Below, piece by piece: positions 1-36,099 of a stretch of DNA of 36,099 bases. Source of the stretch: Actinomycetota bacterium. Its GTDB lineage: Bacteria > Actinomycetota > Thermoleophilia > Gaiellales > Gaiellaceae. Below the pieces are notes generated by a model. It saw only the letters and a program-made list of their open reading frames with translations. It was not told the origin of the DNA and ran no database searches. The stretch spans positions 1 through 36,099 of the forward strand of contig VAXO01000048.1 of assembly GCA_005888435.1 (NCBI GenBank). The letters are read 5' to 3'. The position numbers were made by a program, and so were the translations under genes. Numbering within the stretch: position 1 is the first letter of the stretch; each line of letters opens with the position of its first letter.

Positions 1-938
1 GGGGCCTCGTAGCCCGGGACGAGGCGCTTGTACGAGTTGACCCACTGCGCGAAGACCGCGCTGATCTCCCGCGCGTGCCGCAGCTGGCCGGCGATGAACG
101 CCTTGCCCGCATCCGAGAGGTGCCACTTGTCGTCGCCGTCGAAGAAGGCGTTGCGGTCGTCCTTGAACAGGGACTGGTGCGTGTGCATCCCCGAGCCGTT
201 CTCGCCGAAGAGCGGCTTCGGCATGAAGGTCGCGTGGAAGCCGGCCTTCTTCGCGATCTCCTTCACGATCAGCCGGTAGGTCACGGTGTGGTCGGCCATC
301 GAGAGCGCGTCCGCGTAACGCATGTCGATCTCGTGCTGCGACGGGCCCACCTCGTGATGGACGTATTCGATCGGGATGCCCATCGTCTCGAGCGCGCGCA
401 CCGTCTCCTGACGCAGGCCGCTGGCCGCGTCGAGCGTGGTCATCGCGAAGTACCCGCCCTCGTCCAGCGTCTCCGTTCCCTTGTCGTCGCGGAAGAGGAA
501 GTACTCGAGCTCGGGCCCGACGTTGAACGTGTCGAAGCCGAGCGAGCTCATCCGTTCCAGCGCGCGCCGCAGCACGTAGCGCGGATCGCCCTCGTACGGC
601 TTCCCATCGGGCGTGACGATGTCGCAGATCATCCGCGCGACCTTCGTCTCGCCCTCCTTCCACGGCATCAGCTGGAAGGTCTCCGGATCGGGGATCGCGA
701 TCATGTCGGACTCCTCGATCGCGTTGAAGCCCGTAATGGAGGACCCGTCGAAGCCCATCCCATCGTCGAGTGCGTCCTCGATCTCGCTCGGAGTGACGGC
801 GAAGCTCTTCAGGTGGCCCTCGATGTCGGAGAACCAGAGCAGAACGAACTCCACGCGCTCTTCCTCGATTCGCGCACACACGCGCTTCCGCGACTCCTCG
901 CTCGACGTCGCCCTGTTCTTCGTCTCGACCTGCGCCAC
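1..938 (-). CDS. glnA: Glutamine synthetase type I, 5' part (runs off the window)
   Basis: Makes glutamine from glutamate, ammonia and ATP in the cytoplasm. About 312 codons are visible; the C-terminus, including the region where the adenylylation tyrosine would lie, is beyond position 1. The N-terminal beta-grasp domain holds the DGSSI segment at residues 64-68. Further on are the metal- and glutamate-binding stretch VGPELEYFLF and the substrate-loop motif NGSGMHTHQS. The GTG start at 938 is chosen because AAGGAGGGA lies a few bases before it and because the protein then begins in the usual GS manner. The gene is divergent from rmlB. Its roughly 115-nt leader carries a terminator-like hairpin and a GGGGTCTGACC hairpin (separate entries), which suggests control at transcription elongation. 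The family assignment is very secure. Confidence 0.95.
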   Translation of the reverse strand, partial: MAQVETKNRATSSEESRKRVCARIEEERVEFVLLWFSDIEGHLKSFAVTPSEIEDALDDGMGFDGSSITGFNAIEESDMIAIPDPETFQLMPWKEGETKVARMICDIVTPDGKPYEGDPRYVLRRALERMSSLGFDTFNVGPELEYFLFRDDKGTETLDEGGYFAMTTLDAASGLRQETVRALETMGIPIEYVHHEVGPSQHEIDMRYADALSMADHTVTYRLIVKEIAKKAGFHATFMPKPLFGENGSGMHTHQSLFKDDRNAFFDGDDKWHLSDAGKAFIAGQLRHAREISAVFAQWVNSYKRLVPGYEA

Positions 939-965
939 TGATGCTCCCTCCTTCTGATTCAACTG

Positions 966-992
966 CTGGGGTCTGACCTGGGGTCAGACCCC
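966..992. repeat. Inverted pair of GGGGTCAGACCCC-type repeats in the glnA leader
   Basis: GGGGTCTGACC (968-978) and GGTCAGACCCC (982-992) are perfect inverted copies separated by TGG, so either strand can form an 11-bp hairpin. The same core recurs at 21707-21800 (four copies) and 30430-30441 (one copy inside sufD). Here it lies between the terminator-like hairpin and the ribosome binding site of glnA. Confidence 0.85.
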
Positions 993-1000
993 TAAAACGC

Positions 1001-1032
1001 AAAAAGCCTCAGGCGCGGACGGCGCCCGAGGC
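1001..1032 (-). terminator. Terminator-like hairpin in the glnA 5' leader (attenuator candidate)
   Basis: Read on the minus strand, GCCTCGGGCGC pairs with GCGCCTGAGGC (11 bp with one mismatch) around a CGTCC loop, followed at once by TTTTT. No minus-strand gene lies upstream that needs terminating, so the structure sits inside the glnA leader. Just upstream are a small hairpin CGTTG-GGG-CAACG (1047-1035) and the pentamer GGACG (1053-1049), which is exactly complementary to the terminator loop. This suggests a pseudoknot or switch. Function is inferred. Confidence 0.6.
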
Positions 1033-1036
1033 TCCG

Positions 1037-1065
1037 TTGCCCCAACGACGTCCAGAGTTTATACC
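1037..1065 (+). promoter_or_regulatory. rmlB promoter, with an opposing glnA -10
   Basis: TTGCCC (1037-1042), a 17-nt spacer and TATACC (1060-1065) form a sigma70-type promoter whose -10 lies 8 nt before the GTG of rmlB, which implies a nearly leaderless transcript. Read on the other strand the same bases give GGTATAAACT, a good -10 (TATAAA) that could start the glnA leader near position 1052. No clear -35 is seen for the minus strand. Confidence 0.5.
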
Positions 1066-1073
1066 GTGGTGCC

Positions 1074-2060
1074 GTGCGCCTCCTCGTCACCGGCGGCGCG
1101 GGCTTCATCGGCTCGCATTTCGTCAAGCGCATGCTCGCCGCGAGCGACGACGTCGTCATCCTGGACAAGTTCACGTATGCCGGAAACCCGGCCAACCTGC
1201 CCGCGGAGAGCGAGTGCTATCGCGGCGACATCGCCGTGCAGGAGGACGTCGAGCAGATCGGCGCCGTCGACGCGATCGTCAACTTCGCGGCCGAGACGCA
1301 TGTCGACCGCTCGATCCACGGCCCAGAGGACTTCGTGCGCACGGACGTCCTCGGCACGCTCGTCCTGCTGCAGCTCGCGCGCGAGCTGAGCGCGCGCTTC
1401 GTCCAGGTCTCGACCGACGAGGTGTACGGCGACATCGAGCCCGGTTGGTCGTCACGCGAGGACGACCGGCTGCGACCGTCGAGCCCGTACAGCGCGTCGA
1501 AGGCGGGCGGCGACCTGCAGGTGCTCGCCGCGGTACGGACGTTCGGCGTCAACGCGTCGGTGACGCGTGGCTCCAACACGTACGGGCCGAATCAGTATCC
1601 GGAGAAAGTACTGCCGCTGTTCACGACGAACGCGCTCGACGGCGAGCCGCTGCCGCTGTACGGCGACGGCCGGCAGGTGCGCGACTGGCTGCACGTGGAG
1701 GACCACTGCGCCGGGATCGAGCTCGTCCTGCGGGAGGGCCAACCCGGCGACGTCTACAACGTCGCCGCGAACGAGGAGCACGAGAACGTCGAGCTGACGA
1801 ACCTCGTCATCGACCACCTTGGCGTCGATCGCTCGCTGATCCGCAACGTCGACGACCGCCCCGGCCACGACCGGCGCTACTCGCTCGACACCACGAAGCT
1901 CCGCGCGCTCGGATGGACGCCGCGCCGCGAGTGGGAAGACGGTGTTCGCGCGACGATCGACTGGTACCGCGACAACCGCGACTGGTGGGAGCCGATCAAG
2001 CGCTCCGACGGGTTCCGCGAATTCTACGAGCGGCAGTACGCCGCGCGCCTCGCGACGTAG
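1074..2060 (+). CDS. rmlB: dTDP-glucose 4,6-dehydratase
   Basis: Converts dTDP-glucose to dTDP-4-keto-6-deoxyglucose, the second step toward dTDP-rhamnose and other deoxysugars of the cell surface. The 328-residue length is normal for the family. An extended-SDR Rossmann fold starts at residue 1 with TGGAGFIGSH. The active-site segment VSTDEVYGD supplies the Thr-Asp-Glu trio, and SPYSASKAGGD contains the YxxxK pair. The GTG start at 1074 puts the first beta-strand (RLLVTGG) at the very N-terminus, and a promoter -10 ends 8 nt upstream. No other rml gene is in the window, so the rest of the pathway must be elsewhere. The stop codon directly abuts that of the convergent kinase gene. A paralogous NDP-sugar dehydratase is possible but less likely given the intact signature. 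Confidence 0.93.
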   Translation: MRLLVTGGAGFIGSHFVKRMLAASDDVVILDKFTYAGNPANLPAESECYRGDIAVQEDVEQIGAVDAIVNFAAETHVDRSIHGPEDFVRTDVLGTLVLLQLARELSARFVQVSTDEVYGDIEPGWSSREDDRLRPSSPYSASKAGGDLQVLAAVRTFGVNASVTRGSNTYGPNQYPEKVLPLFTTNALDGEPLPLYGDGRQVRDWLHVEDHCAGIELVLREGQPGDVYNVAANEEHENVELTNLVIDHLGVDRSLIRNVDDRPGHDRRYSLDTTKLRALGWTPRREWEDGVRATIDWYRDNRDWWEPIKRSDGFREFYERQYAARLAT

Positions 2061-3449
2061 CTAGCAGTTCTGCTGCGCCTGCTCGCGGAGACGGTCGATC
2101 GCGGCCTTCCGCCCCTCGATCGCCTCGGCCTGGTCGAGCAGGTCGAGCACGCCGTCGCAGTTGCCGAGGTGATAGCGCGTGTAGGCGAGGTTGTACTTCG
2201 CGTACGCCTCGTCGAGGATCCCGGTGCCGTCGAGCTTGCGCACGGCCTCTTCGAGCAGCGGCAGGGCGCCCGCATAGTCGCCCGCCTGCATCTTCGCGTA
2301 GCCGGCGTTGTTCAGCGTGACGCCGCTCTGGCCTGATGTTGCCGGAGGCGGCGCACTCGTCGTGGGAGACGTCGTCACGGTCACGGGCCGCTCGACGGTC
2401 GTGACCCGACCCTGCGTCGTCAGGGTCTGAACATGCGTGACGATGGTCGTGGGCGCGGTCGGGCTGGAGCTATCGCCGCGGGTGAGGAAATAGGCGAGCA
2501 GCGCGCCCGCGACGGCGCCGGCAACCAGCAGCCCGACGAGCAGCGGCCACGCGCCCGAGGAACGGCGCGGAGGGGGCAACGTGCGTGTCGCAGCAGTTGG
2601 CGGCACGGCGGCGAGCGCCCGCGTCTGCCCGGCAGCCTCGGCGAAGGCGGAGCGCAGCGCGGCGACGAATTCCGCGCACGTCCCGAAGCGCTGCGCGGGA
2701 TCCTTCGCGAGCGCACGTTCGAAGCAGCGATCGATCTCCCGCGGCAGATCCGCGCGCGCCGAGATCGACGGAACCGGCGCGTTCACGTGTGCCGCCGCCT
2801 CCGCCGTCGGGCTATCGGCCTCGAACGGACGCGACCCAGTCAGCAGCTCGAACGCGACAACCGCCAGCGCGTAGCGGTCGCTTGCCGGTGTCGCCCGCTC
2901 GCCCTGAGCCTGCTCCGGCGACAGGTAGCCGGCCGTGCCGAGCACGGTCCCCGTCATCGTCAACGAGTCCATGCCGGCCGCGCTCGCGATCCCGAAGTCG
3001 GCGACGTGCACGTTGCTTTCGCGATCGAGGAGGAGGTTCCCCGGCTTGACGTCGCGGTGGACGATGCCGCGCGCGTGCGCCGCGTCGAGCGCACGCCCGG
3101 CCTGCTCGAGCCACGTGAAGACGCGTTGCGGCAGCTGCGCGCCCTCGGAGCGCAGCACATCGTCGAGCGAACCGCCGCCGAAGTACTCCATGACGATGTA
3201 CGGCCGGTCGTTGTGCTCGCCGACGTCGAAGATCGTGACGGTGTTCGGCTCGCCGGAGAGCCGCGCAGCTGCGAGCGCCTCGCGTGTGAAGCGCCGGCGC
3301 ACGGACTCGTCCTGCGCGTAGCGGTCGGCGAGCATCTTCACGACGACTTCGCGCCCGAGCACCGCGTCGGTTGCCCGATAGATGTCGCCCATGCCGCCGC
3401 GCCCGATCTGCTGCGGGCCCTGGTAACGGGTCGGAAGGATGTCGCTCAA
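2061..3449 (-). CDS. PknB-like membrane Ser/Thr protein kinase with TPR-like outer domain
   Basis: Transmembrane Hanks-type kinase of 462 residues. Residues 1-270 are the cytoplasmic catalytic domain: glycine loop GRGGMGDIY (16-24), ATP-binding Lys38, HRDVKPGN with catalytic Asp133, DFG at 151-153, and a Thr-rich activation loop before GYLSPEQ. A basic, proline-rich linker leads to a single membrane helix near residues 300-320 (LLVGLLVAGAVAGALLAYFL). A Ser/Thr/Pro-rich outer stalk follows, then a C-terminal helical region with TPR character (NNAGYAKMQAGDYAGALPLL). PASTA repeats, usual in PknB, are absent, so the sensed signal is probably different. The start is TTG at 3449 without a clear ribosome binding site; it is preferred because later starts would cut the glycine loop. 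Substrates are unknown. No phosphatase or FHA gene is nearby. Confidence 0.88.
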   Translation of the reverse strand: MSDILPTRYQGPQQIGRGGMGDIYRATDAVLGREVVVKMLADRYAQDESVRRRFTREALAAARLSGEPNTVTIFDVGEHNDRPYIVMEYFGGGSLDDVLRSEGAQLPQRVFTWLEQAGRALDAAHARGIVHRDVKPGNLLLDRESNVHVADFGIASAAGMDSLTMTGTVLGTAGYLSPEQAQGERATPASDRYALAVVAFELLTGSRPFEADSPTAEAAAHVNAPVPSISARADLPREIDRCFERALAKDPAQRFGTCAEFVAALRSAFAEAAGQTRALAAVPPTAATRTLPPPRRSSGAWPLLVGLLVAGAVAGALLAYFLTRGDSSSPTAPTTIVTHVQTLTTQGRVTTVERPVTVTTSPTTSAPPPATSGQSGVTLNNAGYAKMQAGDYAGALPLLEEAVRKLDGTGILDEAYAKYNLAYTRYHLGNCDGVLDLLDQAEAIEGRKAAIDRLREQAQQNC

Positions 3450-3534
3450 ACGATCAAGTCAGGTTTCCGTAAAAAAACATGCTGCACATGGGCCCCTTTG
3501 CTAGCCTCGTCAAGTCCTCGCTGGGGTCACTTCG
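3450..3534. promoter_or_regulatory. Divergent intergenic region, kinase / SpoIID-like gene
   Basis: An 85-bp spacer between two divergent starts. It holds a run of seven A near 3471-3477 and a TAGCCT box near 3502 that could be the -10 for the rightward operon. Neither start has a convincing Shine-Dalgarno sequence. No operator-like palindrome was seen. Confidence 0.3.
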
Positions 3535-5142
3535 ATGCGTCGAACCGTCGCGATCGCCTCCATTCTCCTGCTCGGCATCGGTCCGGTGGCCCATGCGCGC
3601 GTAAACGCGAAGGCTGCCGCCGGCGCCGCGACGTTCGTCGTCACGGGCCACGGCTGGGGACACGGCGTCGGGATGAGCCAGTACGGCGCTTACGGGTACG
3701 CGCAGAAGGGCGTCGGCTACGAGAAGATCGTGCTGCACTACTTCCCCGGCACCGAGCTTGGCCAGGCACCCGTCTCGAAGGTGCGCGTGCTGCTCACGAG
3801 CGGCGTCGGCACGCTCCCGATCGGATCGGCGGTGGACTTCCGCGTCAAGGACGCGACCGGTGCGGTGCACAACGTCACGGCGGGCAAGTACACGCTCACG
3901 CCCGCGCTGAAACTCAAGGTCGACGGCGCCGCCGTGGCGCGCGCGCTGCCGGGCCCGCTGCTCTTCCAGCCGGGAACGACGCCGCTGCAGCTGAAGCACC
4001 TCTATCGCGGCTCCATGCAAGTGGACGTCGTCGGCGGCAAGCTGCGCGCGATCAACGTCGTCGGCCTCGAGCAGTACCTCTACGGCGTCGTGCCATCGGA
4101 GATGCCGTTCTCGTGGGCGCCGGAGGCGTTGAAGGCGCAGGCCGTCGTCGCGCGCTCGTACGCGCTGGCGACGCGCAGGACCGGCGCGTTCGACCTCTAC
4201 CCCGACACACGCAGCCAGGTCTACCTCGGGGTCGAGCACGAGAAGTCGTCGACGAGTGCAGCCGTCGATGCCACCGCCGGCCAGGTTGTCCTCTATCAGG
4301 GACAGGTGGCAAAGACATTCTTCTTCTCGACCTCGGGCGGCCGCACCGCATCGGCGGAGGACGTCTGGGGCGAGCCCGTTCCGTATCTCGTCTCGGTGCC
4401 CGACCCGTACGACTCGATCTCGCCGCACCACACCTGGGGCCCGGTCGCATTCACGGGGGCCGCCCTGGCGAAGCGTCTGAAGATGAAGGGCCGCATCATG
4501 GACGTGCAGTCCGAGCTCAACTCCTCCGGGCGCGTGAAGACGCTCACCGTCGTCGGCTCCCAGGGGACGATCGAAATGCCCGGGACGGCCGTTCGGCAGC
4601 GCCTCGGCGTGCAGTCGACATGGTTCACGGTGGGCGTGCTGTCTCTCTCTGCGCCCACCACGACCGTCGTCTACGGCTCGCGGGCACAGCTGACCGGCGT
4701 CGCACGCGGGCTCTCGAACGCAGTGCTCCAGCAGCTCGACGGGACCGCCTGGAAGAGCCTCGGAACGGTCAAGCCCGACAAGGACGGCACCGTGACGTTC
4801 TCGATCAAGCCGCCGGTGACGACGCGTTACCGGCTCGCGATGGGCAAGGTCAGCGCGCCCTCGGTACGGGTCCCGGTGGCGCCGCTCGTGCGCTTCTACG
4901 CGCCGCGCACGCCCGACCAGCTGAGCGGCTACGTCCGCCCGCTCTCGCTCGCGGGCGCGCGCGTGCTCATCCAGCGCCAACAGGGGCCCGGCTGGGTCAC
5001 GGCGGCGCAGGCGACGGTCGCGTCTGACGGCGGCTTCCTGGCCAAGCTGCGGCTGACCGACGGCGTGTATCGCGCACGCGTCGGCTCCGGGCACGGTTAC
5101 GTGGCCGGAACGACGCCACTGCTGCAGGTCTCGAACCAGTGA
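3535..5142 (+). CDS. Exported SpoIID/LytB-domain protein
   Basis: Probable secreted cell-wall protein of 535 residues. The N-terminus (MRRTVAIASILLLGIGPVAHA) is a signal peptide. Residues 30-65 carry GHGWGHGVGMSQYGA and the central part carries LEQYLYGVVPSEMP and KAQAVVARSYAL, the signatures of the SpoIID domain, whose best-studied member is a lytic transglycosylase acting on stem-peptide-stripped glycan in Bacillus sporulation. The conserved FFFSTSGGRT segment follows. The C-terminal 200 residues are beta-rich with a repeated pattern, probably Ig-like or wall-binding. In actinobacteria such proteins occur outside sporulation, so a role in wall turnover is an inference. The stop overlaps the GTG of the subtilase by four bases (GTGA), so the two are translationally coupled. 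Confidence 0.85.
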   Translation: MRRTVAIASILLLGIGPVAHARVNAKAAAGAATFVVTGHGWGHGVGMSQYGAYGYAQKGVGYEKIVLHYFPGTELGQAPVSKVRVLLTSGVGTLPIGSAVDFRVKDATGAVHNVTAGKYTLTPALKLKVDGAAVARALPGPLLFQPGTTPLQLKHLYRGSMQVDVVGGKLRAINVVGLEQYLYGVVPSEMPFSWAPEALKAQAVVARSYALATRRTGAFDLYPDTRSQVYLGVEHEKSSTSAAVDATAGQVVLYQGQVAKTFFFSTSGGRTASAEDVWGEPVPYLVSVPDPYDSISPHHTWGPVAFTGAALAKRLKMKGRIMDVQSELNSSGRVKTLTVVGSQGTIEMPGTAVRQRLGVQSTWFTVGVLSLSAPTTTVVYGSRAQLTGVARGLSNAVLQQLDGTAWKSLGTVKPDKDGTVTFSIKPPVTTRYRLAMGKVSAPSVRVPVAPLVRFYAPRTPDQLSGYVRPLSLAGARVLIQRQQGPGWVTAAQATVASDGGFLAKLRLTDGVYRARVGSGHGYVAGTTPLLQVSNQ

Positions 5143-6599
5143 GACGAGCTGCAGCGGCTGCGGCGCTCGCGCTCCTGCTGGCGCCGTCGGCGGCTGCACT
5201 GCCCGTGCGCGACAGCTTCACGCCGAGCGACCCGCTCGCGCCGCGCCAGTACTACCTCGCGCAGGATCACGCGTTCGACGGATTCGGCGCCGAGCTGCCG
5301 GTTGTCAATCCGGTGCGGGTCGCGATCATCGATTCGGGGCTCGACGGGGGCCATCCGGAGTTCCCGCGCTCCCGGATCTGGCAGGCGCGGAGCTGGGTGG
5401 GCGGCAGCCCTCTCACCGACGAGGAGGGTCACGGCACGTTCGTCGCGGGCGAGGTCGCGGCGGCGATCAACAACAACGAAGGCATCGCCGGCATGGGCTT
5501 TCCCGCGCAGCTCGTGATCGCGAAGGTCGCGCGCGCCGACCAGACGATCGACGTTCGCGACGAGGCGCAGGCGATCCGCTGGGCCGTCGACGTCGGCGCG
5601 CGGGTCATCAACCTCTCGATCGGCGGGCTACGCAACCCGTTCAACTCAAAAATCGACACCTACTCGAAGGTGGAGGCGGACGCGATCGAGTACGCGGTGC
5701 GAAAGGGCGCCGTGCTCGTCGCCGCGGTCGGCAACTCGGACGAGGCGCCGCAGACACCATGGCCGTTCGCGAGCTACCCGGCGGCGTTGCCACACGTGAT
5801 CGGCGTGAGCGCGCTGTCCCCGACCGGCAACGTGCCGAACTTCTCCGACCGCGACCGCATCTACAACGATCTCTCGGCACCGGGGCAGGAGATCTACTCG
5901 ACGCTGCCCCGCGCGCTGACGTCGTTCCGCCCGCTCTGCCAGAACCAGGGGTACTCCGATTGCGGCCCGGACGAGTTCCGGCACGCAGCCGGCACGTCGT
6001 TCGCCGCCCCGCAGGTCACCGCGGCGGCGGCCGTACTGCTCGCGCTCAGGCCGGCGTTGCAGCCGGACCAGGTCGCCAACATCCTCGAACGCTCCGCAAC
6101 CGACGTGAACGCGTCGGACGGATGCAAGACGTGCCCGCTCCTGCGCGACGCCATGAGCGGCTGGGGCAGGCTCGACGTCTCGAAGGCGGTCGCGGCGCTC
6201 GACGGGGTGCTGACGCCTGCCGACCACTACGAGCCGAATGACGACGCGGGCGGGCATGCAGCAAAGCTCAGGGCAGGAGTGAAGTCGGTGAAGGCGACGA
6301 TCGACTTCTGGGACGACAACATCGACGTCTACCGCGTCTACCTCGCCAGAGGACAACGGCTGAAGCTGACACTCGACGGCCCGGCCGGCGCGACGTCGAA
6401 TCTGCTGCTCTGGAAGCCGCGCACGAAGCGCGTCAACGACCTGCGCACCCAGAACCTGCGCGCCGCGCAGTCGATCGGCCCCGGCTCGTCGCACCGCGTC
6501 GGCTACCGCGTCGCGAAGAAGGGCTGGTACTACATCGAGGTCAAAGTGACGACTCGCGGCTCCGGGCCCTACGAGCTCACGCTTAGTCGCTCGAAGTAA
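5139..6599 (+). CDS. Secreted subtilisin-like serine protease (S8 family)
   Basis: Exported endopeptidase of 486 residues. Residues 1-21 form a signal peptide with an alanine-rich core. The catalytic triad is visible: Asp65 in VAIIDSGLDG, His98 in EEGHGTFVAGE, and Ser287 in GTSFAAPQVTAAAA. The region between His and Ser keeps the subtilase substrate-binding strands (NLSIGGL, VAAVGNSD). Four cysteines in two close pairs (CQNQGYSDC, CKTC) could form disulfides. After residue 370 a beta-rich domain with a YEPNDD motif and ending YYIEVKVTTRGSGPYELTL resembles bacterial pre-peptidase C-terminal (PPC) domains. The GTG start overlaps the stop of the SpoIID-like gene. Joint action on the cell envelope is inferred from this coupling. 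The 3' end overlaps the convergent acyltransferase gene by 17 bp. Confidence 0.9.
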   Translation: MRRAAAAAALALLLAPSAAALPVRDSFTPSDPLAPRQYYLAQDHAFDGFGAELPVVNPVRVAIIDSGLDGGHPEFPRSRIWQARSWVGGSPLTDEEGHGTFVAGEVAAAINNNEGIAGMGFPAQLVIAKVARADQTIDVRDEAQAIRWAVDVGARVINLSIGGLRNPFNSKIDTYSKVEADAIEYAVRKGAVLVAAVGNSDEAPQTPWPFASYPAALPHVIGVSALSPTGNVPNFSDRDRIYNDLSAPGQEIYSTLPRALTSFRPLCQNQGYSDCGPDEFRHAAGTSFAAPQVTAAAAVLLALRPALQPDQVANILERSATDVNASDGCKTCPLLRDAMSGWGRLDVSKAVAALDGVLTPADHYEPNDDAGGHAAKLRAGVKSVKATIDFWDDNIDVYRVYLARGQRLKLTLDGPAGATSNLLLWKPRTKRVNDLRTQNLRAAQSIGPGSSHRVGYRVAKKGWYYIEVKVTTRGSGPYELTLSRSK

Positions 6600-7227
6600 C
6601 CAATTCCTCCGGAGGCACCTCCCGCAAGACGCGTGCGGGGTTGCCGACGACGACTACACGCGGGGGCACGTCCTTGACGACGACGGCGCCCGCGCCGACG
6701 AACGCCTCCGCTCCGATCTCGACGGCGGGACAGAGGACCGCTCCGACGCCGATCCGCGCGCCGCGGCGGATGGTCGGCCCCCTTCGCAACTCGTGCCGCC
6801 GCTCGGTGCGGCCCATGAAGTTGTCGTTCGAGGTCTGCACGCAGGGAGCGATGAACACGTCCTCTTCGAGCGTCGCGTACGCGGTGACGTACGCCATCGC
6901 CTGGATCTTCGTGCGCGCGCCGACCGTGGTGTCGTTCTCGACGAGGGAGCCGCGGCCGATGACCACGTCGTCGCCGATCTCGCAGCGCTCCCGGACGCAC
7001 GCCTGGTCGCCGACGATCACGCGCGCGCCGATGGATGTGCCGGCGAAGACCACCGCGCCGGTCGAGACAACCGTTCCCGGCCCGAGCTCGAGCGGCGGGA
7101 TCGCCTCCCGCTTCGCGGTCGAGCGCGGCGAGAGCGTCGGCTGCTTCCCGACGACGGCGTAGTCGAGAATCGTGCAGTCGTCGGGAACGACCGTCCCCGG
7201 AAAGACGATGGCGGTGTCCGCGATCAC
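6583..7227 (-). CDS. Left-handed beta-helix acyltransferase (WbpD/WlbB-like)
   Basis: Hexapeptide-repeat acyltransferase of 214 residues, probably N-acetylating a UDP-amino sugar. From residue 1 the chain shows [LIV]-G-x-x-x-x repeats: IADTAIVFPGTVV, IGARVIVGDQACV, IGDDVVIGRGSLV and a run near the C-terminus ending VVVKDVPPRVVVVGNPARVL, which is the typical closing motif. A loop with NDNFMGR interrupts the coils, as in PglD/WlbB-type enzymes. The GTG start at 7227 overlaps the TGA of the upstream dehydrogenase by four bases; longer upstream extensions lie in the neighbour's coding frame and are rejected. It is the last gene of a three-gene operon. An O-acetyltransferase is an alternative, but the flanking genes favour the 3-amino group of a UDP-GlcNAcA derivative. 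Confidence 0.82.
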   Translation of the reverse strand: MIADTAIVFPGTVVPDDCTILDYAVVGKQPTLSPRSTAKREAIPPLELGPGTVVSTGAVVFAGTSIGARVIVGDQACVRERCEIGDDVVIGRGSLVENDTTVGARTKIQAMAYVTAYATLEEDVFIAPCVQTSNDNFMGRTERRHELRRGPTIRRGARIGVGAVLCPAVEIGAEAFVGAGAVVVKDVPPRVVVVGNPARVLREVPPEELVTSSD

Positions 7228-8168
7228 ACCACGGCAGACTCGAGCGACGTCTGCAGCTGCTCGAGCGCACGGACGACGGGCACCGCGTCCCGCGCGGCCT
7301 TGTGCCGATCGCCCTCGCCTGCCACGAGGCCGAGGAAGTGCTGGCACTCGAGCCGCAAAGGCTCGGTCGCGTCGACCTTCGGGCTGTAGACGTCGCCCGT
7401 GCGTGTGCGCCAGTTGTCGTAGACCGTGATCTTCCGGTCGAGCTCCATGTCGTCGAAGACCGCCATCCGGTCGTTGCCGACGACCGTGATGCGCCGGATC
7501 TTGTGAGGGTCGAGCCACGAGAGGTGCATGTGCGCCATCTTCCCGGAAGGGAAGTTGAGGTAGCAAAACACCACGTCCTCGACGCCGCCGGTCAGGAACG
7601 CATTGCCGTGCGCGCGCACCTCGCTCGGCTCCTCCTCGACCAGGTACAGCAGCACCGAGAGGTCGTGCACGCCGAGCGACCAGAGCGCGTTCTCGTTCGT
7701 CCGGAACGTCCCCAGGTTCTGACGGTTGCCGTACACGTACAGCACATCTCCGAGCTCACCAGAGTCGACGATCTCCTTCAGCTTTCTGACGCCTGGGTGG
7801 TAGAGGAGGAGGTGGCCGGGCATCAGCACGAGGCCGCGATCCTCCGAGAGCTCGCACAGGTCTTCGAGCTCGGCGCCGCGCATCGACGGCGGCTTCTCGA
7901 CGAAGACGTGCTTCCCGGCTTCGAGCGCGCGCCGCGCAAGCTCGTAGTGGGTCGGCACCGGCGTGGCGATCACGACCGCCTGCACCGAGTCGTCAGCCAG
8001 GACGTCATCGAGCTTCGCGGTCAGCCGCGCCTGCGGATACCGCTGCGCGAGGTCGGTGTGCTGCGCCTCGTCGACGTCACAGAGCCACGCGAGGTCGGCG
8101 AGGTCCGCGAAGTTGCGCGCGAGGTTCTTGCCCCACTGCCCCAGGCCGACTTGCGCCAGTCGCGTCAT
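7224..8168 (-). CDS. Gfo/Idh/MocA-family NAD-dependent sugar dehydrogenase (WbpB/WlbA-like)
   Basis: Oxidoreductase of 314 residues. The Rossmann motif GLGQWGKN begins at residue 8, and the family's EKPPSM segment (the EKP motif lining the active site) lies near residue 95. The alpha/beta C-terminal half contains GVHDLSVLLYL, where the conserved His is expected. Placed between a UDP-sugar 6-dehydrogenase and a hexapeptide acyltransferase, it most likely oxidises C3 of UDP-GlcNAcA, as WbpB/WlbA does in making diacetamido-uronic acids. The ATG start directly abuts the stop of the upstream dehydrogenase, and the stop overlaps the acyltransferase start, so one transcript is expected. Substrate specificity is an inference from context; fold and family are clear. 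Confidence 0.87.
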   Translation of the reverse strand: MTRLAQVGLGQWGKNLARNFADLADLAWLCDVDEAQHTDLAQRYPQARLTAKLDDVLADDSVQAVVIATPVPTHYELARRALEAGKHVFVEKPPSMRGAELEDLCELSEDRGLVLMPGHLLLYHPGVRKLKEIVDSGELGDVLYVYGNRQNLGTFRTNENALWSLGVHDLSVLLYLVEEEPSEVRAHGNAFLTGGVEDVVFCYLNFPSGKMAHMHLSWLDPHKIRRITVVGNDRMAVFDDMELDRKITVYDNWRTRTGDVYSPKVDATEPLRLECQHFLGLVAGEGDRHKAARDAVPVVRALEQLQTSLESAVV

Positions 8169-9425
8169 CTACAGCTTCCAGACTTTCCCGTTGCCGGTGC
8201 CGTTCCTGCCGGTCGCGTTGCGGAGGTCGACGACGATCTGCGCGCGCCCGACGAGGTCGTCGTAGTCGATCGCCTTGTGGGCGGTGACGATCACGACGCC
8301 GTCGTACGCTTCCGGCTCGTAGTCGACGGACCGCATCCCGTCGAACTCCGGCACGTGCGGGTCGTGGTAGTCCACGTTCGCGCCGGCCTTCTGGAGGAGC
8401 TGGATGATCTTCTCCGCCGGCGACTCGCGCACGTCGTCCACGTTCGCCTTGTACGACACGCCGAGCACGAGCAGGCGCGAGCCCTTGAGCGACTTCTGCG
8501 CGCCGTGGTTCAGCGCCTGCGAGATCAGGGACCGGCAGAAGTAGGGCATGTTGGCGTTGATCTTTCCGGACAGCTCGATGAACTCCGTGTAGAAGTCGTA
8601 CTCGCGCGCCTTCCACGTGAGGTAGAAGGGGTCGATCGGGATGCAGTGGCCGCCGAGCCCCGGCCCGGGCTTGAAGCTCATGAAGCCGAACGGCTTCGTC
8701 TCCGCTGCTTCGACGACCTCCCAGACGTCGATGTTCATGCGCTCGCACAGCTGGGCCAGCTCGTTGACGAGCGCGATGTTCACGGCGCGGAAGATGTTCT
8801 CGAGCAGCTTCGTCAGCTCCGCCGCTTCGGGCGACGAGACCGGGACGACCGTCTCGACGGCGCTCCGGTAGAGCTCCGCTGCCCGCTCCGTGCACGCCGG
8901 CGTGACCCCGCCGACGATCTTCGGCGTGTTGTGCGTCGTCCAGTCGGTCCGGCCGGGGTCGACCCGCTCGGGCGAGAACGCGAGGTGGAAGTCGTCGCCG
9001 GCCTTGAGGCCGCTGCTTTCGAGGATGGGCTGCAGCACCTCCCGTGTCGTTCCGGGATAGGTGGTCGACTCGAGCACGACGAGGTGCCCCTTGCGCAGGT
9101 GGGGAGCCAGCTCCTCGACGGCCGCCTGGACGATCGACAGATCCGGCTCGCGCTGGCTCGAAAGCGGTGTCGGGAGGGCGACGAGGATCGCGTCGGCCGC
9201 GGCCGCCGCGTCCATGTCGAGCGTTGCCTTGATCAGGCCCGCGTCGACGAGCTTCTTCAGCTCTACCGACGGCACGTCGCCGATGTGGCTCTCGCCGCGG
9301 TTGATGCCGTCGACGACCTCCGGCTTCACGTCGCGCAGCAGCACCTTCTTGCCCGCGTCCGCGAACGCCTTGGCCAGCGGCATGCCGACGTAGCCCCCTC
9401 CGACGATTGCGACGTCCGGCTTCAT
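8169..9425 (-). CDS. UDP-sugar 6-dehydrogenase (WbpA/WecC-like)
   Basis: Oxidises the C6 hydroxyl of a UDP-hexosamine, probably UDP-GlcNAc, to the uronic acid with two NAD+. With the ATG at 9425 it has 418 residues, normal for the group. It starts with the NAD-binding motif VAIVGGGYVGMPLA. The catalytic cysteine is Cys261 in GLGGHCIPIDPFYL, and the preceding SFKPGPG stretch is typical. The C-terminal domain has VLGVSYKANVDDVRESPA. The GGHCIPIDP signature and length fit UDP-GlcNAc/ManNAc dehydrogenases better than plain UDP-glucose dehydrogenase. An upstream TTG at 9434 is possible, but a TAGCCT box ends 8 nt before the ATG, suggesting a leaderless start. It is the first gene of the operon. 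An enzyme for the C3 transamination step is not in the window. Confidence 0.9.
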   Translation of the reverse strand: MKPDVAIVGGGYVGMPLAKAFADAGKKVLLRDVKPEVVDGINRGESHIGDVPSVELKKLVDAGLIKATLDMDAAAAADAILVALPTPLSSQREPDLSIVQAAVEELAPHLRKGHLVVLESTTYPGTTREVLQPILESSGLKAGDDFHLAFSPERVDPGRTDWTTHNTPKIVGGVTPACTERAAELYRSAVETVVPVSSPEAAELTKLLENIFRAVNIALVNELAQLCERMNIDVWEVVEAAETKPFGFMSFKPGPGLGGHCIPIDPFYLTWKAREYDFYTEFIELSGKINANMPYFCRSLISQALNHGAQKSLKGSRLLVLGVSYKANVDDVRESPAEKIIQLLQKAGANVDYHDPHVPEFDGMRSVDYEPEAYDGVVIVTAHKAIDYDDLVGRAQIVVDLRNATGRNGTGNGKVWKL

Positions 9426-9433
9426 CGGGCGCA

Positions 9434-9439
9434 AGGCTA
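9434..9439 (-). promoter_or_regulatory. -10 box for the UDP-sugar operon
   Basis: TAGCCT on the minus strand lies 8 nt before the ATG at 9425, with no Shine-Dalgarno sequence between, so the mRNA is probably leaderless. No good -35 was found. Confidence 0.4.
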
Positions 9440-9457
9440 CTGACGCGGGACGGTGGC

Positions 9458-9463
9458 TACACT
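9458..9463 (+). promoter_or_regulatory. -10 box for tRNA-Lys
   Basis: TACACT lies 14 nt before the first base of the mature tRNA, a suitable place for a sigma70 -10. The -35 region is not close to consensus. Confidence 0.4.
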
Positions 9464-9477
9464 ACGCACCCGCGCTG

Positions 9478-9550
9478 GGGCCGTTAGCTCAGCTGGTAGA
9501 GCAGGGGACTCTTAATCCCAAGGTCGCAGGTTCGATCCCTGCACGGCCCA
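9478..9550 (+). tRNA. tRNA-Lys (anticodon CUU)
   Basis: A 73-nt cloverleaf. The acceptor stem GGGCCGT pairs with ACGGCCC (9543-9549) and the discriminator base is A. The D arm is GCTC/GAGC. The anticodon loop is CTCTTAA, giving anticodon CUU for AAG lysine codons; its stem is GGGGA/TCCCA with one mismatch at the outer pair. The T arm is GCAGG-TTCGATC-CCTGC. CCA is not fully encoded. It stands alone, divergent from the UDP-sugar operon. Confidence 0.95.
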
Positions 9551-9590
9551 CTGCTGAACTGCACCGAACATGTCAGTGCGTGAGCCGAGC

Positions 9591-10334
9591 TCAGCCGTTC
9601 GCAGACTTCGCGCCGCGCTCGCGAAGCCACGTGGTCATCGTGCCCCGCCGCGTGTCGATCGTCCCCGTGGCGTCAAGTGGCGTTTGCCGGCTGTACTCGG
9701 GCATCGCGTTGATGTTTGCACCGCAACCGAGCAGGAATTCGGCCATCCGGCGCTGACCGCCGTGGCACGCTTGGTAGAAGGCCTCGTCGATGTCCTCGGG
9801 CGTAGGTGGCGGGTCGCCGGCCAGGAGCTCCTTGGCACGCGGGATCATGCCCAAGGCGGCCGCATGCCACAGGCGGTCAACCCTCGCGCCCCGGTCGACG
9901 AGAAGGCGAGCGACGTGCCAACAGCCATAGCCGACTGCGCAGTCGAGTGGCGGGCCGCCCGCGATCGACGCTCCCGGCGCCTCGATGTCGGCGCCACCGT
10001 CGATCAGCGCTGCCGCGACGTCGACATCGTCACTGCTGGCAGCCCAATGGAGCGGCGTCTCGGCCGGTGAATCAGCTTCGCACGGTGCGCTGGGATCCGC
10101 GCCCGCGTCGATGAGCATGCCGACAATCCGGGGTCCGCATGGAAAGTACCCCGGCCAGTCCGCCACCATGTGCAACGGGGTGCGGAAGCCTCCCCCGGCC
10201 TTCCTGCCCTGCACCCTCGCCGACGCCAACTCGGGGTGCTCGCCGAGGAGCCGGCCGACCTTGCCGACGTCGCCGCTGTGAATGGCCGAGGCCAAAGCCG
10301 TAGCGACGGGGTCGTCCTCAGACAACGCGAGCAT
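9591..10334 (-). CDS. Ankyrin-repeat protein
   Basis: Soluble protein of 247 residues built from about five to six ankyrin repeats. Recognisable units include ALASAIHSGDVGKVGRLL, TPLHMVADWPG, TPLHWAASSDDVDVAAALID, PLDCAVGYGCWHVARLL and AFYQACHGGQRRMAEFLL, with the usual G-AD or G-AN turns between them. Ankyrin repeats bind other proteins; no enzymatic domain, signal peptide or membrane helix is present, so the partner is unknown. The start is ATG at 10334, preceded by AAGGAGGAGACC; an upstream in-frame start is less likely. It lies next to the tRNA and divergent from the PD-(D/E)XK-like gene, in a stretch that looks accessory. Similar proteins are scattered among soil bacteria. Confidence 0.85.
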   Translation of the reverse strand: MLALSEDDPVATALASAIHSGDVGKVGRLLGEHPELASARVQGRKAGGGFRTPLHMVADWPGYFPCGPRIVGMLIDAGADPSAPCEADSPAETPLHWAASSDDVDVAAALIDGGADIEAPGASIAGGPPLDCAVGYGCWHVARLLVDRGARVDRLWHAAALGMIPRAKELLAGDPPPTPEDIDEAFYQACHGGQRRMAEFLLGCGANINAMPEYSRQTPLDATGTIDTRRGTMTTWLRERGAKSANG

Positions 10335-10453
10335 GGTCTCCTCCTTGTTGCTTACGGACGAGTACAGCATCCCCCCGACGGGATTGCCCAGGCAAAGGAG
10401 GATGAAAGGCGCACGGCATCAGGCACGCCCTGCGGAACTTCACCGAGCGGCCC

Positions 10454-10459
10454 TACGAT
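10454..10459 (+). promoter_or_regulatory. -10 box of the PD-(D/E)XK-like gene
   Basis: TACGAT ends 6 nt before the GTG at 10466, and no Shine-Dalgarno sequence is present, which suggests a leaderless transcript. An AAAGGAGG at 10395-10402 lies too far upstream to serve this start. Confidence 0.4.
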
Positions 10460-10465
10460 CCGGTC

Positions 10466-11389
10466 GTGCCCACCCAGCAAGAGCTCGAGGCCGCGTTCTG
10501 CTGGGAACCCGAGGACCGAGTCCCTCGTCGGCCCGAGATGACCGAGTTCCGCCGCACCATCCGGTTCCACCAGGCGCAGTGGCGCGCGAGGCACGGTCAC
10601 CCCGTGGGCTCGCAGCCGATCGCGCCGAACGAAAAGCCTTCCCGGCCGGTAGGCAGCCGCCTACCGCTCGACTACGCGCGCGACACCGGCGCGAACTTCC
10701 TCACTCCCGCCGCGCTCGCAGCCGTGCAGCAACGGATCTCGGTGATCGAGCCGCATCAGAGCGTCGACCAGCAGCGGCTCTGGGCGGACCTGCTCTGGTC
10801 GCCGGCGCTCGCCTTCAACCTCTTCGGCGACCTCGCCGCCGATCTCGACCTCGCCGATCGCCTGGTGCGCTCCTGGTGGCCGGATGCGCCTGGCCGCGTG
10901 GTGGAGGTCCGCTTCGCCCACTCACCCGGCTGGCTCGATCCCTCGTACCTGAAAAGCCTGCGTGCATTCGATGCCGCGTTCGTGCTCGAGGGCGGGATCG
11001 TCGCCGTCGACGTGAAGTACCACGAGCGGGCGAAGGCCGAAATCCCGAGACCCGAGAACCTCGCGCGCTACATCGAGGTCGCGCGCCGGTCCGGCGCCTT
11101 CGCAGACGGCGCCGTCGACGCCGTCAAGGGGAAATCGGATCTTGCCGTGATGTGGCTCGAGCACCTCCTCCTGCATTCGATGCTCCAGCACGAGAGCGGC
11201 GTGTGGAGATGGGGTCGCTACCTCGTCGTCCACCCGGCGGGGAACTCCGACGTCGCAGACATGGCCGATCGATACAGAAAGCTCCTCGCCGACGACGCGA
11301 CATTCGCGACCCTGACGCTCGAAAACCTGCTCCGTTCCGGCGTGCTCCCCGCCGCGAACGCCCTGCGCGAACGCTACGTGCCTGCATGA
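10466..11389 (+). CDS. PD-(D/E)XK nuclease-like protein, hypothetical
   Basis: Unnamed protein of 307 residues. The segment around residues 168-192 reads AFDAAFVLEGGIVAVDVKYHE, which matches the core of PD-(D/E)XK nuclease folds: an Asp on one strand, a short turn, then Asp-x-Lys on the next. I recall similar proteins being annotated as PGN_0703-like putative restriction endonucleases, but this could not be checked. No methyltransferase or specificity gene is next to it, so a classical restriction role is doubtful. The GTG start at 10466 follows a TACGAT box by 6 nt. Its TGA overlaps the ATG of the VOC gene (ATGA), so both are translated together. No signal peptide or membrane segment is seen. 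Confidence 0.6.
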   Translation: MPTQQELEAAFCWEPEDRVPRRPEMTEFRRTIRFHQAQWRARHGHPVGSQPIAPNEKPSRPVGSRLPLDYARDTGANFLTPAALAAVQQRISVIEPHQSVDQQRLWADLLWSPALAFNLFGDLAADLDLADRLVRSWWPDAPGRVVEVRFAHSPGWLDPSYLKSLRAFDAAFVLEGGIVAVDVKYHERAKAEIPRPENLARYIEVARRSGAFADGAVDAVKGKSDLAVMWLEHLLLHSMLQHESGVWRWGRYLVVHPAGNSDVADMADRYRKLLADDATFATLTLENLLRSGVLPAANALRERYVPA

Positions 11390-11835
11390 GCATGCAGCCC
11401 AGCATTCATGTGCTCACGCTCGGCGTCGCCGACCTGGAGCGCTCGCTGGCGTTCTACCGGGCGCTCGGCTTCGACTCCGAAGGCATCATCGGCACGGAGT
11501 TCCCCGGCGGAACTGCGGCGATGTTCGACCTCCGGGGCGGCCTGGTCCTCGCGCTCTACGGCCGGAAGGATCTCGAGCGGGACGCGAACGCGACGTTCGA
11601 CGCGCCCGGACGGGGAGAGTTCAGTATCGGGCACATCGTCGGCAGCCGGGACGAGGTCGATGCCGTGCTCGCAGCGGCGCAGGCGGCAGGCGCGACGCTG
11701 ACAGAGGAGCCTTACGACAGGCCCTGGGGGATCTACTCGGGATACTTCCGCGATCCCGATGGACACCTCTGGGAGGTCATCTGGAGCCCACGCCAAAGCG
11801 GGCGTGAGCGCGACAGATCGCCGGAGGATGATTGA
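11386..11835 (+). CDS. VOC-family (glyoxalase/bleomycin-resistance fold) protein
   Basis: Small cytoplasmic metal-dependent-fold protein of 149 residues with two beta-alpha-beta-beta-beta modules. The first begins IHVLTLGVADLERSLAFYRALGF, the usual VOC opening with a potential metal-ligand His. The second ends GYFRDPDGHLWEVIW, the usual closing motif with a conserved Asp-Pro-Asp-Gly and a metal-binding Glu. Specific chemistry cannot be inferred; members include dioxygenases, lyases, isomerases and resistance proteins. The ATG at 11386 overlaps the upstream stop; a second ATG at 11392 is also possible. A long open frame extends upstream in phase but is the shadow of the PD-(D/E)XK-like gene. 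Confidence 0.85.
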   Translation: MSMQPSIHVLTLGVADLERSLAFYRALGFDSEGIIGTEFPGGTAAMFDLRGGLVLALYGRKDLERDANATFDAPGRGEFSIGHIVGSRDEVDAVLAAAQAAGATLTEEPYDRPWGIYSGYFRDPDGHLWEVIWSPRQSGRERDRSPEDD

Positions 11836-11873
11836 TGCGCTGTGTTCGGGTCTCGGCCAGAGGCCTGCGCGAG

Positions 11874-13304
11874 CTACACGCGGTCGACGCGGAGGATCTC
11901 GGGGACACGGAAGCGGTCGAGCCGGCCGCGTCGCTCGAGCCAACCAAGTAGCGCCAGTAGCAGCGACACGGCGACGAGCAGCCCGGCACCCCAGTTGAGC
12001 TCGTACTCGCGCCGGCGAACAAGCTCGAGCGCGATGAGCGAGAGCAGGGCAAGCGGAAGCACGCAGACCCAGTCCGCTTCGACCGTCGGTCGGAGCCATG
12101 CACCGGCGAGCCGAATCGCCAACAGCACGGCCGCGACCCCGAGCCAGGAGCGCGGGACAAAGAGGAGCGTCGAGGCCCAACCCCCGGGCAGCACGTGCCA
12201 GGTTGGAGCGAGCGAGACGACGACGTACGCGACCGCCGCCCCTGCCGCCACCGCACGCAGCGCGATCCGGTCTCTCGGCGGACGGAGTGCGCGCGAGCGC
12301 AGGAGCACGATGCCGACGAGTGCCGCGGCGAACGCGAAGCCCAGCTTCGCCGCGATGCGCACGCCGTAGCCGCGTGGGGTGAAGGCGGTCGACTCGAACC
12401 CTTGGGTCGCGACGATCAGCGCGAAGGCGACCGCGACCTCGAGAGCCGAGACGGGCAGCCGCACGGCTGTGGCCACGACGAGCGTGACGGCCAGAACCGC
12501 CGCGGTCGTCCCCAGCAGCGTCCAGCCGACGAAGGCGCCCTGCCAGTGGAAGTAGAGCGTCGCGACGAAGGCGGCCGCGGCGAGCACGACGATCGGGTCG
12601 GCGTTGCGCGCCCGTACGACCTCACGCGCGGAAAGAGCCGCGAGCAAGGCGCCGAGACCCAGGCCGATCCAGGCGCCGTAGACAAGATCCGTGCCTACCG
12701 CGAGCGCGACGGCAACACCGCCGCAGAAGAGGAGCGCCGCCGCCGGCAGCCACAGAGCCGCGACGATCGCAACCGCCGCGGCGTCGACCGCGTACGCCGG
12801 GAAGGAAACGTGGAGAGGCGCAAACCGCGCCCAGGGCAAGGCGAGGGCGATCCAGAGCGCGACCGCCGGAGCCGCGGTGAGCGGAGGCCGGCGGCGCAGG
12901 CTCACGGCGCCGAGCAGCGCGGCAGCCCCAGCCGCGATCCCGAGGTACGCGCCGTAGCCGAGGTGGTAGCGCACGGGCGCGTCGAGAGCGCGGCGGGCGT
13001 AGCCGCGCGCATACCAGGTGTCCACGGCGACAGCGACGGCACCGTAGGCAACGAGCACGCCGCACCCGGCGAGAGGCAGACGCGAGATTAGGGCCGGCCG
13101 CGCGATGGCCCCGCCGGCCGCAGCGACCAGCCCGAGCGCGAACACCGCCGCCGCGAATCCGAAGTCGTACCCGTACTCGCCCCAGCCTTCGATCGAGGAG
13201 CCGAAGAGCGGGGTCGAGCGCGACGCCACCTGCCACGGCAGGTAGAGGCTCGCGAGAAACGTCAGGCCGCTCGACAGCAGGAGCAGCAGAGGCCAGCGCC
13301 GCAC
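11874..13304 (-). CDS. Polytopic membrane protein, unknown function
   Basis: Integral membrane protein of 476 residues with an estimated 12 or more hydrophobic helices rich in Ala, Val and Leu. The first, LLLLLSSGLTFLASLYLPW, starts close to the N-terminus. Charged residues sit mostly in short Arg-rich loops (RRRPP, RARNAD, RRREYELNWG), which would face the cytoplasm. There is no transport or enzyme motif I recognise, and no family is named. The start at GTG 13304 is preferred over TTG 13313 because a TAGGTT box (13318 to 13313) would then lie 8 nt upstream, as in other leaderless starts here. It is convergent with the VOC gene and divergent from the histidine kinase; a link to that sensor is possible but unsupported. 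Confidence 0.75.
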   Translation of the reverse strand: MRRWPLLLLLSSGLTFLASLYLPWQVASRSTPLFGSSIEGWGEYGYDFGFAAAVFALGLVAAAGGAIARPALISRLPLAGCGVLVAYGAVAVAVDTWYARGYARRALDAPVRYHLGYGAYLGIAAGAAALLGAVSLRRRPPLTAAPAVALWIALALPWARFAPLHVSFPAYAVDAAAVAIVAALWLPAAALLFCGGVAVALAVGTDLVYGAWIGLGLGALLAALSAREVVRARNADPIVVLAAAAFVATLYFHWQGAFVGWTLLGTTAAVLAVTLVVATAVRLPVSALEVAVAFALIVATQGFESTAFTPRGYGVRIAAKLGFAFAAALVGIVLLRSRALRPPRDRIALRAVAAGAAVAYVVVSLAPTWHVLPGGWASTLLFVPRSWLGVAAVLLAIRLAGAWLRPTVEADWVCVLPLALLSLIALELVRRREYELNWGAGLLVAVSLLLALLGWLERRGRLDRFRVPEILRVDRV

Positions 13305-13350
13305 GGCCCGCAAACCTAGCGCCAGGTAAGGAAATTTGCCGCCAGCGGAG

Positions 13351-13356
13351 TAAAGT
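13351..13356 (+). promoter_or_regulatory. -10 box of the histidine kinase gene
   Basis: TAAAGT lies 30 nt before the TTG start. A run of six G (13375-13380) between them may act as a weak ribosome binding site. No -35 is clear. Confidence 0.35.
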
Positions 13357-13386
13357 CAGACAGTTCGCCCAACCCGGGGGGTTCGA

Positions 13387-16300
13387 TTGGCGACTCGAGA
13401 CGTCGAACGCCGAGCTCTAGAGGACGACCGCTTCTTCAGCGACGAGATCGTCGAGGCGTCGTCCACGCTGCTCGGTTCGCTCGACGTGGACGCGATGCTG
13501 CCCGAGATCCTCGAGCTCGCAAGCCGGACGCTGGCTGCCGACGCGTACGCGCTCTGGCGCAAGGACGCGACGGACGGATCCTGGAGCGTGGCGGCATACG
13601 CAGGCCTGCCGGAGTCGTACGTCGAGAGCGCGACCGCGGCGATCCGCGGGCGGGGAGACGCCGTATTGCTCGAGGAGCCGCTGGTAGCGGAGGACATCGC
13701 GAATGCCGACTGGATCGGGCCGACGCACCGGCGCGCCCATGCTGAGGCCGGAACGCGTGCGATGCTCATCGCCGGCCTGCACTACTCCGACCGCGTCGTC
13801 GGGACGCTCGTCTTCTACTACCGCCACACCCGCCGCTTCGCGGATGCCGAGAAGAACGCCGCCTCGCTCTTGGCCAACATCGCCGCCGCGGCGATCGGCA
13901 CGGCCGAGCTGTACGAGACCCAGCGCCGGTCAGCGGAGGACCAGCGCTTCGTCGCGCAAGCGAGCGAGCTGCTGGCGTCGTCGCTCGAGTACGAGCGCAC
14001 GCTGGCGAACGTCGCCGCGCTCGCCGTGTCCGAGTTTGCGGACTGGTGCGCAATCGACATGCTCGAGCCGGCTGGCTCGCTGAGCCGGCTGGCGATCGCG
14101 CACCGCGATCCGGAGAAGGTGCAGCTCGCGAACGAGCTCGCGGAGAAGTACCCGCCCGACTCGGACGCGCCCTACGGCGTCCCGAATGTCATCCGCACAC
14201 GGCAACCGGAGCTCTTCTCCGAGATCAGCGACGAGCTGCTCGTCCAGGCCACCGCGGAGACACCGGAGCTGCTCCAGCTGCTGCGCGAGCTCGGCCTGCG
14301 CTCGTCCATGTGCGTGCCCCTGGTCGTACGCGACCGCGTGCTCGGGGCGATCACTTTCATCGCGGCCGAGAGCGGCCGCCGCTACGACGAGCGCGACCTC
14401 GTCACCGCGGAGGATCTCGCGCGCCGCGCAGCGACCGCCGTCGACAACGCGTTGCTCTACCGGGAGGCTCAGGCCGCGCGCCGCGAAGCGCTCGACTCGC
14501 TCGCCGTCGTCGACGCGATCTTCGCCGCCGCGCCCGTCGGGCTCGCATTCATGGACGCGAACTTCCAGTACGTCCGCGTCAACGAGGCGCTGGCCACGAT
14601 CAACGGTCTACCCGCCGAGGAGCACTTGGGACGTTCGTTGCGAGACGTGCTCGGCGATGAGCTCGCGCACACGATCGAGCCGTACCACCGCCACGTGCTC
14701 GAGACGGGCGAGCCGGTCCTCGATCTCGCAGTCGAAGGGCGCACAGCGGCCGCACCCGGCGAAACGCGGAACTGGCTCGTCAGCTACTACCCGGTGCGCG
14801 ATGCGACCGAGCAGGTGATCGGCGTCGGCGTCGTCATCACCGACGTCACCGAGCGCGAGCGCGCACGTGCAGCGGCCGAGGCCGCGGGCGCGCGACTGAG
14901 CGTGCTCGCCGAGGCCAGCCAGCGGCTCGCCGGCAGCCTCGACTACGAGTCGACGCTCGCGAGCCTGGCGAGGCTGCTCGTTCCTCGTTTCGCGGACTGG
15001 TACGCGGTGGACGTGGTCGACGGCAGCCGGTTCCGCCGGATCGCCGTGGTTCACAAGGACCCGGCCAAGGAGGAGTGGGCGAAGAAATCGATGGAGCTCT
15101 TCGCACCGGAGCGGCGCGAGCTCGAGGGAACCGCGCGAGTGGCGCGCACAGGCGAAGCCGTCCTCTACCGGGAGGTCAGCGAAGAGCTGCTCGCTGCGTC
15201 GACGCTCAACGAGGAGCACCACGAGGTACTGCGCCAGCTCGGGATGGCATCGGCCATGTGCGTGCCCCTGACCGCCGGCGGCCGGACCTTCGGCGCCCTC
15301 ATGCTCGTCTCCGCCGACCCGGAGCGGCTGTTCGGCGAGGAGGACCTCGACTTCGCGAAGCACCTCGGGCGCCGTGCGGCCGTCGCCGTCGACAACGCTC
15401 GCCTCTATCGAGAGACGGAGCGCCGCGCACGCGCCGCTCTCGTCGTGCAGCACGTCGCAGACGGTGTGCTGCTCGTGAACACCGAGGGCGTGATCCGGCT
15501 GTGGAACCCCGCCGCCGAGCAGCTCACGGACGTACCCGCGTCGGAGGCGCTCGGCAGGCAGGCCGCCGAGCTCTTCGACGACTGGGAGTCGATCGCGCAG
15601 CTGGCCGAGAGCGACGAGCATCGCCCTGTGACGCAGGCAGTGAAGGTGAACGGCCGCGAGTTGTGGCTCTCGATCACGGCGGTGGGATTCGACGACGCCA
15701 GCGTCTTTGCACTCCGCGACCTCACCGAGGAGCGTGCGGTCGAGACGCTCAAGTCGGACTTCGTGTCCACGATCTCGCACGAGCTGCGGACGCCGCTCGC
15801 CGCGATCTACGGCGCGGCGCTCACGCTGCGCCGTGAGGATGTGATCCTCGGCGAGCCGCAACGCACGGGCTTGCTCGAGGTGATCGCGAGCGAGTCCGAC
15901 CGGCTCGCGCGCATCGTCAACGACGTGCTGTGGGTCAGCCGGCTCGAGTCCGACCGGCTCCGAACCACGATCGAGCCGTGCGACGCCGTCGAGATCGCCC
16001 GCAACGTCGTCGACGCCGCTCGCCAGTACATCCCGGTCAGCATCAAGCTCGCGCTCACGACCCCCACGGGCGCGGTGCCACCCGTCGCTGCCGATGCCGA
16101 CAAGATCCGTCAGGTGCTGACGAACCTCGTCGAGAACGCCGTCAAGTACTCGCCCGACGGCGGCCGCGTGACGGTCGAGGTCGTGACTGTCGGGCCGCGC
16201 CTGCGGTTCACGGTCAGCGACGACGGGCTCGGCGTCCCACCCGCCGAGCACCGCCGGATCTTTGAGAAGTTCTACCGGCTCGACCCCGACCTGACCCGCG

Positions 16301-16431
16301 GCGTGGGGGGAACGGGGCTCGGCCTCTACATCAGCCGCGAGCTGCTCGAGCGGATGGGCGGCCGCATCTGGGTCGAGTCGAGCGGAGCGGGCGGTTCCAC
16401 ATTCGTGGCGGAACTTCCACTCGCTGACTAG
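13387..16431 (+). CDS. Multi-sensor histidine kinase (GAF-GAF-PAS-GAF-PAS-HisKA-HATPase)
   Basis: Large soluble sensor kinase of 1014 residues with no membrane helix, so it senses a cytoplasmic signal. In order: GAF-like domain (about 20-180), second GAF (about 195-355), PAS (about 370-495), third GAF (about 515-675), PAS (about 680-785), dimerisation/phosphoacceptor domain with His798 in TISHELRTPL, and an ATPase domain with the N box at Asn913 (NLVENAVKYS), G1 at Asp945 (DDGLGVP) and G2 near 975 (GGTGLGLY). GAF2 and GAF3 share the phrase FADWYAVD / FADWCAID and an MCVPL stretch, so they look like an internal duplication. No response regulator is adjacent, making it an orphan kinase. The start is TTG at 13387. 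The stimulus is unknown; the GAF domains show no obvious heme or Fe-S cysteine cluster. Confidence 0.92.
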   Translation: MATRDVERRALEDDRFFSDEIVEASSTLLGSLDVDAMLPEILELASRTLAADAYALWRKDATDGSWSVAAYAGLPESYVESATAAIRGRGDAVLLEEPLVAEDIANADWIGPTHRRAHAEAGTRAMLIAGLHYSDRVVGTLVFYYRHTRRFADAEKNAASLLANIAAAAIGTAELYETQRRSAEDQRFVAQASELLASSLEYERTLANVAALAVSEFADWCAIDMLEPAGSLSRLAIAHRDPEKVQLANELAEKYPPDSDAPYGVPNVIRTRQPELFSEISDELLVQATAETPELLQLLRELGLRSSMCVPLVVRDRVLGAITFIAAESGRRYDERDLVTAEDLARRAATAVDNALLYREAQAARREALDSLAVVDAIFAAAPVGLAFMDANFQYVRVNEALATINGLPAEEHLGRSLRDVLGDELAHTIEPYHRHVLETGEPVLDLAVEGRTAAAPGETRNWLVSYYPVRDATEQVIGVGVVITDVTERERARAAAEAAGARLSVLAEASQRLAGSLDYESTLASLARLLVPRFADWYAVDVVDGSRFRRIAVVHKDPAKEEWAKKSMELFAPERRELEGTARVARTGEAVLYREVSEELLAASTLNEEHHEVLRQLGMASAMCVPLTAGGRTFGALMLVSADPERLFGEEDLDFAKHLGRRAAVAVDNARLYRETERRARAALVVQHVADGVLLVNTEGVIRLWNPAAEQLTDVPASEALGRQAAELFDDWESIAQLAESDEHRPVTQAVKVNGRELWLSITAVGFDDASVFALRDLTEERAVETLKSDFVSTISHELRTPLAAIYGAALTLRREDVILGEPQRTGLLEVIASESDRLARIVNDVLWVSRLESDRLRTTIEPCDAVEIARNVVDAARQYIPVSIKLALTTPTGAVPPVAADADKIRQVLTNLVENAVKYSPDGGRVTVEVVTVGPRLRFTVSDDGLGVPPAEHRRIFEKFYRLDPDLTRGVGGTGLGLYISRELLERMGGRIWVESSGAGGSTFVAELPLAD

Positions 16432-16478
16432 CAACCACATCCCTAGAAAAACTCGGCAAGAGGTGAAAGGGTTGTCGC

Positions 16479-16673
16479 ATGAGCGGCGACGTCCTCTGGG
16501 CTGAAGCACCCGACGACGACGGCGGCGAGCAAGCGCCCGAACCGGAAGACCAGGGGGACCTGGACGAGACTTTCGCGGCCCGGCGCCTGCGGCGCTGGAT
16601 CAAGGGGATGTTCGGCGGCAAGCCGGCTGCGGCCGAGCCGGAAGACCAGCCCGGCCGCGAGCCCGACGCCTAG
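16479..16673 (+). CDS. Small acidic protein, unknown
   Basis: A 64-residue frame with a good AGGTGAAAGGG before its ATG, starting 48 bp after the kinase stop. It is rich in Asp, Glu, Pro and Gly, with a short basic helix (ARRLRRWIKGMFGG) in the middle that could be amphipathic. The two acidic arms around a basic core suggest an intrinsically disordered peptide. No family is recognised. Being just downstream on the same strand, it may be cotranscribed with the kinase. It could be a chance frame, but the ribosome binding site and position support it. Confidence 0.5.
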   Translation: MSGDVLWAEAPDDDGGEQAPEPEDQGDLDETFAARRLRRWIKGMFGGKPAAAEPEDQPGREPDA

Positions 16674-16676
16674 TTC

Positions 16677-16907
16677 CTAGTACGTCGGCGGGGGGCCGTC
16701 GTCCACATACGTCGTCCGCCGGCGGCTCCAGTAGCCGGGTCCCGCCCAGGACTGCCAGAAGAGCAGCGAGAGCAGGAGGCTGATGAGCCCAACGCCCATC
16801 AGGATCCAGCCGACCGCGTCGATGTTCACCGAGCTCGACGACGCGTTGACGGCGAATGTGAGGATTGCGCCAACCGCGATCAAGAAGATGCCAACTCCAA
16901 GTCCCAT
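16677..16907 (-). CDS. DUF6458-like small membrane protein
   Basis: A 76-residue protein with two membrane helices: GVGIFLIAVGAILTFAVNA near the N-terminus and VGWILMGVGLISLLLSLLFW after the short loop. A Tyr/Arg-rich, proline-ended tail (SRRRTTYVDDGPPPTY) follows. The pattern MGxGxGIFLIAVGAILxFAV...VGxILMxxG matches what I know as the actinobacterial DUF6458 family, whose function is unknown. The ATG at 16907 has GAAGGAGG at good spacing. It is divergent from ctaC. Confidence 0.75.
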   Translation of the reverse strand: MGLGVGIFLIAVGAILTFAVNASSSSVNIDAVGWILMGVGLISLLLSLLFWQSWAGPGYWSRRRTTYVDDGPPPTY

Positions 16908-16985
16908 TCGAACCTCCTTCGTTCTCGTCCTCGATTCCCGCACGGAGCAGGTCGAAAACCGCAGCAGCACATGACCCGGTTGAAG

Positions 16986-16991
16986 TAGGCT
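16986..16991 (+). promoter_or_regulatory. -10 box of the cytochrome oxidase operon
   Basis: TAGGCT lies 10 nt before the GTG of ctaC. No Shine-Dalgarno sequence is seen, so a transcript with almost no leader is likely. The -35 is not evident. Confidence 0.35.
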
Positions 16992-17001
16992 CGCGGCGTC
17001 C

Positions 17002-17712
17002 GTGCGCAGGGGCTCGATCGTCCAGCTGATCGTGATCGGCGTCTTGGCCGGCGCCATCGCGTCAGCGTTCGCACTCATCCCCAACTGGCTGCCCGAGCCG
17101 GCGTCGAAGGAGGCCGGCCGCATCGACTTCGTCTTCTGGTTCGTGACGGGCATCTGCATCTTCGTCTTCTCGATCGTCGCCGCCGTGAGCGTTTTCGCGG
17201 TGTGGAAGTTCCGCGCGAAGCCGGATGACGACTCCGACGGCGCGCCGATCCACGGCCACACAGGGCTCGAGATCGCCTGGACGGCCGTGCCGACGCTGCT
17301 CGTCACGTCGATCGCAGTCGTGAGCGCGATCGTCCTCGCCAAGGACGACGCGCAGGGCGCAAACCCGCTGCGCGTCGAGGTGACCGCGCAGCAGTTCTTC
17401 TGGAGCTACCGCTACCCGGAGTCCGGAAACAAGGAGTCCGATGTGCTGCGGCTGCCGGTCAACCGATCCATCGTGTTGCACCTGACATCGAAGGACGTCA
17501 TCCACTCTTTCTGGGTGCCCGAGTTCCGCCAGAAGCAGGACATCGTGCCCGGCATCCATCCGACGTTGCACATCACGCCGACCAAGGTCGGCACCTACCC
17601 GGTGATCTGCACGGAGCTCTGCGGCCTCGGCCACGCCCTCATGCGCTCTCGCGCGATCGTGATGACCGATGACGCGTTCCAGAAGTGGGCGGCTCAGAAG
17701 GGAGGCGCGTGA
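17002..17712 (+). CDS. ctaC: Cytochrome c oxidase subunit II
   Basis: Membrane-anchored CuA subunit that accepts electrons from cytochrome c and passes them to subunit I. Of 236 residues, two N-terminal helices (IVIGVLAGAIASAFALIP and FWFVTGICIFVFSIVAAVSVF) are followed by GLEIAWTAVPTLLVTSIAV and then the outer cupredoxin domain. The CuA-binding set is intact: a His in HSFWVPEFRQKQD and CTELCGLGHALM, with both Cys, the Glu, His and Met. No CxxCH is present, so no cytochrome c is fused to it (unlike caa3 enzymes). The stop overlaps the ctaD start (GTGA). It is the first gene of the oxidase operon; heme A synthesis genes are not in the window. Confidence 0.95.
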   Translation: MRRGSIVQLIVIGVLAGAIASAFALIPNWLPEPASKEAGRIDFVFWFVTGICIFVFSIVAAVSVFAVWKFRAKPDDDSDGAPIHGHTGLEIAWTAVPTLLVTSIAVVSAIVLAKDDAQGANPLRVEVTAQQFFWSYRYPESGNKESDVLRLPVNRSIVLHLTSKDVIHSFWVPEFRQKQDIVPGIHPTLHITPTKVGTYPVICTELCGLGHALMRSRAIVMTDDAFQKWAAQKGGA

Positions 17713-19655
17713 CGAGCGTCGTCGCAGCCGAGCACCAGCCGTACGCCGCGCACGAGGGCTTGCCGCCGCCGCCGGGCGGCTGGCGCCGGCTTCTTTACCC
17801 GGGCTTCCTGCGCGCCGCGTGGATGGCGCCCCTGTTCTTCGGGATCGGCTGCGGCATCGTCGTGCTGTGCCGCTGGTGGGGCGGCTGGCACCCGATCTGG
17901 TTCGGGGAGATCATCGTCCTCGTCGGCGCGCTGATCGCGGCGCCGATCGGCTTCCTCGCCGGCGTCGGAGTCTTCGACTACTGGGTGCGCTACGCGATCG
18001 GGGCGCCGACCGTTCCGGAGGACCACACGGGCCACGGTGCGTACAGCTGGCGCGACTACTTCCGCGTCAACACCGACCACAAGGTGATCGGGATGCAGTA
18101 CCTGGTCACGACGGTCGTCTTCTTCCTGATCGCCGGCCTGCTGGCAATGCTCGTCCGTGCCGAGCTCGCGAAGCCGGGGATGCAGTTCTTCGACAACCAG
18201 ACGTACAACGGGCTGTTCTCCGTCCACGCGTCGCTGATGATCTTCCTCTTCGTCATCCCGGCGTTCGCCGGGCTGGCGAACTTCGTCGTGCCGCTGATGC
18301 TCGGCGCGCCCGACATGGCGTTCCCGCGGCTGAACGCGCTGTCGTACTGGCTGCTCCCGATCGCCGGGATCATGATGGTCTCGAGCTTCCTCGTACCGGG
18401 CGGGGCGTTCGCGTCGGGCTGGACGGGCTATGCGCCGCTGTCGGTGCACCAGCCCATGGGGACGATCTTCTTCAACATGGGCGTCCAGTGGGCCGGCGCG
18501 AGCTCGATCATGACCGCGCTCAACTTCCTGGTCACCATCATCACCATGCGCGCGCCGGGGATGACGTTCTGGCGCATGCCGCTGCTCGTGTGGGCGAACT
18601 TCACGACGTCGCTACTGGTCGTCATCGCCACTCCGTTCATCGCCGGGTCGCAGTTCTTCGTCATGTTCGACCGCGTCATGCACACACATTTCTTCGACAT
18701 AGCAGGCGGCGGCTATCCGCTCGGGTACCAGCACATCTTCTGGTTCTACTCCCACCCGGCCGTCTACATCATGATGCTGCCCGGCTTCGGCATCGCTTCC
18801 GAGGTCATCTCGACGTTCTCGCGCAAGCCGATCTTCGGCTACCGGCTGATGGCGCTGTCGCTGATGGCCATCCTCGTGCTCGGGTTCTCCGTGTGGGCAC
18901 ATCACATGTTCGTGTCGGGCATGGCGCCGTGGCTGCGTGTGCCGATGATGGTCACCACGCTGCTGATCGCCATCCCGACGGGCATCAAGGTCTTCTCGTG
19001 GCTCGCGACGATGTGGGAAGGGAAGATCCACTTCAACACGCCCATGCTCTGGGCGGCGGGCTTCGTCTCGATGTTCGTGATCGGCGGCCTCTCCGGCATC
19101 TACCTCGGTGCCGTGCCGATCGACATTCACGTCAGCGACACCTATTTCGTCGTCGCGCACATCCACTACGTGCTGTTCGGCGGCTCGCTCTTCACCATCT
19201 TCGCCGGCATCTACTACTGGTTCCCGAAGATGACCGGCCGAATGTACAACGAGACGCTCGGCAAGCTGCACTTCTGGCTGACGTTCGTCGGCTTCAACGC
19301 GACGTTCTTCCCGATGCACCTGATCGGGACCCAGGGCATGCCGCGCCGCGTCTCGGACTACGACCCGATGTTCGCGCACTGGAACATGTTCATCTCGGTC
19401 GCATCGTTCTTCCTCGGTGCGTCGACAATCGTGTTCCTCTACAACATGATCACCAGCATGCGGCGTGGCGAGCCGGCGCCGGGCAACCCGTGGCGCTCAC
19501 TGACGCTCGAGTGGCAGGTCACCTCCCCGCCGCCGAGGTTCAACTTCGACGAGATCCCGCAGGTCGTCGGCAGCCCGTACGAGTACGGCGTTCCCGGGGC
19601 ACGCCACGCCGTCCTGAACGGCGACCGCACTGCCGAGGAGGTGCCCGTCCACTGA
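17709..19655 (+). CDS. ctaD: Cytochrome c oxidase subunit I, A2-type, with N-terminal extension
   Basis: Catalytic heme-copper subunit (low-spin heme a, heme a3-CuB) that reduces O2 and pumps protons. It has 648 residues; the canonical fold begins at TDHKVIGMQYL near residue 122. Before it lies an unusual extension with two more hydrophobic helices (WMAPLFFGIGCGIVVLCRWW and EIIVLVGALIAAPIGFLAGV). Ligand motifs are intact: SVHASLMIF (heme a), YSHPAVYI (CuB His349, cross-link Tyr353), HHMFVSG (two CuB His) and VVAHIHYVLFGG (heme a3 and heme a). The usual Glu of HPEVY is Ala351, but Tyr347-Ser348 precede the His, which is the type A2 YSHP signature for the D-channel. The GTG start at 17709 has GGAGG just before it and overlaps ctaC. 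Confidence 0.94.
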   Translation: MTSVVAAEHQPYAAHEGLPPPPGGWRRLLYPGFLRAAWMAPLFFGIGCGIVVLCRWWGGWHPIWFGEIIVLVGALIAAPIGFLAGVGVFDYWVRYAIGAPTVPEDHTGHGAYSWRDYFRVNTDHKVIGMQYLVTTVVFFLIAGLLAMLVRAELAKPGMQFFDNQTYNGLFSVHASLMIFLFVIPAFAGLANFVVPLMLGAPDMAFPRLNALSYWLLPIAGIMMVSSFLVPGGAFASGWTGYAPLSVHQPMGTIFFNMGVQWAGASSIMTALNFLVTIITMRAPGMTFWRMPLLVWANFTTSLLVVIATPFIAGSQFFVMFDRVMHTHFFDIAGGGYPLGYQHIFWFYSHPAVYIMMLPGFGIASEVISTFSRKPIFGYRLMALSLMAILVLGFSVWAHHMFVSGMAPWLRVPMMVTTLLIAIPTGIKVFSWLATMWEGKIHFNTPMLWAAGFVSMFVIGGLSGIYLGAVPIDIHVSDTYFVVAHIHYVLFGGSLFTIFAGIYYWFPKMTGRMYNETLGKLHFWLTFVGFNATFFPMHLIGTQGMPRRVSDYDPMFAHWNMFISVASFFLGASTIVFLYNMITSMRRGEPAPGNPWRSLTLEWQVTSPPPRFNFDEIPQVVGSPYEYGVPGARHAVLNGDRTAEEVPVH

Positions 19656-20476
19656 TGCACCTGCTCGTCGTCGCCAACGAGACCGTCACCGGGCGCAAGC
19701 TGATCGAGGCGGTCGAGCGGCACCGCGGCGATGATCTCCGCGTCACCGTGATCGCGCCGGTGAACCAGCCGGAGCGCGGCTACGTCGTCTACGAGGACAC
19801 GCGACGCGCTGCGGCCGGCCGCAGGCTCGACCGGACGGTCGGGATGCTCCGCAACGAGGGGATCGCCGCCCACGGGCTCGTCGTCGAGACCGATCCGGTG
19901 ACGGCGGTGCGCGATGCCCTCGCCCAGCTCGAGCCACCCGTTGACGCGATCATCGTGGCGACGCATCCTCAGCAGAAGTCGGGCTGGCTGCGGAAGAACG
20001 TCATCGACCGGATCCGCGACACGGCCGGCGAACGGCCGGTCGAGCACGTCGTGGTCGACGTCGCCGCCGAGACCGGGCAGCAAAACGTCCTCGTGATCGC
20101 GAACGAGACGGTGCTCGGGCGCAGGCTGCTCGGCAAGATCCGCGAGCGCGCGCAGGCCGGCGGCGCCAGCTTCCTGATCGTCTCGCCGCAAAGCGACCCG
20201 TCCGAGGGATCGCACCCCGAGGCCGAGCGGCGCCTACGGCGCGCGGTCGCCGAGCTCCGCGGCGACGGCATCGATGCACACGGCCAGGTCGCACACCCGG
20301 ATCCGTTCACGGCCGCGCTCGAGGCCATGCGCGAGGAGCGCGTCGACGAGATCATCGTCTCGACGTTCGGGCCCGAGAAGTCCGGCTGGCTCCGGCGCGA
20401 CCTCGTCGAGCGTCTGCGCGGCGAGACCGGCGTGCTCGTCGAGCACGTGACCGCGGAGAGCGAGGTGACGGCCTAG
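19655..20476 (+). CDS. Two-domain Usp-like protein in the oxidase operon
   Basis: Cytoplasmic protein of 273 residues made of two similar alpha/beta domains (about 1-137 and 142-268). Each starts with a strand and the motif V[IV]ANETVxGR[KR]L (Asn8 and Asn150), has a middle helix leading to GI-AHG, and ends with II[VS]-T---xKSGWLR[KR]-[LV][IV][DE]R[IL]R followed by VEHVV. The Rossmann-like layout resembles universal stress proteins or other nucleotide-binding alpha-hydrolase folds, but the classical G-2x-G-9x-G(S/T) ATP loop is not evident. The SGWLR helix occupies the matching place. The gene overlaps ctaD by one base (TGATG) and ctaE by one base (TAGTG), so it is made in step with the oxidase. 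A third copy of the module is in the gene at 21074. I recognise no named family; function is open. Confidence 0.8.
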   Translation: MHLLVVANETVTGRKLIEAVERHRGDDLRVTVIAPVNQPERGYVVYEDTRRAAAGRRLDRTVGMLRNEGIAAHGLVVETDPVTAVRDALAQLEPPVDAIIVATHPQQKSGWLRKNVIDRIRDTAGERPVEHVVVDVAAETGQQNVLVIANETVLGRRLLGKIRERAQAGGASFLIVSPQSDPSEGSHPEAERRLRRAVAELRGDGIDAHGQVAHPDPFTAALEAMREERVDEIIVSTFGPEKSGWLRRDLVERLRGETGVLVEHVTAESEVTA

Positions 20477-21069
20477 TGTCGGCGCACGCCGAGGCGCACC
20501 ACGGCCCGCCGATCGCGCATCAGAGCTCGCGCGTCAACGCGTCGGTGCTTGGGATGCTGCTGTTCATCGCGTCGGAGATCATGCTCTTCGGAGCGTTCTT
20601 CACGGCGTACTTCTTCGTCCGCGTCGTCAACGGCATTCCCTGGCCGCCGGCGCCGTTCGAGCTTCCGGTGTTCGTCGCCGGGATCAACACGGCGATCCTC
20701 GTGACGTCGTCGTTCACGATGCACTGGGCGCTGCAGTCGATCAAGCGCGGAAACCGCGCCGGGTTGCAGGGCGGGCTGCTGCTGACGTTCCTGATGGGCC
20801 TCGTCTTCCTGCTGACCCAGGCGCGTGAGTACTCGCGCGTCGGCTTCGCGCCGCATGACGGCGCCTTCGGGACGATCTTCTATTGCCTGACCGGCCTCCA
20901 CGGCGCGCACGTCTTCGTCGGGCTGTCGATTCTGCTGTTCATGACCATCCGCGCCTTCCGCGGGCATTTCTCGCCCGAGAATCACCACGGCGTCGAGATC
21001 GGCGGGATCTACTGGCACTTCGTCGACGTAATGTGGATCGTGGTCTACTCGACCGTCTACCTCATCTGA
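20476..21069 (+). CDS. ctaE: Cytochrome c oxidase subunit III
   Basis: Membrane subunit of the aa3-type oxidase that stabilises subunit I and proton uptake. It has 197 residues and five hydrophobic helices, the short bacterial form: LLFIASEIMLFGAFFTAYFF, FVAGINTAILVTSSFTMHWAL, LLTFLMGLVFLLTQAREY, a segment with FYCLTGLHGAHVFVGLSILLF, and YWHFVDVMWIVVYSTVYL. The motifs ASE, TGLHGAHV and YWHFVDVMW are diagnostic. The start is GTG at 20476, overlapping the stop of the Usp-like gene. It is followed after 4 bp by the membrane-anchored Usp-like gene. Confidence 0.95.
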   Translation: MSAHAEAHHGPPIAHQSSRVNASVLGMLLFIASEIMLFGAFFTAYFFVRVVNGIPWPPAPFELPVFVAGINTAILVTSSFTMHWALQSIKRGNRAGLQGGLLLTFLMGLVFLLTQAREYSRVGFAPHDGAFGTIFYCLTGLHGAHVFVGLSILLFMTIRAFRGHFSPENHHGVEIGGIYWHFVDVMWIVVYSTVYLI

Positions 21070-21073
21070 CGCG

Positions 21074-21715
21074 ATGATCAACCCGCTTCGCAGCGAGGCC
21101 GAAGCGTTCAGGTTCCTGATCGCGTCGATCGTCTACTTCGGAGCGATCGTGATCGCGGCGGTCGCGGGCGGCAAGTGGTGGGGCCTCGGCGTCTTCGTCG
21201 TGCTCAGCGTAGGGGTGCTGTGGTGGTGGCTTCGCTCCCGTCGTGACGAGCGACCGCGCCAGACGGCGCCGCGGCCGCATCCGGAAGGCGAGCGCCGGAT
21301 CCTCGTGGTCGCCAACGAAACGGTCGGCGGGCACACGCTGCGGTCGATGATCCTCGAGCGCAGCCTCGACGTCCGCGAGGAGGTGCTCGTCGTCACACCC
21401 GCGCTCAACTCGCCGCTGAAGCACTGGGTCTCGGACGAGGACGGTGCCCGTACCGCTGCGCAGGAACGACTCGACGAAAGCCTGGCGAAGCTCGCCGCGG
21501 CCGGCGTCGAGGCGCGCGGCGAGGTCGGCGACGGCGATCCGCTGCAGGCGATGGAGGACGCGCTCCGGACCTTCGGCGCCGACGAGATCATCATCTCGAC
21601 GCACCCGGAGGGGCGGTCGAACTGGCTCGAGCGGCGCGTCGTCGAGAAGGCACGCGAGCGCTTCGCCGTGCCGATCACGCACGTGGTGGTGGATCTGGAG
21701 CGCGAAGGGGTCTGA
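21074..21715 (+). CDS. Membrane-anchored Usp-like protein (two helices plus one module)
   Basis: A 213-residue protein. The N-terminal 58 residues form two membrane helices (FLIASIVYFGAIVIAAVAG and WGLGVFVVLSVGVLWWWL) with an RSRRDERPR stop-transfer stretch. The layout and length recall a small oxidase subunit IV (CtaF/CoxD-like). From residue 75 on comes a single soluble module of the same family as the gene at 19655: VVANETVGGHTL (Asn81), then IIISTHPEGRSNWLERRVVEKAR and ITHVVVDLE. So it looks like a fusion of a small oxidase-type anchor with a Usp-like domain. It is the last gene of the operon. Its stop codon is the TGA inside a GGGGTCTGACCCC repeat; the C-terminus ends Gly-Val because of that repeat. 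Function is unknown; association with the oxidase is inferred. Confidence 0.78.
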   Translation: MINPLRSEAEAFRFLIASIVYFGAIVIAAVAGGKWWGLGVFVVLSVGVLWWWLRSRRDERPRQTAPRPHPEGERRILVVANETVGGHTLRSMILERSLDVREEVLVVTPALNSPLKHWVSDEDGARTAAQERLDESLAKLAAAGVEARGEVGDGDPLQAMEDALRTFGADEIIISTHPEGRSNWLERRVVEKARERFAVPITHVVVDLEREGV

Positions 21716-21800
21716 CCCCCGAAGGGGGTCTGACCCCAGCAGTCGCACCTGGAGCTACGTCAGCAAAGGCTGGGGTCAGACCCCTTCGGGTTCAGACCCC
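21707..21800. repeat. Double palindrome of four GGGGTCTGACCCC units (REPIN-like), likely bidirectional terminator
   Basis: Units at 21707-21719 and 21725-21737 read GGGGTCTGACCCC. Units at 21772-21784 and 21788-21800 read GGGGTCAGACCCC and GGGTTCAGACCCC. The left pair is the reverse complement of the right pair apart from a few bases, with a 30-nt centre (21740-21769). Transcripts from either side could form a long stem. The TGA in the first unit stops the Usp-like gene and the TGA in the last unit (minus strand) stops the thioesterase gene. No T-run follows, so termination would depend on the stem. Confidence 0.85.
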
Positions 21801-22199
21801 GTAGAGGAGGAGTTGCGTGCAGCGGAAGAGCGCGAGTGTCTTGCCCTGCTCGTCGCTCACCGTCGCGTCCCACACCTGAGTCGTGCGGCCGCCGTGGAGG
21901 CGCCGCGACTCGGCGTGCAGCGTCCCCTCGAGCACGGTGGCGAGGAAGTTCGTCTTCAGCTCGATCGTCGTGAAGCCCGTCGCGCCGTCGGGAAGCGACG
22001 CGATGCAGCCGTAGCCGCACGCCGAGTCGGCCAGCGCGACGACGGTGCCCGCATGCAGATAGCCGTTCGGCGCCAGCAACTCCGGGCGCAACGGCAGCCG
22101 CATCCGTGCGTGGCCCTCCTCGATCGAGTCGATCTCGATCCCGAGCAGGCCCGGCAGGCGGCCACGCCCGGCCTCGACGAACGCCTGAAGATCCACCAC
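21792..22199 (-). CDS. PaaI-like hotdog-fold thioesterase
   Basis: Acyl-CoA thioesterase-like protein of 135 residues. The hotdog helix and strand are clear in APNGYLHAGTVVALADSACGYG, where the HAG-----AD pattern matches PaaI/YbgC-like enzymes (catalytic Asp expected near the AD pair). It is followed by TIELKTNFLATVLEGTLHAESRRLHGGRTTQVWDATVSDE. The likely substrate is an aromatic or medium-chain acyl-CoA, but nothing in the context fixes it. The start is GTG at 22199 or 22196; 22199 overlaps the cytochrome c stop by one base. It is the last gene of the tat-to-thioesterase operon and its stop is provided by a GGGGTCTGA repeat unit. Confidence 0.85.
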   Translation of the reverse strand: MVDLQAFVEAGRGRLPGLLGIEIDSIEEGHARMRLPLRPELLAPNGYLHAGTVVALADSACGYGCIASLPDGATGFTTIELKTNFLATVLEGTLHAESRRLHGGRTTQVWDATVSDEQGKTLALFRCTQLLLYGV

Positions 22200-22852
22200 T
22201 ACTTGCCCGCGACGGACGAGACGTACCTGGCAACGGCCCTGATCTGCGCGTCCGACAGCTTGCCTTTGAACGCGGGCATGACGCTGCCACCGTGGATCAC
22301 CTGGTTCTGGACGACCGGGAAAGGCGGCTTGAGCTGATCGAGGTTCGGGCCGACGGTCCCGGTTGTGCCCGCGTCCTTGAGCGTGTGGCAGCTGGCGCAC
22401 TGCGACTTGAAGATGCTCTTGCCGTTCGTGCCGGAGATCGCCTTCGAGACGGCGAAGCCCGACACGCCGGCGTTCGCGGCGACGAACGCGGCCACGTCGT
22501 CGGCATCCTGCCCGCGCACGAGGTTCGCAGGCATGTTCGCCTTCAGGTAGTTGGGGTTGTTCTGCGCGGTCGGGTACTGCCCCGGGAAGCGGATCTGGTC
22601 GTGGACGATGTTCGCGATCGCGCTCTCCGCGAAGCCGTCGGCACGAGCCTGCGCGAACGCGTCGTCGAGGTTCGGCCCGATGGTCGCGGTCGAGCCGACC
22701 GCCGAAAGCGCGTGACAGCCGGCGCACTTCTGCTGGAAGATCGCCTTGCCATTCTGGGCGTTCGCCGACGCCGACACTTTGCCGCCCGTACCACAGGCGC
22801 TTAGGGACACGGCCAGAGTCGCGAGCCCGAACCCCGCCAGAAGCCGGCGGAT
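22199..22852 (-). CDS. Diheme cytochrome c lipoprotein (non-canonical start)
   Basis: Exported electron carrier with two class I cytochrome c domains in 217 residues. If translation begins at the ATC codon at 22852, the chain opens with a compact lipoprotein signal ending in the lipobox LSAC (Cys20). Heme motif one is CAGCH (43-47) with a later NMPANLV-type Met; heme motif two is CASCH with MPAF near the C-terminus. A lipid-anchored diheme cytochrome is a plausible electron donor to the neighbouring aa3 oxidase, which lacks a fused cytochrome. No ATG, GTG or TTG lies in frame between the signal sequence and the STAS gene body, so the start is uncertain: rare ATC or CTG initiation, or a sequence error. 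The stop overlaps the thioesterase start. Confidence 0.85.
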   Translation of the reverse strand: MRRLLAGFGLATLAVSLSACGTGGKVSASANAQNGKAIFQQKCAGCHALSAVGSTATIGPNLDDAFAQARADGFAESAIANIVHDQIRFPGQYPTAQNNPNYLKANMPANLVRGQDADDVAAFVAANAGVSGFAVSKAISGTNGKSIFKSQCASCHTLKDAGTTGTVGPNLDQLKPPFPVVQNQVIHGGSVMPAFKGKLSDAQIRAVARYVSSVAGK

Positions 22853-22853
22853 G

Positions 22854-23219
22854 TTAGGCAGGGGGCTGGTCGGCCGCCTTGAGCTTGGACACGGCCTCGT
22901 CGCGGGTGGGATGGATCGTGAAGACGCGGTCGAGGCCCGTGATCTCGAAGATCTTGGTGATGTTGCGGTCGCTGCAGACAAGCGACAGCTGCCCGTCGTT
23001 CGTACGGAGGCGCTTGACGCCTCCGACGAGGACGCCGAGCGTCGTGGAGTCGATGAACGTCGTGTTGCTGAAGTCGACGACGACCTGCTTGCCGCCCTGG
23101 CCGATCACCTCGAGCAGCTGCTGCTTGAACTCGGGGGCCGTGTAGAGGTCGACCTCGCCGGCCAGCGAGATGACATAGGCGTCGTCGCCGAGCTGTTCTG
23201 TCTTGATGTCGAAGTTCAT
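22854..23219 (-). CDS. STAS-domain anti-sigma-factor antagonist
   Basis: A single-domain STAS protein of 121 residues. The SpoIIAA/RsbV pattern is complete: YVISLAGEVDLYTAPEFKQQL at the start, then VVVDFSNTTFIDSTTLGVLVGG, where the Ser of IDSTTLG is the expected phosphorylation site. These proteins free a sigma factor by binding its anti-sigma kinase when unphosphorylated. No anti-sigma kinase, sigma factor or phosphatase gene is in the window, so its partner is elsewhere. ATG at 23219 has only a weak GGCGGGG upstream. It sits between a membrane TPR gene and the cytochrome c gene, whose start follows its stop almost immediately. Confidence 0.9.
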   Translation of the reverse strand: MNFDIKTEQLGDDAYVISLAGEVDLYTAPEFKQQLLEVIGQGGKQVVVDFSNTTFIDSTTLGVLVGGVKRLRTNDGQLSLVCSDRNITKIFEITGLDRVFTIHPTRDEAVSKLKAADQPPA

Positions 23220-23249
23220 CGTCCCCGCCTCTTCCCGTCGGCGCGGAGT

Positions 23250-23999
23250 CTAACCCTGGCCGCCGGTCTGCAATGTCTTGATGCGCGCTCGGATCTGCGC
23301 CTTGGTAGTCGCGTCGAGGTCGAGGCTCAGGAGCCGCTTGTACGCAGTGATCGCGACGGTGTTCTGGTGAAGGGTGTCGGCGGCCTGTCCAAGCGCGAAC
23401 AGCGCCTCCTGATTCTTCGGCTGGAGCTTCGTGATCTGCTGGTAGGTAGAGACTGCCCGGCTCGCAGCTGTCTGGTACTTCGTGACGGCCGTCTGGTAGG
23501 CAGCGCTCGCCCTCGTGGTTGCCGCGCTGGTGAGCGGGTCGTTCCCGAAGACCTGGCCGAGCTTGCCCGACGAGGGTTGGAACTGGTTGCCCGCCGCCGC
23601 CTGCGCCTGCTGCAGCGAGGCGAGCTGCGCGCCCTGGAGAGCGGTGTTCGCCTGGCCGAGCTCGAGATCGCCGAGATGACGAAGGGCGACGACGTCCTTC
23701 GGACGCAGCTTCCCGTACTCGAGCCACGCTGAAATCGCCTCGTCCGTGCGGCCCTTGTTCTCGTACGCCTGAGCGAGCTCCTTGCGTGCCGGTGCGTTGA
23801 ACGGCCGCTCGGCGACCTTCTTCTGCGCCGAAGAGATCGAGGGCCCGGACGAGCCGCCGCGCCCGAAGGCGTCCCGCATCAGCTGCCCCAGATCGAGACC
23901 GCCCGAGCCGACGCCGAGGAAGATGAAGCCGCCCGCGAAGACGATGATCAGGAACACGAACGCCCACTTCGCCTGGTTGCGCAGGCGGGGGAAGAACAT
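23250..23999 (-). CDS. Membrane-anchored TPR protein
   Basis: A 249-residue protein with one N-terminal helix (WAFVFLIIVFAGGFIFLGVG, about 12-31) and an outer or inner helical repeat domain. TPR-like units are PARKELAQAYENKGRTDEAISAWLEYGKLRPKD... and YQQITKLQPKNQEALFALGQAADTLHQNTVAITAYKRLL. Between them lies a Gln/Ala/Thr-rich stretch that may be a coiled linker. TPR domains organise protein complexes, so it may assemble membrane or exported partners of this operon; that is inference. ATG at 23999 is chosen because the helix then starts shortly after MFFPRLRNQAK. It lies 11 bp after the amidohydrolase stop. Confidence 0.8.
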   Translation of the reverse strand: MFFPRLRNQAKWAFVFLIIVFAGGFIFLGVGSGGLDLGQLMRDAFGRGGSSGPSISSAQKKVAERPFNAPARKELAQAYENKGRTDEAISAWLEYGKLRPKDVVALRHLGDLELGQANTALQGAQLASLQQAQAAAGNQFQPSSGKLGQVFGNDPLTSAATTRASAAYQTAVTKYQTAASRAVSTYQQITKLQPKNQEALFALGQAADTLHQNTVAITAYKRLLSLDLDATTKAQIRARIKTLQTGGQG

Positions 24000-24010
24000 C
24001 GTGTTCTCTG

Positions 24011-25339
24011 CTACGCGCGTGGCGCCGTGACCGGAGCTTCGTCTGCGCTCGTCGACACGGCGAGCATGGCGCGCCTCGCGCTGTGCGCGGCGGCGGTCAG
24101 CTCGTGCCAATCCATCCCTCCTCTCTCGTATCGCGGTTCCCCGTCGACGTACGTCGCAAGCACGCGTTCGGGCGAGCCGCCGAAGACGACGGCAGCGGCG
24201 GGGTCCTCGACCGGGAGGTAGGCCGATCCCTCGAGGGAGACGATCGCAAGGTCCGCGCGCTTGCCCGGTACGAGCGAGCCGGCCTCTTCACCGCGGCCGA
24301 GTGCGCGAGCTCCGCCGAGCGTGCCGAGCTCGAGCGCATCGGCTGCCGACAGCACGTCCGGCCGCCGCGCACGCGCGCGCGCGGCGAACAGGACGTTCCG
24401 GAGCTCCTCGAAGAAGTCGAAGGACGGCGCCGAAGCGGGACTGTCCGTGCCCACGCCGACCCGAACATCCGCGTTGCGCAATTCGGTGAGCGGAGCGACG
24501 CCGCAGCCAAGCGCGGAATTCGAGCGGGGACAGTGCGCGACCGCCGTCCGGCTCGACGCCAGCAACGCGATCTCCTCCGCGTCGACCATGACGCAGTGCG
24601 CGGCGACGACGTTCGGCCCGAGCAGGCCGTGCTCGGCGAGCAGCCGCGTCCCGGTCGTTCCCGGCGGCTTCACGAGCAGGTCGGCGTAGTTGCCCCACGG
24701 CCCTTCCCCCGTCGTCAGGTAGTTGACCTCGGCCCGGCTCTCGGAGATGTGCGTCGCGACCGGGAGCCCGAGCTCTGCCGCAGCGCGGTAGAGCTCCAGC
24801 GAGACGGAGTACGGCGCATGCGGAGAGATACCGGGCCGCACGCGTTCCGACAGCGAGTCCTGGACCCGCTCGCGCCTGGCAGCGAAGCTCTCGAGCGCCG
24901 GCGCCGGGTCGGCGCCGAAGACCTCGAGATAGACGTTCGCGCGCAGGCCGAGGTCGCTGCAGGCAACCGCCGCGGCGCCGCTGTAGCTGCAGTCGCCGAT
25001 CGTCCCGATGCCCGACGCCAGACACTCGGCCGCGCCGAGCCGCGCGATGTCGACGTACTCGTCCCAGCCGATGCGCGCCTTGCGCTCGATGTGGAGCGTG
25101 ATCCACTCGGCGAAGTCGCCCAGCCCGTCGCCGAAGCCAGCGTAGACCGCGTACTCGATGTGCGAGTGGGCGTTCACGAAGGCCGGGATCAGCACGGCGT
25201 CCTCGTAGTGGGTGCCGGCGCCGAGGTCGTTACGCATGCCGACCGCGGCGATGCGGCCGTCCTCGATCGCGACGGCGCCGTCGCGGATGGGCGGCCCTTC
25301 GATCGGCAGGACCCAGTCAGCGGAAAGAACGTCGCTCAC
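24011..25339 (-). CDS. Amidohydrolase (TRZ/ATZ-type deaminase-like)
   Basis: Metal-dependent TIM-barrel hydrolase of 442 residues. The metal site is visible: NAHSH (His58, His60), a His in ATHISES, a His in AAHCVMVD and the Asp of GVGTDSPAS. The flanking beta-sandwich is formed by both termini (SADWVLPIEGPPIRDGAVAIEDGRI and PGKRADLAIVSLEG). The group includes S-adenosylhomocysteine/methylthioadenosine deaminases, aminodeoxyfutalosine deaminase and cytosine- or triazine-type enzymes. SPHAPYSV and HCPRSNSALGCG fit the deaminase side. A role in futalosine menaquinone synthesis is conceivable but no mqn gene is near. GTG at 25339 overlaps the tatC stop by four bases. Confidence 0.82.
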   Translation of the reverse strand: MSDVLSADWVLPIEGPPIRDGAVAIEDGRIAAVGMRNDLGAGTHYEDAVLIPAFVNAHSHIEYAVYAGFGDGLGDFAEWITLHIERKARIGWDEYVDIARLGAAECLASGIGTIGDCSYSGAAAVACSDLGLRANVYLEVFGADPAPALESFAARRERVQDSLSERVRPGISPHAPYSVSLELYRAAAELGLPVATHISESRAEVNYLTTGEGPWGNYADLLVKPPGTTGTRLLAEHGLLGPNVVAAHCVMVDAEEIALLASSRTAVAHCPRSNSALGCGVAPLTELRNADVRVGVGTDSPASAPSFDFFEELRNVLFAARARARRPDVLSAADALELGTLGGARALGRGEEAGSLVPGKRADLAIVSLEGSAYLPVEDPAAAVVFGGSPERVLATYVDGEPRYERGGMDWHELTAAAHSARRAMLAVSTSADEAPVTAPRA

Positions 25340-26106
25340 GGCTCGGTAAGGCTAGCCGCTTCCATGCGGGCGGATCGGCGGTCGAACAGTACGGAAAGCC
25401 AGATCGAGAGCTCGAAGAGAATCAGCAGCGGAATCGCCTCGATCACCGTCGTCACCGGATCGATCCCCGGCAGCGCGACCGCGATGCATGCGACCGCGAA
25501 GTACCCCACCCGCCGCTCGCGGCGCAGACGGGCCGTCGAGAGGATGCCGAGCCGCGTGAGCGCGACGACGACTATGGGCAGCTGGAAGACAGCAGCCATC
25601 GCCAGCATCACCATGGTGGCGAAGGAGTAGTAGTCGCGCGCACGTATGCGGATGTCGTACAGGTGCTTGTCGTAGTTCGTCAGGTAGTGCACGGCTGCGG
25701 GCAAGGCGACGAAGTAGCCGAACACGATCCCCGCGGCGAGGAGTGCCGTTGCGAGAAAGACGAACCAGACGACGCGGCGCTGATTCGTCTCTTCAAGTGC
25801 CGGCGCGAAAAAAGCCCACGCCTGCCAGAGGATGACCGGCAGCGCGAGCAGGAAGCCGGCGTACAAGCTGATCTTGAAGGAGGTCAGGAACGGCTCCGCG
25901 ACGCCGAACGTAATCGGACGCCCGACTCGCCCCTGGGGCAACGGCCGGTTCAACCAGTGGATCAGGTGGTCGTGGATGACGTAGCCGACGATCAGCCCGA
26001 TCAGCAGCGCGCCGAGACAGACAAAGATGCGCGTGCGCAGTTCGTCGAGGTGCTCGACGAGCGTCGCCTCCTCGCCGTGTCCGAGGCGCCGGGGAAGGCG
26101 CTTCAT
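25336..26106 (-). CDS. tatC: Twin-arginine translocase subunit TatC
   Basis: Core membrane receptor of the Tat export pathway, which moves folded proteins (often cofactor-bearing) across the membrane. Of 256 residues it has six expected helices. The conserved N-terminal LVEHLDELRTRIF precedes helix 1, and the second conserved region around FGVAEPFLTSFKISLYAGFLLALPVILWQAWAF is intact, with Glu and Phe in the EPF stretch. ATG at 26106 lies 9 bp after the tatA stop. No tatB is present, as is common in actinobacteria with separate tatB. Both tat genes lead an operon that also encodes exported or membrane proteins. Confidence 0.95.
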   Translation of the reverse strand: MKRLPRRLGHGEEATLVEHLDELRTRIFVCLGALLIGLIVGYVIHDHLIHWLNRPLPQGRVGRPITFGVAEPFLTSFKISLYAGFLLALPVILWQAWAFFAPALEETNQRRVVWFVFLATALLAAGIVFGYFVALPAAVHYLTNYDKHLYDIRIRARDYYSFATMVMLAMAAVFQLPIVVVALTRLGILSTARLRRERRVGYFAVACIAVALPGIDPVTTVIEAIPLLILFELSIWLSVLFDRRSARMEAASLTEP

Positions 26107-26115
26107 TGGCCTTGG

Positions 26116-26334
26116 CTAGACGGTGTCGCGCTCGCGCGACGCGACTGTCGTGTCAGTCGTCTGCACTGGCAGCTCGGCCGGATCGTCGTCGCGCTCCTTA
26201 CCGCCGACCGAGTCCTTGAACTCACGAAGTCCGCGGCCCATGGATCGCCCGATCTCCGGAAGGCGCTTCGCGCCAAAGAGCAGGAGAGCCAACAGCAGCA
26301 GGAGGATGATCTCGCCGGTCCCGATGTTCGGCAT
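26116..26334 (-). CDS. tatA: Twin-arginine translocase subunit TatA
   Basis: Pore-forming Tat component of 72 residues: a short outer end, one helix (GEIILLLLLALLLFG), the hinge FGAKRLPE, an amphipathic helix (IGRSMGRGLREFKDSVG) and an acidic tail. The Phe-Gly hinge and LPEIGRSMGRGLREFK are diagnostic. The helix has no polar residue of the usual early Gln or Ser type but a Glu at residue 8 instead. A TACCCT box (26346 to 26341) ends 6 nt before the ATG, so the mRNA is likely leaderless. First gene of the operon, divergent from the SDR gene. Confidence 0.93.
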   Translation of the reverse strand: MPNIGTGEIILLLLLALLLFGAKRLPEIGRSMGRGLREFKDSVGGKERDDDPAELPVQTTDTTVASRERDTV

Positions 26335-26340
26335 GACCTC

Positions 26341-26346
26341 AGGGTA
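26341..26346 (-). promoter_or_regulatory. -10 box of the tat operon
   Basis: TACCCT read on the minus strand, 6 nt before the tatA ATG and without a Shine-Dalgarno sequence. The spacing matches other presumed leaderless starts in this window. Confidence 0.4.
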
Positions 26347-26386
26347 GCGCGTTTGGAGCGCCGGGCGTGGGAAAGACGACGGCAGA

Positions 26387-27409
26387 ATGGCGCGCAAGAA
26401 GCCTCTTTCCGAGCAGGTCGTCGTGGTCGCCGGCGGCTCGTACGGCCTCGGCCGGGCGATTGCGGAGCGAGCGAAGCAGCGAGGTGCCCGTGTCGTGATC
26501 GGCGCCCGCACTCGGGAGGCCCTCGAGGATGCCGCAGTCGACCTCGCGCTCGAGACCGAGGTCAGCGACCGCGCGCAGGTGGAGCGCCTCGTCGCCGCGG
26601 CCGTCGAGCGGTTCGGGCGGATCGACACCTACGTCGCCAACGCGATGGTCACCGTCTACGCCGAGGCGCATCGGCTCGAGGACGACGAGCTGCGCCGCGT
26701 CTTCGACGTCAACTTCTTCGGCGGCGTGTACGGGTTCTGGGCGGCGCTGCCCCACCTGCGGGCCTCGCGCGGAACCTTCGTGCAGATCGCGTCCGCGCTC
26801 TCGTACCGCGGCATCCCGCTCCAGGCGGCGTACTGCTCGACGAAGGCGGCGCTCCGCACGTTCTTCGAGTCGGCCCGCGTCGAGCTCCAGAAGGAGCGCG
26901 CCGGAGTCGACGTCTCCGTGGTGCTCCCCGCAGCGATCAACACGCCGCAATTCGATCGCGCACGGCAGAAGATCGGCCTGCAGCCGCAGCCCGTGCCGCC
27001 GATCTACCAACCCGAGCCGTTCGCCGACGCCGTGCTCCACTGCTGCGAGGACCCGATCCGGGAGCTCCCCGTCGGCTGGGGCGCCCAGAAGCTCCTGTGG
27101 GGGCAGAAGCTCTCGCCACGCGCCGCGGACCTGATCCTGCTCCGGACCGGCTGGAAGGGCCAGCACACGGCCGAGCTCAAGCCGACCGACTCGCCCGACA
27201 ACCTCTTCGAGCCGCTGCCGGGCGATCCCGGCCCGCACGGGCGCTTCGACGACCGGGCGCGGGGCACGACCGCCTGGACGTGGCTGCGCCTGCACCGCGG
27301 CCTGGTCGGAGCCGGGCTCGGGTTGGGTACCATGGGGCTACTAGCAGGCCTTCAAGGTCGCTTCCTTCCACGAAACGGGATGTCACAAAGTTGGCGCTTC
27401 TTGAGCTGA
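26387..27409 (+). CDS. Short-chain dehydrogenase/reductase with C-terminal extension
   Basis: NAD(P)-dependent oxidoreductase of 340 residues. The classical SDR domain spans about 1-240: cofactor loop GGSYGLGRAIA, an acidic/Asp stretch before VSDRAQVE, NAMV in place of the usual NNAG, the catalytic Ser in QIASALSYRG and the YxxxK pair in AYCSTKAAL. After it comes an extension of about 100 residues containing WLRLHRGLVGAGLGLGTMGLLAG, possibly a single membrane helix near the end. Substrate is unknown. The last 19 bp overlap the sufC start, so it may be cotranscribed with the suf genes. A GGGAAAG motif before ATG 26387 is a moderate ribosome binding site. Confidence 0.85.
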   Translation: MARKKPLSEQVVVVAGGSYGLGRAIAERAKQRGARVVIGARTREALEDAAVDLALETEVSDRAQVERLVAAAVERFGRIDTYVANAMVTVYAEAHRLEDDELRRVFDVNFFGGVYGFWAALPHLRASRGTFVQIASALSYRGIPLQAAYCSTKAALRTFFESARVELQKERAGVDVSVVLPAAINTPQFDRARQKIGLQPQPVPPIYQPEPFADAVLHCCEDPIRELPVGWGAQKLLWGQKLSPRAADLILLRTGWKGQHTAELKPTDSPDNLFEPLPGDPGPHGRFDDRARGTTAWTWLRLHRGLVGAGLGLGTMGLLAGLQGRFLPRNGMSQSWRFLS

Positions 27410-28155
27410 AAAACTTGCACGTCGCCCTGGAGGACGGCACCGAGATCGTCAAGGGCGTCGACCTAGCCGTGAACATGGACGAGGTGCACGCGGTGATGGG
27501 GCCGAACGGCTCGGGCAAGTCGACGCTCGCCTATGCGCTGATGGGCCACCCGGCCTACGAGGTCACCGAGGGGGACGTCCTGCTCGACGGCGAGAGCCTG
27601 CTGGAGCTGGAGGCGGACGAGCGCGCCCAGCGCGGCGTCTTCCTCGCGTTCCAGTACCCCCACGCCGTGCCGGGCGTGACCGTCACGAACTTCCTGCGCA
27701 GCGCCATCAACTCCGTGCGCAAGGCGCGCAACAACGGTGAGGACGATCCGATCCCGATTCCCGAATTCCGCAAGGAGATCCTCGCGCAGATGGACCGGCT
27801 GGAGGTGTCGCGCGAGCTTGCTTCGCGCTACCTCAACGACGGTTTCTCGGGCGGCGAGAAGAAGCGGATCGAGATCCTCCAGCTGGCGATGCTGAAGCCG
27901 CGGATCGCGATCCTCGACGAGACGGATTCCGGTCTCGACATCGACGCGGTTCGCGTGGTGGCCAACGGCGTCCACGAGCTCGTCGGCCCGGACATGGGCG
28001 CCCTCGTGATCACCCACTACCAGCGCATCCTCAACTTCATCAAGCCCGACTTCGTCCACGTGATGGTGAACGGGCGTATCGTGGAAGAAGGCGGTCCCGA
28101 GTTGGCACACAAGCTCGAGGCCGAGGGTTACGAACGCTATGGAAAGGCGGCCTGA
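27391..28155 (+). CDS. sufC: Fe-S assembly ATPase SufC
   Basis: ABC-type ATPase that powers the SufBCD scaffold for building Fe-S clusters in the cytoplasm. Of 254 residues: Walker [10 protein letters not shown] (37-45), Q-loop [13 protein letters not shown], signature [11 protein letters not shown], Walker [13 protein letters not shown] and the switch His in VITHYQRIL. The DETDSGLD form is typical of SufC. TTG at 27391 is the best start because the beta-strand LLELKNLHV then opens the protein; it overlaps the SDR gene by 19 bp. The stop overlaps the sufB ATG (TGATG). Confidence 0.95.
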
Positions 28156-29573
28156 TGGCCACCGAGACCGAGACTGTCAAGGAAATCCGCGAGGAGTACA
28201 AGTACGGCTTCTCCAACCCGGACGAGGCGAAGGACTATTTCTTCAAGTCGGGCCGCGGGATCTCACACGAGGTCGTCGAGGCGATCGCAGAGCACAAGAA
28301 CGAGCCGGACTGGATGCGGAAGTTCCGCCACAAGTCGCTGGACTACTTCCTCGCCCGGCCGCTGCCGCAGTGGGGCGGCAACCTGAACGACATCGACTTC
28401 GAGAACATCTACTACTACATCCGCCCGACCGAGAAGCAGGCGGAGCGCTGGGAGGACCTCCCAGCCGAGATTCTCGACACCTGGGACAAGCTCGGCATCC
28501 CCGAGGCTGAGAAGAAGTACCTAGCCGGGGTCGGCGCCCAGTACGAGTCCGAGGTCGTCTACCACAAGCTGCAGGAAGACCTGACGAAACAGGGCGTGCT
28601 CTTCCTCGACATGGACTCGGGCCTGCGCGAGCACGAGGATCTCGTCAAGCAGTACTTCGGAACGATCATCCCGCAGAACGACAACAAGTTCGCGGCGCTG
28701 AACTCAGCCGTGTGGTCGGGCGGTTCGTTCATCTACGTCCCGCCGGGCGTGCACATCGAGATGCCGCTCCAGGCGTACTTCCGCATCAACGCGGAGAACA
28801 TGGGCCAGTTCGAGCGGACCCTGATCATCGTCGACGAGGGCGCGTACGTGCACTACGTCGAGGGCTGCACCGCGCCGATCTATTCGACCGACTCGCTGCA
28901 CAGCGCCGTCGTGGAGATCATCGTCAAGAAGGACGCGCGCTGCCGCTACACGACGATCCAGAACTGGTCGAACAACGTCTACAACCTCGTCACGAAGCGC
29001 GCCGTCGCCTACGAGGGCGCGACGATGGAGTGGGTCGACGGGAACCTCGGCTCGAAGCTGACGATGAAGTACCCGGCGATCTGGCTCCTCGGCGAGCGCG
29101 CGCACGGCGAAGTGCTGTCGATCGCCTTCGCCGGCAACGGGCAGCACCAGGACGCGGGCGGGAAGGCGGTGCACATGGCGCCGAAGACGTCGTCGGTGAT
29201 CACTTCGAAGTCGATCTCGAAGAACGGGGGCCGCGCCGGCTACCGCGGGCTGCTCGAGGTGTCGAAGGACGCCGTCGGCTCGAAGTCGAAGGTCGTCTGC
29301 GATGCGCTGATCCTCGACGAGGATTCGCGCTCCGACACCTACCCGTATATGAAGATCGACGCCGACGACGTGGACATCGGCCACGAGGCGACGGTCTCCA
29401 AGATCGGCGAGGAGCAGCTCTTCTACCTCATGTCGCGCGGGCTGACCGAGGCAGAGGCCTCGGCGCTGATCGTCTCGGGCTTCGTCGAGCCGATCACGAA
29501 GGAGCTGCCGCTCGAGTACGCCGTCGAGATGAACCGCCTGATCCAGCTGCAGATGGAAGGCTCGGTCGGTTAG
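28155..29573 (+). CDS. sufB: Fe-S assembly scaffold SufB
   Basis: Scaffold subunit of SufBCD on which nascent clusters are formed. Its 472 residues match the family. The N-terminal part contains [22 protein letters not shown] and [10 protein letters not shown]. The right-handed beta-helix core holds [44 protein letters not shown] and [21 protein letters not shown], which supply the conserved Cys, and [29 protein letters not shown] near the C-terminus. It overlaps sufC by one base. Two VOC genes, rather than sufD, follow it directly. Confidence 0.96.
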
Positions 29574-29963
29574 TTGATCGACGTCGAGCGGGTGGACTAC
29601 ATCCGCGTGCCGGTCAAAGACATCGAAGAGGCAAAACGGTTCTACGGGGAGCTGCTCGGCCTGCCGCTGAACCCGAACTCGCCCGACGAGGACTGGGTCG
29701 AGTACGAGGCCGGGAACGTGACGCTCGCGGTGATGACACCGCACACGCACGACTACGAGTTCACGCCGTTGCCGCCGGGCACGCTCGCGTTGCGCGTCGC
29801 CGACGTGGCCGAAGCGAAGGCGAAGCTCGAGGCCGCCGGCGTCCAGGTCAACGACATGTGGGACTCCGGCCTCTGCCGCGGCGCGGGAACGCGTGACCCG
29901 TCGGGCAACCCGATCCTGCTGCACCGCCGCTACGCGCCGTACCCCGACGGCAGCAAGCCCTGA
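29574..29963 (+). CDS. VOC-family protein 1, inside the suf operon
   Basis: Glyoxalase-fold protein of 129 residues. It opens VDYIRVPVKDIEEAKRFYGELLGLPL and closes GAGTRDPSGNPILLHRRYAP, giving the two paired modules of the fold. The closing motif carries an Asp-Pro and a His where a metal ligand might be. The start is TTG at 29574, directly after the sufB stop. It shares the closing LLHRRYAP with the next gene, so the two are probably tandem duplicates. No role of VOC proteins in Fe-S assembly is known to me. Confidence 0.85.
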   Translation: MIDVERVDYIRVPVKDIEEAKRFYGELLGLPLNPNSPDEDWVEYEAGNVTLAVMTPHTHDYEFTPLPPGTLALRVADVAEAKAKLEAAGVQVNDMWDSGLCRGAGTRDPSGNPILLHRRYAPYPDGSKP

Positions 29964-30331
29964 TGCAGGTCGAACAGGTCGACTTCGTGTCCGTGCTGAC
30001 GCAGGACATCGCGCGCGCAAAGCAGTTCTACGGCGAGACGCTCGGGCTCCCGATCGAGACCGAGGGCGAGAACGACATGGAGTTCACGCTCGGCCAGGTG
30101 ACGCTCGATGTCTTCAACCCGGCGAGTGCCGGTCAGGAGTTCGCTGCAAGTCCGGCCGGGATCGCGATCCGCGTTCCCGACGTCGCCGCCGCGCGGGCAG
30201 AGCTCGAGGCCAAGGGCGTGCAGTTCGACGGCGAGATCGTGGACACCGGCGTCTGCCACTTCGCCTTCTTCAAGGATCCCGACGGCAACAAGCTGATGCT
30301 GCACCGGAGGTATGCACCACGTGAACGCTGA
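29963..30331 (+). CDS. VOC-family protein 2, inside the suf operon
   Basis: Paralogue of the preceding gene, 122 residues. It opens VDFVSVLTQDIARAKQFYGETLGLPI and ends HFAFFKDPDGNKLMLHRRYAP, the usual VOC closing motif. ATG at 29963 overlaps the previous stop (TGATG), and its 3' end overlaps sufD by 20 bp, so translation of both is probably linked to Suf production. It could dimerise with its neighbour, since VOC folds often pair. Chemistry is unknown. Confidence 0.85.
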   Translation: MQVEQVDFVSVLTQDIARAKQFYGETLGLPIETEGENDMEFTLGQVTLDVFNPASAGQEFAASPAGIAIRVPDVAAARAELEAKGVQFDGEIVDTGVCHFAFFKDPDGNKLMLHRRYAPRER

Positions 30332-31493
30332 GGCACTCGAGCGCTACCAGGCGCTGCCGCTTCCCGACACGACGCAGGAGCACTGGCGCTTCACCGACCT
30401 CCGCGGCTTCGACCCTGACGTTTTCAGCCGGGGTCAGACCCTTGCCGTTCAGGACGTGCCGGCAAAGACCATGCTCGAGCTCGACGTCGCGGGCTTGGCC
30501 ACGATCACCGAGAGCGGCATCAGCGTCGAGCGCGCACCCGACGGCATCACGTTCCAGCGGCTCGACGAAGGGCACGAGCGGCTCTACTCGCTGGTCGGCT
30601 GGGACGAGAAGTTCGCCGCGCACAACGCAGCCGTCTGGCAGCACGGGCTGCTCGTCCACGTCCCGAAGGGCGTCGAGCTCGACAAGCCGCTCTACGTCCG
30701 CATCACCAGCTCAGCGAACGAGTCGGCGCTCTTCTGGCGCCTACTCGTGATCGCCGATCCCGGCGCGCGCTTCACCCTCGTCGAGGAGGTCGTCTCGTCC
30801 AGGCCGGATCTGCACGCGTACACGAACGAGGCGGCCGAGCTCTTCGTGGGCGACGGCGCAAAGCTCGAGTACGTGTCGCTGCAGAACCTCTCGCGTGAAA
30901 CCTGGCACTTCGCGTCGCACCACGCGCGAGTCGAGCGCGACGCGGAGCTCGACTGGGTCGCCGGCGGCTTCGGCTCGAAGAAGGGGAAGGTGCGCATTCA
31001 GAACGACCTCGCCGGCGAGGGCGCCACGTCGCGCGTGACCGGCGCCTACTTCACAGACGGCGAGCAGCACCTCGACTACGACACCTTCCAGGAGCACATC
31101 GCGCCGAACACGACCTCCGACTTCGCGTTCAAAGGCGCATTGCGCGATCACTCGACGGCGGTATGGCGGGGGATGATCCGCGTCGAGCCCGACGCGCAGA
31201 AGACGAACGCGTACCAGGAGAACCGGAACCTGATGCTGTCGCCGACGACCCACGCGGTCCCGATCCCGGGCCTCGAGATCATGGCGAACGACGTCCGCTG
31301 CACGCACGGCGCGACCGTCGGACGCGTCGACCGCGAGCAGCTCTTCTACCTGATGGCGCGCGGCCTCACTCGCAGCGAAGCCGAGCGGCTGATCGTGCGC
31401 GGATTCTTCGAGGACGTGCTCGCGCGGGTCGAGCTCGAGCCGGTGCGCGAGGCGCTCGCAACCGCACTCGAGGCGCGCATCCCGCAGGGCTAA
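30312..31493 (+). CDS. sufD: Fe-S assembly protein SufD
   Basis: SufB paralogue that pairs with SufB and SufC. Of 393 residues, the N-terminus has the helical HWRFTDLRGFDPD segment typical of SufD. The beta-helix shows NAAVWQHGLLVHVPKGVELDKPLYV, LEYVSLQNLSRETWHFASHHARVERDA and NLMLSPTTHAVPIPGLEIMANDVRCTHGATVGRVDREQLFYLMARGL, with the conserved His in CTHGATVG. A GGGGTCAGACCC repeat unit (30430-30441) is translated within it as part of SRGQTLA. Start ATG 30312 or GTG 30321; both overlap the VOC gene. Confidence 0.94.
   Translation: MHHVNAEALERYQALPLPDTTQEHWRFTDLRGFDPDVFSRGQTLAVQDVPAKTMLELDVAGLATITESGISVERAPDGITFQRLDEGHERLYSLVGWDEKFAAHNAAVWQHGLLVHVPKGVELDKPLYVRITSSANESALFWRLLVIADPGARFTLVEEVVSSRPDLHAYTNEAAELFVGDGAKLEYVSLQNLSRETWHFASHHARVERDAELDWVAGGFGSKKGKVRIQNDLAGEGATSRVTGAYFTDGEQHLDYDTFQEHIAPNTTSDFAFKGALRDHSTAVWRGMIRVEPDAQKTNAYQENRNLMLSPTTHAVPIPGLEIMANDVRCTHGATVGRVDREQLFYLMARGLTRSEAERLIVRGFFEDVLARVELEPVREALATALEARIPQG
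30430..30441. repeat. GGGGTCAGACCC repeat unit inside sufD
   Basis: One copy of the 13-bp dispersed repeat (lacking the last C), lying in frame within codons for SRGQTL near residue 40 of SufD. It is read through and does not cause a stop because the TGA of the reverse orientation is on the other strand. Confidence 0.75.
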
Positions 31494-31545
31494 GAATTCC
31501 CGAAGCCAGCTAGCAACAAGCCGCTCAAAGGCTCATACTCGGGCG

Positions 31546-32481
31546 GTGCGCCGAGCCCCGCTGCTCGCGGTGGTGGCCCTCGTGGCAGCCGTCACCCTGC
31601 CGTCGGCCGGAGCGGCTCCCAAGGCAAACGAGCGCGTCCTCGTCGTGCTCGCCTCGACCGGGTCGAGGCCTTACACGGTGGCCGACGTCCAGCAGGCGTT
31701 CGCGCAGACGAACGCGTTCCTTCAGCGTGCCTCGTTCGGCCAGGTCCACCTGGACTCGGACGTCACGCCCTGGCTGACCGGCCTCACGGCCAAGCCAAGC
31801 TGCGGCGCGAACGACGGATCGGTCGACTCGATCTTCGAGCCGGCGCGACGGGAAGCGGCCGGTGCCGGCTTCGACGCAGCGGGCTACGACACGGTCGTCT
31901 ACGAGTTCCCGGACGCCCGCTGCGGCTTCTTCGGCGCAACCTTCGGGCGTCAGATCATGCTCACCCGAGAGCCGACCGTCGACCTGCTCGCCCACGAGCT
32001 GGGCCACACATTCGGCCTCGGCCATGCGATGGGCGCGGACTGCGTCGACTATCTGCGCTGCGCGCTCGAGGACACCGGCGACACGCTCAGCCCGATGGGC
32101 TCCGGCTCGCTCGACTACAGCGCCTACGAGAAGTCGCTGCTCGGTTGGATCCCCGCGCAGCCGCGCGTGACGGCGCCGAGGAGCTACGTCCTCGCTCCGC
32201 CGACGGGCAGGTCGAAGCTCGCGCAGGCGCTCGTGGTGGAGACGAGCCGCGGCACCTGGTGGATCGAGTACCGCGCGCAGCCGTTCCGCGGCCTCGTCTT
32301 CCGGTTCGTCGACGCCGAAAACCATTCGGCGCCCTACGACCCGTCCGCAATCCTCATCCTCAAGCCGACGAAGCACGCGCGTCCGTGGATCGCGAAGGGT
32401 GAGTCCTTCCGCATCCCGCTGTCGTGGCGCGTGACCCTGGCGAAGGTGTCGGCGACGCAGGCGACGGTCCGCTTTAGGTAG
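31546..32481 (+). CDS. Secreted metzincin-like metalloprotease
   Basis: Exported zinc protease of 311 residues. A 24-residue signal peptide (MRRAPLLAVVALVAAVTLPSAG) is followed by a catalytic domain with HELGHTFGLGHA (His150, Glu151, His154, His160), the metzincin HExxHxxGxxH motif, and the Met-turn LSPMGSG with Met184. Three or four cysteines near GCGAND/ARCGFF may form disulfides. The C-terminal half is beta-rich. The overall plan resembles gametolysin-type (M11) peptidases. GTG 31546 is preceded by CATACT ending 6 nt upstream, so it may have its own leaderless promoter. It stands between the two halves of the suf locus without an obvious functional link. Confidence 0.85.
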   Translation: MRRAPLLAVVALVAAVTLPSAGAAPKANERVLVVLASTGSRPYTVADVQQAFAQTNAFLQRASFGQVHLDSDVTPWLTGLTAKPSCGANDGSVDSIFEPARREAAGAGFDAAGYDTVVYEFPDARCGFFGATFGRQIMLTREPTVDLLAHELGHTFGLGHAMGADCVDYLRCALEDTGDTLSPMGSGSLDYSAYEKSLLGWIPAQPRVTAPRSYVLAPPTGRSKLAQALVVETSRGTWWIEYRAQPFRGLVFRFVDAENHSAPYDPSAILILKPTKHARPWIAKGESFRIPLSWRVTLAKVSATQATVRFR

Positions 32482-32482
32482 A

Positions 32483-32658
32483 GCTCGAAAGCGTCGCTTT
32501 CGAGCGCTGAGGATCTGCGCTTCGCGCCTAACGCGCGCGGCAAAGCCGCGCGCTCCTGGGGCGGTCGGCGAAAGGCTGTGTCCGCGGTTGGCGGACGCCT
32601 TCGGCGTCGCCAAGCGCGTTAGTTCGCCTCAGTTAGTGCGGCTCCGCCTGCACTAACT
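32483..32658. repeat. Intergenic structured element with nested inverted repeats
   Basis: From left: a perfect 10-bp hairpin (32483-32492 with 32496-32505, loop GTC). Then an outer pair CTGAGG (32507-32512) with CCTCAG (32627-32632) and CTAACGCGC (32528-32536) with GCGCGTTAG (32614-32622), enclosing a 9-bp hairpin (32533-32541/32545-32553, loop AAA) and a bulged 11-bp hairpin (32588-32599/32603-32613). Last is a 9-bp hairpin AGTTAGTGC/GCACTAACT (32631-32658). It may be a structured RNA, a terminator region or a degenerate mobile element. No frame of note lies here. Confidence 0.7.
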
Positions 32659-32728
32659 TGCGGCCTTGGTGCTCGCTTGATTCCGGCGTTCTCAAAGTCG
32701 GGGACCTAGGACGAATGCGGGCTGTACG

Positions 32729-33982
32729 ATGGACTTCGTGGCTGTGACAGCCGAGCGGAAGTTGGATGCGCGTAAGCTGCGCGCCGACTTCCCCATCTTC
32801 GAGCAGGAGGTGCGCGGCAAGCCGCTGGCCTACCTCGACTCGGCGGTGAGCGCGCACAAGCCGCGCCAGGTGCTCGACAAGCTGCGCAATTTCTACGAGA
32901 CGTCGTACGCGAACGTCCATCGCGGCGTCTACACGCTCTCGGAGGTCGCGACGGCGGAGTACGAGGGCGCCCGCGACAAGATCGCGCGCTTCATCAACGC
33001 GCCGGCGTCTCGCGAGCTGATCTTCACCCACGGGGCGACGGAGAGCATCAACCTCGTCGCGTACGCATGGGGGCTCGACAACCTCGGCCCCGGCGACGTC
33101 GTCGTCGTGACCGAGCTCGAGCACCACTCGAACTTCGTCCCGTGGCAGTACATCGCGAAGCGCACGGGCGCCACGTTCACGGCGATCCCGCTCGACGAGC
33201 ACGGCGAGCTCCGGCTCGACGCCCTGGGAGAGATCGAGCAGGCGGGGAACGTGAAAGTCGTCGCGAACAACCTCGTCTCGAACGCCCTCGGCACGATCAA
33301 CCCGGTCGAGAAGCTCTCGGCCTGGGCGCACGAGCGCGGCGCGATCATGGTCGTCGACGCCGCCCAAGCGGCGCCGCATCACGCGATCGACGTGCAGGAG
33401 CTCGGCTGCGACTTCCTGGCGTTCTCGTCGCACAAGATGTGCGGCCCGACGAGCGTCGGCGCGCTCTGGGGACGTGCGGAGCTGCTCGAGGCGATGTCGC
33501 CGTTCAACCTCGGCGGCCACATGATCCGCTCGGTCAAGCTCGAAGAGACGACCTGGGGGCAGATCCCATTCAAGTTCGAGGCTGGAACGCAGCCGATCGC
33601 CGAGGCCGTCGGCTTCGGCGCCGCCGTCGACTACCTGACCGACATCGGCATCGGCGCAATCGAGGACCACGAGCGCGAGCTCCTCGTCTACGCGCTCGAG
33701 AAGCTCGCTGAGGTTCCCGGTCTGACCGCGTACGGACCGGCCCCGGAGCGACGGGCCGGGATCGTCTCCTTCAACCTCGAGGGCGTGCACCCCCACGACG
33801 TCGCGCAGATCCTCGACATGGAAGGCGTCGCGATCCGCGCCGGTCACCATTGCTGCCAACCGCTGATGGCGAAGCTGGGCGTCGCCGCGACGAACCGCGC
33901 AAGTTTCTACCTCTACACGATTCCCGAAGAGATCGACCGGCTCGCCGACGGGCTGCACAAGGCACATAAGCTTCTCGCGTGA
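32729..33982 (+). CDS. sufS: Cysteine desulfurase SufS
   Basis: PLP enzyme that takes sulfur from cysteine and hands it to SufU. With the ATG it has 417 residues, normal for group II desulfurases. The PLP lysine is Lys236 in FSSHKMCGPTSVG and the catalytic cysteine is Cys375 in RAGHHCCQPLM (a Cys follows where Ala is common). THGATESINLVAYAWG near residue 95 and VVDAAQAAPHHAIDVQELGCDF bind the cofactor phosphate and ring. A TACGAT box overlaps the ATG, and GTG 32738 lies 7 nt after it; if that box is the -10, translation would begin at GTG 32738. The 3' end overlaps sufU (GTGA). Confidence 0.94.
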   Translation: MDFVAVTAERKLDARKLRADFPIFEQEVRGKPLAYLDSAVSAHKPRQVLDKLRNFYETSYANVHRGVYTLSEVATAEYEGARDKIARFINAPASRELIFTHGATESINLVAYAWGLDNLGPGDVVVVTELEHHSNFVPWQYIAKRTGATFTAIPLDEHGELRLDALGEIEQAGNVKVVANNLVSNALGTINPVEKLSAWAHERGAIMVVDAAQAAPHHAIDVQELGCDFLAFSSHKMCGPTSVGALWGRAELLEAMSPFNLGGHMIRSVKLEETTWGQIPFKFEAGTQPIAEAVGFGAAVDYLTDIGIGAIEDHERELLVYALEKLAEVPGLTAYGPAPERRAGIVSFNLEGVHPHDVAQILDMEGVAIRAGHHCCQPLMAKLGVAATNRASFYLYTIPEEIDRLADGLHKAHKLLA

Positions 33983-34416
33983 GCGAATTCGACCAGCTAT
34001 ACCGCGAGGTGATCCTGGATCACTACAAAAACCCGCGCGGGCACGGGCTGATCGAGGACGCCGATGCAGAAGCGGAGGGGCAGAACCCACTCTGCGGGGA
34101 CGAGGTGTCGATCTACGTCGCGTTCGGCGAGGACGGCGACACGATCGACGAGGTGAAGTTCTCCGGCCGCGGCTGCGCCATCTCGCAGGCCGCCACGTCG
34201 ATGCTCACCGAGTTGGTGCAGGGACGCACCGCGCAGGAGGTGGCCACCCTGCCGCGCGACGATCTGCTCGACGAGATCGGCATTCCCCTGACGCCCGTGC
34301 GGCTGAAGTGCGCGCTGCTCGGACTCTCGACCTTGAAGCTCGCGCTGCACAAGGCGAAGGGCACGCCGCTGCCCGAGGAGTGGGCCGGCGCCTCCTCGGA
34401 TCTCGACCTGAAGTAG
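33979..34416 (+). CDS. sufU: Sulfur-transfer protein SufU
   Basis: Zinc-containing partner that accepts sulfur from SufS in Gram-positive bacteria. Of 145 residues, the zinc ligands are Cys39 and Asp41 in NPLCGDEV, Cys66 in GRGCAISQA and Cys111 in LKCALLGL. The insertion between them (LTELVQGRTAQEVATLPRDDLLDEIGIPLTPVR) is the stretch that separates SufU from IscU scaffolds. GTG 33979 overlaps sufS by four bases. This links the locus to the actinobacterial/firmicute-type SUF pathway. Confidence 0.95.
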   Translation: MSEFDQLYREVILDHYKNPRGHGLIEDADAEAEGQNPLCGDEVSIYVAFGEDGDTIDEVKFSGRGCAISQAATSMLTELVQGRTAQEVATLPRDDLLDEIGIPLTPVRLKCALLGLSTLKLALHKAKGTPLPEEWAGASSDLDLK

Positions 34417-34731
34417 GTGCCCGAGCTCGACGTCTGCCCGGTCGAGGAGCTGCCGTCCTGCGCCGTCAAGATCGTCTACGCCGGGTCGCTCGCGATCGGC
34501 GTCTACAACCTGAACGGCGAGTACTACGGGCTCGAGGACCGCTGCTCCCACGATGACGGCCCGCTCTGCGAAGGCGATTTCGACTGCGACGATGGCGTCG
34601 CGATCTGCCCCCGGCACGGAGCGAACATCGACATCCGCTCGGGAAGGGCGCTGACCCTGCCCGCGGTCGAGTCCGTCGCGACCTATCCCGTCCGCGTGGT
34701 GGACGGCATGGTCAAGGTCGAGGTTGGCTGA
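34417..34731 (+). CDS. Rieske [2Fe-2S] ferredoxin
   Basis: A 104-residue soluble Rieske protein. The cluster ligands are Cys43 and His45 in RCSHDDGPLCEG and Cys64 and His67 in ICPRHGANID. It matches the small ferredoxins of dioxygenase-type systems in size, and similar genes often sit at the end of actinobacterial suf operons, where it may serve as a target or electron donor. The GTG start at 34417 follows the sufU stop directly. Its end overlaps tag by eight bases. A hyphenated role in nitrite reductase (NirD-like) is an alternative but no nir genes are near. Confidence 0.9.
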   Translation: MPELDVCPVEELPSCAVKIVYAGSLAIGVYNLNGEYYGLEDRCSHDDGPLCEGDFDCDDGVAICPRHGANIDIRSGRALTLPAVESVATYPVRVVDGMVKVEVG

Positions 34732-35317
34732 ACCGGGCGGACTGAAGCGCTGCTGGGGGGCGACCGACCCGCTCTACATCGCATACCACGACGAGGAGTG
34801 GGGGCGCCCGGTCAGCGACGAGCGCGGACTGCTCGAGCGGCTCTGTCTGGAGGGCTTTCAGTCAGGCCTCTCCTGGTTGACGATCCTGCGCAAGCGCGAC
34901 AACTTCCGCGCCGCGTTCGCGGGCTTCGAGCCCGAGGAGGTCGCACGCTTCGGCGAACGCGACGTGAAGCGGCTGCTCGAGGATGCCGGCATCGTCAGGC
35001 ACCGCGGCAAGATCGAGGCGACGATCGCAAACGCGCGCGGCACGCTCGCCCTGCGCGACCAGGGCACGCCCCTGCACGAGCTCGTCTGGTCGCACCGGCC
35101 GAAACGGCATCGTGCGCCGCGCCGGGCGGGCGACTGGCAGGCGGCGACGACGGAGTCCGACGCCCTGTCGAAGGCGCTGAAGCGGGCCGGTTTTCGGTTC
35201 GTCGGGCCCACGACGGTCTACGCGGCGATGCAGGCGTGCGGCGTCGTCAACGACCATCTGCTTTCGTGCCACGTGCGCCGAGCGGTGCAGAAGGAGATCG
35301 AGGCCGCTGCTGGATGA
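34724..35317 (+). CDS. tag: DNA-3-methyladenine glycosylase I
   Basis: Base-excision repair enzyme removing 3-methyladenine. Its 197 residues match the family. CWGATDPLYIAYHDEEWGRP opens the protein with the conserved Cys/His of the zinc snap, LCLEGFQSGLSWLTILRKRDNFR is the substrate pocket helix, and the C-terminal VNDHLLSCHV supplies the remaining zinc ligands. FRFVGPTTVYAAMQACG is also diagnostic. The start is TTG at 34724, which overlaps the Rieske gene. Its presence at the end of the suf operon seems incidental. Confidence 0.93.
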   Translation: MAEPGGLKRCWGATDPLYIAYHDEEWGRPVSDERGLLERLCLEGFQSGLSWLTILRKRDNFRAAFAGFEPEEVARFGERDVKRLLEDAGIVRHRGKIEATIANARGTLALRDQGTPLHELVWSHRPKRHRAPRRAGDWQAATTESDALSKALKRAGFRFVGPTTVYAAMQACGVVNDHLLSCHVRRAVQKEIEAAAG

Positions 35318-35330
35318 ACGTGTCCGACGT

Positions 35331-35900
35331 GTGCTCGCCCGCCTCGAGGAAGAGGACGCGGCCGAGCGCGCCGCCGGCCTGCCGGCTGCCGAGCGCTCGC
35401 GGGCGGTCGAGCCCACGACCGGCCGGTTTCTCTTCTCCCTCGTCGCGCCGCAGACCGACTGCGAGGTGCTCGAGATCGGCGGCTCCCGCGGCTATTCGAC
35501 GATCTGGCTGGCCGCCGGCGTCCGCTACCTCGGCGGGCGCGTCCTCTCCGTCGAACACGATCCACGCAAGATCGACGCGTGGCGCCAGAACGTCGCGGAG
35601 GCCGGGCTCGAGGATTGGGCCGACCTCGTCGAAGGGGACGCGAAGGAGGCGGTGCCCGCGATCGACGATGTCTTCGACGTCGTCTTCCTCGACGCCGAGA
35701 AGGACGACTACGAGGGGCTGTTCCGGCTCGCGCGGCGAAAGCTCGAGCCGGGCGCGCTCGTCGTCGCCGACAACGTGCTTTCACACGTCGACACGCTCGG
35801 GGCGTACTCGCAGGCGCGCCAGGCCGACCCCACGCTCCTCTCCGTGACGGTCCCGCTCGACCGCGGCCTCGAGCTCTCCGTGACTCTCCGAGGCGACTGA
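35331..35900 (+). CDS. SAM-dependent O-methyltransferase (class I, family 3)
   Basis: A 189-residue methyltransferase of the catechol/caffeoyl-CoA type. Motif I EIGGSRGYSTIWLA binds SAM, VLSVEHDPRKIDAWRQNV holds the acidic residue for the ribose, and FDVVFLDAEKDDYEGLF carries the metal-binding Asp, with VVADNVLSH supplying the next metal ligands. It is slightly short at the N-terminus relative to usual members. GTG 35331 is the first canonical start in frame, 13 bp after the tag stop. The acceptor cannot be told from sequence. Confidence 0.87.
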   Translation: MLARLEEEDAAERAAGLPAAERSRAVEPTTGRFLFSLVAPQTDCEVLEIGGSRGYSTIWLAAGVRYLGGRVLSVEHDPRKIDAWRQNVAEAGLEDWADLVEGDAKEAVPAIDDVFDVVFLDAEKDDYEGLFRLARRKLEPGALVVADNVLSHVDTLGAYSQARQADPTLLSVTVPLDRGLELSVTLRGD

Positions 35901-36090
35901 TATTCTGGGGGTTAACCGCGGAAAGGAGGTGGTCCGAGAGTGGAGATTTCCAGTACGGGCAGTGGAGGTACCAGCGGGTAGAGGTGCGTCCCCGGGACCT
36001 ACGGGGAATCGCCTAGCCAGCGTGGGGGACGACGCGTTACGCGCCGCCCGGCCATACATCTCGGGCCGAGGCAGGAAGCGCCTCTACTAA
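35901..36090 (+). other. Short-frame/leader region with extended Shine-Dalgarno, end of window
   Basis: A TATTCT box (35901-35906) overlaps the methyltransferase stop and could be a -10. GAAAGGAGGTGGTCC (35921-35935) is complementary to almost the entire 16S 3' tail, apart from one G-U pair. The GTG at 35940, at good spacing, opens a 13-codon frame ending at 35981. Two other frames stay open past it: one ends GQWRYQRVEVRPRDLRGIA at 36016, and one from GTG 35962 ends GRGRKRLY at 36087. Downstream are small hairpins, GCG-TTA-CGC near 36030 and GAGGC/GCCTC near 36069-36085. It may be a leader peptide, a small gene with frameshift or an RNA. I cannot identify it. Confidence 0.4.
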
Positions 36091-36099
36091 TCCATCGCT

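Follow-up and report, generated by a model that had tools for sequence, protein, structure and literature searches.

A dispersed palindromic repeat supplies both stop codons of a convergent gene pair in a genome of the Gaiellaceae

The convergent junction and its palindromic element

The stretch of DNA analyzed in this work (the window) spans 36,099 nucleotides of a draft genome of the Gaiellaceae, and it harbors two convergent genes that end within the same palindromic element. On the plus strand, a CDS at 21074-21715 encodes a Usp-like protein of 213 aa with N-terminal hydrophobic stretches and the end ...VVVDLERE-GV*, while a minus-strand CDS at 21792-22199 encodes a thioesterase of the hotdog fold with the end ...RCTQLLLY-GV*. 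An earlier note on this DNA had named both products; the thioesterase assignment is solid (PF03061 and TIGR00369 matches), whereas support for Usp is weak, the PF00582 match (E 0.012) falling short of its cut-off.

The element (21707-21800, unstranded) is of a GGGGTC, REPIN-like type and contains, as the earlier note had described, four 13-nt palindromic units arranged as two inverted pairs. Units 1 (21707-21719) and 2 (21725-21737) are assigned to the minus strand and units 3 (21772-21784) and 4 (21788-21800) to the plus strand, an orientation read from their central bases, which are T and T, then A and A. Units 1 to 3 are exact copies of GGGGTCWGACCCC, the first of them reading GGGGTCAGACCCC on the minus strand, and unit 4 (GGGTTCAGACCCC) carries one mismatch. 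The centre (21738-21771) measures 34 nt, not the 30 nt first reported; it starts with AGCAGT and ends with AAAGGCT, which are foot tags of the family described below, and it is related to the centre of a decayed element, L107, with a score equalled in 0/5000 shuffles. The plus-strand TGA at 21713-21715, within unit 1, ends the Usp-like CDS and the minus-strand TGA at 21792-21794, within unit 4, ends the thioesterase CDS, so that the original reading of both stops, and of Gly-Val as the last residues of both proteins (...LEREGV* and ...LLLYGV*), holds.

At up to 2 mismatches, the window contains 8 matches to the 13-nt motif, compared with 1.34 in shuffles. A second family element, a degenerate or shortened inverted GGGGTC pair with a spacing of 12, is located at 968-992 (unstranded) in the sole gap modelled as divergent, and is followed by another hairpin, agcctcaggcgcggacggcgcccgaggct. 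A single plus-strand unit, GGGGTCAGACCCT, lies at 30430-30442 inside the ORF at 30312-31493; it has family-like flanks (cagcc...ttgccgtt) and is apparently read through in the frame of that ORF.

A dispersed family at gene 3' ends

The genome of the window is a 2.45-Mb draft, 88.75% complete, in which the copies of the motif were analyzed within the stretches around them. It holds 97 exact copies, as opposed to 0 for a reversed control pattern, and inverted pairs are present among them; the frequency of the motif is hence above background, as the proposal of a repeat family in the earlier note had presupposed. These copies fall into 66 groups, or elements, with a common architecture. The design begins with AAAGGCT or AACTGCT as a foot tag; two palindromes follow, in most cases 3-5 nt apart, and in some elements the inverted tag comes last. 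The long inverted layout seen in the window (two units in one orientation, about 30 nt, two units in the other) has counterparts at L088 and L080, and a decayed one at L107. Several other elements show single inverted pairs, facing inwards or outwards, and in many the units are paired directly. A GT[AG]G tetranucleotide is found at the foot of the hairpin in only 2/194 unit feet, and AANNGC[TAC] tags at 57. At one locus of this genome (L097), GGGGTC units form an array with a 41-nt period.

Genes near the copies were called with a simple codon-usage model trained on the window, with which individual gene ends may be wrong. By these calls, 24 elements lie in convergent gaps, 23 in tandem gaps, 1 in a divergent gap and 11 inside predicted genes, with 7 unresolved. 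Circular genomes contain as many divergent as convergent gaps, and the 24:1 ratio therefore represents a strong bias (p 1.5e-6). The median distance from gene 3' end to element is 11 nt over 73 nearby ends. At 7 of these 73 ends the stop codon lies wholly within a unit, and at 6 more it has 1-2 bases in common with one, a TAG being completed by the first G of the unit. Since the stop lies in or overlaps a unit at 13/73 ends, stop donation is a common pattern, of which the window's two stops offer the neatest example. The termini of REPs have likewise been described as frequent providers of stop codons by Di Nocera et al. (2013, PMC3733652).

The junction in related genomes

The same junction was compared, as the earlier note had proposed, in eight genomes of the genus that carry the Usp-like gene, seven of which keep the convergent thioesterase gene. 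The conserved cores of the two proteins end in ...VVVDL(E/A)xE and ...RCTQLxLY, and the sequence beyond them varies among the orthologues. In G002 the stops are 1 nt apart and the tails, QQT* and LLLY*, occur without the repeat; the GGGGTC unit pair is also absent from the short gaps of G006, G007 and G008, and the 92-nt gap of G005 contains a partial GGGGTCAGACC. Because same-genus orthologues that lack the GGGGTC element have other tails, with no Gly-Val ends, the comparison indicates that an insertion most likely replaced both protein tails. A different and unrelated inverted palindrome pair, GTGGCTCWGAGCCAC, occupies this convergent gap in G004 (L119) and G009 (L122), and in the latter the TAG that ends the Usp-like gene is completed by a unit of this pair. 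The comparison also shows the gap to be a repeated landing place.

Turnover is evident on a wider scale too. The motif is patchily distributed, with 0-261 copies across 61 relatives and 0-108 within the genus, and among about 20 GGGGTC sites sampled in G004 only 4 match loci of the genome of the window. None of the sites compared was an empty one of sufficient sequence similarity to reveal the exact insertion point. The suggestion of an insertion at the gene ends that fixed new stops is supported by the other tails of element-free orthologues, by the dispersal of the copies and by the occurrence of the palindrome around Y1/RAYT-type genes in relatives (see below). The reading that we consider likely is that of a non-autonomous REP/REPIN-like repeat, dispersed in many copies, one of which inserted into a short convergent gap and there gave both genes their stops and Gly-Val tails.

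RNA folding and termination

A competing explanation is that the palindromes were selected in place as a bidirectional terminator or an mRNA-stabilizing hairpin and that their spread as a repeat is secondary. Copies do concentrate at gene 3' ends, above all between convergent pairs, a different palindrome pair occupies the same junction in two relatives, and the RNA of the whole element folds into one long and very stable hairpin (-68.7 kcal/mol, z -5.8). Against this, the window element has neither a U-tract nor any terminator match, four same-genus orthologues have no such pair between the same genes, and the sequence of the copies is conserved far beyond the needs of a hairpin and is tied to a transposase family. 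We hence regard selection in place as rather unlikely, and the bidirectional terminator proposed in the earlier note, with a hairpin that carries no U-tract, stays a guess. A search of Rfam returned only eukaryotic microRNA matches, far below the gathering score, which were rejected as hairpin artefacts.

Association with Y1 transposases

The earlier note had stated that no RAYT lies in the window, and nothing contradictory was found; the genome does contain one RAYT-like Y1 gene (PF01797; L016, 1413-1857, minus strand), which scores as a REP-associated tyrosine transposase (NCBIfam) with 95.3 bits against a cut-off of 80. Its upstream palindrome, present on the 5' side only, is CGTGCCTGGCACG, and the gene belongs to a supported clade of GTGCCAGGCAC type, not to a GGGGTC one. 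In L016 and its orthologues L049, L175 and L195, all with a flank palindrome on the 5' side only, the frame continues into a downstream regulator gene, presumably of the WYL type. These genes are conserved in the genus and are perhaps truncated or domesticated.

A profile of the GGGGTC-flanked transposases detected no second Y1 gene in this genome. Nor was a GGGGTC-flanked transposase found in G004, a genome of the same genus in which, as in the draft analyzed here, there are about 100 copies of the motif and the only Y1 gene belongs to the GTGCCAGGCAC clade. The absence of a cognate transposase from the genome of the window is likely rather than proven, because the assembly is 88.75% complete: either the family is an orphan here or the ~11% of the genome that is missing encodes its transposase. 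Mobilization in trans by the resident L016-type enzyme could be envisaged, given that both genomes rich in copies yielded no other Y1 gene and that it exceeds the RAYT cut-off. We deem it improbable: orthologues in G001, G002, G007, G008 and G009 coexist with only 1-8 GGGGTC copies, and L016 has a one-sided palindrome of its own and a frame that enters the next gene.

The link between the repeats and a Y1 family emerges instead from the relatives. An identical 13-nt palindrome is found on both sides of the gene in 21/98 Y1 loci, compared with a mean of 2.4 and a maximum of 8 when flanks are re-paired, and in 8 of those 21 (L033, L038, L043, L046, L053, L170, L176 and L226) it is GGGGTCWGACCCC. 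GGGGTC copies are commoner in genomes with a GGGGTC-flanked Y1 gene, both against other Y1 holders (p 2e-4) and against all genomes (p 1e-5), values that are uncorrected for kinship. Mapped on a tree of the 65 transposases whose palindrome could be read, the type of palindrome switches 19 times, compared with 33.6 (minimum 27) after shuffling. Both-side flanks, copy-number excess and the agreement of type with the tree place the GGGGTC repeats with this Y1 family. In a wider scan of named genomes, just 2/80 Y1 relatives showed the both-side form, namely a Pseudoduganella with GGGGTCAGACCCT and a Thermoleophilia MAG with GGTGCC; such pairing consequently belongs for the most part to the order of the window and to a few others.

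The Y1 loci of the relatives show some further variation. Palindromes at L021-L061 and L168-L227 include GGGGTC, GGGGAC, GGTGCC, GGTGTC, GGTGGC, AGGGAC and CGTGCC types, nearly all with a CWG centre, and directly upstream of the Y1 gene of L173 there are about 12 AGGGACTGTCCCT units at a 40-41-nt spacing. A helix-turn-helix domain scores above cut-off in L050 and L055 (HTH_38 in the latter), L176 and L057 give weak matches, and none was detected in L043, L170, L053, L046 and L033.

Discussion

The comparative analysis points to a likely sequence of events for the insertion of a mobile repeat. Paired, W-centred 13-nt palindromes with AAAGGCT or AACTGCT foot tags probably entered the short gap between the convergent genes, where the frames of the element supply both stops and Gly-Val stands in place of variable ancestral tails. 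As has been proposed for REPs, a HUH/Y1 transposase with GGGGTC flanks may have recognized the single-stranded hairpins and spread them. Copies would then persist mainly at gene 3' ends, presumably because insertion there breaks nothing, and, more tentatively, the strong hairpin might stabilize transcript ends or limit convergent read-through. That the palindromes are instead immobile binding sites for a dimeric regulator or a nucleoid- or chromosome-organizing protein, as about 100 copies of a near-perfect 13-nt palindrome of dimer-site form could suggest, is very improbable in view of the avoidance of divergent promoter gaps (1/48 classified intergenic pairs), the composite units with tags and spacers, the palindromes on both sides of transposase genes and the range of 0-108 copies within one genus. 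A methylation or restriction site was also considered, and the composite architecture and placement speak against it.

As a presumably mobile repeat, the family is a new example within the known kind of REP/TIR sequences with tyrosine transposases, and it is closest to the TIRYT/TIRtron repeats, without a GTAG tag. TIRYT/TIRtron systems are reported to consist of Y1 transposase genes flanked by inverted repeats that share GGGGWSAS, some of these TIRs being self-complementary and forming dispersed families of dimers (Di Nocera et al. 2013, PMC3733652; subclass 2.1 TnpA-Y1 in Quentin et al. 2018, PMC6006769). By inspection, GGGGTCAG fits this motif, and in the relatives Y1 genes stand between inverted repeats that share one sequence; for the C-terminal HTH domain of subclass 2.1 TnpA-Y1 the picture is mixed, with several GGGGTC-flanked proteins that have it and others that do not. 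The family differs in its short W-centred palindrome, its own foot tags, its ~100 copies and the lack of any GGGGTC-flanked transposase found in this genome. In S. maltophilia, a member of another phylum, the TIRs of ORF 1152 form a self-complementary family (PMC3733652) that may also be counted among the closest known systems.

With the GTAG REPs and REPINs of Pseudomonas and E. coli and their RAYTs (PMC3116915, PMC2817692), the family shares inverted palindrome pairs, intergenic placement at 3' ends and a RAYT-family transposase. It also shares the many dispersed short palindromic copies (97 in 66 groups). A cognate RAYT flanked by the repeat was found in relatives and not in the 88.75% complete draft. 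Unlike GTAG REPs, it has no GTAG/GTGG foot, and its stops are either a TGA within the palindrome or a TAG whose final G is the palindrome's first. The resemblance to REPINs drawn in the earlier note thus stands for inverted pairs, dispersal and 3'-end placement, but not for the foot or for a cognate RAYT in this genome. The element behaves as a REPIN does; with a GTAG-type tetranucleotide at only 2/194 feet, it is not to be classed among the GTAG REPs. A literature search on the motif returned only unrelated papers.

The donation of stops by this repeat family is thus a neat new example from the known world of palindromic repeats, and not a new kind. It nonetheless illustrates cleanly how mobile repeats edit the C-termini and stop codons of proteins, repeat-free orthologues being available for comparison, and it adds a lineage to those with transposase-linked palindromes, one not among the phyla named in the parts of the main surveys drawn on here. 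More generally, the 98 transposase loci with readable flank palindromes offer a direct route to testing how Y1 enzymes choose their hairpins. It is a tentative and less likely possibility that an order-level bacterial group has diversified CWG-centred 13-nt palindromes (GGGGTC, GGGGAC, GGTGCC, GGTGTC, GGTGGC and others), each matched to its own Y1 lineage; these would amount to a readable recognition code, with repeats that rewrite the 3' ends of genes as a matter of routine and with one family that may have outlived its transposase.
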